Source of the DNA: Cladophialophora immunda
Taxonomy: Eukaryota > Ascomycota > Eurotiomycetes > Chaetothyriales > Herpotrichiellaceae
DNA: 64,000 nt
Assembly (NCBI RefSeq): GCF_000835495.1
Contig: NW_015622544.1
Coordinates: forward strand, 1,507,704 to 1,571,703
Direction: 5' to 3'
The notes under the pieces are model-generated. The model ran no database searches, had not been told where the DNA came from, and saw nothing but the letters and a program-made list of their open reading frames with translations. Below are positions 1-64,000 of the stretch, in pieces (the first letter of the stretch is position 1; each line of letters opens with the position of its first letter). A program made the translations under genes and the position numbers.

Positions 1-699
1 CTCCGTAAATTTCTGCGGCCTCTCCTCCAATTGCAGACAGACATCTGCAAAGCTTGACATGGCGCCGTTCGATCGTATTGTCGGATTCGGTGTCGTTTCG
101 CACCGGCGGACCCGATGAATGGTCCGAGTGGCCTCATCTTGCCCTCTCCTCCCCTCGATTTCTCGGATGCACATTCTCGCAATGTTCGACTCTTCTCGAA
201 ACTGGACTTCGGCCCCAACCGACTCGGCCGAATCTGCCGTCAGTGGCTCCTCACATGGCAGCCTCTGGTAAGCCAACCCGGCGGCCTCCATCATAATCAT
301 GGGGCGGTGGTGGTCCAGGAAAAAGGTGGCCGGCTGACTAAATCAATTAGTCTTCCACTCCATATTCTGCACAAGGTTGGGTGTATGAGCCATTTTTCGT
401 TTATTGTCTTCCTCTGGTCGATCTCAAAGCAGCGAAGTTCGGCAGTTACTTAGATCCCGGGGAGTAGAAAAGACCTCGCAGATTATCGTGGCCGCAGTCC
501 GATCTAACACTCGTGTGACCAGACGTCGCTTTTTGCTTTCCGGAGTCGGCACGTTGTCGGTGCCTTTAAACAGAGCGAGAGCGAGAAGCTCGAACAACAA
601 GAGGTATGTGGAAATGTTCGAGCATGGATTCTTTGGCACAACTACGATTGTGTGTTAGGACGGGCGCCGGCATCTTCTTGCTGCCATCAATCATGCGCT
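1..699. other. Left-edge region without a recognisable gene
   Basis: Only short overlapping open frames occur on both strands, none with a recognisable motif. The right part is presumably the 3' flank of the minus-strand gene that ends at 700. I see no RNA gene or repeat. Confidence 0.5.
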
Positions 700-1011
700 T
701 CACCCTCTGCCTTCCAATTGCTCCTGGTCCTCAACGAGGTCCTGGCAACGGTAAATCATATCCCAGCCATGTTCTCTGATCCCCTCCCAATTATTCCACA
801 ACCATTCACTGCCTGTGGGTGTGGTAAACCACCAGACGTTTTTAACCACAGACGCGTGCTGGTATTCCCGCCGACGGTTGACGAATATTCGTCTTGGCTC
901 CTGGATGTCGGGAGGCTGGGGGACCTTTGCCTGAAGCCGGTCGAGCTCAAGGAACATTCGTTCCCTGCAAGGCAAGCCGTCATCTTCTCCTGGAAAGATT
1001 CGCCACTGGAT

Positions 1012-1064
<53 letters not shown>

Positions 1065-4000
1065 TCTCTTCTTCCTCCTCTTCGCCTTCGTCACTGAATT
1101 CCTCAGTGTCACCCAATCCTCGCTCTTGAGACGATCCTCCACTATCACCATCCCCATATTCCCAATTGTCTTCAGGTCCTCCACTATCACCGTCCCCATA
1201 TTCCCCATTGTCTTCAGATCCTCCACTATCACCGTCCCCATATTCCCCATTGTCTTCAGATCCTCCACTATCACCGTCCCCATATTCCCCATTGTCTTCA
1301 GATCCTCCACTATCACCGTCCCCATATTCCCCATTGTCTTCAGATCCTCCACTATCACCGTACCCATATCCTCCACCATAGCCGTCGTTGTCTTCTTCAT
1401 CGCTATAGCTCCAAGGGTCCTCTCCACCCTCTTCATCCGATTTCTCTTCTGTCCCACTTTCCTCATCTTCATTAATACCGCGTTCGGCGTTGGCAGGAAA
1501 GGCATAGTAGGAGGACGTCGTATCTTGGTTCTCGCCTGTCTCTTCTCCTCTGCGGTGAGTCTCGGCTATCGTTCTTTGCCTTTCATATGCAAGTTGAGCC
1601 GCTTCGAACTCACCGTCTAATGGGTCCGAATGACCTTGAGAATCGTCTTCGGGCTCCGGGAACATGGTCGTGTATTCGAAGACGTCGTCATCAAGTGGAG
1701 GATATTGGCTGACCATTTCTCCTTGGTTCTCAGTGTCCCCCTCAACCTCACCTGGAGTGGTTTGGCTTGCCATGTCGATTTGTCCTTGGAACCCATCGTC
1801 ACCATCACCGCCTGCAACCATGTATTGAGAATTTTCGTTCATCTCATTCGCTCTATCCTGAGATTGTGTGCCACCCGGTAGGGCGTCGCTATTCCGGGAA
1901 ACCTGGCTACCAGGATTCACCGGCGCCACCGTGTATGTCAGGTTTGCAAAAGGGTTCACGGTCTGCTGCGACGAGTCTTCAAGAAGAATATCTCGCAGCG
2001 AAGGGTCGCATCGGAAATACACAGACTTCATTGGCAAGAGCTTTCGGCCCAGACCCGCATATCGAGTGGCCCGGTTGTGTGCAAGTATGCCAGGGTACTG
2101 TTCTCCAGGTAGCAGGTTGTTGTCGTCCCGCCTGCGCTTAACACCCCCCACTTTTTCGCGACGTTCAGCTTCCAGGTCTGCCTCGTGGTGGATTTGTAGA
2201 CCAGGAAGTGGAGACTGAAGGGGGTTTTCTTCGCACCGCCGGGGTTGGTATGTCGATTGATCAGCAGAGTCATTGCTTGCCGCCTGGGGAATCTCAAACG
2301 TTGCGCCACTATTGAACTCAAGGAGCGCGGCCACCTCTTCCGGCGTCATTAACTCTTCCTGCATTTCCGTAGGATGCAAATGGGATTCCAAAAGGTCATA
2401 TTGCTCCGGAGTGGCTGAGCCATCCCGTTCAATGTCCATGCCAGTCGGGAGTGCGGGCTCATATCCTGGCACTATCACAGCAGCCTGTTCCTGTATCACA
2501 GGCGGTTGCACTTGCGAGGGGGGCGTCTGAAGCGCTTCTTTGGCCAACGGAATCTGAGCTGCAGGCCCGTCATGTTCATATTCCATATCCACGGCTCCTA
2601 GCCCCAAAGATAAACCACTCATGGAGGCTGACAAGAATTCGTCTATGCCGTCATCTGTGGCGCTCTTGTGCGGCCTGAGATGCAAAGGGTCGGTTTCTGA
2701 TGCATCTTCAGTCACTTCCATGGGATCTGAGTCCGCTTGGTCGTCATCTTCAATCACTTCCATGGGATCTGAGTCCGCATGACCGCCATCGCCAATCCCT
2801 TCTATGGGACCCGAGTTCGCCTGGCCGCTAGCAGGAGAGAAGGCCGCAGCTCTCGACGCAGTCTCTGCGATAGATTGCGCTTGGTACTCAGCAGACATGA
2901 GACTGAACGACTGCAAGGACCTCAAGAAGGCAGGATCGATTCCAGGTGTACTGAGGGACTGCTCTTGGTCTGGGGCTTGATGTTCAGGAGCGGGACGCTC
3001 TGCAGCAAATTTGAGCTGTTGTTGCTCACCAGCGGATGCAGCAATCACCGGAATCGACTCTTCGGCTGATAAACGAACACCTGTGGCCGTTGGACCTTGC
3101 GCATCTATAACCATCGACTCTCGCAATGCTGCAGGCGCCTCCTCTGCGCGGAAATGACATGTATGGCTGACCACCGACCCGTCAGACTCTGTTGCGAATG
3201 TCACTCCACGGCTTTGTTCAGGCCGACTCGTCTTCGGTAGTGCTGTTCGAGTCTGACTGCGGAGTCCACCAGGACGACGTCTTCCTGCGCCGCTGGATTG
3301 ATCGACAACCGGCTGCTTTGACGGGGTCGAGACAGGAGTGTCCGAATCGAATAAGCCGCCAAAGTCAGCGATTTCTAAGTCGATAGAGTCGTCGGTCGCT
3401 CCGGTTGCATTGTCGGTCCATCCAGCAGGAGACTCAGTCGGTTCCTGGAAACGTTCCTCTATGTCAACCGTGCCAAGCTGGCTCGGGGAGTGAATGCCTT
3501 CGCTGCACAAACCAATGTCACTCGCTTGGCTGTTGTTGCTGCCAGCGTCGTCCTGAAGAGACTTGTCTCTGCTCTCTGTAGGCCCCTCTTCCTCCGCAAT
3601 TGCTTCGAGGATACCTGTTGACGGACCAGAGGCTTTTGGACTAACGTCCTCCTCTTCGTCATCCTCTACAGTCGGATGTCGTAGGGAATATTCTCCCCTC
3701 CTACTTTGTTCCTGCGGCTCATTATCCTCGTCCTTCTTGTCGTCCTCCGAGTAAGTCGACGAGATGGGTGCACAAGCGGGAGAGTCGACAGACTCAGGCA
3801 CCATCGTGATACTTTGCTCTTTGAAACTGGGCTCGGAATCATGAACGGTAGCTAGCTCTTGCTCGTGCTGTAACAGAGGAGTGGGATTTAGATCGGGCTG
3901 AAAGGGACACTTGTCTGTCGAAAGGCCGTAATCATCTGTTATGAAGTCTTCCGGCACCACGAGGTCATGTTCGTTGACAGCGGTTGGCCAAAGCTGACTA

Positions 4001-5496
4001 TTTGCAGGCTCATTCTCGTGCGATTTCTCGAGCACGGGAATATCTTTCAAAGCAGGTAAAACGTTCATACTCGATTGTGAGAGAGGCGTATTTTCGGATT
4101 CGGGAGCAACGGTATCTTCTGGTCCCTGCGCGATCAGATGAGCCGGCCGGGGCTGTTCGAGACTCCCAATTGAAACGTCTGCCAACCGCAGGCTTGAAGC
4201 CTCAGTCTGCACTTCTGGCTTTTCGTTGGGAAGCAGTTCTCTTGACTCCTGGGTCGATGTCACAACAGCTGTCTTTTCCAGTCTGCTAGACCTCAGGGGT
4301 ATGCGCCGGGGTATTCGGTGTTGACTGTTGGACCTCTGCCACGGCGACTTTCTGGTTTTGAAGATTCCCGTCTCGGTATAATTCTCGCGGTCAATTAGCG
4401 GAGGGTCTTCCGATGATGATGCTGTTGGCAGATTCTCTTCGACATCCACAGTCTGATGGGGGAGGCTCTCTTCATCATCGTCCTTGCGAGTTTCTGTTAG
4501 ATTCGACGTGACTTGAGTGGCAATTGTTGCGTCCAGTGGAATATTTGTCGTCGAGTCCGGGGCAGGCACTACCCCCTCAACAGACAATGGCTCAGTGGCG
4601 GCTTCGACGATGGGCTCCGGCTCTTCTTCTCTCCCTGTATGCCACTCGATAAACCTGTCTAGGTTGTCTTGCAGGTAGAGGAGGGCGAGAGGAGCATAGC
4701 GGCACAACAACACGAGGCCTTTCCTTGCCGCTGCAGGACCGAATTTGGTCACGAGTGGAACGCCGACCAGAATAAAAGCAGCCTTTGCTGGATGAGTAGG
4801 TACCAGTCTCAGGAAAATGGCGAGTGCCTTGTTCAACAAGTCTCGGACGACGAAGAACCTCTTCCTGGCAAACTCAATGACCGGCTTCATTTTTCTGTCT
4901 GCATGTGCATTCACGAAGATAGATGCAAGGTCCCATGGAGGAGAGAATACGTTGAGGGCGGACGGCCTAGTCTCGGAGATGTTTATGTCCATGAAAACAT
5001 CGCTAGCTTGGGGAATTTCATGATCGAGCCATTCATGAGGCATGCAAGTTTCGTTGTTCACAGTAACAGAGCTGGTAGGATATCTGTCGTTGAGGTCGCC
5101 AGTTCGGAATCTGACAATCTCTTCAACCTGGATGATTGTGCCATTGTGCCATGCTGCAACCGCGAAGAACCGAGGAGTCACATCTGGGCTGCTCTTCGAT
5201 ACTATTGTCTCGATAATGTTGGGGACTTTAAGGGCCGTGGGTGTGGGTGTTGGTGCAGGCAATGAAGTGGGATGCATGACCGGGATACCACCTTTCTGTG
5301 AGTGGACTATTGCAACAAGCTGTTCTTCTGCTTTCTTTGGATTTTTGAGGAGGTGCCAGCCGAGAACGCCCGCAAAGCCAATTGTGCCAGCTGCACCAAC
5401 GAAGATCTCAATGTCTTGAGTGGTGATGCGAGGTATGGCTGCAACATTGCTGATGAGCCAGACTAAGAAGAGGAGAGTCCACTTGAAGGACAGCAT
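700..5496 (-). CDS. Large acidic repeat-rich protein with signal peptide, function unknown
   Basis: A single uninterrupted frame of 1598 residues from an ATG at 5496; no family recognised. Residues 1-20 look like a cleavable signal peptide (hydrophobic core, small residues before IPRIT). A second hydrophobic stretch lies at about 32-50 and a third amphipathic/hydrophobic block at about 230-275. From about residue 290 onward the protein is low-complexity, very rich in E, D, S, P and Q, and probably disordered. It carries three 14-residue repeats (2704-2829), five further 14-residue Gly/Asp/Glu repeats (1135-1344) and a run of 17 aspartates (1012-1062). The last ~80 residues are different: Arg- and Trp-rich (VWWFTTP, WLWNNWEG), and could be a small folded domain. 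A membrane-anchored or secreted scaffold is possible, but no function can be assigned. Repeat length is likely variable between strains. Confidence 0.75.
1012..1062 (-). repeat. (GTC)17 trinucleotide repeat coding poly-Asp
   Basis: Seventeen perfect GTC units on the plus strand, read as GAC (Asp) in the minus-strand 1598-aa protein. The tract is in frame and follows a Glu/Ser-rich segment. Perfect triplet runs of this length are prone to slippage. Confidence 0.95.
1135..1344 (-). repeat. Five 42-bp tandem repeats (14-aa unit)
   Basis: Five contiguous 42-bp units encode SEDNGEYGDGDSGG four times and the diverged PEDNWEYGDGDSGG once (units start at 1135, 1177, 1219, 1261 and 1303). A partial unit continues to about 1371. 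The copies are nearly identical at DNA level, which suggests recent expansion or homogenisation. Confidence 0.95.
2704..2829 (-). repeat. Three degenerate 42-bp tandem repeats (14-aa unit)
   Basis: Units 2704-2745, 2746-2787 and 2788-2829 encode DDQADSDPMEVTED, GGHADSDPMEVIED and SGQANSGPIEGIGD. The period matches the C-terminal repeat in the same gene, but the unit sequence is unrelated and older-looking. Confidence 0.85.
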
Positions 5497-6774
5497 GGTG
5501 GAGGTGTTTGAGGGATGTGTTGAAGTTGTTCGGCGGTTTCAGGAGATGGGGTGGTGCGAGGCTCTCGTGCTTTTCGCTAACCTTCTGCTCGGGCTTACGA
5601 CAGCTGCGGAAGGTGAAAGTGTTTCTCGTGAGGTGAACTCGACGATTTGCGAGGGCGATTGCGACCGTGTTTCTCTCGCGTTGGTAGGAGTGGGCGCTGG
5701 ATGGTAAGGGCTCGAAAGGACGCTAGGTTTGGGGGAAAGATGTTTGTGGGAGAAGGAATAAAGGGTAGAGGCAGATGCAAGTGGGCTCTATTGTTTTGAT
5801 GAAGTGAATAGGCATATCGAATTTTTATTCGAAGGCTGCCGGAGCGAATCAATGGGTGAGGCAGTTGCAGGGCCGTTGATTGTACTGAACACCAGGCTAT
5901 GCGAACAGCTCAATATTTGCAAGGCAGCCTTGTGCGCCAACAGAGAGCGAGACGGGCGGCTTATGGATGGATTGTAGTCTTTGACTATGCCGTATAGCGT
6001 TGCGGTGGATCTTGATGAATATAGAATATATTTCTACAGGGCCGCGAGGCTGAAGATTCAAGGAGGTGGAAACAAGTGCTTGTGCTTTTTCTCTTGCGCC
6101 GGGTGTAGCGGGGACTTTTACGCATTAATCAATCTATCATGGGTGTTTGCTATTTCAGGCAGCTCTATGTATACGGGACAAAGATCTATTCTGTTCGTTC
6201 AGCGCTTTGTCCCAGCTTTGTACTCCGTACAGAGTCACAGCCTCGTCGATTGTTCTGCGACAAAGGTTGAGTTATCTGTTCGGGCCAATCACAGCGACCC
6301 GTAACCAGCGTACCGTAAAATACCGACCAACGTGCAGTTTTGGGGGGGAGCAATTCAAATGACATGTAATAACGGATACAACACTCAGCTGCCTGTCATT
6401 TGAAGATCCCCTATGACATCAACCTGTGATCTTCAGGCACATCGTCGGTGCCTCGTCTTGAGCCCTTGACATGTGCGAAGCACCACCCGAAAAAGGGTAA
6501 TATCGCACCCAAAACCTGTTTTTGAAGGCCCCCCTCCCTCGTGGCACTGGGTCGAACGTTTGTGGCGTGCAAAGAAAGGAAAGTTCCCACCTTTGAAGGA
6601 AATATATTCCTCTCCAGTTCCAACACCACCCCCCATCCAAACCACTTTCACCCTAACCACTGGGTAGCCAGATTGAAGATACACCGACCGTCTACTTGCC
6701 TTGTGATCGAGAAGTCTTTAACTCTCCAAAAACCATCCTCCTCCACCTCCCGAACTTGCCAGAGTCACGCCAAA
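5497..6774. other. Divergent intergenic region
   Basis: Separates the minus-strand repeat protein from the small plus-strand gene at 6775. Overlapping short frames near 6411-6684 on both strands show no motif or codon pattern and look like shadows of a CT-rich 5' leader. No RNA gene seen. Confidence 0.5.
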
Positions 6775-7098
6775 ATGTCGGACGATGCTGGGTTCTTCAA
6801 AAAGACGTCCGAGGCCGTCGCCAACGCCGGCGCCTCTATCGCAGGCGCTGTTTCCGGGTCCCTGTCACTAGGCGCCTCGGCCAGCCACAAGAAGACAACC
6901 ACGACGAAAACAAAGACTACCCTCCCCGCAGAACAACAACAGTACTACATTGCAAACGGAGGGGCGGGACAGCCTCCCCAAGGACGCATTACCAGTGGAG
7001 GAGTGGGCGAGCAGAAGAGGATTACCTCAAAGGAGGCTGATGCCTTGTATCAGGAGCGTATGGAGGACGAGTACGCGAAGAGGGAGGGCGGTGCTTGA
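6775..7098 (+). CDS. Small hypothetical protein (107 aa)
   Basis: The ATG at 6775 follows a CT-rich leader and has a good fungal context (AAAATG). The 107-residue product has an Ala/Gly/Ser-rich amphipathic first third (about 12-40), a Lys/Thr-rich middle, a Gln/Gly-rich linker and a charged C-terminal helix (EADALYQERMEDEYAKREG). There is no signal peptide or long membrane segment. The frame is open further upstream, but this is the first ATG with good context and upstream sequence looks like UTR. It resembles small, conserved, uncharacterised ascomycete proteins; no function can be given. It stands alone, with the DUF4202 gene 427 bp downstream on the same strand. Confidence 0.6.
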   Translation: MSDDAGFFKKTSEAVANAGASIAGAVSGSLSLGASASHKKTTTTKTKTTLPAEQQQYYIANGGAGQPPQGRITSGGVGEQKRITSKEADALYQERMEDEYAKREGGA

Positions 7099-7525
7099 AT
7101 ACGGCGGGAACAACAGGTTCCTGGTGTCAGCTAGAACTGAGCCAGGGCAGAGCGCCGGACGGTTGTCAGGCGTCTCGAGCGATTATAGATTAGGGCGTAG
7201 GGTTCCTCAACTCAGGATTATTCTGCTCGCCTTTTCGTGAGTGCAAAAGATATTTCTTCCAACCTGCTGAGCTCTTGGGTAGCATTTCTGTACACTGTGT
7301 AGGGATCCCAATGCCGGGTTGAACACATGAAAGGGAAGATCGCATCGATATCCCACGACTTGCAGTGTGACATCATAGTCTTGCTGGAGGGAAACCTTCG
7401 GCAGATTCGGCCGCGAAACTCAATTGCGCTCTGCCCTCCTGCGATTCTTTACAACGGTATCAAATCGACAAGACTGGTGCCTGTCTGGAGTATAACTCAC
7501 GATCCAACTATCGCTATATCTTGTC
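7099..7525. other. Intergenic, nothing recognised
   Basis: 427 bp between two plus-strand genes. A short frame (7327-7596) overlaps the next gene out of phase and has no features. It presumably holds the terminator of the upstream gene and the promoter of the downstream one. Confidence 0.5.
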
Positions 7526-8125
7526 ATGGCTCCCGACGTGTCAAAGGCACTGGAACTAATAGACACCGCTCACAGAGAGGACCCGAACACGATTGAAATC
7601 AAAGGCGAAAAAGTACCCTACGAGCTGCACTATGCTCAGAAAATGACCAAATTCCTCGACCTACACACCCCAAATGCCGGTCCCCTGCTTGTCACGGCTG
7701 CCCGGGCACAGCACTTCCGGCGCTGGGAAGTGCCTCGAGACAGCTACCCCCGCACCAAAGCCGGGTACTTCGCCTGGCGCACGTTCCTCAAAAATCGACA
7801 GGCCGAGCAGGTCAAGCAGATATGTGTGGAATGCTCGTACACCGAAGAGGAGGCGGGCAAAGTGGCGGCGCTGATTGCAAAGGAGGACCTGAAAAAGGGG
7901 GAAGGTAAGGGCGACGCCGACGCGCAGGTCATCGAGGACGTGGCCTGTCTGGTGTTTCTGGACGACCAATTTGACGAGTTCGAGAAGGGGCACGACGAGG
8001 AGAAGATCATCGGGATATTGCAGAAGACATGGGTGAAGATGGGGAAGAGAGGGCAGGAGCTGGCGTTGGCGATGGATCTGAGTGAGAGGGCAAAGGAGAT
8101 GATAGGCAAGGCTCTGGCTGGGTGA
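7526..8125 (+). CDS. DUF4202 family protein
   Basis: Intronless 199-residue protein. The opening pattern (KALELIDTAHREDPNTIEIKG), the ELHYAQKMTKFLDLHTP segment, the TAARAQHFRRWEVPRDSYPRT core and the later VACLVFLDDQFDEFEKGHDEEKI stretch match what I know of the DUF4202 family (PF13875) over its full length. These proteins occur in bacteria and fungi, are all-helical in appearance and carry conserved His, Arg and Asp residues arranged somewhat like an HD-type metal site. Their reaction is not known to me. No signal or membrane segment, so probably cytosolic. It starts at the first ATG (7526); length is normal for the family. Confidence 0.85.
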   Translation: MAPDVSKALELIDTAHREDPNTIEIKGEKVPYELHYAQKMTKFLDLHTPNAGPLLVTAARAQHFRRWEVPRDSYPRTKAGYFAWRTFLKNRQAEQVKQICVECSYTEEEAGKVAALIAKEDLKKGEGKGDADAQVIEDVACLVFLDDQFDEFEKGHDEEKIIGILQKTWVKMGKRGQELALAMDLSERAKEMIGKALAG

Positions 8126-8687
8126 TGGGAGGCAGGTCTGGCTTGAATGTGCTCGAGCAGACCAGCCGGAGTCGAGGACGGCCATATCATACCCTGCGTT
8201 CAACACTTGGACCACGACCTTGGCCGTCCCCAGGTGTCGATAGATCTGCTGGTTCTGGTATTGCAAAGGGAGGGACGACATCATCTACCAGCCTCCATTG
8301 TTGAAGCAATTCAGGGACACACTCGACGGAGAGTTCCCAGTGTTGGTCATCAGCCTCAGTCGAACAGGCGAGGGGTGTTGCACAAATCCCCGTGAGCCGT
8401 GGGACATTCCAAAAGCTCGCTGTTCCCAACTCGCCCACCACTGTTCCAGTCCCACAAGTTGGCAGCCAGGCGGGTAAAGATCGGTCCTTACGGTAGCATG
8501 TGGGAAATCGCGGGCACCAGCGGGCCTCCGCACATCTCAACCCCGCGATATTCGGACACGTCCATCTTATATCAATACCCTGAGCACTCTCGAGATCTGA
8601 CCTGGCAATCTGAGACTGGCCGTCTCTTGCAGAATCTGACGCACTGAAATCTCACACACTCGGTAGCGCATTCCTCGCAATCCAGAA
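8126..8687. other. Intergenic, nothing recognised
   Basis: Holds the 3' end of the DUF4202 transcript and the promoter and leader of the amidohydrolase gene. Open frames on both strands are short and overlapping. No RNA gene or repeat seen. Confidence 0.5.
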
Positions 8688-9797
8688 ATGTCTCCCTACC
8701 CGAAAGTCGACTGCCACTCCCACTTCCTGCCAGCGTGAGTTCATTCTCATAGGCGCGAAGTCCTATTAATCAGCCATCCAACAGAGAATACCGCAAGGCA
8801 CTCGCTGAAAATGGCCACAAGAATCCTGACGGCATGCCAGCGGTCCCAGTATGTCTGCAGGGCGCCAACCAAGCAACATAGCTAGCTAACGGCGGGTCAG
8901 GAATGGAGCGAAGAGAGTCATCTCACCATGATGAAATCTATCAACGTGACCAAATCAATCCTCAGCATCAGCACACCTGGAGTCCACCTCAAGGCCGGAG
9001 ACGATGCGCTTGCCCGAAAGCTTGCCCGACATGTCAACGAGGTCGGGGCAGACCTGAAGAAGCGCATGCCCGACCAGTTTGGCTTCTTTGCCTCTCTGCC
9101 TCTGCCGGACGTTGAGGGCGCCCTGCAAGAGATCTCCTATGCCTTGGATCACCTCAATGCTGATGGGTTTGTCGTGCTCACCAACTTCCACGGGACGTAT
9201 CTCGGGCACAAGGACTTTGATGCCGTCTTCGATGAGTTGAACCGCAGGAACGCCGTTGTCTTCATCCATCCTACCACGCCGTGCTTGTCGTCCGGGACCG
9301 CGGCGACTCCGCTCCCTCAGTTCCCAAGGCCAATGTTTGAGTTCTTGTTCGACAGTGCCCGCGCAGTCATCAATCTGTTCCTGACCGGCACCGTGAAGCG
9401 ATGTCCCAACATCACGTTCCACATGTCACACGTCGGAGGGGCATTCCCGCCCCTGATCAACCGGTTCTCGAGCGTGGCCGAGATCATGAAGCTGGGGGGA
9501 TCTGCCAACGAGGTCACTCCGGCCTGGGTCAAGGAGAGGCTCAACACGCAATTCTACTTCGACACGGCGGGCTGGGCGTTCCCGGAGCAGGCAAAGGGGC
9601 TGCTGGAGTATGTCACCGTCGACAGGATGCTGTTCGGGAGCGACTTCCCATACACACCCTTGCCGGTGGTTCAAGCCTTGTCCAAGCAGCACGACGAATA
9701 CCTGCCCCAGGTGTTTGCCAGTGACGACGACAAGGAGAAACTATGTAGCAGGAACGCTTTGCAGCTCTTCAAAAAAGCTTCCAGCAAGCTTTCTTGA
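8688..9797 (+). CDS. ACMSD-family amidohydrolase/decarboxylase
   Basis: Three exons: 8688-8734, 8785-8848 and 8901-9797, giving 335 residues. Introns are 50 and 52 bp with GTGAGT and GTATGT donors. The first exon is essential because it supplies the metal-binding VDCHSHFLP (HxH at residues 10 and 12). Further family marks are HPTTP, the metal-ligand His in ITFHMSHVGGAFPPLINRF, and LFGSDFP with its catalytic Asp near the end. This is the amidohydrolase-2 fold (PF04909) of 2-amino-3-carboxymuconate-semialdehyde, gamma-resorcylate and 6-methylsalicylate decarboxylases: Zn-dependent, non-oxidative removal of CO2 from aromatic or unsaturated acids. The GGAFPPLINRF segment is most like the fungal salicylate-type decarboxylases, but the substrate cannot be read from sequence. 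No polyketide synthase lies nearby, which argues for catabolism. Likely cytosolic. Confidence 0.88.
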
Positions 9798-10385
9798 GCG
9801 AGATAGCAAGAGGCATCGGATTAGGCTTTTCTAGACGATCACGAGGATCGCGTACGATCTACCCTTCGCCTCCTGGTGGGCGAGTCAGCTTCGACAATGC
9901 TGAATCTTTTCCTTATCAAGCTCTGTTCTCGCACCACGTCCTGAGACGCCTGTTTGTTTGGGCACACCAGGACCCTTTCGCTGATCATGCTGCACGACCG
10001 GGAAGCTGAGGGATGGCGGACTGCTCCTATTAGACTCCGGCTCATGGCTTGTCGTGTGACAAGGCTCAGGGCAGCTTCCTCCGCTTTGATCGGAGAACTC
10101 TTCCGAAGCCACAGCGCCCCTCCCTGCCCTCCAGCATTTGCAATGATCGTCATGCTGCTGTCGTCAGATAATGCCAGGTGAAGTCATTGTAGCAGCGACA
10201 CTCAACAAGGGACTGGGCTGTGTAGGTGCGTTCAGGATGATATATCTGTGGGTGGCGCGTCTCTCGTAACCAGCCGTGGGTGACACTCCGCAAGAAATCA
10301 ATCCATAAGCAAAGCGAAATTTGACAACCAGAAACCAAACCACCGCAACATTGTCTACTGCACTTAATTGATCCTGGTCTTGAGA
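9798..10385. other. Intergenic, nothing recognised
   Basis: 588 bp. Short frames on both strands (for example 9839-10153 minus) lack motifs and stop-free length beyond chance. Contains the promoter of the small gene at 10386. Confidence 0.45.
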
Positions 10386-10739
10386 ATGGCGGACAGCCAG
10401 GCGGCAAACACGACGGGCACCTCAGAAGGTCCTGCATCCTCGCACTCGGAACTGTTTGGCCTGCAAGGCCAGAAGAGAGCATCGACAACCGCAGGCGCTG
10501 GAGCAGGATCAGGCATCATCGGGACGAGCGGGCACGCTGGAGCGGCAAACAAGGGCGTCGATCTCGACACAGGGAGCGCCATTCAGAGCGCAGGGGTTGC
10601 AGGCGTCGCAGAGGGAGGGAAGAGCAGCACTGTCACCGGATCTGGCGGCGAGACTCTCACTCCGAGTCAAGGAACCGGAGATGTTAGACCGGCTGGCGAA
10701 GAGAAGGGCGTCTTTGACAAGTTGAACCCGCTAAAGTGA
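10386..10739 (+). CDS. Small Gly/Ala/Ser-rich hypothetical protein (117 aa)
   Basis: A 117-residue protein from the ATG at 10386 (CTTGAGAATGGCGGACAG context). It is rich in Gly, Ala, Ser and Thr, with little hydrophobic content, so it is probably disordered and soluble. The C-terminal end GVFDKLNPLK is a compact amphipathic motif that I associate with a group of small, conserved, uncharacterised fungal proteins. The composition recalls stress-induced hydrophilins, but that is only a resemblance. No intron, signal peptide or membrane segment. Confidence 0.6.
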   Translation: MADSQAANTTGTSEGPASSHSELFGLQGQKRASTTAGAGAGSGIIGTSGHAGAANKGVDLDTGSAIQSAGVAGVAEGGKSSTVTGSGGETLTPSQGTGDVRPAGEEKGVFDKLNPLK

Positions 10740-11312
10740 GAGTGTGTTGAGGAGGAACACAGCAGCTCGGGGAGCAGGCAAGAAGTTGGCCTCGAGATTT
10801 GAAGGAGAAGGGAAGAAGCCATCAACGACTGTACAAACATGCTTGAGATATCCCAATGCGACTCCTTCGACTGGTTAATCGGTAGAATCTTCATCTCGTC
10901 CCAGTAATAAAAGCACATAGGCATACCATCCTCCCAAAGTCGGGAAAATACCATCGGGGGAGGGAGGGGGGGTTTAACTGCAAGGAGAGGGGTGGCGGAC
11001 CGCGTACGTGCTAAAGATGGGCAAGCGGTGGTGGCGCGACCATTGACAAGCCCAAGCGTGGCAGGCGCTACGGGTTCCTCTTGGGCCTCACCAGGTAACG
11101 AGTGGTTGCTGCCAGGGGACTTGGGCGCCCGGGAGGCGCTTATAAGCCACACCAACGGACAACAGTCCCATCTGCGGCTGCCGTGGAAATGGGGAAAACG
11201 GTGCACTCGACCCTCTCTGTCTGGTCTGGCGGCTGTGATCCAACTCGCCTCGCCAACTTCGTGACTCTGCTGCAACTCTGTACAATACTACAATCCCAAC
11301 CTCCAGACGCCA
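10740..11312. other. Promoter region of the WHI2-like gene
   Basis: A TATAAG sequence begins at 11141, about 170 bp before the candidate start at 11313, followed by a CT-rich leader. The open frame on the minus strand (10667-11275) has no features and is probably chance. No RNA gene seen. Confidence 0.45.
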
Positions 11313-13200
11313 ATGTCCAGCTTAACGTGACTCAATCAATGTTCTACCGTCCCTCTCTTCCTTGATCAACATCGCACCTCGCGATCGCTTCGCTCGCACG
11401 ATCGCTGTCCGCGGTCAAGATCAAATCTCCTGCTCCGCGCCCGTTCCCGTTGCTGCGCTTTGCCTCGTTTATTCAACACGACTTCCACATTGGTCGCTTG
11501 ATTATTTGCTGCACACTCGCGGCACCCAATCAGTCACCTTGTCACCTCCGGCATTTGATCGAGGAGACTCGCCCATCACGGCGTTGTCGAGATTCAACCA
11601 CTCCTTCGACAACGACGACACCGAGCTCGACCACGAGGACAAGATATACATTGCTCCGCCGCCTCATTCCCCCCGGTCCGAAGCGTCCTCCTCGAGTCCT
11701 CCCTCCCCACGACCACCTCCCTTCTCCTCTCTCTATTTCCCCTCCGACGCCGAGCTCGACCGCATCAGAGCTACTGTCACCGAGACCTATTGCGACTCGC
11801 TTTTAGCCTCTGCCCCGGCGCCCTCCTTCGAGGAGGCTCTCGCCGAAGACGAACCCGGGTCCAAGGCTGAGCGCGAGACAAAAGCTGCCCTACCACAAGA
11901 TACCAAGGCCCAGTCTTCCTCGGGCAAAGCTGTTGACGACGGAGAGCCGCCGCCCCCATATACCGAAGGTTCTAGTCCCCTAGAGTCGTTCACATACCTC
12001 ATGGCGGCAGCAGGCGGTGCGGCCAGCATCATCACACAAGTTCAACAAACAGGCCCACCAATCAACACCCTAGGAGGTGAGTGGCGAAGCCAATCAAGGG
12101 GGGTGATGTAGACTGACTTGGTGGGCATTTAGCAGGCGAGGCGGCAGCTGATGAACACATCACCTTGGACTTGAGGTTGGTTTCCCCCAATACACTGAAA
12201 GCCAGCAAACAAAAGGCTGACCATGGTACAGGGGAACACATTTCACTCTTTCCCGTGATGAATTGTTGACTCTGCCCGAGTTTGTGTTACTATCATTATT
12301 CCCCAATGGCCTCCTCCCAGACGGCCACATGAACTCGTTTCATGAGGGCGATGTCTATCCCGTCGACGTACGTCCCTCTCAAAGTCCCCATCCCATTGTT
12401 GTTCTTAGCAATCCTTGTATCTATATCGGAGATGTAACATATCCTTCACAGTATGACCCAGCCTCCCTTCAGTATATGTTAAACTTTTTCCGAGATGTGG
12501 CTCAATCAATACCATCCACATCTCCCTCCCCAACCACCCCGCCAGAACATGACCCCATATCGATCGAACCGTTACAGGGTTCGACCAAAGATATGCTTCA
12601 AGATCGAGCGGGGATCATTGTCTTGAGAGAGGATCTTGACTTCTACGTCATCCCTCCTCGTGCCGACATTGAGCAGCCGGAAATGACCGAAATCAAGCGC
12701 GCCGCTGGGAAGTCCTTACTCAAGCAAGACGGAATCTTCTCCGGTCTTAAGCGGAGTGAAGAAGCAGGCACGACCGAGCAACATCTGATTGAAATGCTGA
12801 CGGCAGGGTATGTTCCACGAAATGATCGGCCGAGATGGATATACTGACGCATGTAGCGGCTTTAATCATGATGACGCTTGGGGCCATCGAGCTGGAGAAC
12901 CAAACAAGGCCGTCATTTGCAGCCTCGCGCTTGCAAGACTGCGGACTGACATCAAAGGAGATTTGGCAGGAAGCAACGTGGTGGGCATGGCTCAAAAGCT
13001 ACTCCTCTTCTGGCGCAAGCCGGCTCGGCGATGCTGGTGGGAGGGTGTTGAGTTGACTGATGTGGAGGGAGTTGACGGGAAACTCAAAGTATGGATTCGA
13101 AGAGTGTGGACTCTCGAGATGGTAAGCATCCCCTTGGCCGAGCTGACGTGACGTGACGTTGGGCTTATATTCTTTGCAGAGCGTGATCGGCCTCCGATGA
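11313..13200 (+). CDS. WHI2: WHI2-like BTB/POZ stress-response regulator
   Basis: Secure exons: one ending at 12076, then 12136-12175 (or 12133-12175), 12232-12367, 12452-12807, 12857-13121 and 13180-13200 (ends SVIGLR-stop). The BTB-like core THFTLSRDELLTLPEFVLLSLFPNGLLPDGHMNSFHEGDVYPVD + YDPASLQYMLNFF spans the third and fourth of these. The downstream part (FNHDDAWGHRAGEPNKAVICSLALARLRTD, WRKPARRCWWEGVELTD) is typical of fungal Whi2. In yeast, Whi2 partners Psr1/2 phosphatases in general stress response and restrains TORC1 on low amino acids. The Pro/Ser-rich N-terminal part is probably disordered. The frame has no ATG before residue MAAAGG at 12001. A start at 11313 with an intron 11327-11591 (giving MSSLT-FNHSF) is one possibility, but its donor (GTGACT) is weak, so the 5' end is unresolved. 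Confidence 0.75.
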
Positions 13201-14121
13201 CAGGATCGCCCTTGTTTGTGACTTTCAGTTTTGGCGCTTTGCATTGAGCGATCAGGCGAAAAAGAAGTTCAATTTGGGGATATCCATTTGTATGGAACTT
13301 GGGGAGTCTGGACCAGGTGAATGTGGAAGTTGTGCCTTGTCGCGGATTGAGCAGAGGGATCGCCTTCAAACGGCTGCGCGAGACACAACACAGCCAAGAG
13401 TTGGGTTTCTCGCCACTGTCAAGTCGTCCAGGGCGGGTCTTTAGTGAAGCTGAATCCTACGTTTATTCATTCGCAACTAGGGAGAATAAAAAAACTTATG
13501 TATATGAACCTCTGAGGCTGGGAGTTGAACAGCGGAAATTCCCCTGGCCTCTCCCACCCACGGAACAAAAAGATCTAGTGGCGGGTTCTAGTATACCTTC
13601 CACCATTTCCCTCGCAGGTGTTGCGGCTCCTGGCCTCTCCCCGGTGGAGAGCGTTCTCGAGCAATCTTACAACAGCCACCAGGTACTCTGGCAGGGACAT
13701 GAGCGAGACCCCTACCGCAAGCTCGTGTCCCCTTTGGAAGGCCCCTCCCACCTAACCCACTAGACCTTTTCCGTGTCTGTAACATAGCCCCCCCTCTCAA
13801 CTTGAAGTTGTAGGGGTCTCCAAGTGCTGGTTCGAACTTCAGTTGGTTGGCCGGTCCTTTTTTTTTGTTGTTGTTGTTGTGTGTGTGGTTTCTCACACTT
13901 GGGGGGGCTAATGTTGGGAGATATTTGGGGGGTTAAAAATATATCACTTCCCTTTTTTCTTTGCTGCTGGGACTGCCGGACCTTGTCAGAGGGAAGTAGT
14001 ATATATCACTTCAGCCTTGTTCGCGGTTAAAAGTGGGGCGTGCCAGGTTATGCAAGGCTGAGGGGACTATGTAGCACTGTCTTGGCGATACTACTACCGC
14101 GCAGGAACGTGTCAGTGGTGC

Positions 14122-14145
14122 GAGTGAGTGAGTGAGTGAGTGAGT

Positions 14146-14176
<31 letters not shown>
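14122..14176. repeat. (GAGT)7 followed by (AG)13 microsatellite
   Basis: Seven GAGT units run from 14122 to about 14150 and merge directly into thirteen AG units to 14176. A compound simple repeat in noncoding sequence. Confidence 0.95.
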
Positions 14177-14181
<5 letters not shown>

Positions 14182-14468
14182 GACTGAGATGGATGATGCT
14201 TGGGCTGGTGAAGCTTGGGTTTGAGATCGTCTACGAGGGGCCAGAAATGGTGCGTTACAAGTGTATCCATGCATACGTGTGTACGTGCGTGCGTTCACCT
14301 CTCCTTCCTACACACTGGGTATGGTGGTGTAGTACATTGTCAGCGATCAACCACTACTCATCCGCACCGCAAACCATCTTTTCAGGTCACTGAACCATGA
14401 AATCCCAAATGGCTCGAATGGAGATGCCTTGTTTTTTTTTTTTAAGAGGAGGGAGGCAGCGGTTGTGT

Positions 14469-15232
14469 TTATCTGCACGATAGATGATGCCCATTCTCGA
14501 CACAGGAGACACCTGCGATGATGGCCTCCCGCGAACACCGCTCAATAGCATCGAGATCCATCACCTCGCCGCGGCCAGAGGTCAATCGTTTGTGGAGGCG
14601 TATATCTCTCGCCGCATTCTGCCAGTCGCACGAGGCTGAAGAGGCCGAGTTCGGCGTCTTCATGCCGATCCAGGCTTACTAGGCCCATTTCGGCGCCTGG
14701 ACAATTCGACGTGCCGAGTACCATGCATCGGTCTATTCCTCATCGGATTTTCTGTGGCTGTTCTTTTGATGATGGCGAATACCCCCCGGAGCATAAGCTG
14801 CTGATCCAAATCTGGACAAGTGGCTCGGTCTCCAACGGCTGATGGTCAAACGATGCAGCACCAATGCCAGCAGCCACGGGACCGCGGTTCAGCACAGTAC
14901 AAACGAGCAAAGTCGCAGTGATATGCAGTCCTCGGGAGTCGTTCTGCACATGTTTGGCACAAGCATCCCACGGGGTCCTCCACGTGGTGACTGTCGAATG
15001 CATCCAGCACCACACCGGACTTCGTGCGGCTGTTTGTAAAGGACCTGCAGACTCTTCCTTTTGTAAGCAGCCAAAGTGACAGAGGCGGAGCAAACCTTTC
15101 CGGGCATTTTCCTGCCAAGATTGAGCCCTGTCGCCGCTCCCAGAGCAATACATGCTTCGGAGGAGTCAGCCTCGAACAGATACATCTCGGGCATCTCTCT
15201 GGTGAGGGGTGCACAAGGCTCGAACACGTCAT
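14469..15232 (-). pseudogene. Possible decayed gene, family not recognised
   Basis: Several minus-strand frames read protein-like sequence in succession but in different phases: a segment with EADSSEACIALGAATGLNL (about 15195 to 15030), then WDACAKHVQNDSRGLHITATL and PVAAGIGAASFDHQPLETEPL (about 15000 to 14800), then a frame containing GRGEVMDLDAIERCSREAI (about 14600 to 14500). No set of introns that I could find joins them. Frameshift decay is the simplest reading; chance open frames are the alternative. I do not recognise the family. Confidence 0.25.
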
Positions 15233-15624
15233 GGGGTTCTGCTCCGTCCGTGCCTATGGGAGACTTCAGTTCTTAGATGGGACGAATATGAGCAGGCTTG
15301 TGCTCGACTTCTTTTCGCACCATAGGATGCGTGGCGTCAGGCCATCACATGTCTCTTTGTCAGACAAAGGCTAATTTGGGTTATGCCAGACCAAGGATCA
15401 ATCATTCTCGAACTCCAGGCCCTAACATAAGGTTTCGCGTGAATTTGAGTCGTTCAAAGAGCTGCAGATCGGTGCGATTTCAGCAGATTTGGTTGCCAAG
15501 ATTGTGACAAAACGTTGGCAAAAGATCATAACAGACATGGTAGACGGCGAAATAGTCCGAGATGGTGGTCATCTCGGTGGAATCTTCTGGGTCGAGCCTC
15601 GCTGTAGCCTGTTCAAAAGCCAGT

Positions 15625-17262
15625 CTAAAGGTTCCATTCGAAGAAATCAAGGTCCAGCCTTTGTTCGTCTATTATCGGTCCGTACTTGTGCTCCGCGCAT
15701 ATACGCAACAAGTCATACACCATCGATGCACCGAGTCTAGTGCAGATGGGGGAGGAGAGCTTCCTGTCCTCGATCGACATGAGGGATTGTATCGTAATGC
15801 AAGCTTTGCGGAAAGTATCTTCCGCGGAGCTTGTGGTCGTGGTGAGTGCTTCCAAGACGCGCTCTATGTTATCCTGGAGTACTTCAACCGCAGAGTTATA
15901 GGACGACCGGAGAATCTTGACAAAGACAAAGCCCGCGAAGCAGATAGCGTAGCGGACACTGGCAGGAGTTAGAGACAGGTTCTGGCTGCCACAGAGATCG
16001 ACAAGTTCGTATGCGTCCTGTTTTGCAACCTCCACGCAGTCGAGGATCCCTGGTGAGACTGGCATATCATCGAGCAGCGCGAATGATAGGACTTGCAGTT
16101 TTAGGTATAAGAAGCTAGTTCTGACCACATCGTCGATCCGATCTCGAAAAAGCTCTGTCTGGAGCGATGCGAAACGCTCGGTCCACAGATTTACGGCTTC
16201 TAGCCTTTTCTCGGGCTCCAGCATCCCAGATGTTGTGGGAGCGTCGGCACCGATGGCCAAATTCGCTTGCATCGCCAGATTGTAGACTCGACAGAGACCC
16301 GACAATCTGGGTTCGATGGCCTTGTTTTCAAAGGCTTTTAGTAAATGGAAGTCCACTCGGATTGACTGCGGCACCCCGCGACAGAGCGACTGCCTATGGT
16401 TCATGATGAAACATGCCAGCCAGGTTGTGGTTTTGACTTCCTCATCAACCATTCGCGCATTGGCTCGTTCATCCGAACCATGATCGTGTAGATGGGTTTG
16501 ATTGGGACGGTGCAAGCCCAGCTGCAAGGCCATCTGAGTTGCCAGGCTGCAGTAGTAGTCCGTGGGATCCTCCATGATGGCTTTGATGGAAAATGGCCAC
16601 ATGGCCATGATCAGAAGGGCCTGCACCTTTTCAATCGAACGTGGTGATGAGTGAATGGTATCAGCGAGCATTGATCTCACAGGCGCCATGAGCTCCAGTC
16701 GGACCTTCCAACGAGCAGCTGCACTGCATATTACCCAGAACAACAGTGGGCTCTTTTGCCAAACGGCTTCCGGCGTCCGAACGGTCATTTTGAAGGGGAG
16801 GTAAGGATGACAGCGGGCAAAGTAGATTTTGAAATGTTCGTTGACTTGTGCCCTGGTAAGGGAGACGTTTCCCACGGATCGATATTCCGTAGAAGGACTC
16901 TCGGCTGTGTGAAGGTATATCGGCTGAGATGGCTGGACCGCTGGAGCTGATTCTGCGCTTTCATCCTGTGCGCCAGGGAAGAGCGATGTCCAGTCCAGAG
17001 AGACGAGAGCACCATTCCGAGACTCCGCTGGTGTTATCGCAGGAATTGCTGCGGTTGATTGAGCTTCCTCAAGCTCCTTTCGAAGGCGTTCGATCTCGGC
17101 GCTCATCCGCTGCACCGACAGCGCCTTCGGGGTTCTCTTGAAACTGGCGTCGAAAACACATGGCTGGTTGTAAGCGCGACAACGTGTGCAACCGCCCGCG
17201 ATGTCGTCGTACTCACATCTCGCTTTCCATTGACGACATTTGATGCATGCCTTGGGTCTCAT
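15625..17262 (-). CDS. Zn2Cys6 fungal transcription factor
   Basis: Intronless 545-residue protein from the ATG at 17262. The N-terminus holds the binuclear zinc cluster: Cys6, 9, 16, 25, 28 and 35 (CX2CX6CX8CX2CX6C), followed by a basic linker (RTPKALSVQRM) and a short leucine-rich coiled coil (MSAEIERLRKELEEA, about residues 54-68) typical of dimerising members. The region from about 130 to 420 (VNEHFKIYFARCHPYLPF, LALQLGLHRPNQTH, TTTWLACFIMNHRQSLCRGVPQ) is the middle homology region of fungal transcription factors. It acts in the nucleus and usually binds CGG triplets. It ends downstream of the permease gene on the same strand (482 bp from stop to ATG), so it is a natural candidate for pathway regulator of the permease, cyclase and lactonase genes. 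Confidence 0.93.
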   Translation of the reverse strand: MRPKACIKCRQWKARCEYDDIAGGCTRCRAYNQPCVFDASFKRTPKALSVQRMSAEIERLRKELEEAQSTAAIPAITPAESRNGALVSLDWTSLFPGAQDESAESAPAVQPSQPIYLHTAESPSTEYRSVGNVSLTRAQVNEHFKIYFARCHPYLPFKMTVRTPEAVWQKSPLLFWVICSAAARWKVRLELMAPVRSMLADTIHSSPRSIEKVQALLIMAMWPFSIKAIMEDPTDYYCSLATQMALQLGLHRPNQTHLHDHGSDERANARMVDEEVKTTTWLACFIMNHRQSLCRGVPQSIRVDFHLLKAFENKAIEPRLSGLCRVYNLAMQANLAIGADAPTTSGMLEPEKRLEAVNLWTERFASLQTELFRDRIDDVVRTSFLYLKLQVLSFALLDDMPVSPGILDCVEVAKQDAYELVDLCGSQNLSLTPASVRYAICFAGFVFVKILRSSYNSAVEVLQDNIERVLEALTTTTSSAEDTFRKACITIQSLMSIEDRKLSSPICTRLGASMVYDLLRICAEHKYGPIIDEQRLDLDFFEWNL

Positions 17263-17744
17263 GTTCGGTGGGAGCTGACATTGGAGCGATGTAGGCGTGG
17301 GACGCGGTCAGAGAGAGCGAGAGAGGGGATGCGGCGAAGCCTGCATTGCGAGTCGGAGAACAAGCGAGCATAAATACCTACGAAGTACCGAGTACTCGGC
17401 GGCCAAACACGAAGCTGTGCGCGGAGCCTGGTCACGTGGCTCAGGCGTCCCAAGGCTGAGACTGAAAGGACTATACCAGGAAGAGCATACTATCGGTAAT
17501 CAATAAAAGGGTGACAGGGTGGTTAGCCCTAGTACGGGCGCTGCGGTCGAATTCTACTGAAGTGTGACAGGTATTTCATCACCATAGCAACCACGCCAGT
17601 CACAAGGCGTGTTGACTAGATGACACTATGTGGCAGGCGGCACAAATGGTAAAGGAGAGCCATTTGAGCCATAGTAATACTTATTGTCACGGGCCAAAGA
17701 AGTTTCGTGCAAGCCGATCTGGCTCCCCCACGGCGTTAATCCGA
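17263..17744. other. Promoter of the Zn2Cys6 regulator
   Basis: 482 bp between the permease stop and the regulator start, both on the minus strand. Contains GAGA-rich sequence just upstream of the regulator ATG. No further gene. Confidence 0.5.
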
Positions 17745-19504
17745 TCAGAAAGTATACCGGAAGTTGACGTGGAAATCGTGCAGTTCCTCCAGACTCTTGT
17801 TCATGTGTGGATGGATTTCTCCTCGCTGTGCATACTCCTCCAGAATCCGGTCTCGCTTCTTGTTGAGGTGTCGGTAAGTCAGCGAGAGCGCCACGACGGT
17901 CGCCATTGCCGTCACCAGGAAGGCCAAAACTACCGAGTGCCCCTTGATGTACCTGGGCCCGTTGACGTAGATGTTGGCGCCCATGATAGAAAAGCACTGA
18001 CTGAAGACCTCGGCAAGCGCCCAGACCGAAGCTCGCTTGGTAAAGCCGCCGGTATTGATCACCAGCCACGCGACCATCAGGACGGTGGATGGGTACATTC
18101 CACTGGTAATGAAACAAGCTGCCAATATTTTGACAGAGGTTGGCTTGACGGTCAGCAACATGATGTAGCCAATTGCTGAAACCAGGAACCCGCAGAAAAT
18201 GAATGGCCCCTTGATGTTGATCCGGTCGCTCAAAAAGCATGTGACGAGAAGCGTGACAAATGCACATGCATAGGGGATGACCGAGTACAACTGGGAGTCG
18301 ACGGCACTCAAGCCAAAATCCTTGATGAAGGTCGGCAGGAAAACACCCACGGACGAGAGACAGAGGCCGGTAGTACCATTCAGAATGGCATAGCCATAGC
18401 TTTTAGGGTCCTTGAAGCAGGCCCAGATTTGCCACAAGTCAACCTTTGCTCCTTCTTTATTCAGGGCTGAACGGAGTGAATGTCAGCTCACTGATCCCAC
18501 CGATACCGAGAAATTGCTCGCATGGATGATACTCACTGGCACTGCGTTCCACGGCGAGGTTGATCTCCTCTTCTGTGAAAAGCCAGGTCCTGGGCTTCTT
18601 GCTGTGTTTGATTCGGTCAGGGAATCTTGGAAGGAGGATTATGACCAACAGGCCTGCGAAAACGGCGATGACCCCTTCAATCAAGAAGAGCCACTGCCAT
18701 GGAGAGCGTCCGCTGTTTTCTTTGTTCAGACGCTTGCCCAGCGCGTAAGCTATCAAACCGCTAAAGGCGCCCGAGAGAGTGGAAAAGGAGAATACAATGC
18801 CTTACGTGTCTGATCAGTAAAAATATGTTGCATGAGGTCATGTCCTACTCACCACTGCGGAATCCGATTTCGCGACGGGTATACCAGAGACTGCTGTAGA
18901 CACCTGAACTCTGTACCAATGCCTGGCCGAAGCCAATGAGCACGCGCATCGCGAGGACTGTGCCGTAGCTTTTGGCTGCAGACATGCCGCAAAGAAACGA
19001 CCCAAAACACACAACTGCTCCTCCGATGAGCAGGTTGGGAGAAACGAATCGCAGACCAATGGAGCCGGGAAACATGAATATAGTGTATCCTATGACTGCA
19101 TCTCATCAGCTTGATCGCAGGGTCCTACGCGAGAGGAACAGCTTACAGAAGAATTCCGCCGCGTTTGAGTAGTCTTGATTCGAGAAGTTGAGTTCTTTCT
19201 GAAGTCCCAGATTGCGTCCATTGCCGAAACTGTTACGGTCCTGTACCAAGTCAGCCACATAGCGCCCCGGCATGGGGTCAATTCAGAGGCAAAGTACCAG
19301 GTACGTGACAAAGTAAACCAGAGCCAGAAGCGGCAGTAGGAGGAGATCTTGTTTCAAGATCAGTTTCCTTTCGAGTCCAGACGGGGCAACTCTTGGGCCA
19401 TCCTTCGGCTGCAGAGCATAGCCAGTGCTGTTATTGATGCTCTCGACCCCGGTATCTTCAATGTTAAATGCAGACTCTTTCAAGTCAATTTCGTCCGCAC
19501 CCAT
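17745..19504 (-). CDS. MFS permease, Dal5/allantoate permease-like
   Basis: Five exons on the minus strand: 19298-19504, 19147-19240, 18853-19095, 18537-18800 and 17745-18466, giving 509 residues; introns 51-70 bp. The start is the ATG at 19504 (MGADEIDLKE). The family marks are clear: after a cytosolic N-terminus, KLILKQDLLLLPLLALVYFVTYLDRNSFGNGRNLGL; then IGYTIFMFPGSIGLRF, RVLIGFGQALVQSSGVY, and WLFLIEGVIAVFAGLLVIILLPRFPD before the central loop (WLFTEEEINLAVER). About 12 membrane segments are expected. Members of this anion:cation symporter family carry allantoate, nicotinate, pantothenate, biotin precursors and other small organic acids. The divergently transcribed cyclase and the neighbouring regulator and lactonase suggest import of a ring acid, amide or lactone precursor. 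Plasma membrane. Confidence 0.92.
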
Positions 19505-20400
19505 GATGGTTCGAGAAGATATTGTGTCTGGAGCAGAAGAGGGATGGATAGGAAAGTCACCGACAGTGGGCAAGAATGGGTTTGCTGGGAAGGAGATGGC
19601 TTATACTTCCTTAAATGTTCCCCAGAGTATGGGGTGACCCCGTTGTGGAGACTCTGGAGAAGCACATTCCGAGTCGCAATCACCCCGCCTTACCCCGGAG
19701 TCACCGGCCATCCGCCCCTGGTCATGCCGGTTCAGGGTTGATGAGAGCTCGAGATCAGAGCATCGGCAGAGGGTTGCAAAGGCGGACCGAAGAAAGCCGA
19801 GAAGGAGTCCAACATCATAAGGTGCTCGTTGCCAGTAGACCAGAGCTTTCCTTACTGACAGATTTTCTACTGGTTATGACAATAGAGCGGGTGATAAATA
19901 GTAGCCTCGGAGGCGTAGAGTATTGGAATAGCGCTGAATGCAGCCGTTGTCTCAACTCAGGCTTTGTGTGGAAATTACACTTTGATGAGCTCGTTGGCTT
20001 TCTGGCCAGTGCGACTTCTTTCCTTTCTTGGTTCACAAGAACCAGCCAGGATGACCAGCGGTTCGCCATCAAGAGTCACACGTATTGTCCAGAGAAGAAC
20101 CGAGAGAGCTGTCTCGGGGCGAGATCGCTAGATTCGTCGGAAATTGGAGGTCTATCGGCACCAAGTGAGCGACTCGGGATGTGGGTGCATTGCATTAGTC
20201 CCAACCAAGTTGCCGATTGCTGTCACTGATGCGAAATTCTTCCGATCGCTCTTCACATGTTCCTTGACCGATCCTTGTCCTGCCGAAATATTTCTCAACA
20301 AAAATGCTCTTTTACTGAGTAGAAGCACACGATTTTATAAGGTGCATGACCAGGGCTTCTCGCCTCGAAAGCACTACATATTAAACCATAGCAGATCACA
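19505..20400. promoter_or_regulatory. Shared divergent promoter, permease / cyclase
   Basis: 896 bp between the permease start (minus) and the cyclase start (plus). No gene is supported here. An inverted CGG repeat lies inside it (see 19696-19706). Confidence 0.6.
19696..19706. promoter_or_regulatory. Candidate Zn2Cys6 site CGG-N5-CCG
   Basis: The sequence CGGAGTCACCG is an inverted CGG pair with a 5-bp spacer, extended to CCGG on the left and CCGG on the right. It lies about 190 bp upstream of the permease ATG. Inverted CGG pairs are classical targets of dimeric zinc-cluster regulators, and one is encoded two genes away. The match is short enough to occur by chance. Confidence 0.35.
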
Positions 20401-21207
20401 ATGTCTTTGCTACAAGCAGTTGAGCGAGGCACTCGCATCTTTGATCTTTCAGTGCCAATGCACAATGGAATGCCATCATCTCCTTCGAACGTCCCTTTTT
20501 CGCTCGCGATTTCCAAACGACACGGCGACTTGGTCCGAGCTGGCAACTCCGGAGGGAGTGGCTCGAATGCCGTCATCATCACAGGCGATCATGTCGGCAC
20601 TCACATCGATGGACTCTGTCACGTTGCAAGAGATGGCGTCCTTTGCGGAGGTGTAGCCGTGTCAGACGCCTGTGTCGGAGGACTTTACGTGCAACTCGGG
20701 GTAGAGACCATAAAACCCATGGTGTGCAGAGGAATTTTTCTGGACATACCGGCCCTGAAAGGCAAGACGCGCTTGGAAGCAGGCGAGGGCATCTCAGACG
20801 AGGATCTCAAGCAAGCACTCGGATCCACTCCCCTGAATGAGGGTGATGTTGTGTTGATCCGAACCGGATGGACTCAACTATACTCCGATCCCGTCGCCTA
20901 CAAAGGTCACTCAACGGGCACGCCTGGTGTAGACGCGAGTGCTGCCAAATGGCTGGCTTCCCACAAGATCCGGGCAGCGGGGGGCGATACCATCTCTTTC
21001 GAGCAGGTCGCCATTGGACCCAACTTCTACAAGAGACCGGTTCACGGCACCCTCCTCTGGGAGAACGGCATCCACATCATCGAATTGATGGATTTGGAGG
21101 AACTTTCGAAGGAGAATGTCAAGGAGTTTCTCTTCGTACTATCTCCTCTCAAATTAGTGGGAGCAACGGGATCTCCTGTGCGTCCATTGGCGATAGTAGA
21201 TGCATGA
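20401..21207 (+). CDS. Cyclase / kynurenine-formamidase-like metal hydrolase (PF04199)
   Basis: Intronless 268-residue protein. RIFDLSVPMHNGMPSSPS opens the fold, and HVGTHIDGLCHV is the metal-binding signature HxGTHxDxxxH of the putative-cyclase superfamily, which includes bacterial kynurenine formamidase and isatin hydrolase. Later marks are RGIFLDIPAL, GDVVLIRTGW, a PGVDASAAKWLASHKIRAAGGDTISFE segment and an HGTLLWENGIHIIELMDLEEL stretch. The usual Pro in the signature (HxGTHxDxPxH) is Leu here, as in several fungal members I know. These enzymes hydrolyse amide or lactam/lactone bonds using Mn2+ or Zn2+; the true substrate is unknown. Likely cytosolic. It is transcribed divergently from the Dal5-like permease and converges on the lactonase. 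Confidence 0.9.
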   Translation: MSLLQAVERGTRIFDLSVPMHNGMPSSPSNVPFSLAISKRHGDLVRAGNSGGSGSNAVIITGDHVGTHIDGLCHVARDGVLCGGVAVSDACVGGLYVQLGVETIKPMVCRGIFLDIPALKGKTRLEAGEGISDEDLKQALGSTPLNEGDVVLIRTGWTQLYSDPVAYKGHSTGTPGVDASAAKWLASHKIRAAGGDTISFEQVAIGPNFYKRPVHGTLLWENGIHIIELMDLEELSKENVKEFLFVLSPLKLVGATGSPVRPLAIVDA

Positions 21208-21948
21208 TGATGGGGATGATCGTGCAAATTCACACACCGTTGTAAAGGGCCCGCAGAGTAGATACGGTGCCCCAAGGCGATAAAAAAACAAAGACTGGCT
21301 TTTATTCTACCAGCAGCATTGAGATATGAATGAGAAGTCTCTTGGTCAAGGGACCCTTTGATGCTTGCGGGCTAGATTAGTCCAGCTATGGCCTAAACTC
21401 TCGGAAGAGGTTGACTCGAAAGTCTCTAGATCTTGTCCTCGGAAGACACTCTGTAGCAAACCAGGTTGGTGGTCGATGTAGAAAGCGTCATGACTGAGAC
21501 AAGTTCGCTCGCTCTATGGTTGTCGATTTCACATCAAGCAAAGCAAGCCTCGCCCCATGCATCTCCGCTACCCTAACCCTATTTGGAAGGAACCTATTAA
21601 GAAGGTTAACCGGCTTTGTCGCTGTGGCTCCACAGGTCCTGTACCTTGCATGTCTACCACTACCTAGGTATCTAGGTAGTTATTACATCTAATAGTTGGA
21701 TAGGTCAATTGCATCAACCAACTTGGTGACACAATCTCCGCCCGGAATGCACTTGATGCTTGTCTGAACTTACAGGGTTTGTTCTGGACAGCTTGAGAGT
21801 ATGATGGCGATTTGGAATCCTATGCGCCCTTGCTGTCCGGAACCTGCCCCTTGGCGGTATGCCTATCTGCTATAGTGCCAAAAAGTCGGCCAGAACTGGC
21901 GCGATATTCCCTCTTTGTTGTGGTCGAGGCGCTATTCATGACATTTCG
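21208..21948. other. Convergent intergenic, nothing recognised
   Basis: 741 bp between the cyclase and lactonase stops. AT-rich short inverted repeats such as CTACCTAGGTATCTAGGTAG near 21660 may contribute to transcript ends. No gene or RNA recognised. Confidence 0.45.
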
Positions 21949-23252
21949 CTATTCTGGGTAGTACCATTTCACGCAGATGGGTCCCTGTTCTCCAAACCCG
22001 TCCTGGATTGCGAGGAGTTTCCCGAGCTGACCTGTCTCTACGTTTCGATCGTAGATTGACACCCATCCATTGGCCTGTTGGGTGATCGCGATTCGGTCGC
22101 CTTCCTTGTTCAGGGAGAAGTGGCGAGGAATATAACCACCTGCATGGGCTTCGTTAGCCAGGGTAAGGGCACCCGAATCTTGGTCAATGTGATATGACAG
22201 AATGGAATCCGCGACAACGGTGTGCTCTGGATCGAAGGGTGACTTTATCTCGAAAGCGCGGTCTTTGCGCACTGAGCAGATCAGGAACCTGTTGTCGGGC
22301 TGGACGGAGAGGTGGAGCATTGTCAGCATTTATATACCTCAAGAGTGGAATACAAAGGAAATTCCAAGGAAAGCGCTGCCTACTGATATGTCCAATTGAG
22401 AAGCGCTGGTTGCATGTTCGCCTGGTGGTAGCTCGGGGAACTTGAGGAGCCTGGTTCCCCGCTGCATGAGGTCAATCTCATCACCTTCTTGCTGAAAGGA
22501 CAGCCCACCCTCGGGAAGGTATTCCACTCGATAAGTCAGGATAGTGCATATATCCTGATTCAAGATGTATAGCATGGTTTTACCGCAGATCACGGCGAAG
22601 ATGACGTGTCTGGGGAAGGAGGGTTTGCGCTCCAAATCCAAGCCACCAATCTCTGAGATCTGATGAAGGGAACTTGGATCTTTAGCGATGCTGAAGACGC
22701 GGATCCGATCTGCCCCTAGGTCGGGCACAAGAAGATAGTTGCCAGTCGGGTCGACCACCGTCTGATGAGGGCGAGGCTGATCTTGAGATCTACCAGATCC
22801 AGCAATGAAGCTGGGGAACTTGAGAATTTGTACTTCGTGGAGATGCCCAGGGTCTTGTATATTGTAAGTGCCAACCAAACCGGAATAACTGTAATCTTCA
22901 GCAATTTAGAACACCGACCCAGTTTGCTAACTCACTAGTAAGGAATCGCCAAAGCGTTTCGATCGTTGTAGAAGGTCTGGTATGCCGCGCCAACATGAGC
23001 AGCCAAACTGTCAAGTCGTTCCAGACTGCCATCTTTGCGAATAGAGTATGAATTGAGACTCCCCTTCAAGTTGGCGCCATCGTTGCTGTTGCAGAATAGA
23101 ACCTTCTTCTTGGTGTCCAAAGTGATCCAGGACGGATTCGGAGCGCAATCCTTGCACTCTGCAACTACCTTTAGATTACCTGTGGTCTGTTCCTCGCTGA
23201 ACTCGATGGTTCTCAATACACCGTCATAAGAAGCTACAAAGAGGCGCTGCAT
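21949..23252 (-). CDS. Beta-propeller lactonase (6-PGL / carboxymuconate cyclase-like)
   Basis: Three exons: 22936-23252, 22384-22888 and 21949-22299 (introns 47 and 84 bp), giving 390 residues from MQRLFVASYDG. An in-frame ATG nine codons upstream (23279) is possible, and TTTCTAAG just before 23252 may be the end of a leader intron. Marks of the lactonase family (PF10282): LFVASYDGVLRTIEF, NPSWITLDTKKKVLFCNSN, RPHQTVVDPTGNYLLVPDLGADRIRVFSI, PRHVIFAV, ASQLDISPDNRFLICSVRKD (created by joining exons 2 and 3) and IPRHFSLNKEGDRIAI. The fold is a seven-bladed propeller. Characterised relatives open 6-phosphogluconolactone or act on muconolactones. Alongside the PF04199 hydrolase and permease, a role in breakdown of an imported cyclic acid or lactone is likely. 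No signal peptide seen. Confidence 0.87.
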
Positions 23253-24191
23253 CTTAGAAAGGACATGTAAAGCGCTCATCGGGTCAAAGAATGGACGAAA
23301 CAAGTCACTTGTCAATGTGCAGGGGACTCACCTAGTTTGAAGAGAACTCCGGAAAGATCGAGCATCATTGACTCGAGGATACCTAGGCATCATCCTCATG
23401 GCTTTGACGAATTATCAAGATTCCTTGCGACACGGACTATGTTGCTTGCAAAAAGAGCCGGTTGTTGCCGTCCACGGGACCACAAGACTGTCGTGTAAGA
23501 GCATTGCGAGCGCGGCCGGCGAGGACGTGACAGTAGACTTGGATCGCTGTTAGCCTGTTACCGCAATGCCTGAGTACACTTGTCTTTTCCTCGGTTCCTA
23601 GCCGACACCATGTTTTATTTTAGGCAAGTGTGGAGTAGTATTGAGTCTGCGTCAGTGTTAGAGTGCCTTAACTGGACGGATAATCTATTCGATTCGCAAA
23701 CAGAAGCCCAATAGATGGCAGCAACGCAATCAGTCGTTCTCACCCTGGAGACGACTCATATTGTTGAAGCAACGTTGAAGCAAGATGTCGGCAGTGTATC
23801 AGAGGGCGAGGATGCCCTATGGAGACGACAAAAAGGCTGAAAGGTCCCTATGTGTCGTCCCACCCTCTGGGTTGCCTGGTTTACAAGTTGGCACAGCCAT
23901 TTCATTGGCTCCGCTCAGGAGGATTAAGCTCTTTCCTATCATAGACTAGAGCCTTGGCATAACCGGAGGCTGGAAATGGCTTGGCACTAGACCCTACTCG
24001 GAAGGGATCGAAAGTCGCGACTGCGAACATTTCTCCAAGCCTCCAGTTACTGCTGCGCATTGCGACACGCTCCAGACAATATTCTTGAGATTCTCTGACG
24101 GGCGTGGCGCGCGGAGCGGATTCTTCTGACCGTCTTTGCGTTTGACCATGTCATAGTGTTGTACCACTTGTCTTGCCGACCGCGATGAACC
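23253..24191. other. Divergent intergenic region
   Basis: 939 bp between the lactonase (minus) and the SNF5-type gene (plus). No gene supported. An out-of-frame ATG at 24185 overlaps the SNF5 start by a few bases and could act as an upstream start. Confidence 0.45.
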
Positions 24192-26218
24192 ATGGCGCCC
24201 GCGCAGGCATATGTGACCAGCTATCCCCCGCGAATCCGCCAATACACTAATACCCTCCTTCAACCCGTGCTTCAGACCCAAAATGTCGCTCCGGGGGGTC
24301 GCACCACCAAACGAGGGACGACAATAATCAACTACGCAGATGATGCCTACGATGAAGACGACTTTGAAGACAGCGAAGGGCCCGGCCGGCGGCCAACCGG
24401 TTTGCGATCGTTGCGACGGGAAGAGCTCGAGAAAAAGGAACCGCAGCATGAAAAGGTGGGAAAGGAAATACATGAGCCCGTCGACCTGCAGCCCATATAT
24501 CGAGACTGGATAATTAGGAGGACCGTCAGGCCTACGTTAGTACCGTCTCTCGTCTGTTAACCCGTGTGTTGTTATTGACGAAGTTGCGCCGAACAGGACA
24601 GATGCTCAATCACATATCCAATCGCAACTCCCACTCACCCTTATACCCATACGCATCGATCTCGATGTGCCACCCCACCAGCCCGATGCGCCTTTCCCCC
24701 TGCCACGCGCGGGGATCGATATCGGCGTCAACCCTTCACTACCAATGTTCAAGAAGCCTGAGCTATTGCCGGGTTACAAGATACGCGATATCTTTTTGTG
24801 GAATCTACACGAGAACCTGCTCACCCCGGATGATTTCGCGCAGTGCTTCGTTCGCGAACTGGACTTGCCGAACCAAATAGGCCTTGCAATGAACGTCAGT
24901 CAACAAATACGAACCCAACTGGAAGACTATGCTGGAGTGGCCATGCATCCTCTCTTCCACACCCAGCAGAAGAGATCACAAATGCCTGATACTAACCCCG
25001 CTCCCACACCGTCGGCTTTCGTCAACGGAAGCTCGCGTGGCGGCACACCCCGGGCACACTTGGGAGCGTCAATATCTCGTCCAGCCTCTACAACACCGGG
25101 CACTCCCGCTGCCTCGACGCCTCATCCGATTACGTTGACTAATGGCGCATCTATAACGGCGGTTGCTTCCCCCCTGCCGCCAGAACCACAGATTGAGCAG
25201 CAGGATGACTCTGAGGATCCGTATCTCAATCCCGACGACACCTACCGTTGTATAATTACGCTGTCAATTTACCTCTCTTCGAAACTTTACCAAGACAAAT
25301 TCGAATGGTCATTGCTACATCCCCCCGGGGCTGCAGAGGCGTTCGCAAGACAGACTTGCGCAGACATGGGATTGGGCGGCGAATGGGTTATGGCCATCAC
25401 ACATGCAATCTACGAAGCAGTGTTACGGTTGAAAAAGGAGGCTTGCGAAGGCGGTATGGTCATGATCGGTGGAAACCATTTAAGCGGAGAGATTGACAAT
25501 CAAGCCGTCCGAGGCGAGGAAGGTGCCGGGTGGAGATACGACATTGACGATTTTGGTGCTGAATGGGAGCCGAAATTCGAGGCATTGAGTAAAGAAGAGA
25601 TTGAGAAGAGAGAGGGGGATCGAGAAAGACAGCTGAGGAGATTGCGGAGAGAGACTGCCAAATTCAGCTCAACAGCTGGTATGCTGCCCTCCGCTCGAGA
25701 ACAGGAAGCCCAGCAACGAGGAAGTTACTTTGATTACACCACCATCGGGAGCGCTGGGACAGGGGAGGAGACGCCACTCATGGGTCGTGGAGAAAGAAGT
25801 AAAAAGAAGCGGCGGTTCAGATCGCTATCTCCGGTGGCGAAGGCGCAGACCCCGGACGCGACTGGAAGCTCTGCTGGTGCAGGGTGGGGAGGCGAAGGCA
25901 ATCGGTTACAGGAGTACGAGAGACAGAATTGGAGGTGCAAGCATTGTCTCATCTGGGGCAGCGCTGTTTGGGCTGTGCGGGATGGACCTATGGGTCCTAG
26001 AGTGAGTTCCACTTTCTTCCTGTTCTTGTTTCCTTTGCCATGGTTCTGCCTCCGTGTGGCTACGATGCTTGGTCTTGTTTGAGATGTGAACGATGCTGAC
26101 TGGTGATGTTTGTGAGCAGACTCTATGCAACAGTTGCGGCTTGATCTACGAGCGAGACAAGAAGTTGCCGGTATGGAATGAAGGGCTGCATCGGCATACC
26201 TTACCTCTCGGCAGGTAA
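24192..26218 (+). CDS. SNF5/SFH1-type chromatin-remodelling subunit with C-terminal GATA finger
   Basis: Three exons: 24192-24535, 24597-26001 and 26120-26218 (introns 61 and 118 bp), giving 615 residues. After an acidic N-terminus, SNF5 repeat 1 reads LTLIPIRIDLDV...GYKIRDIFLWNLHENLLTPDDFAQCFVRELDLP and includes the adjacent IRTQLEDYAGVAMHP. Following a Pro/Thr-rich linker, repeat 2 reads CIITLSIYLSSKLYQDKFEWSLLHPPGAAEAFARQTCADMGLGGEWV. Near the C-terminus a zinc finger CKHC-X20-CNSC (WGSAVWAVRDGPMGPRTLCNSCGLIYERD) of GATA type is split by the second intron. SNF5 proteins are core subunits of SWI/SNF and RSC complexes in the nucleus. Which of the two complexes this one serves cannot be told; filamentous fungal Sfh1-like proteins often end in such a finger. 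Confidence 0.9.
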
Positions 26219-26963
26219 TCACCTGGAGCTTGTTCCCTGCGCGAGTGAGGGCCCGATTGACGTGCGGCGCCTTTGTTCTTCTCTGATCTCGTCATATGCA
26301 ATGGAGGGCTTGCGGTCGTTGTGCATTATATTTTTGGACCTGGCTAGGAATGGATCGATTCTCTGGTCCGAAAAGGGATAACCGCTGAGGATATTTGCCT
26401 CAGGGCAGCACGGCGTTCTATTCGGTGGAACCGCGTTGCAGGGCGCGAATATATCAGCCGGTCTTGCGTAGCATGTGCCTGCGCTGGGGGCTGGAAAAGA
26501 CATGTAGAACTAACCCGGATTCTTGAAAGATTCCTCTTTTTGAGCAATATAATGTCTTACCTTGTGGCTTCTACATCAATCAAGACAGAAAGATCATTGA
26601 CAAACAATAGAAGGGAGCTGCTGGACATGAAATCATCAGACCAGTGTTGTGTCCTTGCCTGCGACGAATGTCACAGCATCTCAGCCTTACCAGATAAGAT
26701 AAGATGGCGGAGCGGGATGCGCCCTGCGCACGAGGCTGAGCTGCGCATTTGGAGTCCAGCAACAAATACTTGCCAGATCACGAATTGCGAATTTGCGCAA
26801 ACACCAACTTAACCCCCATCTTGAGTTCCCGCCTTACTCTCTGCTCCTCAGTCTCTACCCATATCACTGCTTCTTAGATATGCGGTAGTGCTATCGTCCC
26901 TGTCCTCATACTTTTCCCTTACTACGTAAACTCGGAAGCCCACTTGGAAGAGTTGACGTGGAA
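26219..26963. other. Promoter and leader of SEC13
   Basis: 745 bp between two plus-strand genes. Frames on both strands are short and without features. A CT-rich stretch at 26820-26880 suits a transcription start region. Confidence 0.45.
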
Positions 26964-28312
26964 ATGGTATGTTCGTCCCTCTCGCCTCCATTCTCACGGA
27001 CAGCATACTTGGACCCGACAAATACGTGGTTTCTGTTTGACACAGCCCCTTTGATGGTTCTCTGGGTCTGAAATTGCTAGAAATGACATGGCTAACTTGG
27101 CTCCAAAACAGGCGCAGGTCATTGCGAACTCGGGCCATGATGATATGATTGTAGGTTGCTACCTCTCCTCGGCCGCCTTTGTGTCCTTCGACGTATGAGA
27201 AATGCTTGCTTCGACATGAAGATAGGGTCTTGAATCTCACGTGGGGAATGAATTCAGGAAAGAGGTGGCTAACGAGTGTGACGGGCGTTTTCACAGCACG
27301 ATGCGGTCCTCGATTACTATGGCCGACGACTTGCGACCTGTTCAAGCGACAAGACTATCAAGATCTTTGAGATTGAAGGCGACCAACACCGGTTAACAGA
27401 GACGTTGAAAGGGTAGCGTTGTCCACCTATACCCCCCCTCATTCTGGCATTCTTGTTTTCCCAACTACCCCAGACTCGATAACTAACAAGCGGTGTCACG
27501 TATACAGCCACGAAGGCGCCGTCTGGTGCGTGTCCTGGGCCCATCCGAAATTCGGCACTTTGCTGGCCTCCTCCTCCTATGACGGCCGCGTGCACATCTA
27601 CCGCGAAACGCCCTCACAACAATCGCAGCCGGGCCAACAGTCACAGTCCTCATGGACCCTCGTCTTCACGAGCACATTCCACACCGCCTCGGTAAACATG
27701 GTTTCTTGGGCACCACCGGACCTTGGCTGTCTGCTGGCGTGCGCCTCGTCGGACGGCAACGTCTCGGTCCTCGAGTTCCGCGACAACCAGTGGGGGCACA
27801 TCATCTTCCCGGCGCACCCCATGGGCGTGAACGCGGTGAGCTGGGCGCCGTCTGCCCCTCCGGGCGCCATCACGCGGAAAGACCCCGGCACCGCGGGCAG
27901 TGGCGGGCTGGTCAAGCGGTTCGTCACGGGCGGGAGCGACAACAGCGTCAAGCTGTGGGAGTTCAACCCGCAGACTAGCACGTACGAGAACGTGCTGGTC
28001 CTGCCTAACGGACACGCCGACTGGGTCCGCGACGTCGCCTGGTCGCCCACCCTGCTCAGCAAGTCGTACATCGCCAGCGCGAGCCAGGACAAGACCGTCA
28101 GGATATGGACGTGCACCAACATGGGCTCCGGCGCCGGAAGCGTGGGGGACTGGACGCTGGCCAAGACGTTGGAGTTTGACGCCGTGACCTGGCGCGTGAG
28201 CTGGAGTCTGAGCGGGAACGTGCTCGCCGTCTCTGGGGGCGACAACAAGGTCACCCTCTGGAAGGAGGACTTGAAAGGCAACTGGGAGTTGGTCAGGGAG
28301 GTTACCGAGTAA
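26964..28312 (+). CDS. SEC13: SEC13, COPII coat / nuclear pore WD40 protein
   Basis: Four coding exons: 26964-26966 (the ATG alone), 27112-27150, 27297-27412 and 27508-28312, giving 320 residues. The start reads [40 protein letters not shown], characteristic of Sec13. Six WD blades follow: [77 protein letters not shown]...[49 protein letters not shown] and [27 protein letters not shown]. Sec13 pairs with Sec31 in the outer COPII coat for ER-to-Golgi vesicles and with Nup84-complex and SEA-complex partners. Blade 4 has a modest insert ([19 protein letters not shown]). Third codon positions in the last exon are strongly G/C. No oddities beyond the one-codon first exon. Confidence 0.93.
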
Positions 28313-28696
28313 GAGGTACCTAGGTCATCGGGGTGGTGGTGGAATGTCTTAGAATCAATGTCCGCCGTCCTTGAGCTGTGCGATCTAGTGCCAGGGGAAA
28401 AAAGTTCCAGAGATATCATGGAAAAGGCGACTCTACTGACGTTGTCTTCGGGGGCTTAAAGCTGTCCTTAGCGGAGATCTCTATGGCTTCCGAGCAAGCA
28501 TCTGATACGCAAAAAATAGGCGATGAGAAGGCTTTGATAGATTAACTCACTATCGAAGGCTCCTCCACGTCTGGACTATACCGCATGATGCATGTCAAAT
28601 TTCCCACCGGGCTGCGTGAACGAGGAACGGGTCGAGACATGCATAAACTGAGAGGAGTAACCGGCGCCATTGTTATTGTTATTTTCTCTACTGCTC
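28313..28696. other. Convergent 3' region
   Basis: 384 bp between the stops of SEC13 and the mitochondrial glutamyl-tRNA synthetase. Short frames only. Expected to hold both transcript ends. Confidence 0.5.
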
Positions 28697-30535
28697 CTAT
28701 CGATGCAGCGAATAGCCCTTCCACTCCTTCTCGACTCTCCTCTTGCCCTCGACATCGCCTTTCCAACCCTGAGCCTGAATGACGGGCCTGGTCCGAACGG
28801 TCTCCAGCTCTCGGGCTCTCAAGTTTGCTTCTTGGATCCTCGTGATACACGTCCCTCTCCCCAATATCTCCAGCGTCTCAGCGATGCCGGGCCCTTGTCT
28901 CCCGCCCAGCAATGCCCAGCGCAAATAGTGGTACAGTTCCCTTTTCCAGGTCCTCGGGTCGACAGACTCGTCTGGGAGGCTCGCTTCGAGAGCGCGGAGG
29001 TGCGAGAGGTGCGTATCTCTGGTCCAGGATTCCTCGGGTATCAAAGCAAGAGTTGACGCTGCGACCCGGAGAGGGTGGAGGAATGCGAATCCGCCTACGT
29101 CCAAGTCGCCTAGGGATACAGGCTCGAAGAATAAAGAGCACTGTTCCGCGAACTGAGATGGTGAGCGGTAGTGCAGAGACTCGACCTTCAGTAGCTGGGC
29201 GAGGACATTTCTCAACTGCCTTTTCCGCGATCCCGTGTCTAGAAACTGCATGATCCTCCCAGCGCCGTATTTCTCCAACACAGAAACAGCCACATCACGA
29301 ATCATTTGCTCAAATTCCTCTCCCCCGGCCAGCACTCGCCGGCGAGCGTGTTGTTCCTGTAAGAAATTCAGTTTGTCGAAGGACACGATGGTGTTCCCCT
29401 TTGTGATCTTCAGGTCGAAGAGTGATTCGAGCCGGGCGAGGTCCATGACATCTCGCTTCTGGGTGTGCGACCAGCCCAAAAGCGCGGCGAAATTGATCAG
29501 CGCTTCGGGAAAGATCCCTTGGTCGCGAAACTGTGAGATATCGGAGTTGAAGTTCCTCTTGCTGAGCTTTTGCTTGTTGCTGTCGACTAGAAGTGGGACA
29601 TGCGCATAGGCTGGGGGCGTCCAGTCCAGGGAACTATACAGCGCGACATGCAGAGGCGTCGAAGCCATCCACTCAGAACCCCTGACGACGTGAGTGATGT
29701 GCATCTCATGGTCATCGCAAACATTTGCCCAATGGTACGTAGGGAAGCCATCGGACTTCATCAGGATCGCGTCCTCATATACGGGTTCATCCACCAGTAG
29801 TCTCTTGGTCTTTTCAGCCCCGTGGCCTTGGGATTTGCCGTAGACGAGGTCATTGTAACGAGGCCATTCGTGGGGAGAGAGAAAGCGGATAACATGTGCT
29901 TCACCACGATGAGCCTTCTCCTCTGCCTGGGCCGGGGAGAGGCTGTTCAGGCATTTTCGATCGTATCCCAAGCTCAATCCTTTTTGGTGGCGGCGACGAT
30001 TGAGTTCATCCAGACGGTCCGACGTGCAGAAGCAGCGGTACGCTTGTCCGGCCTGCAAGAGTGTCTCGATATGTGTTTTGTACAACGCAAGTCTTTCAGA
30101 CTGTCGATAGGGGCCGTAAGGACCTCCTACCTCGGGGCCTTCGTCCCATTGTAGTCCAGCCCATCTCAAATCTCTGTATAACCGGTCCTCCGCACCGGGT
30201 ATCGTTCTCTTTGCATCGGTGTCTTCGATTCGAAGGAGGAACTGACCGTGTGTCGCTCGAGCGAGGAGGTAATTGAACAGCGCGGTACGGATGGAGCCAA
30301 GATGCAGGTTGCCTGTGGGAGAGGGAGCAAATCGAGTTCGCGCTGGTGTTGAGGGAAGCTTCCCTCGTTTCTGGGTGGGATGCGTGCTGCTACTACCGGC
30401 GGGCGAACTGGAGGAAGACGCGGTCGAGGCTCTGCGACTCGGGACAAGCGAATACCCCTTCGTCGCCGCTGTTTGACGGGCACGGCATGAATTGCACACC
30501 CATCCAGTAACGTGGATGGCAGGCCTCGCCCTCAT
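28697..30535 (-). CDS. MSE1: Mitochondrial glutamyl-tRNA synthetase
   Basis: Intronless. The frame is open upstream, but the first ATG is at 30535, giving 612 residues. Residues 1 to ~60 are Arg/Ser-rich without acids (MRARPAIHVTGWVCNSCRAR...), a convincing mitochondrial presequence. The class I catalytic core follows: RTRFAPSPTGNLHLGSIRTALFNYLLAR (HIGH motif as HLGS), RIEDTDAKR, YRCFCTSDRL, HVVRGSEWMASTPLH and the KMSKS loop as KQKLSKRN. The C-terminal anticodon-binding part is helical. It charges mitochondrial tRNAGlu (and, in organisms that use the transamidation route, tRNAGln). Gene order: convergent with SEC13 and divergent from the J-protein gene. Confidence 0.95.
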   Translation of the reverse strand: MRARPAIHVTGWVCNSCRARQTAATKGYSLVPSRRASTASSSSSPAGSSSTHPTQKRGKLPSTPARTRFAPSPTGNLHLGSIRTALFNYLLARATHGQFLLRIEDTDAKRTIPGAEDRLYRDLRWAGLQWDEGPEVGGPYGPYRQSERLALYKTHIETLLQAGQAYRCFCTSDRLDELNRRRHQKGLSLGYDRKCLNSLSPAQAEEKAHRGEAHVIRFLSPHEWPRYNDLVYGKSQGHGAEKTKRLLVDEPVYEDAILMKSDGFPTYHWANVCDDHEMHITHVVRGSEWMASTPLHVALYSSLDWTPPAYAHVPLLVDSNKQKLSKRNFNSDISQFRDQGIFPEALINFAALLGWSHTQKRDVMDLARLESLFDLKITKGNTIVSFDKLNFLQEQHARRRVLAGGEEFEQMIRDVAVSVLEKYGAGRIMQFLDTGSRKRQLRNVLAQLLKVESLHYRSPSQFAEQCSLFFEPVSLGDLDVGGFAFLHPLRVAASTLALIPEESWTRDTHLSHLRALEASLPDESVDPRTWKRELYHYLRWALLGGRQGPGIAETLEILGRGTCITRIQEANLRARELETVRTRPVIQAQGWKGDVEGKRRVEKEWKGYSLHR

Positions 30536-30975
30536 GTGCAACGAGGGGAAACGTCGCTGTTGATAGAGAGGATGCAAGATGTGGTAATCAGACAAAAAAA
30601 ACTCCAGGACTCGAAAGCACCAGAAGATTCACGCATCCACCAGTAGGAAAAGAGGGAGCATCCAAACTCTTCCAATGCTTCTACTCCTCCGCCGTCCGGG
30701 TCAATCGCTCAGGTATCCATGCACATGCAGCCCTATAGCCTCTGGTGCGAGCCACTGAATCTGTTGAAGTTAAGGCCCCGTTTTCGTGCTAAGTGACAAA
30801 ACTGCGAAGTCCCCTCCACTCATCTTCCACCACCCCAGCAGAACCTGTCGATTAGTTGTCATCCGCTGGCCGCCTTGAAGGATTTATTATTTTTTCCTCC
30901 TTTCATCAACCACAATACTCTCTGCTTCCTGAACATATTTGTCCACACACCGACTCTCCCAACACATCTGAAAAC
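30536..30975. promoter_or_regulatory. Divergent promoter, MSE1 / YDJ1-type gene
   Basis: 440 bp. The plus side ends in a CT-rich leader. I looked for a heat-shock element (alternating nGAAn) and found no convincing array. Confidence 0.45.
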
Positions 30976-32247
30976 ATGAACGGCGATACCACCGACAGCG
31001 GTCCCGAGATCGATCTCTACGAGATCCTCGGCGTCCCCAGAGATGCCTCCCAAGCCGATATCCGCAAAGCATATAGAAAAGCGGCTCTTGCCAGCCACCC
31101 CGACAAAGTGCCGCCCGAAGAACGGGAAGAGGCAGAGGCCCGTTTCAAAGCCGCCTCCCAGGCCTACGAAATCCTTTACGATGACGAGAAGCGACATCTC
31201 TACGATGCCCATGGCATGGCGGCCTTCGATGGGTCCCGCGGCCCCGGCATGGGTGGGGAGGTGAACATGGAAGATATCCTCAACATGTTCGGCATGGGCG
31301 GTGGGATCCCGGGGATGGGCATGCCAGGGATGGGAGGCCGCAAAATGCGACGAAGTCCCGATGAAAATCAGAAATACGAAGTCACACTGGAAGATTTGTA
31401 CAAGGGCAAGACTGTCAAGTTCTCATCCACCAAGAACGTCATCTGTTCGAAATGCAAGGGTACGGGTGGTGTCGAGAAGGCGCAGGCGAAAGAGTGCTCC
31501 GCCTGCAAGGGGCAGGGCGTCAAACAGGTCCTGAGTCAAGTGGGGCCGGGCATGTTGACCCAGCGCATGGTTGAATGCGGTGCCTGCGAGGGCACAGGGC
31601 AAGTGTTCAACCCGAAGGACAAATGCAAGAAATGCAAGGGTAAGCGGGTCACGGAGGAGAAGAAGCAACTCGAGCTCTATATCCCCCGCGGCGCTCGGGA
31701 GGGAGATCAAATCAGACTCGAGGGCGAGGCGGATCAGGTTCCTGGAGCAGAACAGACTGGAGACATCGTTTTCCACCTGGTCGAGCAGCCTCATGAGGTG
31801 TTCCAGCGTACGGGCAACGATCTCAGTGCCAAACTCGACATCACCCTCGCCGAGGCGCTGACCGGCTTCCACCGCGTGGTCCTCAAACACCTTGACGGCC
31901 GGGGCATCGAGCTCAACCATCCACAAGAACCAGGCCAAATTCTCCGCCCCGGTGAAGTTCTCAAGATCCGCGGCGAAGGAATGCCCCTCAAGAAGTCCGA
32001 TGCAAAGGGCGATCTCTACCTCGTCGTCGAGATCGGCTTCCCCGAAGATGGATTCTTCCTCGACAAGCCCGAGGCGTTGGAGCAACTGCAGAAACTCCTC
32101 CCGGCCCCCGAGCCGCCGATCGAGGCCGAGGAAGCCGACGAGGTCAGTTTCGAGGTGGCAGACATTGACGAGATCGGCGGCCAGGAGGCACAAGAGGCGT
32201 GGGAGGATGAAGATGGTCCGCACGGTGCGCAGTGCCAGACTCAGTAA
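30976..32247 (+). CDS. YDJ1: Type I (class A) J-domain co-chaperone, YDJ1/MAS5-like
   Basis: Intronless 423-residue protein from the ATG at 30976 (40 in-frame upstream codons lack ATG). The J domain occupies about 14-77 (LYEILGVPRDASQADIRKAYRKAALASHPDKVP, with HPD). A Gly/Met-rich linker follows (MGGGIPGMGMPGMGGRKM). The zinc-binding region carries four CxxCxGxG-type repeats: CSKCKGTG, CSACKGQG, CGACEGTG and CKKCKGKR. Two beta-barrel substrate-binding domains follow, with an acidic C-terminal tail. The protein ends in CQTQ, a CaaX box whose final Gln favours farnesylation, as in yeast Ydj1 (CASQ). That identifies it as the cytosolic/ER-tethered Hsp70 partner rather than Scj1, Xdj1 or mitochondrial Mdj1. 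It stimulates Hsp70 ATPase and delivers unfolded clients. Confidence 0.95.
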   Translation: MNGDTTDSGPEIDLYEILGVPRDASQADIRKAYRKAALASHPDKVPPEEREEAEARFKAASQAYEILYDDEKRHLYDAHGMAAFDGSRGPGMGGEVNMEDILNMFGMGGGIPGMGMPGMGGRKMRRSPDENQKYEVTLEDLYKGKTVKFSSTKNVICSKCKGTGGVEKAQAKECSACKGQGVKQVLSQVGPGMLTQRMVECGACEGTGQVFNPKDKCKKCKGKRVTEEKKQLELYIPRGAREGDQIRLEGEADQVPGAEQTGDIVFHLVEQPHEVFQRTGNDLSAKLDITLAEALTGFHRVVLKHLDGRGIELNHPQEPGQILRPGEVLKIRGEGMPLKKSDAKGDLYLVVEIGFPEDGFFLDKPEALEQLQKLLPAPEPPIEAEEADEVSFEVADIDEIGGQEAQEAWEDEDGPHGAQCQTQ

Positions 32248-32710
32248 AAATTTGCGGGTTCCCGGGATGTCATCGGCTAGTTGGACGAACGCGATACGAT
32301 GTTATGATTCAAAGACATCCAGAAACGAGGGATGGTGGAAAGCAAAGCATTAGACGGCGTTTTCCATGCTGGGTTTCTGGGGAAGCATTGCACCGGCGTT
32401 TTGGTGGAAATGACGGAATGGAACTTGCTCTTGGGAGGGAGATGCCAATGCTCTCTTATGCTGAGAGGCGGCTTCGCATCCGTGCTTCCTGGCTTCGACT
32501 TGATCCGACTCGGTTCTCATTCTGATCGAACTATCATGTTGTTGGATGGTGGTTGCGGCTGGGAGGCCGAATCTTCCTGGGTCCACAGTATTGGATCTCT
32601 CAAAGCTGAAATATATATTTCCTCTATGTGAACAAGTCTTAGAACATGAACATTGCTCCACTTTCTCCATGCAAAGGGATCTTGATGTCCAACAGCTGGT
32701 TCCTTGTGCA
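32248..32710. other. Convergent 3' region
   Basis: 463 bp between the stops of the J-protein gene and the FAD oxidoreductase gene. Nothing recognised. Confidence 0.5.
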
Positions 32711-34257
32711 TTAATGCACTCCATTTTCGACGGGCTCTGGCTCAGGGGCACCTGAAGCCCTCAAGCGGCCCCCAGACTTCTTCCTCATCCTCTCCGCAGT
32801 CACTCTGTAACAAGCAGGAAACCAACTCTTCAGCTCTTCGCCATCTGCCCCTTTGATCATGCTTGCGGCTGCCTTTGCGCACAGGAAACACAAGACCATG
32901 CCATGTCCTTGAAACGAAGCTGCCAAATATAGCCCTTCCTCACCGGGTACTGGCCCTACAAAGGGATACCCATCGCACGAGAAGCCCATGACGCCTGACC
33001 AGATTCGTCGACATCGGCCATCCGGGTTATCTTTGCCCCAATTCCTAGTACCAAAGTATCGTTCCGTGCATTCTGAGAGGTAGTCTGCGCTGTTTTTGTC
33101 ATAGGTGGTATCATCAGTATTCCCGTACTCGGACGTTCCCTCGTCTTTTGCAACGTGCATACCGCCTCCGATCACAATGTCACCTTCGAATCTAGAGCCG
33201 GCAGGGCGGGAGATCATGTACTCGAAGCCGTCGTTGTAAACGAAGGAGTATGTCGTTTCCAGCCCCTTCTGGGGCATATTTTGCCCCGGCCGTTGGGCAG
33301 TCACTACTCCCCGCAACGGAACGATCACGCCTTGCAGTTGCGGATAGAGATGTGCAGTATAGCCATTTGTAGCTAGGACGAGGGTTTTGGCTTTGACATT
33401 GCCACGTGGTGTCGATATGGTCCACTTTCCATCCGTGGGTGATTTGGATATGCTGTTCGCAGGAGTGTTGCATTGAAGATTCAGTCCCTTTTGCAAAGCA
33501 AGCTTTAGCACGCCAATGGTAAACTTGTACGCGCTCAGACTCCCTGATTCGTACTCAAGCGCTCCCACACTGTTCGGTGCCAGAAATTTCTCGGCCGTTT
33601 CCTGGCTGTTGTGGAAAATGTGCTCCGGGGCGTTTCCCTTGCCCATCAACTTCTCCATCAGCGAGACCGATTCTCGCGCATTTTGGAACTGTTTCTCGTC
33701 GTAAAAGACGTCAATGGTTTGACATCTGACAGAGTCGCAACCAATGTTGTTCTCGCGGGCGAATTTGTGTACTGAGACCATGCAGTTGTATTCCAGGTTG
33801 GTGATCTTCATGGCATCTTCCGCACCCACGGTTTGAACATTGTCGAGGAAAGATCGATAGGTAGCTGTCTTAGTGTGACCTCCTTTAAAGGAGCCATGTT
33901 AGGAAGTGTTCGTGTACCATGGAGGGGAGAAACGATCTTATCAGCTGGAAAGAAGAGCAAACATCAAAGTGGACGACTCAGCTTCTGATGACCTTGAAAC
34001 CTACCATTCCGGCCACTGGCACCACTGGCAGCTTGACGTGCCTCTAGAAGGACGACCTTGAGGTCTGGATTCGAAGAGAGCAGGTTGTAGGATATAGAGG
34101 CGCCGCTGACTCCAGAGCCAATGATGGCGATATCAACCTCATTAGGGAGTTCTGGGGTTGTCCGGCAATCTGCTATTTCATCGGGAGGATCTTGCCAGTA
34201 ACTCTGGATGGGATTGTCGCGGGGCAGACCTGGCGGTATACTGGCTCTTTGCTCCAT
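32711..34257 (-). CDS. DAO-family FAD-dependent oxidoreductase
   Basis: Two exons, 34005-34257 and 32711-33882, joined over a 122-bp intron (donor GTAGGT, acceptor TTTAAAG), giving 474 residues. The start is the ATG at 34257 (MEQRASIPPGL). The dinucleotide-binding motif is VDIAIIGSGVSGASISYNLL (GxGxxG), followed by the VVLLEARQAASGASGRNGGHTK segment, where the GRNGGH motif spans the intron and would be lost without splicing. Later: LVLATNGYTAHLYPQLQGVIVPLRG and the C-terminal GFSCDGYPFVGPVPGEEGLYLAASFQGHGMV. This fits the D-amino-acid/sarcosine/glycine oxidase superfamily (PF01266). The catalysed reaction would be oxidation of an amine or amino acid; the substrate is unknown. No peroxisomal SKL-type C-terminus is seen (ends ENGVH). 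Confidence 0.9.
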
Positions 34258-34975
34258 TGGATGAAGCACGGGAGGACAGGATCGAGATCTAGGAGAGCAG
34301 GAGGAGATCTTGGAAGCTGACGGACGGTCAGACAGATAACCAGACAAAGGGGGACACAACCTTGGGGCAATAGAGGACTTTCGGCTGATTGTAACGGCGC
34401 GGCCGACGACTATCACGTGATCGCAACTGCGCCCGCCCCAGCCTTTGCCGGGCTAACGCCGTTTGCGGCTGGCTAAGCCAGTAGTAGTCAGCGAGCGCCT
34501 GGCACACCTGGGTCGCGGGTGGAGGTGGCTGCTGGGTGGCCGCTGGGTGGTGCTCGGTGGTGGTGCTGGCAGCCGGCGCCTGGGCCCCAGTCTTTCGCTC
34601 GCCTCGCTTTCTCTCAGTCTTTGCCCCGTCACCTGTCGACTTCAACTTTCGATCCTGTCTTTGTTCTTCTCAAATCCCATCCGACCAACCACTCTCCGCT
34701 CCCCGTTTCACTCAACATCTCGCTGCCATCGCGTCTCGAGTGCTGCGACCGCCCCCTGATTCCTCGTCTGTTCTCGTCTTGATCACAAACTGTGTCCGCC
34801 ATCATCACCATCCCCTCCCGAGGGCGCCATTGATACCAGTCCGATCGAAGTGACGCCCCGCTCCGCTGCTGCCCAAGTGACAGCTCTGCTGGTCCCCAGC
34901 GCTTCCTTCGCGATCCCCTCTGCTGTCGACGGTGGCGCGCAAACCACCGCGGAAGGACTTCTGTTGCGCGGTTTC
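34258..34975. promoter_or_regulatory. Divergent promoter, FAD oxidoreductase / MED19
   Basis: 718 bp, GC-rich with a long CT-rich leader before 34976. Open frames without ATG on both strands are shadows of this composition. Confidence 0.5.
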
Positions 34976-36267
34976 ATGTCCTCTTCAGCCCGGCCAACTG
35001 CCATCCCGCCATCTCCAACTTCTCCGTCTGAATCAGGTCTCAAGCGACGGCGCCTGTCTGACAATCTTCCGCAATCTCCTATCTCTCCTTCGTTTATGTC
35101 AGTCGCTACAAAGAGCTATGTCTCCTCTTACGGAAATACACATAATCCCGACGAGGCTTCGGGGCGCTCGTCTCCGAACTCACCAAAGGCTTCAGCACCG
35201 CGTAGTCAACAACCGTTGTCCCGTCCCATGCCGTCCTTGCCGACCCCTGCGCACAGTGTAACGGGCACTTCCTCTGGTTTCGACATGGCTGATGATATCG
35301 ATCAACATCGGGATAAGCGGCCAAGACTTGATGCGGATAGGGATCAAGAGGCGGATCAAATGGAGGTAGAACCCCTTAGAGAGGCCACAAATCATGATCG
35401 GAACGATGAGATGGAAATAGACGGCGAAAAACTTAGCAAGGGAAAAAGCGCCGAGCTCCCAGAACATGAGCAGGATGCAGAGCTAATGGTGGATGAGAAG
35501 ACCCTGGAGCAACTACAGAAAGATATGGGCGAAGCCTTTCTTCTCTGCACATCCAGTAAGACTCTCCATCTGTCCACCACTCACAATCTATCCTTGCAGG
35601 TGTGTTAACAGACATTCTCGCAGAAGTTGAGCGCCAGAAACCGAACCCGCAGCAGCATTTGTTGGCATTGTATGGGCTGGGCCCACTGCTCCACAGCGTC
35701 GCTCGCACCGACCCAAGGACTGGTGAGAAAATCAACAAGCTACGGAAATCGTACGAAGGTCAAATCAAGGGCTTCGCGTTGGCTGGACGGAACAAACCTG
35801 TCAAGGGCGAGCGCAACGTGGAAGAAGATGAACCCGGGCCGTTACGGCGCATGGCTGGATCGTCTCCTTGGGGTCTTCAACCGGATGAGCAGTGGAACGC
35901 AGAGCATACGAAAGAACCCCCTCAAGTTACGATAGATTTTACTGCCGAGTTGAAAATGGCCATGCAAATGCAACCAGGGACAGTTCGCAATAACGCTCAC
36001 TGGGAGGATGTACTCGGATTCGACAAGCCGAAACCGAATGTGGCTCCGGAACAACAGCCCACCCCTCGACCGATGGCAAATGGAGTGGTTCGGCCACCTC
36101 AACAGCCTTCGGCAGAAGCAAAACGACAGACTCGCGGGAAAAAGCGGAGTTATGGTGATGACAGTTTTGTCGGATATGGAGAGGGTTATTCGGATCCAGA
36201 AGATGGTGATGGTGACGAATACGGCAGCCAGAGGAAACGGAAAAAGGTGACAGCCACGGATTACTGA
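34976..36267 (+). CDS. MED19: Mediator subunit MED19 (Rox3)
   Basis: Two exons, 34976-35555 and 35600-36267, joined over a 44-bp intron (donor GTAAGA, acceptor TTGCAG), giving 415 residues. The first ~150 residues are Ser/Pro-rich with a basic motif (GLKRRRLSDN). The Rox3 domain spans about 170-300: LMVDEKTLEQLQKDMGEAFLLC, TDILAEVERQKPNPQQHLLALYGLGPLLHSVARTDPRTGEKINKLRKSYEGQIKGFALAGRNKP. The C-terminus is basic with RKRKKVTATDY, a likely nuclear signal. MED19 sits in the middle module of Mediator and helps transmit activator signals to RNA polymerase II. The frame extends upstream of 34976 without an ATG. Length is normal for filamentous ascomycetes. Confidence 0.92.
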
Positions 36268-36995
36268 TGAGTCGATCTGTGACTTACAGAGTCTCGCATT
36301 CGATTGGCACACCTCTTCCCCATGGACAACACCGCTAGATGCGGAATGCGGTCCCCTTTAGCGGCCCTCCATTCACGACATCACCTTCAAATGCATATTC
36401 TTTGCCATATTTTGCATGCATGGGATGTTTCTAAGATACCCTAATGAGGACAGATAGAGAGATCAGAAAAAGGGACACGGACGATGGGCGGCCAAAACTC
36501 GTGGAGGCGTTTCAGGGGGGCGTCGATCTTGTCTTTGTTATGCTATTGCGAGCACTGGACGTTGGTCCGCAGGGAGGATGGAGGGAGGATATCCAGTCTT
36601 TGCCCTGTTCTGGGATGGTGAGAGACGGTACTTAGTACTCCTGTTATTATCTATTCAGCGTCGACAAGACTCAAACTGCAAAGGGGAAAATTTACCGGCG
36701 GCCTCCGGATGACATGGCAGGTTTGTTCACGCCTTGTGGCATCGTCCTGAGGCGTGTTGTGTATGAAGGATCACGACCCTAAATGAACCACACATTCATC
36801 GAAAAACTATATTATCTTTGATCGCATCCCGTATCATCGTCTCTGAGTCTCGCTGAAGAGTCAACCCTTTCACATCACTCGCAATCGTCTTGCCTTTCGT
36901 GCAGCCAAGCTCCCTCACCCAAAGCCTCCGTTGACTTGAAGTCTCATCTGTGCCGGGAGGCGTCTCTGTCCACGGAAACACAGCACAAAGACAAG
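36268..36995. other. Intergenic, nothing recognised
   Basis: 728 bp between two plus-strand genes: MED19 3' end and promoter of the dehalogenase-like gene. No RNA gene or repeat. Confidence 0.45.
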
Positions 36996-37856
36996 ATGGC
37001 GTCGTCTTATCTTCCCATGCCCGAGCCAACCGTGCCCAAGAGGCCACTCTCGTCCTATAAACTCATCTCGTACGACATCTACGGCACGCTCGTGGACTGG
37101 GAGACGGCGATTGTGAGGCTGCTGCAACCGCTAGTCTCGCGCATCCCCTCATCCTCGCCCCTCAGCCAGGAATACCAAGACAGCACGACTGCAGGGTCCG
37201 AGGGACGGATCAAACTCGCCGCGAAGTACAACGACATCGAGCACGAGTTGGAGGCCAAGAACCCGTCGCAGCGATACGACGAGCTCCTGCAGGACATCTA
37301 CCTCCGCATCGCGTCCGACTTTGGGGTCGGCGAGGCCACCGAGGTGTCGACGAAGCAGGAGGCCAAGCAGTTCGGCGAGAGCATCGGCACCTGGCCGCCG
37401 TTCCCGGACACGGTCGACGCCTGCCAGCGGCTGGTGAGGCAGCACGGCTTCAAGCTCGTGCCGCTCTCCAACGTCGACCGGGCGAGTTTCGCGCGCACCT
37501 GCGCCGGCCCGCTGCAGGGGGTCGACTTCTTCCGCGTCTACACGGCCCAGGACATTGGGTCGTACAAGCCCGACCTCCGCAACTTCGAGTACCTCATCAA
37601 GCACGCCAAGGAGGACGCCGGCGTGGAGAAGCACGAGATCTTGCACGTCGCGCAGAGCATTTTCCACGACCACATCCCGGCCAAGACGATGGGGCTGGCC
37701 AGCGTGTGGATTAATCGGAAGGGCGCGGGGATGGGCGGCAACGAGGCTATCAGAGGCATCCACGAACGAGGAGAGGTCGGGTATGGTTGGAGGTTTGGGA
37801 CGTTGGGGGAGTTGGCGGATGAAGTCGAGAGGGAGAAAAGAGAGCAAGGGAAGTAG
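36996..37856 (+). CDS. HAD-superfamily hydrolase, 2-haloacid dehalogenase type
   Basis: Intronless 286-residue protein from the ATG at 36996. HAD motif I is SYDIYGTLVDWE with nucleophile Asp27. Motif II is LVPLSNVDR. Motif III is the lysine in DIGSYKPDLRNFEY. Motif IV is weak in HVAQSIFHDHIPAKTMGLASVWINR. The helical cap lies between motifs I and II (about 45-135). Members are annotated as (S)-2-haloacid dehalogenases, but many fungal ones act on unknown phosphate or halo-acid substrates. Codon use is striking: nearly every third position between about 37200 and 37700 is G or C, unlike flanking genes, which also leaves the opposite strand open. Cytosolic; no clear functional link to neighbours. 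Confidence 0.9.
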   Translation: MASSYLPMPEPTVPKRPLSSYKLISYDIYGTLVDWETAIVRLLQPLVSRIPSSSPLSQEYQDSTTAGSEGRIKLAAKYNDIEHELEAKNPSQRYDELLQDIYLRIASDFGVGEATEVSTKQEAKQFGESIGTWPPFPDTVDACQRLVRQHGFKLVPLSNVDRASFARTCAGPLQGVDFFRVYTAQDIGSYKPDLRNFEYLIKHAKEDAGVEKHEILHVAQSIFHDHIPAKTMGLASVWINRKGAGMGGNEAIRGIHERGEVGYGWRFGTLGELADEVEREKREQGK

Positions 37857-38869
37857 GTGCATAGCAGTGGAAGAGATTGAGCAGCCTGTTGTGCTTGCTT
37901 CTCAATGCTATCGGCAATGCCTCATCTCGAATAGTCGCCTCTTTCTGCCGACTATCCTGCTTTCCTCTATTTCTGGCCGTCTCTGATGTTCCAACGTCAT
38001 CCGGTGATTGTTGCCAGGGTGTGAGCGAGGCCGTACCAGAGCGCATTGCTTAACTGCGTGGTCTTCTGATCCCAACCCTTGGTGAAGCTCCTAATCTTCC
38101 CTTCCGCCACCGCCTCAAATATGGCCGCTGCACTCCACATGGCGTGTTTTTTGGTTGCCTCGATCCCCTAGTATAGGTTTCCCCGTGGCTCCCTTCTGTG
38201 ATATATCTCAGTAGCACATGACAGGTTTTGGCAAATACTTGGTCGGCCCGTACAATTCGCTTCAAGAGGCCGCTCCGACGCTATTTTATCGTCAGCTCCT
38301 GCATTCTCGAAGTAAGTGTACCATTTTTGACTGGCACGATGTTTTCGAGCGAGCAGATGTGATGGTGATAGTGATGGTGACGATGGTGGAATGGTGGGTG
38401 ATTGTGAGCGCGAGCGCTGCTTCCGAAAATTAGCCGCTTCAGGATTCAATGGTCTTCGAGGCCTTCGTGTCTCTCCTCTCCTTCTCACCAAACATGAATA
38501 CCCAACAGCGCCAGGCGAAGAGGCCTGTGCGTTGCCTCGACATCCTGGAATTGGAGCGTCTTCCTCGAATGACGTGGCCAAGGTGTCAGTCCCTTGGTCT
38601 GTCGAGTCAATTAGCAATCAGCCATGAGGCTGTCGCTGAAATGCATCAAACCCAATTGTGGAAATGCAGAAGAACGCCACCATGCGACCCCTAGTCGACT
38701 TCTGACCAATGGTCGACAAGGTGGGCTGGCTCTTCTCAAGCCTTACTCAAGGACATTGTGCAGTTCAGTCAACCCTCTCTTCTCCAAGATCTCGCAACCT
38801 CACTTCCTCGGCGATATACAGCGGCGAGCTGTTTACATGTTCGAGGGGTGGGTGGCTGTACTCTAAGCC
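37857..38869. other. Intergenic, 1 kb
   Basis: Contains a GATGGT-rich low-complexity patch at about 38358-38400 and a short frame with ATG at 38624 (80 codons) without recognisable motif. No supported gene. Confidence 0.45.
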
Positions 38870-40938
38870 ATGGCAAATTCTGGACGCAGCCTTCGGGCTG
38901 ATCCCTTCATTCCACAGGATCCAAATGTTCCCCGCTACAGCCAAAGACTCTCGAGGGAGCGGTGGGAAGACCTCAAGCCCAGGGTGTCGATGCTCTTCCA
39001 CCAAGGCGTCACTACTGTCGATATCCTCTCGAATTCCATTCAAGAGATATTCCCATCACACGGAACCAACTTGACCGGCAAATGAAGAAATGGGGTCTGC
39101 AACGAAGGCCTCAGGAGTCTTCTTCGCTGGGAGAACATGTTTCTCAGGATACCGCCATATCACAGCAAGCCACTTTCCGTGAGAGACCACTCGACAAATT
39201 TGGAGAGCTACTATTGAACGATGGTTCGCCCGGAGCCTCAATGACAGACTCCGCCATTTCAAACACTGGTCCGACTCTCGATTCCAGAACGCCGAATGTT
39301 GAGCCAGACGCCCTCTTTGAACTCACGGCATCTCTTAGCCTTATCTCACCCGAAATCCCGCGATGCGTGTCACCAGCGCTGCCCGACAAAGATCATCCTA
39401 GGCTCACATTTATTGGATACCGTCATGCCAGCAACCCAAGTGCAATCCGCCAGATACTCGCTTATTCGACTACCAAACATGGCGCCTCTATAAAGGTTCT
39501 CAATCGCCTCGGGTATATGGCTATGTTGCTTTTCACGTTCGGGTACCCCAGCGATGCGTTTTAAATATCTTTTCATATTATCGATCAAATCAATCGTCAG
39601 CCTTCGGTGCAAGGATTATCACGTCGACTTTTACTCTTCTTTGTCATCGCCTGTGCTCATTTTGCTTGTGAATGGACAGAAAAGCCGGACGCATTTCATC
39701 TTGTTAAACAAACTTACGTTTGGCTGTCGCGTTACTATCCATCAGGACAGGAGGGAGACCAACAAACTGTCTCATATATGCAGGTCCTCTACTGTTCGGG
39801 AAAGGGTGGTTGTGACGAACGTAAAATGACTGCCTACTGGATTTTGAATGCTGTACATTCAAGTCTGCAAGAAGAAGGTGGCCACTCTATCCAGCCAGAC
39901 ATGTCTTCTTTTGACAGTGTTGACAGTGCCTTTCGTTTCTTCCATGAAGACGAGGACATCAGGGTCGTTATGGATGAAGCAATTGGTGAGATAAAAGAAT
40001 GTCTCTATGTCAACAGAGAAGAAATCGACGGGGTCTGGAGCAACTACTGGCACGATCCAGCAGACGATGCCTTCATGGCTCAAATGGTGGCATGCTTGGT
40101 TTTGAGACGCCGTCTCAGTAATGGTCCGAAACATGCTTATGTTCGAGCCCCTCCTGAAAAAGCAGGAGACTCTCAAAAGTCCCAATTTTTCTCTCGCCTT
40201 CAAGAACAAGTGTTGGTTGCAATGTGTGGTCTGATGTCCAGACAGTATGGGAAATTTTTGCTCTCGGGAAAAGCTCCAAATGCGATAGGTGGTCACTGGA
40301 AACTCTCAGAAAAGCTCACCATCGCGGCTTTATCGATTGAACTAGCAATAAAGAACCGTCCGGACGTTCATGGCTTTGAGCTTTGTATTTCAAGAGTCGC
40401 TGACGACTATGAAGGGTTCATTGATGTCTATCTTCGCGAATTACAGTCCCCGTCCCTTCCATTTCTGACTACCGAACGGCCCAAGGCCGGTGCCGCTGAA
40501 CATCTTATTGGCACAAGTGCTCTTATAGCCAGAGTATCGACATATTCGGACCTTGCGGCGCTGGACATACCATTTGTGCCATCTCTAATCTCCAAGCACC
40601 AGGGTGAGACACAATACCTCCGGCCATCCCAGCCTACCACAAAGTCAAGTCGACGAAGCGGCCTGGACGTAAAGTTCTCTGCCAAGGAGGCCTGGTTGGG
40701 GCCGTCTCTTGCAAGATCCTATACCTCTTCGATGAGTTCCGGCTACAGATCTTTCAAAGCTGCAGTTAAGGAGCGCGAAAGCCTAAGCTCTGTGCACCGT
40801 TCACGCCTTCCTCCGGTTCCATCTGTGAATTGGTCGGATTTTATGAGTCCACCCTCGATGCTTACGGCGAGTATTCCTTCCGATACCGCGATGCACTATT
40901 TCGAACCCCATGCTGAGGACGAAGATATGACCTTGTGA
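38870..40938 (+). pseudogene. Clr5-domain protein, interrupted by a frameshift
   Basis: From the ATG at 38870 the frame gives an N-terminal Clr5-like domain (RWEDLKPRVSMLFHQGVTTVDILSNSIQEIF) and then hits a stop at 39082-39084. The second half of the same domain, ITRNQLDRQMKKWGLQRRPQES, continues at about 39054 in another phase, so one base is missing (or two extra) around 39035-39055. That second frame runs to 39564. A third phase carries 440 further codons from about 39600 to 40938 (WTEKPDAFHLVKQTYVWLSRYYPSGQEG...), probably reached by an intron ending at the CAG near 39599. Clr5 domains (PF14420) occur N-terminally in many ascomycete proteins, some linked to heterochromatin in fission yeast. 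A broken gene, a sequence error or a ribosomal frameshift are all possible. Confidence 0.6.
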
Positions 40939-41764
40939 ATGGTGCGACATCATGGCGAGGGTGCGAATAACCAGTGAGTTTTCCCCGGGCAGCTAGATGT
41001 AGGGAAAGTGCGAGAACAGGTCTGGAATACTTGGAGTTCGGACGGAAATGGGTCAAATACTTCCGCGGCATACTAAAGATCAGCTATCAGCGACGCTCTC
41101 ATTGTGTCTTGAGAGTGCCTCTTCCCAGGGATGGAAAGTGCCTCCTGCATGATGAGGGGGCATTGGACTGATATAGCCAGCTCCTGTAATGCTGGGGGAG
41201 AGAGGTTCCTGTCCTATATACAAAAGCTCCCGTGTTTCGGGACAGTCTTTGATTAATGAAGTCTATTCTACAGGCAAGGGATGATGCTAATCGTCACGAA
41301 GAGCTCTTGATCCACTCATAGATCCACTTGACCTTTGCGGAGGCGACCGAACCCGCGAAGCTCTTCTCACACGTCAAGTAACGTACCCAGCTCATAGCTG
41401 GACAGAAGGTCGTGGTAACGAACTGTAGCGATGAAGAGATACGGGATCAGGCTTATCATACAGGAGTTTATGTAACCCTTTTTACAAACACCTTTGAGAA
41501 GATCAAACACCAGGAGAATATGGACATTTGGCGCAAGGCTTGCTGGTTCTATTTCCGGGGAGTGGATGCACAGACTCGCCAAGCTCAAAGAACAGGTTCA
41601 GAACCCAATCGATCGAGACAACCATCATCAGGCACAGGCTTCTCTACACACTTAAGCCACAAAGGTCGTCAGACGGTTAGGAAATTGCAACAGCATAGTT
41701 ATATCTATTAAACCCGGCAACAGCGGCCTTCTAATCCATCACATGCTGACTGGCTTCCATGAAT
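40939..41764. other. Convergent intergenic, nothing recognised
   Basis: 826 bp between the Clr5-type locus and the carboxymuconolactone-decarboxylase-family stop. Short frames only, without features. Confidence 0.45.
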
Positions 41765-42352
41765 CTACGACCCTTCCGTCGGCACGGGGACATTGAACCC
41801 GTTGAGGTTGACCGACACCAAAGCATACAGCGAGACCAGGAAGATCAGCTCGGTCAGCATGCTCTGGCCCAGCACCTGGACACCCTGGGCGTACAGATCA
41901 TCCGGCAGGGGTCCGCCCGCCACCAGGGCCTTGGAGATCCTGTACACCAGCATCTCGTCCGGGGACAGGTCCGGGGGCGCCTCGCCGCGGGCCAGCGCGC
42001 CGACCTGCTCCTCGGCGAAGTAGTGCCTCGACAGGCCCGAGTGGGCGTACACCTCGTAGGCGGCGCGGTAGTGTGCCCCGACGGTCAGGATGGCGACCTG
42101 GCGCAGCGTCTCGGGCAGCTTGGCGGCCCGGAACGCGACCTTGCTGAGGTGCCACATGGCGCTGCCCACGACGGGCTCGTGGATCCACGCATTCCACGGC
42201 CCCAGGAGCGCGCCGGCCTCGTCCCGCGTGATGAACGACTTCTGGTCGTCCAGCGTCCGCACGATGTTCTCCACCACGTCGTCGTACAGCGCTCGCTGGT
42301 CCGGGGTCAGTTGCTCCGGCGGCACCGGCTGGAGGCGCATTCGAGAAGCCAT
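41765..42352 (-). CDS. Carboxymuconolactone decarboxylase / AhpD-like protein
   Basis: Intronless 195-residue protein from MASRMRLQPVPPEQL (ATG at 42352); the frame is open further upstream but with no ATG. The alpha-helical core reads GALLGPWNAWIHEPVVGSAMWHLSKVAFRAAKLPETLRQVAILTVGAHYRAAYEVYAHSGLSRHYFAEEQVGALARGE. This fits the CMD family (PF02627) and its fungal 4-carboxymuconolactone-decarboxylase-like branch. The AhpD CxxC redox pair is absent: the equivalent position reads AHYRAAYEVYAHSG, so peroxidase-reductase activity is unlikely and a decarboxylase or unknown role is more probable. Third codon positions are strongly G/C. No operon-like partner, though a reductase and an aldehyde dehydrogenase follow within 5 kb. 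Confidence 0.87.
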   Translation of the reverse strand: MASRMRLQPVPPEQLTPDQRALYDDVVENIVRTLDDQKSFITRDEAGALLGPWNAWIHEPVVGSAMWHLSKVAFRAAKLPETLRQVAILTVGAHYRAAYEVYAHSGLSRHYFAEEQVGALARGEAPPDLSPDEMLVYRISKALVAGGPLPDDLYAQGVQVLGQSMLTELIFLVSLYALVSVNLNGFNVPVPTEGS

Positions 42353-43315
42353 TTCTTTGGGCTGCCTTGTGTGGTGAAAGATCGGTTTGTGCGCGAGAAC
42401 TTCTAGTGCAAGTGACTGCGTCAGGAAACGCTTCGGTGCCGGCGTGTTAGTTATATGTGATGATGATCCGAAAGGAGGATTTCTTCTCGGGCTCTTTGGC
42501 GTTCGAAATCCGATAAGTCGCACGGGTCAACTCGCCGGTGATAAGCTGCCAATGGGGGTGACAACCGAAATCTCCCAATGCTCACACAGTTTCTTTATAC
42601 CACCCCCTCTTTGACCTGCTTTGCGCGGTTTCTTGTACATGTACGCTGTTGTCCCTTACCTCCCCTCCTGTTCCGGGCTGATGACTCTCTGACAAAGCTC
42701 ATCACCCGCTGGCGGAATTACCGGAGCGTGATCCGACTCAAACTCGCGATGGTAGCGATGGCGCCCATCAGGTACGAGAGGGTGTCACCAGGCTATGATG
42801 TAAGCAAGCCATTGTCACGCAACAAAGCACCCCTGCCACGAAGGCGGGAGGTGGCGGCACTTTATGCCAGTTCGCTCGCCGTTTGTAGGACATGTCGCGA
42901 TTGAGACAAGACGGATAAATGTTGTGTCAATCGGAATCTCGTGCTTCTGATCCTTTGAGTTGCGTAGAAGTAGGAAGAAACTCGGCAGGGATCCACAGAT
43001 GGCCCGGGTGCGCTAGGCGTTAAGAAGTGGGGTGCCAAGAGCTCCGAGGCTAGGAGTTAACAGCCGAGTGCCTCCTATAGCGACTATTCCATTTCTGAAG
43101 TCCATTGCCTGGACTGACTAATGTCCCCGGGCCGAAACCCTGCGACGCTGAACGGGTACGGGACGCATATCATCTGAGTACGAAATCCGACGGAAGAGAT
43201 CGACAGCGGAACAGAAAGAGTAGTTTCTCTCAAAGGACAATGATAGGAAAGCAAATAGTAGACGTATCAAAAGACGCTAGCCGTTAGGAGTCAATACCTA
43301 CTCAATCTGCTATCG
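42353..43315. other. Intergenic, nothing recognised
   Basis: 963 bp: promoter of the minus-strand CMD-family gene and downstream flank of the minus-strand reductase. Short frames only. Confidence 0.45.
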
Positions 43316-44362
43316 TTAGAATTTCAGGACAGCCTTCCCAAAATTGCGCCCCGAGAACAGAGCCAGAAGGCCGTCGATCGCATTGTCGATACCCTCACAC
43401 TCCCAAGTGATGACCTTGAGCGTCCCGTCTTTGATCCATCGCTGCACATTGGCCTGGTGCTCTGCATGGTATTTGTCGCCGAATCCGTGGTCAAAGACCA
43501 CAAAACCGCGGACGGTGAGCCGCCTCCGCAGGATGAGGCTGTAGTTGTAGAGAGGATATCGCTGGCCCGGCGCAGCGCTGTAGTCGGAGATCAAGCCGCA
43601 GACGACAACCCGTCCATGCTCTCTCATCGCATCCAGGGCCGCTTCGAGATGCTCGCCGCCCACATTCTCGTAGTCGATGTCGATGCCTTCGGGAGCGAGT
43701 CGTTTCAGGGCATCGCCGGGACGCTCCTTCTTGTAGTTGAACCCGGCGTCGAAGCCGAGCTCGTTGACGATGAAGTCGAGCTTGTCGTCCGAGCCCACGC
43801 TGCCAATCACCTTCAGTCCCTCGCGCTTCGCCAGCTGTCCGACCATGCTGCCTACCGAGCCACTGGCGGCGGAGATGAAGATCGTCTCGCCTTTCTTGGG
43901 CTGTCCGATTTCGTAGAAGGAGGAATATGCGGTCAATCCCGACATCCCGAGGGCCCCCAGAAAGACGCGCACGTCCTCCAGCCCTAGGGGATTCTCCAGG
44001 TGCTGGATCTTGCCCAGCTCCGCTCCGCTTAGGGAAACGTATTGCTGGATCGGGAGTTCCCCAATGACCTGATCTCCAGGCTGGTATTTGGGGTGTTTCG
44101 ATTTGAGGACCTTGGCGATGCATTGGTTCACTAGTGGCTTATTCAGCTCAAAGGCTGTTGCGTTGGATTTGATGTGCACCGGGCGCATGCGTCCCTTCAT
44201 GTAAGGATCGAAGCTTGCATACTCTGATTCTAGCAACAGGCCTCCATCCGGGGCGGGGGAGGTTTCATCGTAGTCGACAATGGTTTCGATCGTTAAGTCC
44301 TTGCCTGCTACAGGGAGTCCTTCAGGAATTTGTCTGAAGACCATCGCCTTGTTTACCACCAT
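43316..44362 (-). CDS. NADP-dependent medium-chain reductase (LTB4DH/alkenal reductase type)
   Basis: Intronless 348-residue protein from the ATG at 44362 (MVVNKAMVFRQIPEG). Marks of the zinc-free MDR group: LLLESEYASFDPYMKGRMRP near the N-terminus, LGALGMSGLTAYSSFYEIGQPKKGETIFISAASGSVGSMVGQLAKREGLKVIGSVGSDDK (the nucleotide-binding AxxGxxG region), GIDIDYENVGGEHLEAALDAMREHGRVVVCGLIS and a C-terminal GRNFGKAVLKF. No structural-zinc Cys cluster is present. Relatives reduce C=C bonds of enals and enones (leukotriene B4 12-hydroxydehydrogenase, plant alkenal reductases) with NADPH. It is divergent from the aldehyde dehydrogenase gene, so a linked aldehyde/enal detoxification or catabolic role is conceivable. 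Cytosolic. Confidence 0.92.
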   Translation of the reverse strand: MVVNKAMVFRQIPEGLPVAGKDLTIETIVDYDETSPAPDGGLLLESEYASFDPYMKGRMRPVHIKSNATAFELNKPLVNQCIAKVLKSKHPKYQPGDQVIGELPIQQYVSLSGAELGKIQHLENPLGLEDVRVFLGALGMSGLTAYSSFYEIGQPKKGETIFISAASGSVGSMVGQLAKREGLKVIGSVGSDDKLDFIVNELGFDAGFNYKKERPGDALKRLAPEGIDIDYENVGGEHLEAALDAMREHGRVVVCGLISDYSAAPGQRYPLYNYSLILRRRLTVRGFVVFDHGFGDKYHAEHQANVQRWIKDGTLKVITWECEGIDNAIDGLLALFSGRNFGKAVLKF

Positions 44363-45284
44363 GTTTACAGCGTGCTGCCAGAATGGTGGATCTGATGAAT
44401 TCGACGAGGTGATGGGCAATGTTTGTGACTTATGGCAGGGTCTTGTAGGAGGAGTGACCAGCAGAGTTGATGATCTGGATTCTTTCACTGGGATTTGCAA
44501 GCATCACAGCGAGCTGGTGAGTTCTGCACCTTGTATCGCAGGATTCTCTTGCTTATCATGAAAAGATTCCAAGGGCACTCGCTGGCGAACTCATCCATTG
44601 GTGTCCAATGCAACTTACCTCTTATCACACTAGATGGGTGTCGATTTCGTGCTGCGGACATGACAATCCTCCTCCAGGGGGAAGAACGCAGAAAACACTT
44701 GGATACCATGGCCAACTGGATTTCGAGTCTGTGGATCTGGCCGTAAGAAAGAGCCCAAACTCAAGACGCGGGAGAATTCGCAGCTGATGTCGCCATTCAA
44801 AAGGGTCTCAGGCTAGTGTTGATTGGCTGTTTCGACCGTTTTCGAGCTCCTCCGCTAAAGCCGCGGCGATGTGTAACGATCTTCCGGCGGAAATGTTTGG
44901 CTCCTCAGGTCGAAACACAGCATGAGGACAATGGGCCCCTGGTACAACAGTACATAGCTCTGGAGCGTGCCGCTCAGATCAATTCAGACGTCGTGCATCA
45001 TCCGTCCCGTTGCCTGACATGACATCTCTGATCAGAAGCAAAATGACGCGGAGTTTGCAAATCAAAGGAGTTATTCGTCAGCAGATTCTCCCTGGAATCT
45101 GCAGTCAGAATATTGTTGATCCATCCTCGCGGTTATATATAGACGAGGAAGGAATGGGTGCGGGAGAAGTGCTCTGCACAGTGCATCACGTCAGCGATAG
45201 AGGAAGCAGTCTCTTCACTCCTCCGATCACACGTCTACACCACCCCTTCCAGTCATCCATTGAAGCGCATCACCGTCCAGAGAG
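44363..45284. promoter_or_regulatory. Divergent promoter, MDR reductase / aldehyde dehydrogenase
   Basis: 922 bp without a supported gene. A TATATATA-like box starts near 45134, about 150 bp before the aldehyde dehydrogenase ATG. The perfect palindrome TTCCG-G-CGGAA lies at 44882-44892 and contains everted CCG/CGG triplets of the kind zinc-cluster regulators may bind. Confidence 0.5.
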
Positions 45285-46679
45285 ATGGCACACCACCAGA
45301 CCGTGTATCAGACTATCAATCCTGCCAATGGGCAGTTGATCAAGACCTTTCCGACAACAACAGACGAGCAAGTGTTCGCCGCGCTCGACAGGGCCCATGA
45401 AGTCTATCAGAAAGACTGGCGTCGCCGATCCGTGGGCGATCGCTGCAAAATCATGAGCAAGGCTGCGGCCTTGATGCGTGAGCGCAAACAGGAACTGGCA
45501 GAGCTCGCAGTGCTGGAGATGGGCAAAACCATCGGCGGTATGCTGGGTGAGGTCGAGTTCTCTGCCGCCATTCTGGACTATTACGCCAACAACGGGGAGA
45601 AGTTCTTGCAGACTATCGACCTACCTGGCGTTCCAGGGGCGGTCATTGCTTCCGAGCCCATCGGGGTGATCCTAGCCATTGAGCCGTGGAATTTCCCTTA
45701 CTACCAGGTCGCTCGTGTAGCCGGTCCTCAAATCGTCGCCGGCAACCCAGTCATGCTCAAACATGCACAGAGCGTGCCACAGTGCGCGATCGCCCTTGAG
45801 AAGCTCTTCGTCGACGCCGGAGCACCAGCGGGTGTTTACACCAACCTATTCTGTTCCATCCCTCAAGTCAATGCCCTTATTGCCGACTTCCGCATCCGGG
45901 GCGTTACCCTTACAGGCAGTGAACGAGCCGGCGCGTCGGTGGCTGAGCAAGCTGGTCGCCATCTCAAAAAAGCCGTGCTAGAGTTAGGAGGTTCAGATCC
46001 GTTAGTTGTCCTGGAGGATGCACCACTCGATCAAGCCGTCGAGGTAGCAGCTGCCGGCCGTATGATGTGTATGGGTCAAGCTTGTGCCTCCATTAAGCGA
46101 TACATCGTTGTGGGAAAGGAGCGGGGCCAGAAATTCCTCGAGGGCGTCAAGACAAAGTTTGAAGCAATGAAAGCCGGTGACCCAATGGACCCAGCAACAA
46201 CGCTTGGTCCTCTGGTCTCCGAAACCGCCGTCGAGAACCTCGTTAGTCTCATCGACGAGGCCAAGGCTGCCGGCGCCACCGTGGTCATGGGTGGAAAGCG
46301 GATTGACCGTCCAGGCTACTACCTTGAGCCGACTCTTATCACAAACGTGTCTCGAGACAACCCGTTGTTCATGAAGGAGGCATTTGGTCCTGTGGCTACC
46401 CTGTACGTCGTCGACACCGAAGAGGAGGCTATCGAGGTCGCCAACGCCACAACGTTTGGCCTGGGTTCGTCGGTATTTTCCGCCAACATAGAGCACGCAA
46501 AGAAAGTTGCGACAGAGATCGAGGCGGGGATGGTCTTCATCAATTCAGCCGTCAATTCTGGCCCAGATGTGCCATTTGGTGGTGTGAAGAATTCAGGTTT
46601 TGGGCGGGAGCTGAGCGAGCTCGGTATTCAGGAGTTCTTGAACAAGAAGCTAGTCCGGGTACATCAGAACTGGCTTTGA
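45285..46679 (+). CDS. Aldehyde dehydrogenase, succinate-semialdehyde dehydrogenase-like
   Basis: Intronless 464-residue protein. It is shorter at the N-terminus than classical ~500-residue ALDHs, as in the bacterial Sad/YneI-type branch. Visible marks: [38 protein letters not shown] (cofactor-binding and oxyanion Asn), [18 protein letters not shown], the general-base Glu in [17 protein letters not shown], the catalytic Cys in [13 protein letters not shown], and [13 protein letters not shown] plus [20 protein letters not shown] near the C-terminus. All catalytic residues are present. It oxidises an aldehyde to its acid with NAD(P)+; succinate semialdehyde is the likeliest substrate by similarity but not proven. 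No mitochondrial presequence is obvious, so probably cytosolic. It starts at the first ATG (45285), 150 bp after a TATA-like sequence. Confidence 0.93.
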
Positions 46680-47037
46680 GCAAATAAAGCTGCTCGCTTT
46701 GGAAATTGGTAATTCATGCGCAAGTTCGACATTTAGTTACGAGGCAGATCAAACCTTTGTGCTTTTCCCACATGATGCACACAGTAGGAATGCATGATAA
46801 CAACGACTTCAGGCTTTCATTGATTGATGGCGACTTGTATTGTGACGGTGCTTCACGAGGCCGTGACAAGGCTGGCACACTGTAGGTCTCTTTGCTCCGC
46901 CGTAATAAAGTGCAACGCGTGACGCGCCTTGACGCGTCGAGGGCGTCCCTGCGGCACCAATTCTCCACGTAAGGGGACATTTCCACCCTTGGACTTTCCA
47001 GTCTCTCCCTCAACCGCAAAACCTCCTCATCACAACA
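46680..47037. other. Intergenic region with MCM6 promoter
   Basis: 358 bp between the aldehyde dehydrogenase stop and the MCM6 start. Its main recognisable content is a pair of cell-cycle boxes at 46915-46937. Confidence 0.7.
46915..46937. promoter_or_regulatory. Two MluI cell-cycle boxes (ACGCGT) upstream of MCM6
   Basis: Perfect ACGCGT hexamers at 46915-46920 and 46932-46937, with a near-match ACGCGC between them, 101-123 bp before the MCM6 ATG. MCB elements bind the MBF complex (Mbp1/Swi6 type) and drive G1/S transcription of replication genes in yeasts. The position and clustering make a functional role here likely. Confidence 0.75.
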
Positions 47038-50000
47038 ATGGCGACTTTAGTTGACTCGATCTTGAACTCAGACGCCTTCGGCGCAACACCCTCCTCACCG
47101 CGGCGGACTCAGAACGGCACTCCCTCCTCCTCAAGACATCGCCCCTTGCTCTCCGAGAGCAATGGCATTCCCTCCGAAGCCGACGTCTTCCCTGACGATG
47201 AAGTCGTCGGCGCAGCTCGCGGTAGACCACGGAACCCTTTAGACCGCAATGTGTCGCAGGTTACGGACAAGGCAGGCGAGAAGGTACAACAAGCCTTTGA
47301 AGATTTTCTCGAGTCCCACATCGAAGAACCCTCCTCATCAGGGGCTCCTCCCTCGAGCGAGTTGCGAACAGACAAATACTACATTAATCAGATCCATGGT
47401 TTGCGAGAATTCCAGCTCTCGACGCTTTACGTGGATTTTCGCCATCTGCTATCTTATAAAGAAGGTCCTATTTTGGCAGATGCAATCGCGAACCAATTCT
47501 ATCGATTCCATCCATTCTTACTCAAAGGGTTACACAACCTTCTGGCCAAATATGAGCCAGTCTATTTCAAAGATCACCGTCAGATGACGAGCAATGCTTC
47601 GCAAGCAGGCACTTCAATGGCAGGCAATGCGACTAGCGAGGGGAGCAGTCAAGGCGACAAACCACTGAATCCACAGACGGACAAACTCTTTGCGCTGGCA
47701 TTTTACAACCTCCCTCTAGTGTCTCGGGTACGGCAGCTGCGAACAGATCAGATTGGGAGATTACTTTCCATTTCGGGCACTGTCACAAGAACATCAGAAG
47801 TTCGTCCCGAGCTGGCTCTCGGAACCTTCATTTGCGAAGCATGCAATACCACAGTACCGAATGTTGAGCAGACGTTCAAATATACAGAACCTACGGTGTG
47901 CCCCAATCTCACTTGTGGCAACAAGATCGCATGGCGATTGGACATCCGGAACAGCACGTTTGTGGATTGGCAGAAATGTCGCATTCAAGAGAACAGTTCT
48001 GAAATCCCCACCGGAAGCATGCCACGCACAATCGATGTCATTCTTCGAGGAGAGCAAGTGGAGCGGACAAAACCTGGCGAGAAGTGTATCTTCACAGGCA
48101 CTTTGATTGTTGTACCAGATGTGTCTCAATTGGGAATCCCAGGTGTAAAACCAGAGGCCTCAAAGGATAATCGAAATTTTCGGGGTGCAGATGCTGGTGG
48201 CGCAGGAGTATCTGGCTTGAAAGCTCTAGGTGTCCGAGATCTAACCTACCGGATGGCATTTATGGCCGGCTTCTCATCCCCAGACACCACTACAGCAGGT
48301 CAATCAGCAAGTCAACTGAACGGTCAATCGACCAATATCCTGAACTCCCTGCACCAGACTGATCTATTTGATCAATACGATAGTGGAACAAAGGCTCAAG
48401 AGGCATACCTGGAGACTCTTACACAAGCTGAGATCGATGACCTGAAATACATGGTCCATTCCGACAAAATCTACAGCAGACTTGTCCAGAGTCTCGCTCC
48501 TATGGTTTACGGCCATGAAATAGTCAAGAAGGGCTTGCTGTTGCAGCTCTTGGGAGGCGTATCGAAAATGACACCGGAAGGAATGGCCCTTCGGGGCGAT
48601 ATCAACATCTGCATCGTTGGCGACCCGTCTACGTCCAAATCCCAATTCCTCAAATACATTGCTTCTTTCCTTCCTCGAGCAGTCTACACCTCGGGAAAAG
48701 CATCCAGTGCAGCAGGTCTGACAGCAGCGGTGGTCAAAGACGAAGAAACTGGCGAACACACCATCGAAGCCGGCGCACTCATGCTTTCCGACTCGGGAAC
48801 CTGCTGTATTGACGAGTTCGACAAAATGGACTTGAGCGACCAGGTTGCCATCCACGAAGCCATGGAACAGCAAACCATTTCCATCGCCAAAGCGGGCATC
48901 CATGCCACATTAAACGCGCGTACAAGTATTTTGGCTGCCGCAAATCCCATCGGCGGGCGATACAATCGCAAGGCAACCCTCAGGTCAAACATCAACATGT
49001 CGGCGCCCATCATGTCTCGCTTCGATCTCTTCTTCATCATCCTCGATGAATGCAATGAGACGATAGACCGTCACTTAGCCGACCACATTGTCAATCTCCA
49101 CATGCTGAAAGATGATTTCGTGCAGCCTGAGTTCTCCACTGAACAGCTTCAGCGCTATATCAGATTCGCGCGCACCTTCAAACCCGTCTTTTTACCCGAG
49201 GCGAAGAGGCTCTTGGTAGAGAAATACAAAGAGCTGAGAGCGAATGACGCCGGTGGCGTAGTTGGGAAGAATTCCTACAGGATTACCGTCAGGCAATTGG
49301 AGAGTCTGATCAGATTGAGCGAAGCAATCGCCAAAGCAAATTGTGTGGAAGAAATAACGGAAGTCATGGTATATGAAGCATATGATTTGCTTCGTCAATC
49401 GATCATCAGCGTCGAGAAAGATGATGTCGACGTCGAAGACGATGAAGAGGAGAGCCAGAACCGAGAAGATGACGGAGAGCATCAACGAGATGGGGATAGT
49501 CCCATGGCTGATGGTGACAACGACCATCAGGGTGAAGCCAGCACCAGGAATCGCGGCATATCTGCAACCCCTGCTGCAGCTACACGACCCACCACGAAAA
49601 TCACATTCGAGAAGTACAATACCATACAAACCATGCTGGCGACGCGCATACGAGATGAGGAAGATCGGACGGGCGAAGGCCCCGAGCGCGACGCATTGCT
49701 GTTGTGGTATTTGGAGCAGATCGAAGATCAACTGGGAAGTGAAGAAGACGTTGAGCGCGAGAGAGCCCTTGCAAGGAAGGTGCTGAAGAAGATGGTTAAG
49801 GTATGCATGAGTCCCTCTTTGAACTTCTTATTGTATCACTACTTAGGCGGTCCGGCGTGGTCTCTTGCTGGGGGACTAACGTTCCGATCTACACCTTTGA
49901 TGAAGTATTGACTGACTTTTTGACCTACAGGATAACATCATCATTGCGATCCGCGGAGAAGGCCTTGTTGAAGGCGACGAAGATGGCGCCGGCGAGCCTT

Positions 50001-50071
50001 CGGCAACAAATCAGAACCAGCGACTGAGTTACGCGCTGCACCCGAACTGCGGTATCTTCGACGACGAATGA
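47038..50071 (+). CDS. MCM6: Replicative helicase subunit MCM6
   Basis: Two exons, 47038-49800 and 49931-50071, joined over a 130-bp intron (GTATGC..CTACAG), giving 967 residues. The N-terminal domain has a zinc finger (FICEACNTTV...CPNLTCGNKIAW). The AAA+ core shows Walker A GDPSTSKSQFLKY, Walker B CCIDEFDKMD and arginine finger SRFDLFF. The GIHATLNARTSILAAANPIGGRY segment is MCM-general. Identity as MCM6 rests on WRLDIRNSTFVDWQKCRIQE, the insert LKALGVRDLTYRMAFMAGF, and SNINMSAPIMSRFDLFFIILDECNETIDRHLADHIVNLHM. A Glu/Asp-rich linker (about 795-840) precedes a winged-helix C-terminus completed by exon 2 (DNIIIAIRGEGLV...HPNCGIFDDE). It acts in the nuclear Mcm2-7 ring. Confidence 0.96.
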
Positions 50072-50792
50072 ACCGACCCGTGACATGTTACCACCAGAAT
50101 TCCAAGCTAGGAGCAGGCGAACGATCGGTCTGTTGCATATCTTATTATGGAGCGACACTCGGCTATACACATGTACATCTCGTATGTTGAGGGTCAAGGT
50201 GAATGATGTGGTACGCCTGAATGAAACAACTATCATGTCATAGCATGCCAGGGGCAAGGCATGCAGGCGGACCAAGTCAATGAGAGAGGAGAGGCACAAC
50301 GTTGTGGACGATTGGGTCGAATTGGGACTGGGTTTGGGGATGTGTGATGAAATTAATTGTACACGAATCAACTTGCAAAGGCGTCCTCGATGGCAGACAC
50401 GGCTGCAGAGAATGTATTGGTTTCCTTGGACTCGGCTCACCGTGCAGAACGAAATCGATCGTGGCAGACGCCATTAACTCATTATGCCTTTTTGATACAC
50501 AGATATTTTGACATGAAATGCTGGATGATAGCTTGATCACAGTACGCAGCAGCCCGCAATCCTTCGTGCACCGATTAACCCAAAACTCCCTGCCGGCTGG
50601 TGGTATTCATACATGCCCATCTCAACCCCTTCCGGAATAATATCGTCCCTTCTCAAGCCCTCTGCGCCTCTCGGCAAGTCGCACGAGAAGAATGCCTCCA
50701 CGCCTCTTTTGAGGGATCACGTATCGTGAAGCAACGTGTTCCTGCCGGTTAAGCGGTATGCGTTGGCCAACCCCTGCCTTCAAGACTGCTTG
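50072..50792. other. Convergent 3' region
   Basis: 721 bp between the stops of MCM6 and the Red1-like gene. Short frames on both strands without features. No RNA gene seen. Confidence 0.45.
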
Positions 50793-53700
50793 CTAAGAGT
50801 CCAGAACCTCTTGCTCTTGTTGCTCATGATGCTCCTGGTCGCCTTGCTGCGGGCTCTCATCATCTTCTTGTCTCTCTTTCTCTTTTTTCTCGGTGAAGAA
50901 CCTCCGTCGATACAGAGAAAGTGCAGCCGCCACTTTTTCGAAATCCTTAACTTCCTTAGCCCTCAATTCTGCAATGACCTGTTTCAAACCAGCATGAAAT
51001 TCGTCCCGCGTGGATTTGTCTTTAATGTCGCTGGCCGAACTCAATTGGACAAGGATCTTCTCATCTGCAAGGGAAACTATGTTAGCATGGGAAATCCTGG
51101 TTGGGGGAAAGGCTGGACCATGATTCAAGACTCAAAAGACTGACAAGGCAGAGCATCAAATTCTGCTTACGTACCAGGAAGTTCAAGTTGGGCAAAATGC
51201 TGTTCCTCGCAGGCAGGATCCTTACAAGCTTCCCCGGAAAGTTCGGCGGGACAAAGGGGGCGCGTGGGGTCAATGTTGTTGCTGTAGGTTAATGAGCGAT
51301 AGCCACTCTTGACTGCATCTGGATAGTCGGAGTGGAAGCGGTAGGTTTTGAAGGCGCTAAGTGGTGTCTTGTATGGCACATAATGCGTGGGTGCTGGGCA
51401 GGTGCCGTCCAGAAAAGGAGTACCATCGGTCTCTCGACTCAACCCTGGTGGTGGTCTAACCAGTGTATCAGCATCAGTCAACTGATCACCGGACTCAAGA
51501 TCATCTTTGGTGTTTGCCGGCACTTCCGACACAGCACCAACTCTATTGACTCCATCATCTGCTTTGATATTAGAGGCGTCAGACTCTGTAGCACCCGAGA
51601 CATCTCGCCCTCCATCGAAAGGATTCCCGGTCTCCGTGCTGGGTCCACTGGCATCAGCGATCTCTGAAGTCTCGTGGAAGTCTTGAAGTCCATCTTCCGG
51701 GACAGTCGTCGGCGTGGCGCTGTCCACCGGCGCTGTTTCAGGGTCGTATTCATCAGACTCGTCCGCCGACTGTTGCACAGGCTCCGAGGTATCGACATCT
51801 GCGGGTTCGTATTCTTCCTCATCATCTGAGCCAGACATACTCGCACTTCCATTGCTGTCATTGTCCACATCCATGGCCTCGTCGGATGTTTGCATGACCT
51901 CCACGTTTTCGGGCAAGTGCTCATGCGTTTCAACGTAATCTTCTGGTTCGGGCGAAATCTCCATCTCATCTGCTTGGAGATGCTGTGCATGGTTGACAAC
52001 CCCAAGCGACTGCGCGGGCTGGATCCCCCCCTCGAGAGTACCCTGAGCATTATAGGAACCTGGAGACTCATGGGTATTTTCGCCATTCATGTTAGCATCA
52101 ACCTCAGCGTCAGAGGTCTCACGGGCGGCAACAGACACCGCAGGTACGCTGAGCGAACTCTGCTGCCTCTGCAGATTTTCATCTTGGTTGTCAAGATGGC
52201 CGTTGCTCAAGTCCGACTGTGGCTCAGAGATCGTGCTTGTCGCTGGGTGCAATTGATCTGGAGAACCAATCAATCCCTCTTTTGTAGGGACCGCTTGAGC
52301 TTCGGCGAGCTTCTCAAGCTTGATTTGCTGCAGCTCATCAGAATATCGTTTCTGACCTGATCGACCTTCCTGCAATTGTTCCTCGAACTGGGAGACTTCT
52401 TTGACCAATCTCTTCTCTTGCGCCTCTAATCGATCCAAAGCCATGCGCGCATTTTGTAATTGTGCACGAACTTGCGCCAGCTCCGTGCGCGAATCCTCCA
52501 GCCGCGTCTCTGTCTTTTTCACTTTCGCATTCAGATCAGGCAAGCCTTCTTGTAAAACTTGCTGCCGTTGAGCACGCTGTCTCAGGAGTGCTTGTTTCAA
52601 TACTGCCTCTCTTTCTTGAAGTTGCGCTGGAGTTAGCTTGGAGATTACCGGAGGAACTGAAGGACCCGCAGGCAGACGCTGAGTCGAAGGTCGGGAGACG
52701 CCAGGCAAGTCAGCGGTTTGCGGAATAGGTGAACTGGCCAGTTGTTGGTCTTCTCTCGTCACAGCGGGCGTCGGAGGATTCGATGATGATGGAGATTCAA
52801 CTTGGCTTCTAGTTCTTTTCAGTTTGTTCCGCTGCTCCAGTTCGGCAATCTTCCGACGCATAGCTTCAATCTCTGACTGTTTGGCACGATACAACTCGTC
52901 CTTTCCTGATTCACTAGTTGAGGTGGTTCGTAGTGCGGTGGTCGAAGTCTGATTGACGGACGTTGGCTTATTGAAGAATGAGGTGGAAGTGGTCGGAATT
53001 AGAACAGGTGGCGTGTAGTCTTCCTGCATATCTTGGTCTGAATCTGATCCCATCGCCATAGCGTCGCTCCCGGGCTCTTCGACAATCTCCCCCTCCGACT
53101 GATAGTCGGCTTCGCTATCCGGGAGGGGTAGCGAAGGAGCATACTGCAGATTTTGTTGCGTATTCGGCTTCTTGGGGAGTGGTATGTCCATTATGGCTGT
53201 ATCAGAATCAGAGGGACGTTTCGCTGGGACGGTGGAAGACGATAGTAATTGGTGATCCGATTGACCAACAGAAGATTCACTCTCAGCGGTAGCATTTTCT
53301 TGTCCATCGCCTCCTGCGGAGCTCATTGGTATCCCAACCACCGATCTTGCAGCTTCATCGAAGCCAGAGGATTCAGTCGAGGTCATGAACAAGCCCGGAA
53401 TTAGGGATGGCATTGGGAGTTGTTTCTCAATGGAAGAAATTTTGTTTGCTGACGAAGGTATGATGCTTTCAGCTTCAGGAAGTATTCTTGAAGCGTCAAT
53501 ACTGATGTCACGACCAAGAGCCGTCGTGTCTGCAGGAATCTCCGATGCGGTACCTCCTGTCCTTGCCTGCGCTTCACGTCTCAGCTGTTCCATTTTCTGT
53601 TTTACAAGCTCAGTCTGAGCCTTTGGTTTCGTTCCGCTTGCTCCTGTGGTGGCAGCGACTGGTTCTGGCAGTTGCGCCGGCCGAGTCTGTGGGCTGGACC

Positions 53701-55303
53701 AAGATATGCCAACACTGGTTGTTTCTGCAGAGACTGTTGTCGGAGGAGTCGTTTTAGGCCCATCACTTTGTGCGAGGGTAGCTAATGTCGGGGTAGGTGT
53801 CGGACGACCTGTCTTTGCAGCGAGAAGCTGGGCGATGCGATCTTTCCGCTCCAAACCGAGAATTTGCGCCGGCTGTAGGTTCTTCAGATCCAGACCGGCC
53901 GATGGTGCAGTGGCCTCACTGACCCCACTTGGGCCAAAGGTGGTTGAGGGAGAAGGTATCGTCGAGGGTTGCGATGTTGGTTGCGCCGTAGACATTCTGG
54001 GCGTAGCCTTCTGGAATCCCACTTTCGGCTGCTGCGTAGCTGGCTGTTGCGAGGCCGCCGATAACTCTTTGCCATCAACCAGAGGATGTTGCTCACCCTG
54101 TAACTCGTCGCGAGCTTGCGATTGACCAGCTTCGATTCTGAGGCCGAGCTCTTCATACAACTCGTTCAAGATTTGAGGATTTACGCCTTCCTTTACTAGG
54201 TCTGGATAGAGGATTTTGTGAGGCACCAGGGATAGAACTGCGCCCTTCGCAAGCTGTCGGAGCTCAATAAGGGACTTATTATCGTAAGTTCTCTCAACTG
54301 GCCTCAGATTGGCGCTTCTCAAGGCTCTGCTTGAGGATGCAAAGCCACCGGATGCTCGGTCATTGATCGCCGCAGGGCGAGTTGGATCGTACGCTTGCGA
54401 ACAAGTTAGTCAATTCCAGAGATGGTCAAGTTCGAAAACTCACGCGAAACATTTCCGTCTGCCGCTAGATCAGGCTCCGGGGCGCTGTTTGTATCTTTGG
54501 GTTGCGAAGCGATCATCGCCGGTTCCACTGAACCCAGCATAGACTGCTTTTGGGCGCTCGCGAACAGCATATCGAGATCTGATCTCGAGCCAAAAGACGG
54601 AAGTGTCTGGTCTGTCATCTGATTAGAGGAGAACCAGACCAAGGCCAACATACGTACCCTTGTCAGAATCCGTCCCTTTAGGAAGTGGATGTGCAGGATG
54701 TGAGATTCCACTCTGGACAGTCATTGCTGTGCCATACGCCTGGGTGTCGGTATGCACATCCATTCCACCTCGTGAGCCCGTTCGCGAACCAATGAATTGA
54801 TCTCCTGCATGCTGGCGTGGTTGTTCACTTGAATTAAAGCCTGCGCCGAATACTGGCGCTCCAGCCGCGACATGTTGAGGATAGGGCGAGGAAAGGGAGG
54901 TATTCACGGGACCAGGTAGCTGCGGATACGCAGCACCGGGTATTGGCACTGGAGGAAAGTTTGGAGGGGGTGGAGGCGGGAAACCCGCACTTGCAAATTG
55001 CTTGAAGAAATCGGAATTGAAGGTAGTAGTAGGAGGGGGAAACGGATGGAAAGGAGGCGCAGGAGGACGGATCTGTGAATTGGCATCGAATCGTGGGCCA
55101 TTTGTAGCAGGTGACGGCTGCGGTGGGTAAGAGGGAAGCGTCTGCATTTGTCCCTGCGGTTGCGGAAGCTGTTGAGGGATGCCTGGAGGGGTGTTGATCG
55201 GCTGCTGCAGTCCATTAGATGGAAAAGACGGGTAGTATGGCTGCTGAGGTGCGTATGAAGGCGTGCCCGCGTACAGCGAAGTGGAAGAGTAGGGATGCGC
55301 CAT
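50793..55303 (-). CDS. Red1/ZFC3H1-like zinc-finger protein (RNA surveillance)
   Basis: Four exons: 54658-55303, 54444-54611, 51175-54393 and 50793-51064, giving 1434 residues from MAHPYSSTS. The first ~200 residues are Pro/Gln/Tyr-rich and disordered. The middle is Ser/Thr/Pro-rich with a predicted coiled coil (SEIEAMRRKIAELEQRNKLKR, then a long block from LQEREAVLKQALLRQRAQRQQ to YSDELQQIKLEKL, about 740-860), followed by a strongly acidic stretch. Near the end lies a small Cys/His motif, LCPAELSGEACKDPACEEQHF (C-X8-C-X4-C-X3-H), matching the putative zf-C3H1 domain (PF10650). In fission yeast, Red1 with this motif scaffolds the MTREC complex that sends meiotic and cryptic transcripts to the nuclear exosome; ZFC3H1 does the same in PAXT. 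That assignment is inference from layout and zinc motif. Confidence 0.82.
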
Positions 55304-56019
55304 TTCCCCGGTGTACAGCGGCGCGGCGACAGCGATTCGGCAGAAAGCAAATCAAAACGGGCGATGTCATCGACAGAACCGAATGATCCCACAAAGACGC
55401 GCTCGCACTGATCCAGACAAACTGCTCGTCATCATCACTGAGACAGTTCGCGAGATCGCGCGCAAAGGCAGAAGGTGACCTTCTTACTGCTGCGTCACAA
55501 TGCCTGCCGACTTCCTCACGTGGATCAATAACGCCCCTGAGGTATCCCTGAGAGTAGAGATCGGTGCAGAAGGGGTGCTCGTCGGGTTCGAGGTCGTTGT
55601 GGTTGACAGTTTCATCTTCTACAGATACGAAGACGGTCGAAGTGCAAGAGTCCATTTTGTCCAGAAGACCCGACTGACTTGGCATCCTGTCTACGGCGGT
55701 CTATATGAGTACGAGAGGAGGATTGCCATACGGCTCTTGTCGCCCGCCGTACTAACCATGGCCTAAACGTCCCACGGCTCCAGGAGGTGGCGTGCTCGCA
55801 CGTGACTGATCTCGTTGCTCTGCAAAGGCACGCCTTCCTCAATGTGGAAGCACAAACAAAACATCGTCATCCAACCTGGGTCACGACGAGGCTACAACAC
55901 TCATCAGCCCTCATCCCGCTTTGAGAATCGGGACACCGTCAATTTTACTAACACTCCGCGTCCATAGCAGTTCGTCGCATGTGAGCAACAGCGACTTCTT
56001 TGTTTTTTTGGGCGGCATC
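55304..56019. promoter_or_regulatory. Divergent promoter, Red1-like gene / myosin II
   Basis: 716 bp. An 88-codon frame with ATG at 55500 (to 55766) has no recognisable motif and is not called. GTGAGCAAC at 55981 followed by a pyrimidine run may start a leader intron of the myosin transcript. Confidence 0.45.
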
Positions 56020-59000
56020 ATGCTGCTCCACGACCGCAGCCCCGACACCTCTCCCTTCAACAGCCATTCTCAACGGCCTTTCGCCAGATCAGTCCATTCC
56101 GACATGTCTGTGCCCTCACCAATGTCACCCTCAAGCTTCAGCAAATCTCTCCTCTTTGCCTCCCCAACGCCTGTACAAACATCGACCACCAGACATGAGC
56201 GCCAACAATCCTACTCCCCCACCGCAACATTCAGCGCCGTCCCCTCCCACCTCCGCACACAGTCTCTCCAGCGGCAGGCAAGTACGTCCAGCACCTTTGC
56301 TCCAAAATTCATCAAATCCGAGGAAATGCGGAAAAGCGAAGATAGAATCTCGGCCATCGAAGGCGAAAATGACTTCTCCGGAAAGCGCTACGTATGGGTT
56401 AAAGATCCTGAAAAGGCATTCATCCGGGGATGGATTACCGAAGACCTTCCTGGAAATAAGGTCCTTGTGCAGTTCGACAACGGCTCATCAATAGAGACCG
56501 ACGTCGACGAGGTGGATAAGGTCAACCCTGCGAAGTTCGACAAGGCCGATGACATGGCAGAGCTCACCCACCTCAACGAAGCTTCAGTCATTCACAACCT
56601 GTACACCCGATATCAGGCCGATCTCATCTACACGTATTCCGGCCTGTTCTTAGTGACCATCAATCCTTACTGTCCCTTGCCCATTTACGGTAACGACTAC
56701 GTTCGGATGTACAAAGGCCAAACCCGCGAAGACACTCGACCTCATATCTTTGCAGTTTCAGACGCTGCCTTTCGTCGCCTGGTCGAAGAGGGGGAGAATC
56801 AAAGCATATTGGTGACTGGAGAATCTGGAGCAGGCAAGACCGAGAATACGAAGAAGGTCATCCAATACCTCGCAGCTGTTGCCACCTCAGATCTGGATAC
56901 ACCACTGACAGGGAGAACACCTGGGAAACAGCTTTCCAATCTCTCTCAACAAATCCTTCGCGCGAACCCGATCCTCGAATCTTTCGGCAACGCCCAGACA
57001 GTGAGGAATAATAATTCCTCAAGGTTCGGAAAATTCATCCGCATTCAGTTCACCCGGTCTGGGCAGATTGCTGGCGCCTTCATTGATTGGTATCTGCTCG
57101 AAAAGTCTCGAGTGGTCAAGATCAGCCAACAAGAACGGAGTTATCATGTTTTCTACCAACTATTAGCGGGGGCCGACCAAAGAATGAGAGATACATTGCT
57201 TATTTCAGGCATGGACGTGGAGGATTTCGCCTACACACGAGCCGGTAATGACACCATTGGCGGCGTGTCCGATCGCGATGAGTGGAACACGCTGATTGAA
57301 GCATTCCACATCATGAATTTCTCCGAAAAGGACCAAATGGCCGTCTTCAGAACCATTGCCGCTATATTACATCTTGGCAATGTCGCAGTCCGGCAAGAAA
57401 GCAGAGCAGCAGACCAGGCTTCACTGGCCCCAGAAGCCCGAACTTCGGTAGACAAGGCATGTCGATTACTGGGTGTGCAACCAGACCCGTTTGTCAAGGC
57501 CCTTCTCCATCCAAAAGTCAAAGCCGGACGAGAATGGGTAGAGAAAACCCAGACCCCAGAGCAAGTCCGTCTTGCCCTAGATGCCCTGGCAAAAGGCATT
57601 TACGAGCGTGGCTTCGGAGATCTCGTGTCGAAAATCAATCACCAACTGGACAGAGGAGGGGTCAGCAGTGATGACAGCCACTTTATCGGAGTACTTGACC
57701 TTGCTGGTTTCGAAATTTTCGAGACGAATAGCTTCGAACAACTCTGCATCAACTACACCAACGAAAAGCTCCAGCAATTCTTCAACCACTATATGTTTGT
57801 TCTGGAGCAAGAGGAATATGCTCGTGAGCAGATTGAGTGGCAGTTCATTGACTTTGGAAAAGACCTCCAGCCGACGATCGATTTGATCGAGCTGCCCAAC
57901 CCAATCGGGATCTTCTCTTGTCTGGATGAAGACTCAGTCATGCCCAAGGCTACAGACAAATCCTTCACCGAGAAACTCAACTCCTTGTGGGAGAACAAGA
58001 CACCGAAATATGCTCCTGCTCGCACTAGACAGGGGTTTATCCTCACACACTACGCTGCAGAAGTCGAGTATTCTACCGAAGGCTGGTTGGAAAAGAATAA
58101 AGACCCTTTGAACGACAACTTGACCCGGCTTCTTGCTGCGTCGAAGGACGAGCATATCGCTTGCCTCTTCTCGGACTGTATCGACGAGGTCGACGAGCCG
58201 TACAGCCCTCGAAGTCGGGTCAAGAAAGGCCTATTCAGGACCGTGGCGCAAAGACACAAAGAACAGCTGAGTATTCTGATGAGACAGCTGCACTCCACCC
58301 AACCTCATTTCGTCCGTTGCATTCTACCCAACCACAAGAAAAAGCCCAAGCAGTTCGTTGCTCCATTGGTATTGGACCAGCTGAGATGCAATGGCGTGCT
58401 TGAGGGTATCCGAATAGCACGCACGGGTTTCCCCAACCGTTTGACTTTTGCAGAATTCCGGTCCAGGTACGAGGTTTTGTGCGAGAATATGCCGAAAGGG
58501 TATCTAGGAGGGCAGGAGGCTGCGAAAATCATGCTTGATCGGCTCAAGATGGATCAGTCAAATTATCGCGTGGGTCTCACGAAGGTCTTCTTTCGTGCAG
58601 GAGTTCTGGCCGATTTGGAGGAGCAACGCGACAGTCTGATCCGGGAGATCATGTCCAGTTTTCAATCTGTTGCTCGAGGCTTCATGCAACGACGCTTGGC
58701 TTTCAAACAGCTGTACCGTGCCGAAGCCACAAGGGTTATTCAGCGGAATCTCAACGTATACCTTGATCTCCAAGCGAATCCGTGGTGGCGGCTCTTTGTC
58801 CGTATGAAACCTCTGCTAGGAGCGACTCGGACTGCAAGTGAAGTCAAAAAAAGAGACGAGAAAATCGAGCACTTGCAAGCAAAGATGAGGCAAGACGCAG
58901 CAGAAAGACAGAGAGTGGAAGAAGAACGAAGGCGCGCAGAGATTGAAGCCCACCGAGTACAGCAGACTTTAGATTCAGAACGAGCGCTAGCTCTGGACAA

Positions 59001-60087
59001 AGAGGAGATCTTCAAGAGATTACAGTACCGTGAGAACGAGTTGAGCGAGAAGCTGGCCGAAGCGATTGCAGAGCAAGAGACACTGGAGGATCAGTTAGAC
59101 GAAGCGTTGGATTGCAAAAAGAAGACGGAAGAAGAGCTAGCCACTCGTCGGGAGCAGGTTCTGCAGGCTGGCCAGATCATAACGAGACTGGAAGCGGAGA
59201 AGAAAGAGCTTCAGCGACAGATCGATAAACTGGAAGACGAGCTGGAAAGTGTGGAGAAGTCGCACACTCAAAACGATGACAGGCTCGAAACCATCAGTCA
59301 GGAACTTCGTTCGTTGCGAAGCAATCTGAGCGTGAAAGATCGCAAGATATCTGAACTCGAGGCAAGCCTGCAACAAGCAGAGAAGGACAAGGAAAATCGC
59401 ACTTCAAGCCTTGAGCAGGAACTTCGATCTCTGAAAAGCCAACTTTCACAACGCGACCGAGCAACAGAAGGTCTCGAGCAGGAACTTCGCTCACTAAAGA
59501 GCCAACTCTCCCAAAGAGAGAGAACAACGGAAGACTTGGAAAAGAAACTTCATCGTGCTGAGTCCCTCCGGGCCGAAGAGAACAGGAGGCAGGCAGAAGA
59601 CTTTGACGTGCAAGTCCGCTCGCTCAGAAATGAACTCAATGCCAAGGAGCGCAAACTGCATGAGCTCGAGAATGCGCTGTCCAAAATTGACCAGGATGCC
59701 GAGGCCAAACTGTCGCAATCTACTGGCGAATTGAGCAACACCAAGAGGCTACTCCGAGAAACTCAGGGCCAGAACGAAGAGCTTAGGAAGCAAATCACGA
59801 GTATGTCCGTCGCATCTGCGAAGCATGAAGAGTCACTGCGTCGCAAAGAAGGCGAGCTATCAGCGATCCTGGCGGATGTGGAACAACACCAGCGCGAGAA
59901 AGCGGATTTACGAAAAGAGAACGACAGGCTGAAAGGAGGACACGAGGGTTTGGCGGCGGAAAAGAGAGAAGTGATGGCGCAGATGGAAAGGATGCGGGAG
60001 CAGAGGACGAAGATGGAGAGGGAGGCAGTGGAAGTCAAGAAGTGTTTGGAAAGGGTGATGCCTTTTTTCTCGCAGAATTTCTCATGA
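56020..60087 (+). CDS. Class II myosin heavy chain, short tail
   Basis: Single exon, 1355 residues from the ATG at 56020; the upstream frame is open without ATG, and an extra 5' exon cannot be excluded. Ser/Pro-rich head extension to ~100, then the SH3-like KRYVWVKDPEKAFIRGWI. Motor domain: P-loop GESGAGKT (267-274), switch I NNSSRFGKF (~330), switch II DLAGFE (~560), actin-binding HFVRCILPNHKKKP and converter region. IQ region at about 880-920 (SVARGFMQRRLAFKQL, ATRVIQRNLNVYLDL). Coiled coil from ~938, with heptads throughout, ends abruptly at ~1345 followed by MPFFSQNFS and stop. Filamentous-fungus myosin II (Aspergillus MyoB type) is about 2400 residues, so roughly 1000 tail residues are absent. 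It drives actomyosin ring constriction and septation at the cell cortex. Confidence 0.93.
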   Translation: MLLHDRSPDTSPFNSHSQRPFARSVHSDMSVPSPMSPSSFSKSLLFASPTPVQTSTTRHERQQSYSPTATFSAVPSHLRTQSLQRQASTSSTFAPKFIKSEEMRKSEDRISAIEGENDFSGKRYVWVKDPEKAFIRGWITEDLPGNKVLVQFDNGSSIETDVDEVDKVNPAKFDKADDMAELTHLNEASVIHNLYTRYQADLIYTYSGLFLVTINPYCPLPIYGNDYVRMYKGQTREDTRPHIFAVSDAAFRRLVEEGENQSILVTGESGAGKTENTKKVIQYLAAVATSDLDTPLTGRTPGKQLSNLSQQILRANPILESFGNAQTVRNNNSSRFGKFIRIQFTRSGQIAGAFIDWYLLEKSRVVKISQQERSYHVFYQLLAGADQRMRDTLLISGMDVEDFAYTRAGNDTIGGVSDRDEWNTLIEAFHIMNFSEKDQMAVFRTIAAILHLGNVAVRQESRAADQASLAPEARTSVDKACRLLGVQPDPFVKALLHPKVKAGREWVEKTQTPEQVRLALDALAKGIYERGFGDLVSKINHQLDRGGVSSDDSHFIGVLDLAGFEIFETNSFEQLCINYTNEKLQQFFNHYMFVLEQEEYAREQIEWQFIDFGKDLQPTIDLIELPNPIGIFSCLDEDSVMPKATDKSFTEKLNSLWENKTPKYAPARTRQGFILTHYAAEVEYSTEGWLEKNKDPLNDNLTRLLAASKDEHIACLFSDCIDEVDEPYSPRSRVKKGLFRTVAQRHKEQLSILMRQLHSTQPHFVRCILPNHKKKPKQFVAPLVLDQLRCNGVLEGIRIARTGFPNRLTFAEFRSRYEVLCENMPKGYLGGQEAAKIMLDRLKMDQSNYRVGLTKVFFRAGVLADLEEQRDSLIREIMSSFQSVARGFMQRRLAFKQLYRAEATRVIQRNLNVYLDLQANPWWRLFVRMKPLLGATRTASEVKKRDEKIEHLQAKMRQDAAERQRVEEERRRAEIEAHRVQQTLDSERALALDKEEIFKRLQYRENELSEKLAEAIAEQETLEDQLDEALDCKKKTEEELATRREQVLQAGQIITRLEAEKKELQRQIDKLEDELESVEKSHTQNDDRLETISQELRSLRSNLSVKDRKISELEASLQQAEKDKENRTSSLEQELRSLKSQLSQRDRATEGLEQELRSLKSQLSQRERTTEDLEKKLHRAESLRAEENRRQAEDFDVQVRSLRNELNAKERKLHELENALSKIDQDAEAKLSQSTGELSNTKRLLRETQGQNEELRKQITSMSVASAKHEESLRRKEGELSAILADVEQHQREKADLRKENDRLKGGHEGLAAEKREVMAQMERMREQRTKMEREAVEVKKCLERVMPFFSQNFS
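59410..59535 (+). repeat. Tandem 63-bp repeat in the myosin coiled coil
   Basis: Two adjacent 21-residue units (59410-59472 and 59473-59535) each read LEQELRSLKSQLSQR(D/E)R plus a variable ending. The unit equals three heptads, so the duplication keeps the coiled-coil phase. The DNA copies have diverged at silent sites. Confidence 0.85.
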
Positions 60088-60577
60088 GAACAGAAAGGCA
60101 TCGAGTGAGTGACAACGCATGGGACATGGAAATGAGACGAAGTCAATAGCGTCCAGCAAGGCTCTCGAATAAGCCTGGCATGAATCGGTTAATGTGTTTG
60201 GCGGATTTGCGTTGGTGTACTGGACCCAACGGTTTGATTATGCATATGCACTGCAGGCAGAGTTTTTTTCAGCACTGTACATAGGTCACGGTTGGACAGC
60301 AATCAATACTGTGTATGTGAACCGTGTGTGTTTGTTGTTGGCGAGGCTGCGAGGCTGCGAAGCTGCAAGGCTGAAGAGGCCCTTTTCGTCGTAAGGCTGC
60401 GAACGTCATCGTCCAGCATCGAAGCTCCCAACCACTGCTATATTTTCTTCCAACCCAACTCGGCGTAGGGCATACCACGTCCACTCGAACCTCTGCCCCT
60501 TCAGACGGACGGGCATGGAGGCGTTTGAGTTGGTGTACCTAATCCACCACTCTTGCCTCTCTACGCCGTCCTAATGC
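60088..60577. other. Convergent 3' region
   Basis: 490 bp between the myosin and MurQ-kinase stops. I searched it for more coiled-coil coding sequence and found none. A short direct repeat (GAGGCTGCGAGGCTGCGAAGCTGCAAGGCTG, about 60342-60374) is present. Confidence 0.55.
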
Positions 60578-62696
60578 TCAGCCATTCTGCATCCGCAGTA
60601 AGTGTTGGGCGCCCAGAATCGCTGGCTGATTGACCACTTCGACATGCTTGAACTGAAGCTCGGCCGCGTGCAAGGCTTCTTTGAATGCTTCGACGAAGAT
60701 TTTGCTCTGCATCAAGCCGCCGGCCAACACCAGGCTGGATGTCGCAGTATCACTTTGTCCAGATCTTGTGAGCGGATCAAGCAGCCGGACTAGGCTCTCG
60801 ATCGCTTTTTGGACGATATTCTTTGCTTGTGCATCGTCGGGACTGGCATCGATCACAAGCCGGGCAACATGCGCAATCTGTTTCTTTTTCTGCATGTCTG
60901 AGGAGGACGATAGCACGGCGCTCAGTAAGTCCAAGTCCTGTGTGTCTGTGCCATTCGCGCAGAACGAGTCGAAAATTCGTTGAACGAGCACATCTGGGAA
61001 GAACGTGCTGTCCGCATCCAAGCTCCGTCTTCGATTGTTGGCCTCGTCAGCCGCAGATAATGCAAGACGAACCGCCTGTCGCCCAATATCAAATCCGGAG
61101 CCATCGTCCCCCAGAAGATGACCCCAGCCTCCCGACCTCCCGACGCGGACGAACCGGTCTCCTCGACGTTGAAAAGTCATTGCAATCGAGCCAGTTCCGG
61201 CTACCAGCACAATTACGGAGTGGCTATCGTGCTTCTCCGCTGCCGAAGTCGCCAACAGTTCGATGTCATTTGTGACTTTCAATGTCGCCCCAAGAGGCCG
61301 CTTGAAGAGCTTCTCCAGCACGCGGTCGACGGTGACTGCGGTTTCCTTGCGGTCATGGCCAGCGAGGGCGATCCAGACGGATGAGAAGAGGCCAGGAGTC
61401 CACAGCCCTGCTCTGAGTCTGGAATGCGTGTCGCAGGCTCTTTGTATCGCTACCGATATTGACTGAGTGGCAGCCTCGATGCCGACGTCGGTTACATTGC
61501 AACCTGGGCCTTCGCCGTATCCTCTTTGACCATCTGCAGAGATCACGACTGCGGCGCATTTGCTTCCACCACCATCAACGCAGAGAACATATTCTAGGGC
61601 ACGGGTGTCGGTTGTTGTTTGACCATTCAAACCTCCATTAGTAGGCCTCTTCAGCACATTAGCCAGGACACCGCCGGCTTCTTCCAGGAGTGCCTTTGCC
61701 TCTGCTACTGAGGCTCCTAAGCCTAATGTTGCAATGGCGAGCTTGACACTTCCCTGGCAGTTTGAGAGAAGAGCATCCAGGCCGGCGTCCGAGTCGGGAC
61801 ACTGGGAGCCACAGATGGTCCGCAATATATTTCGAGATCGCAGTTGCAGTTTGACGTTTGTTGCTCGGAGATCAACCATCTGGCTTCGATCAGCGTCTTC
61901 TGATACAAGACATGTTGACGGCGGGGGTTGATTTCATACCATGTTTCCGTAAGTCTTCCCAATTTTGATCATCGTTCCCGTGCTGAGCATGTTGAGAACC
62001 AGCTTCGTCGCCGTACCGGCCTTCATCCTCGTGCTTCCTGTAACAACTTCAGGCCCGACAACAGCATCAATCATGAAATCCACATCCCCGCTGGTGCTCA
62101 TGGCAGAAGGCTGTGCGCAGGCCACGCCGACCGTTGCACAACCGAGACTCTTAGCATAAGACAGACAGCTCAAGACATAAGGAGTGCGACCAGACGCTGC
62201 GATGCCGATCAATGAGTCAACCCCGCCATTCACCTGGAGCGTTTTGAGATCTCGGACCGCGGCATCAAGGTCGTCTTCTGCACCTTCTTGTGCATTTCGA
62301 AGAGCCGTATCTCCACCGGCGATGATGCCCACAAACTGACCCTCGGGAGCGGAATATGTGGGTGGTATTTCTGAGGCATCCAAAACACCCAGCCTATATT
62401 ACCGGAATCGCGATCAGATATGGAATTCTCCTCCTTGTCGAAGTGCTCCTGGTGGCTTACCTTCCGCTGGTCCCGGCACCAACGTATACCACTCTGCCGC
62501 CAGCCTGGACTCTCGCCGCTAAGCAATCAATGGCCGCCGCTATGACAGGAATGCATCTCGAGACTGCCTCCGAAACAGTTGCGTCTTCTGCATTGATGAT
62601 GCGACAGAGCTCGATTGTTGGGATTTGATCAATATCAAGACTCTTTGCATTCCTTTGCTCGGTCTGCAATGCGACCAAGTTCTCGGATGTCTCCAT
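60578..62696 (-). CDS. MurQ-type MurNAc-6-phosphate etherase fused to BadF/NAGK-type sugar kinase
   Basis: Three exons: 62461-62696, 61940-62393 and 60578-61879 (introns 67 and 60 bp), giving 663 residues. N-terminal half (~1-305) is the SIS-fold MurQ etherase: [23 protein letters not shown] (joined across intron 1), [74 protein letters not shown]. Glu87 and Glu118 have the 31-residue spacing of E. coli catalytic Glu83 and Glu114. C-terminal half (~325-663) is an actin-fold kinase of the BadF/NAGK family: [13 protein letters not shown] (phosphate-1), [23 protein letters not shown] and [16 protein letters not shown]. MurQ cleaves the lactyl ether of MurNAc-6-P to GlcNAc-6-P and lactate; the kinase would supply the 6-phosphate. 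Animal GCKR is a regulatory MurQ relative, but the intact catalytic glutamates argue for an enzyme. No targeting signal. Confidence 0.93.
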
Positions 62697-63409
62697 GGGC
62701 TCTTGTCTTCCCTTTCTTCACCTCATCACTGGGCCATCCAGGCCGTTCGCCGCTTGCCAGCACTTTGAGCAAGAGACGAGGACAAAAGCAGCTCCCCAAG
62801 GTTGGAAATCCCACCCACCGGCTGAAGACATCTTTCCTTCTCTTCCAATCTCCCAAGATCCTACCGTATTCCGAACCTGGAAGATCCACTTGCACCAGGC
62901 GCGATTGTGATCTGATTTAATAATGGATTGTCACGCTCATCCCTCAATGCAACTCCAAGGACAATAGCGCAAGCTGAAATGGGCAGGCATGCGGAGAACC
63001 ACGCCCTGCATCAAGGACTCATGCCTCCGGCGACCGGCTGGGTGAGCCGGGTACATCTCCCGCAATGCTCATGTCGTCTTGAAAGCCGGTGGGGATCAGG
63101 CTTGTAGGCGGTTACCGAAGGATTCCACTTACCGCTAACCGTTGATCTCGTCCAGATGAAGCAAAAGTCCCCCCTCACCCCGTCAAGCCTTTCGCCTCAG
63201 CGATGAGCCTTATCAAAGGCTAATCAGGGCATTGCGGGTTGAGGAGAGCAAGTAGTCGATGTAACGGTATCCTTCGGGCTGGGAGATATCTGGATTGTTA
63301 CGACCATGTCGCCAATCTATATGCAGCTCCTTATATGGGCGTTGTCCATTGCGGAGCTCAACCATCTGTGCACTCCCTAACGATCCATTCGTGACTGCAA
63401 GTCTTCAAC
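62697..63409. promoter_or_regulatory. Shared divergent promoter, MurQ-kinase / UNC93-like transporter
   Basis: 713 bp between the two start codons. No gene supported; short frames only. It contains the inverted repeat at 63034-63050 and CTTATC (GATAAG on the other strand) near 63208, a possible nitrogen-regulator GATA site. Confidence 0.6.
63034..63050. promoter_or_regulatory. Inverted repeat CCGGCT-N5-AGCCGG, candidate operator
   Basis: A perfect 6-bp inverted repeat with a 5-bp spacer (GGGTG). It includes inverted CGG/CCG triplets 9 bp apart. It lies about 340 bp from the MurQ-kinase ATG and 360 bp from the transporter ATG, near the middle of the shared promoter. Suggestive of a dimeric zinc-cluster regulator site; unproven. 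Confidence 0.4.
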
Positions 63410-64000
63410 ATGGTCAAAGAAGAGGAGGCACAGGCTGTGCAGCCGGTTGAATCGCATCAGAGCAATGTTGAGCGAGCGGATGGCTCCCACTTCTCATCCG
63501 TCAAGTCCTTCTATGCGCACCCATGGACTCAGATTCTGCTCATCAGCCTGATATGCTTCTGTTGCCCTGGGGTAAGCATACCTGTATCCTACAGAGATAG
63601 ACGAAGAAGGCATGGTGACCTATCGTTAGATGTACAACGCACTTGGTGGTCTAGGAGGTTCTGGACAAGTCGATCCCACAGGTATTTGAAGCATGCCAAA
63701 TAGGTCAAGAGTCGTGTTATTGACCAGCCAGCACAGTCGCCGCGAATGCTACCGTCGCTCTCCTTTCCGCAACCGCCGGCACAGCATTATTCATAGTCGG
63801 TCCTCTCTTTTCCTACACTGGGCCTCGGATCTGCTTTTTGCTCGGAGGCTGGACGTATGCTCTGTACAGCGGCAGCCTGCTCAATTTCAACCGTAAGGAT
63901 GTTCGGTCCCGTGAAGGTACTTTCCTGACCAGTGCGCAGATCATGACAACGGCGCGTTCGTCATTGCATCCGGTGCTATTCTGGGCGTCGGTGCCTCGAT
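63410..64000 (+). CDS. UNC93-like MFS membrane transporter (partial, runs off window)
   Basis: Exons 63410-63571, 63630-63681, 63737-63892 and 63940 to beyond 64000; introns 58, 55 and 47 bp with GTAAGC, GTATTT and GTAAGG donors. About 143 residues are visible. After a ~37-residue cytosolic N-terminus: a first membrane span (WTQILLISLICFCCPG), the loop MYNALGGLGGSGQVDPTVAANATVA, a second span (LLSATAGTALFIVGPLFSYTG), a third (RICFLLGGWTYALYSGSLLNF) and the start of a fourth (GAFVIASGAILGVGAS). The CPGMYNALGGLGG(S)GQ pattern is typical of fungal UNC93-like (DUF895) members of the major facilitator superfamily, whose substrates are mostly unknown. Head-to-head placement with the MurQ-kinase gene makes an amino-sugar substrate an attractive guess. 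Confidence 0.87.

What the first reader, a model, noticed from the sequence alone, without database searches (positions are those of the whole stretch)
60578..62696. Fungal fusion of MurNAc-6-P etherase (MurQ) with a BadF/NAGK-type kinase
Seen: one spliced frame joins a complete MurQ SIS domain, with both catalytic glutamates at bacterial spacing, to a complete actin-fold sugar kinase. Known: MurQ and MurNAc/anhMurNAc kinases belong to bacterial peptidoglycan recycling and are normally separate genes; fungi make no peptidoglycan. Inference: a bifunctional enzyme that phosphorylates MurNAc (or a related lactyl amino sugar) and cleaves it to GlcNAc-6-P and lactate, letting the fungus feed on bacterial wall debris. 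It likely came by ancient transfer and now carries introns. Similar sequences may exist unremarked in other ascomycetes.
Basis: partly seen in the sequence, partly recalled or inferred. Interest (0 to 1): 0.88.

Follow-up and report, generated by a model that had tools for sequence, protein, structure and literature searches.

The report
Fungal muramic-acid kinase–etherase fusion enzyme
A mould carries one intron-containing gene that joins two bacterial-type enzymes predicted to turn the bacterial cell-wall sugar muramic acid into ordinary metabolites; the same fused gene is found in many ascomycete fungi, which suggests that they can eat a sugar they cannot make.

Summary
The minus strand, 62696-60578, encodes a 663-aa protein in three exons, identical to a database protein of Cladophialophora immunda. 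Residues 6-308 are a complete MurQ (TIGR00274, 346 bits, cut-off 302). Residues 326-663 are a complete BadF-type kinase, by sequence profile closest to Clostridium acetobutylicum MurK. Both catalytic glutamates and the kinase aspartate are invariant in 63 of 63 aligned fungal fusions.

It is not unique: 119 of the 120 hits listed carry both domains. In bacteria 40 of 80 loci of the nearest kinases also hold murQ, and some planctomycetes fuse the two. Each fungal half forms one clade (100/100) among bacteria in unrooted trees, so ancient transfer is likely; the donor is unresolved.

Most likely it is a bifunctional MurNAc kinase and MurNAc-6-P etherase feeding GlcNAc-6-P into the fungus's NagA/NagB-type route. 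No activity was measured, and sequence cannot settle MurNAc against GlcNAc for the kinase. New variant of a known kind.

The parts
62461..62696 (-). exon 1: start codon to R79, first part of MurQ
   Evidence: product identical to P0001
62394..62460 (-). intron 1, 67 nt, GTAAGC...ATATAG
   Evidence: junction lies in the invariant TSGR|LGV motif
61940..62393 (-). exon 2: MurQ core with both catalytic glutamates
61880..61939 (-). intron 2, 60 nt, GTATGA...CCAG
60578..61879 (-). exon 3: end of MurQ, linker, whole kinase, stop codon TGA
61646..62681 (-). MurQ (MurNAc-6-P etherase, SIS) domain, residues 6-308, spans both introns
61594..61645 (-). linker, residues about 309-325, low model confidence
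   Evidence: pLDDT under 50 at 309-322
60581..61593 (-). BadF/NAGK/MurK-type sugar kinase domain, residues 326-663
62369..62371 (-). codon of E87, first catalytic glutamate
   Evidence: invariant 63/63
62276..62278 (-). codon of E118, second catalytic glutamate
   Evidence: invariant 63/63
61265..61267 (-). codon of D435, kinase catalytic base
   Evidence: invariant 63/63; taken as the equivalent of D95 in T. forsythia MurK (text)
62697..63409 (.). 713-nt region between the two divergent start codons, possibly a shared promoter
   Evidence: sharing not tested
63410..64000 (+). start of a divergent UNC-93/MFS-type transporter gene that runs past the window end; candidate importer only

Best explanation
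It is a bifunctional salvage enzyme. The C-terminal kinase transfers a phosphate from ATP to the 6-hydroxyl of N-acetylmuramic acid (MurNAc), and probably also GlcNAc. The N-terminal MurQ domain then removes the D-lactyl ether by elimination and hydration, giving GlcNAc-6-phosphate and D-lactate. GlcNAc-6-phosphate goes through the fungus's NagA-type deacetylase and NagB-type deaminase to fructose-6-phosphate. The fungus thus uses a sugar from bacterial walls that it does not make. The gene came to fungi long ago from a bacterium with a murQ-kinase gene pair, fused by losing the stop codon between them, and gained introns. Shown: gene structure, domains, invariant residues, single fungal clades among bacterial sequences, bacterial gene pairing, downstream genes. 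Inferred: activities, substrate, uptake, nutritional role, direction of transfer, fusion route.
Against: No activity, expression or growth data. The kinase also resembles GlcNAc kinases, and the specificity position before the catalytic Asp is N434 here, not Thr as in T. forsythia MurK; a passage on that enzyme says that a polar residue there (Asn in most homologues) would hinder MurNAc, although C. acetobutylicum MurK has Asn too. GH25 and GH24 lysozyme families were not found, so the source of free MurNAc is unclear. Active-site loops of the MurQ half have low model confidence (pLDDT under 50 at 76-83, 107-110, 195-200). The trees are unrooted, the fungal stems are long (0.97 and 1.23) and no protists were sampled, so direction of transfer rests on the wide bacterial distribution, not on a root.
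Confidence: 0.74

Rival explanations
1. The kinase half works mainly on GlcNAc or another amino sugar, and the MurQ half handles MurNAc-6-P only as a minor substrate; the fusion serves general amino-sugar salvage, for instance of the fungus's own chitin.
Against: Filamentous ascomycetes already have a GlcNAc gene cluster with its own hxk3 (PMC4950302 passages; that hxk3 is the GlcNAc kinase is recalled). The kinase is tied to MurQ in one protein and in bacterial gene pairs. MurK is the best profile match by a wide margin.
Confidence: 0.15
2. It is a regulatory protein of the glucokinase-regulator (GKRP) kind, as many database names say, and not an enzyme.
For: Pfam names the N-terminal hit GKRP_SIS_N; many fungal entries are called glucokinase regulator family protein.
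Against: GKRP chains score 54-67 bits against 258-264 for MurQ chains. In the printed Xenopus GKRP alignment the first catalytic Glu is Ser in the first module (the second module keeps a Glu there); here it is Glu, 63 of 63. No second SIS module was found; a kinase is in its place. TIGR00274 cut-off met.
Confidence: 0.04
3. The fusion clears or senses bacterial muramic-acid signals rather than feeding the cell, for example by destroying muropeptide-derived sugar inside the hypha.
For: Some fungi respond to muropeptides (recalled, no call). Authors of the ant-genome study proposed antibacterial use for transferred MurQ (PMC13320244 passages).
Against: The product GlcNAc-6-P has a route onward here. 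No signalling domain was among the Pfam hits.
Confidence: 0.07

Closest known systems
Bacterial MurQ, MurNAc-6-phosphate etherase (H. influenzae 1nri/4lzj, Y. enterocolitica 4s12)
   Same: Whole domain, both catalytic glutamates at the same spacing, equivalog cut-off met
   Different: Fused to a kinase, in a fungus, with two introns
MurK of Clostridium acetobutylicum (8zo3) and of Tannerella forsythia (8oqw, 8ow9)
   Same: BadF-type fold, catalytic Asp; RSGGWGH motif shared with the C. acetobutylicum enzyme
   Different: 25% identity or less; fused behind MurQ; MurNAc specificity untested
T. forsythia murTKQ operon (PMC5790795, passages)
   Same: Transporter, kinase and etherase act in series on outside MurNAc
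   Different: Separate genes; here one protein, with an unproven candidate transporter next door
Planctomycete MurQ-kinase fusions found here (L094, L113, L121)
   Same: Same two domains in the same order in one frame
   Different: No introns; the two that were in the 56-row kinase tree, L094 and L113, do not group with the fungal ones
AnmK-MurQ fusion, Chloroflexota (L100, G553)
   Same: A wall-sugar kinase fused to MurQ
   Different: AnmK (recognised from its sequence, no family search run on it) is another kinase family, lies N-terminal, and (recalled) acts on anhydro-MurNAc
Vertebrate glucokinase regulatory protein (GKRP)
   Same: Descends from MurQ according to the title of Veiga-da-Cunha 2009 (seen only in reference lists)
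   Different: Two SIS modules, no kinase, first catalytic Glu lost in module 1
MurQ genes in protists and ants (PMC7052976, PMC6925433, PMC13320244; passages)
   Same: Bacterial-type MurQ in eukaryotes, linked by the authors to bacterial walls
   Different: The passages read describe no MurQ-kinase fusion and no fungal MurQ

Membership tests
MurQ, MurNAc-6-P etherase | NCBIfam equivalog TIGR00274 above its cut-off | tested here: met
   346.1 bits, cut-off 302; the family is matched in 63 of 63 fusions at E<=0.001, where the score of each was not shown
MurQ, MurNAc-6-P etherase | Two catalytic glutamates 31 residues apart | tested here: met
   E87 and E118, 63 of 63; same spacing in the H. influenzae chain; their catalytic role is recalled
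MurQ, MurNAc-6-P etherase | MurQ fold with one SIS domain | tested here: met
MurQ, MurNAc-6-P etherase | Cleaves MurNAc-6-P to GlcNAc-6-P and D-lactate | not testable with these tools
   needs an assay
MurK-type MurNAc kinase | BadF/BcrAD kinase domain with catalytic Asp and ATP-binding loops | tested here: met
   PF01869 70.3 bits, cut-off 31.5; D435, GTG, D332 and G334 63 of 63
MurK-type MurNAc kinase | Room for the lactyl group: no bulky Glu or His in the loop matching T. forsythia MurK 133-135, small residue at 94 | tested here: inconclusive
   Loop is GGWG as in C. acetobutylicum MurK and NAGK, but position 434 is Asn here and in 40 of 63, Thr in 14 of 63
MurK-type MurNAc kinase | Phosphorylates MurNAc at O6 | not testable with these tools
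   needs an assay
NagK_SO3507 GlcNAc kinase (NF046058) | Equivalog cut-off 370 bits | tested here: not met
   50.5 bits
GKRP (glucokinase regulatory protein) | Tandem SIS modules | tested here: not met
   Pfam SIS hits overlap in one region, 42-169, then a kinase
GKRP (glucokinase regulatory protein) | First catalytic Glu of module 1 replaced | tested here: not met
   Ser in Xenopus GKRP module 1, Glu here; 63 of 63 Glu
AnmK-MurQ fusion | AnmK domain (PF03702) | tested here: not met
   Not among the Pfam hits of the protein at E<=0.001

The most novel reading that the evidence does not exclude
An ascomycete-wide, possibly Dikarya-wide, pathway for eating bacterial wall sugar: a bacterial murQ-kinase pair entered fungi before Saccharomycotina and Pezizomycotina split, became one two-step enzyme, stayed under strong constraint in moulds, and lost its kinase in CTG-type yeasts, where a truncated, catalytically dead kinase lobe still trails MurQ. 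Many or most filamentous ascomycetes would then be peptidoglycan-sugar consumers, a trophic link between bacteria and fungi that GlcNAc studies have not looked at.
Probability: 0.4. Interest if true: 0.75.

Novelty: new variant of a known kind. Interest (0 to 1): 0.55.

Why it matters
MurNAc is a hallmark sugar of bacterial walls, a large pool of bacterial remains in soil (recalled). If moulds broadly carry a two-in-one enzyme for it, they can recover carbon, nitrogen and lactate from bacterial debris, which bears on soil turnover, on how fungi profit from killing bacteria, and on how black yeasts live in poor habitats. It would also show a fusion of two consecutive pathway steps kept over deep fungal time, and would replace the misleading label 'glucokinase regulator' on many fungal proteins with a testable function.

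Tried and rejected
GKRP membership was considered because of database names and rejected. An AnmK-MurQ type fusion was considered and rejected for this protein.

Donor: a quick MurQ tree put Chloroflexota rows next to fungi (91); a careful one put Planctomycetota there (78/87). A first careful kinase tree put two planctomycete sequences next to fungi (98/93); after ten more planctomycete kinases were added and other rows changed, this vanished and a Ktedonobacteria/Thermomicrobia-type group took the place (97/87). I therefore do not name a donor. All trees are unrooted. Rows were left out for long branches, near-identity or to save time: one search used 70 of 95 rows, one search used 65 of 112, one search used 56 rows. 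In one search L119 was dropped (uncertain frames), and the fused L121 was meant to go in but my slicing missed its DAGG motif, so it is not in the tree. Bacterial sampling was chosen by likeness to the fungal protein, which biases it. No protist rows were available.

Yeast tails: profile comparison with the kinase gave score 22.2 against at most 17.0 in 30 column shuffles, hhalign probability only 3%. The predicted tail has the strand-helix order of the kinase N-lobe (the yeast model has mean pLDDT 61.3), but the fold searches did not test the tail because MurQ fills their lists. Suggestive only.

Lysozymes: GH25 and GH24 gave no match at E<=0.001; other wall hydrolases were not searched. Two places in the genome match PF03702; the one I compared with solved structures matches levoglucosan kinase better than AnmK (170 against 147 bits), so they are not evidence for wall recycling.

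Literature: ten searches showed no paper on the fungal fusion in the rows listed; the last was too broad to be informative. Veiga-da-Cunha 2009, Reith 2011 and Jaeger and Mayer 2008 are not held, so I cannot exclude that one of them mentions fungal homologues.

Full report
What is there. On the minus strand from 62696 to 60578 lies one gene of three exons (62696-62461, 62393-61940, 61879-60578) with two short GT...AG introns of 67 and 60 nt. The 663-aa product is identical to P0001, CLAIMM_07343 of Cladophialophora immunda. The genome is a 42.2-Mb assembly in 39 contigs. The first splice junction cuts the motif TSGR|LGVLD, whose residues 77-81 are invariant in 63 of 63 aligned fungal homologues.

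Intactness. Over 63 fungal fusions that I chose from the 120 listed hits, E87, E118, S146, R148, T149, S199, T200, K203 and K209 of MurQ, and D332, G334, N358, A403, G404, R407, D435, G458, T459, G460, G481, W482, G483, D488, G490 and G617 of the kinase are unchanged in 63 of 63. The stretch from residue 302 to D332 is 20-37 residues long. Both halves therefore look active wherever they were sampled.

Spread. Of the 120 best hits of the full protein, 119 carry both PF01869 and PF22645; the exception is P0086 (my count from the listing, which includes the window's own protein). Named species include Fonsecaea, Exophiala, Capronia, Cadophora, Pseudogymnoascus, Xylaria, Coniochaeta, Metarhizium, Beauveria, Trichophyton, Aspergillus, Penicillium, Talaromyces and Zasmidium. 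[quoted passage not shown] Only 7999 candidates were scored and 120 shown, so the true number is unknown. MurQ proteins without an intact kinase occur in Trichomonascus, in CTG-type yeasts and in one basidiomycete, Kockovaella; whether these fungi have a separate kinase gene was not tested.

Bacterial relatives. In 40 of 80 a murQ lies in the same locus: 12 with murQ upstream on the same strand, 27 with the kinase upstream, one on the opposite strand; 36 of the 39 same-strand pairs lie within 300 nt. The murQ-first order, which is that of the fungal fusion, is found mainly in Planctomycetota and Chloroflexota (L045 of the Bacillota is an exception); the kinase-first order mainly in Bacillota. 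Bacterial fusions exist: L094 (G116), 648 codons open, 44% identical to the fungal protein over residues 6-508; L113 (G779), 632 codons; L121 (G758), 636 codons; and the partial protein P0198 of unnamed source. In the order of G132, 44 of 146 genomes had a match; in 10 of the 44 the match ran from MurQ deep into the kinase in the same frame, 2 with no stop and 8 with one or two; an eleventh, G864, reaches residue 344 without a stop near the end of its contig. The full-length query favours such cases; with P0198 as query over the phylum, 164 of 392 genomes matched and one of the listed matches (G116) crossed the junction to the query end without a stop. Chloroflexota G553 (L100) has a different fusion, AnmK before MurQ.

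Descent. Fungal MurQ halves form one clade (100/100) that includes yeasts and a basidiomycete. Fungal kinases form one clade (100/100). The trees are unrooted and the fungal stem branches are long, so a bacterial origin rests on the wide bacterial distribution and gene pairing. Kinase-only proteins of Grosmannia and Sporothrix fall inside the fusion clade, so there the MurQ half was lost, separated or missed by annotation. The nearest bacteria differ between trees and with sampling; each candidate group contains murQ-first pairs. The two fused planctomycete kinases in the tree, L094 and L113, do not group with the fungal ones, which favours an independent fusion in fungi or an unsampled fused donor. 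The order of branches inside fungi roughly follows fungal classification (recalled), as expected of an old acquisition, but the yeasts are not one group and the basidiomycete is one long branch.

Yeast remnant. Four yeast-like proteins (P0159 of [Candida] jaroonii, P0162 of Yamadazyma tenuis, and the unnamed P0157 and P0172) carry 128-138 residues after the MurQ part as I cut it. The residues aligned with DGGG in the kinase read DIVN, DILT, DIVD and DVSG. A profile comparison is weak (score 22.2, best of 30 shuffles 17.0, probability 3%), but the predicted strand-helix order matches the kinase N-lobe. I read this as a likely dead remnant, which would date the fusion before the split of these yeasts from the moulds. 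It is not shown.

How it most likely works. MurNAc plus ATP gives MurNAc-6-P on the kinase half; the MurQ half removes the lactyl ether to give GlcNAc-6-P and D-lactate (reaction chemistry recalled). This is the scheme described for the T. forsythia murTKQ operon, where the kinase is strict for MurNAc and belongs to PF01869, while C. acetobutylicum MurK takes MurNAc and GlcNAc (PMC5790795, passages). GlcNAc-6-P has an outlet: two NagA-like genes, one reaching the family cut-off with its neighbours in the frame, and a clear NagB (398.6 bits). Filamentous ascomycetes use such a route for GlcNAc, with a gene cluster that includes hxk3 (PMC4950302, passages), so the BadF kinase is probably not needed for GlcNAc. 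That this fungus has the cluster was not tested.

Substrate of the kinase. In T. forsythia MurK the lactyl group is accommodated by S133, P134, L135 and T94 next to the catalytic D95; most other kinases have bulky residues or Asn there, and the authors see no conflict for MurNAc in NAGK (PMC10465942, passages). The fungal loop is GGWG, as in C. acetobutylicum MurK and NAGK. The residue before D435 is Asn in this species and in 40 of 63, Thr in 14 and Ala in 6. C. acetobutylicum MurK has Asn as well and acts on MurNAc, so Asn does not exclude it. Sequence alone cannot decide.

Surroundings. Downstream, 490 nt away, ends a convergent myosin-head gene. Upstream, 713 nt from the start codon and divergent, begins an UNC-93/MFS-type membrane protein (PF05978 45.7 bits, PF07690 44.7). 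A transporter sharing a promoter with the fusion would fit uptake, but its conservation next to the fusion could not be tested. GH25 and GH24 lysozyme families were not found. TIGR00274 finds, besides this gene, one weak hit on C3 (24.8 bits) that I did not identify.

Novelty. Each part is known, the gene pair is known in bacteria, and MurQ has been reported in protists and ants (PMC7052976, PMC6925433, PMC13320244; passages). I found no paper on the fungal fusion in the listings of the ten searches named under Tried and rejected, but most subscription papers are not held, and Veiga-da-Cunha 2009 on MurQ and GKRP could not be read. I rate it a new variant of a known kind: a fungal two-step enzyme made of bacterial operon partners, widespread, mislabelled and, as far as I could see, untested.

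Noticed in passing
window 63410-64000 + and L002 414-2118: Divergent UNC-93/MFS-type transporter gene whose start codon is 713 nt from that of the fusion; a candidate importer or simply a neighbour.
   Followed up: partly
P0157, P0159, P0162, P0172 (yeast-like MurQ proteins): C-terminal tails that look like a truncated kinase N-lobe without the ATP-binding glycines, perhaps a relic of the fusion.
   Followed up: partly
L111, L114, L115, L116, L117, L122 (planctomycete loci): murQ and kinase open frames are in the same reading frame with only one stop codon between them; whether the stop is ever read through is unknown.
   Followed up: no
L100 (G553, Chloroflexota): A 725-codon frame that reads as AnmK followed by MurQ, a second way in which a wall-sugar kinase became fused to MurQ.
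   Followed up: no
G000:C5:3354027-3355205 and G000:C7:555041-556219: Two genes of the AnmK family (PF03702) in the same fungus; the first matches levoglucosan kinase better than AnmK, so perhaps sugar kinases of that kind.
   Followed up: partly
P0253, P0255, P0257, P0260, P0262 (Sporothrix, Grosmannia): Kinase-only proteins; P0253, P0255 and P0262, the three placed in a tree, fall inside the fungal fusion clade: lost, separated or unannotated MurQ half.
   Followed up: partly
P0123 and P0309 (Purpureocillium lilacinum PLICBS_005466 and PLICBS_005467): The MurQ half and kinase half carry consecutive locus tags, probably one gene split by annotation.
   Followed up: no
residue 434 in the 63 fungal fusions: The residue before the catalytic Asp varies (Asn 40, Thr 14, Ala 6, others); it matches a reported MurNAc-specificity position, so substrate preference may differ between fungi.
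   Followed up: partly
G000:C3:4654689-4654922: Weak TIGR00274 hit (24.8 bits) in a 609-codon frame, perhaps another SIS-domain protein.
   Followed up: no
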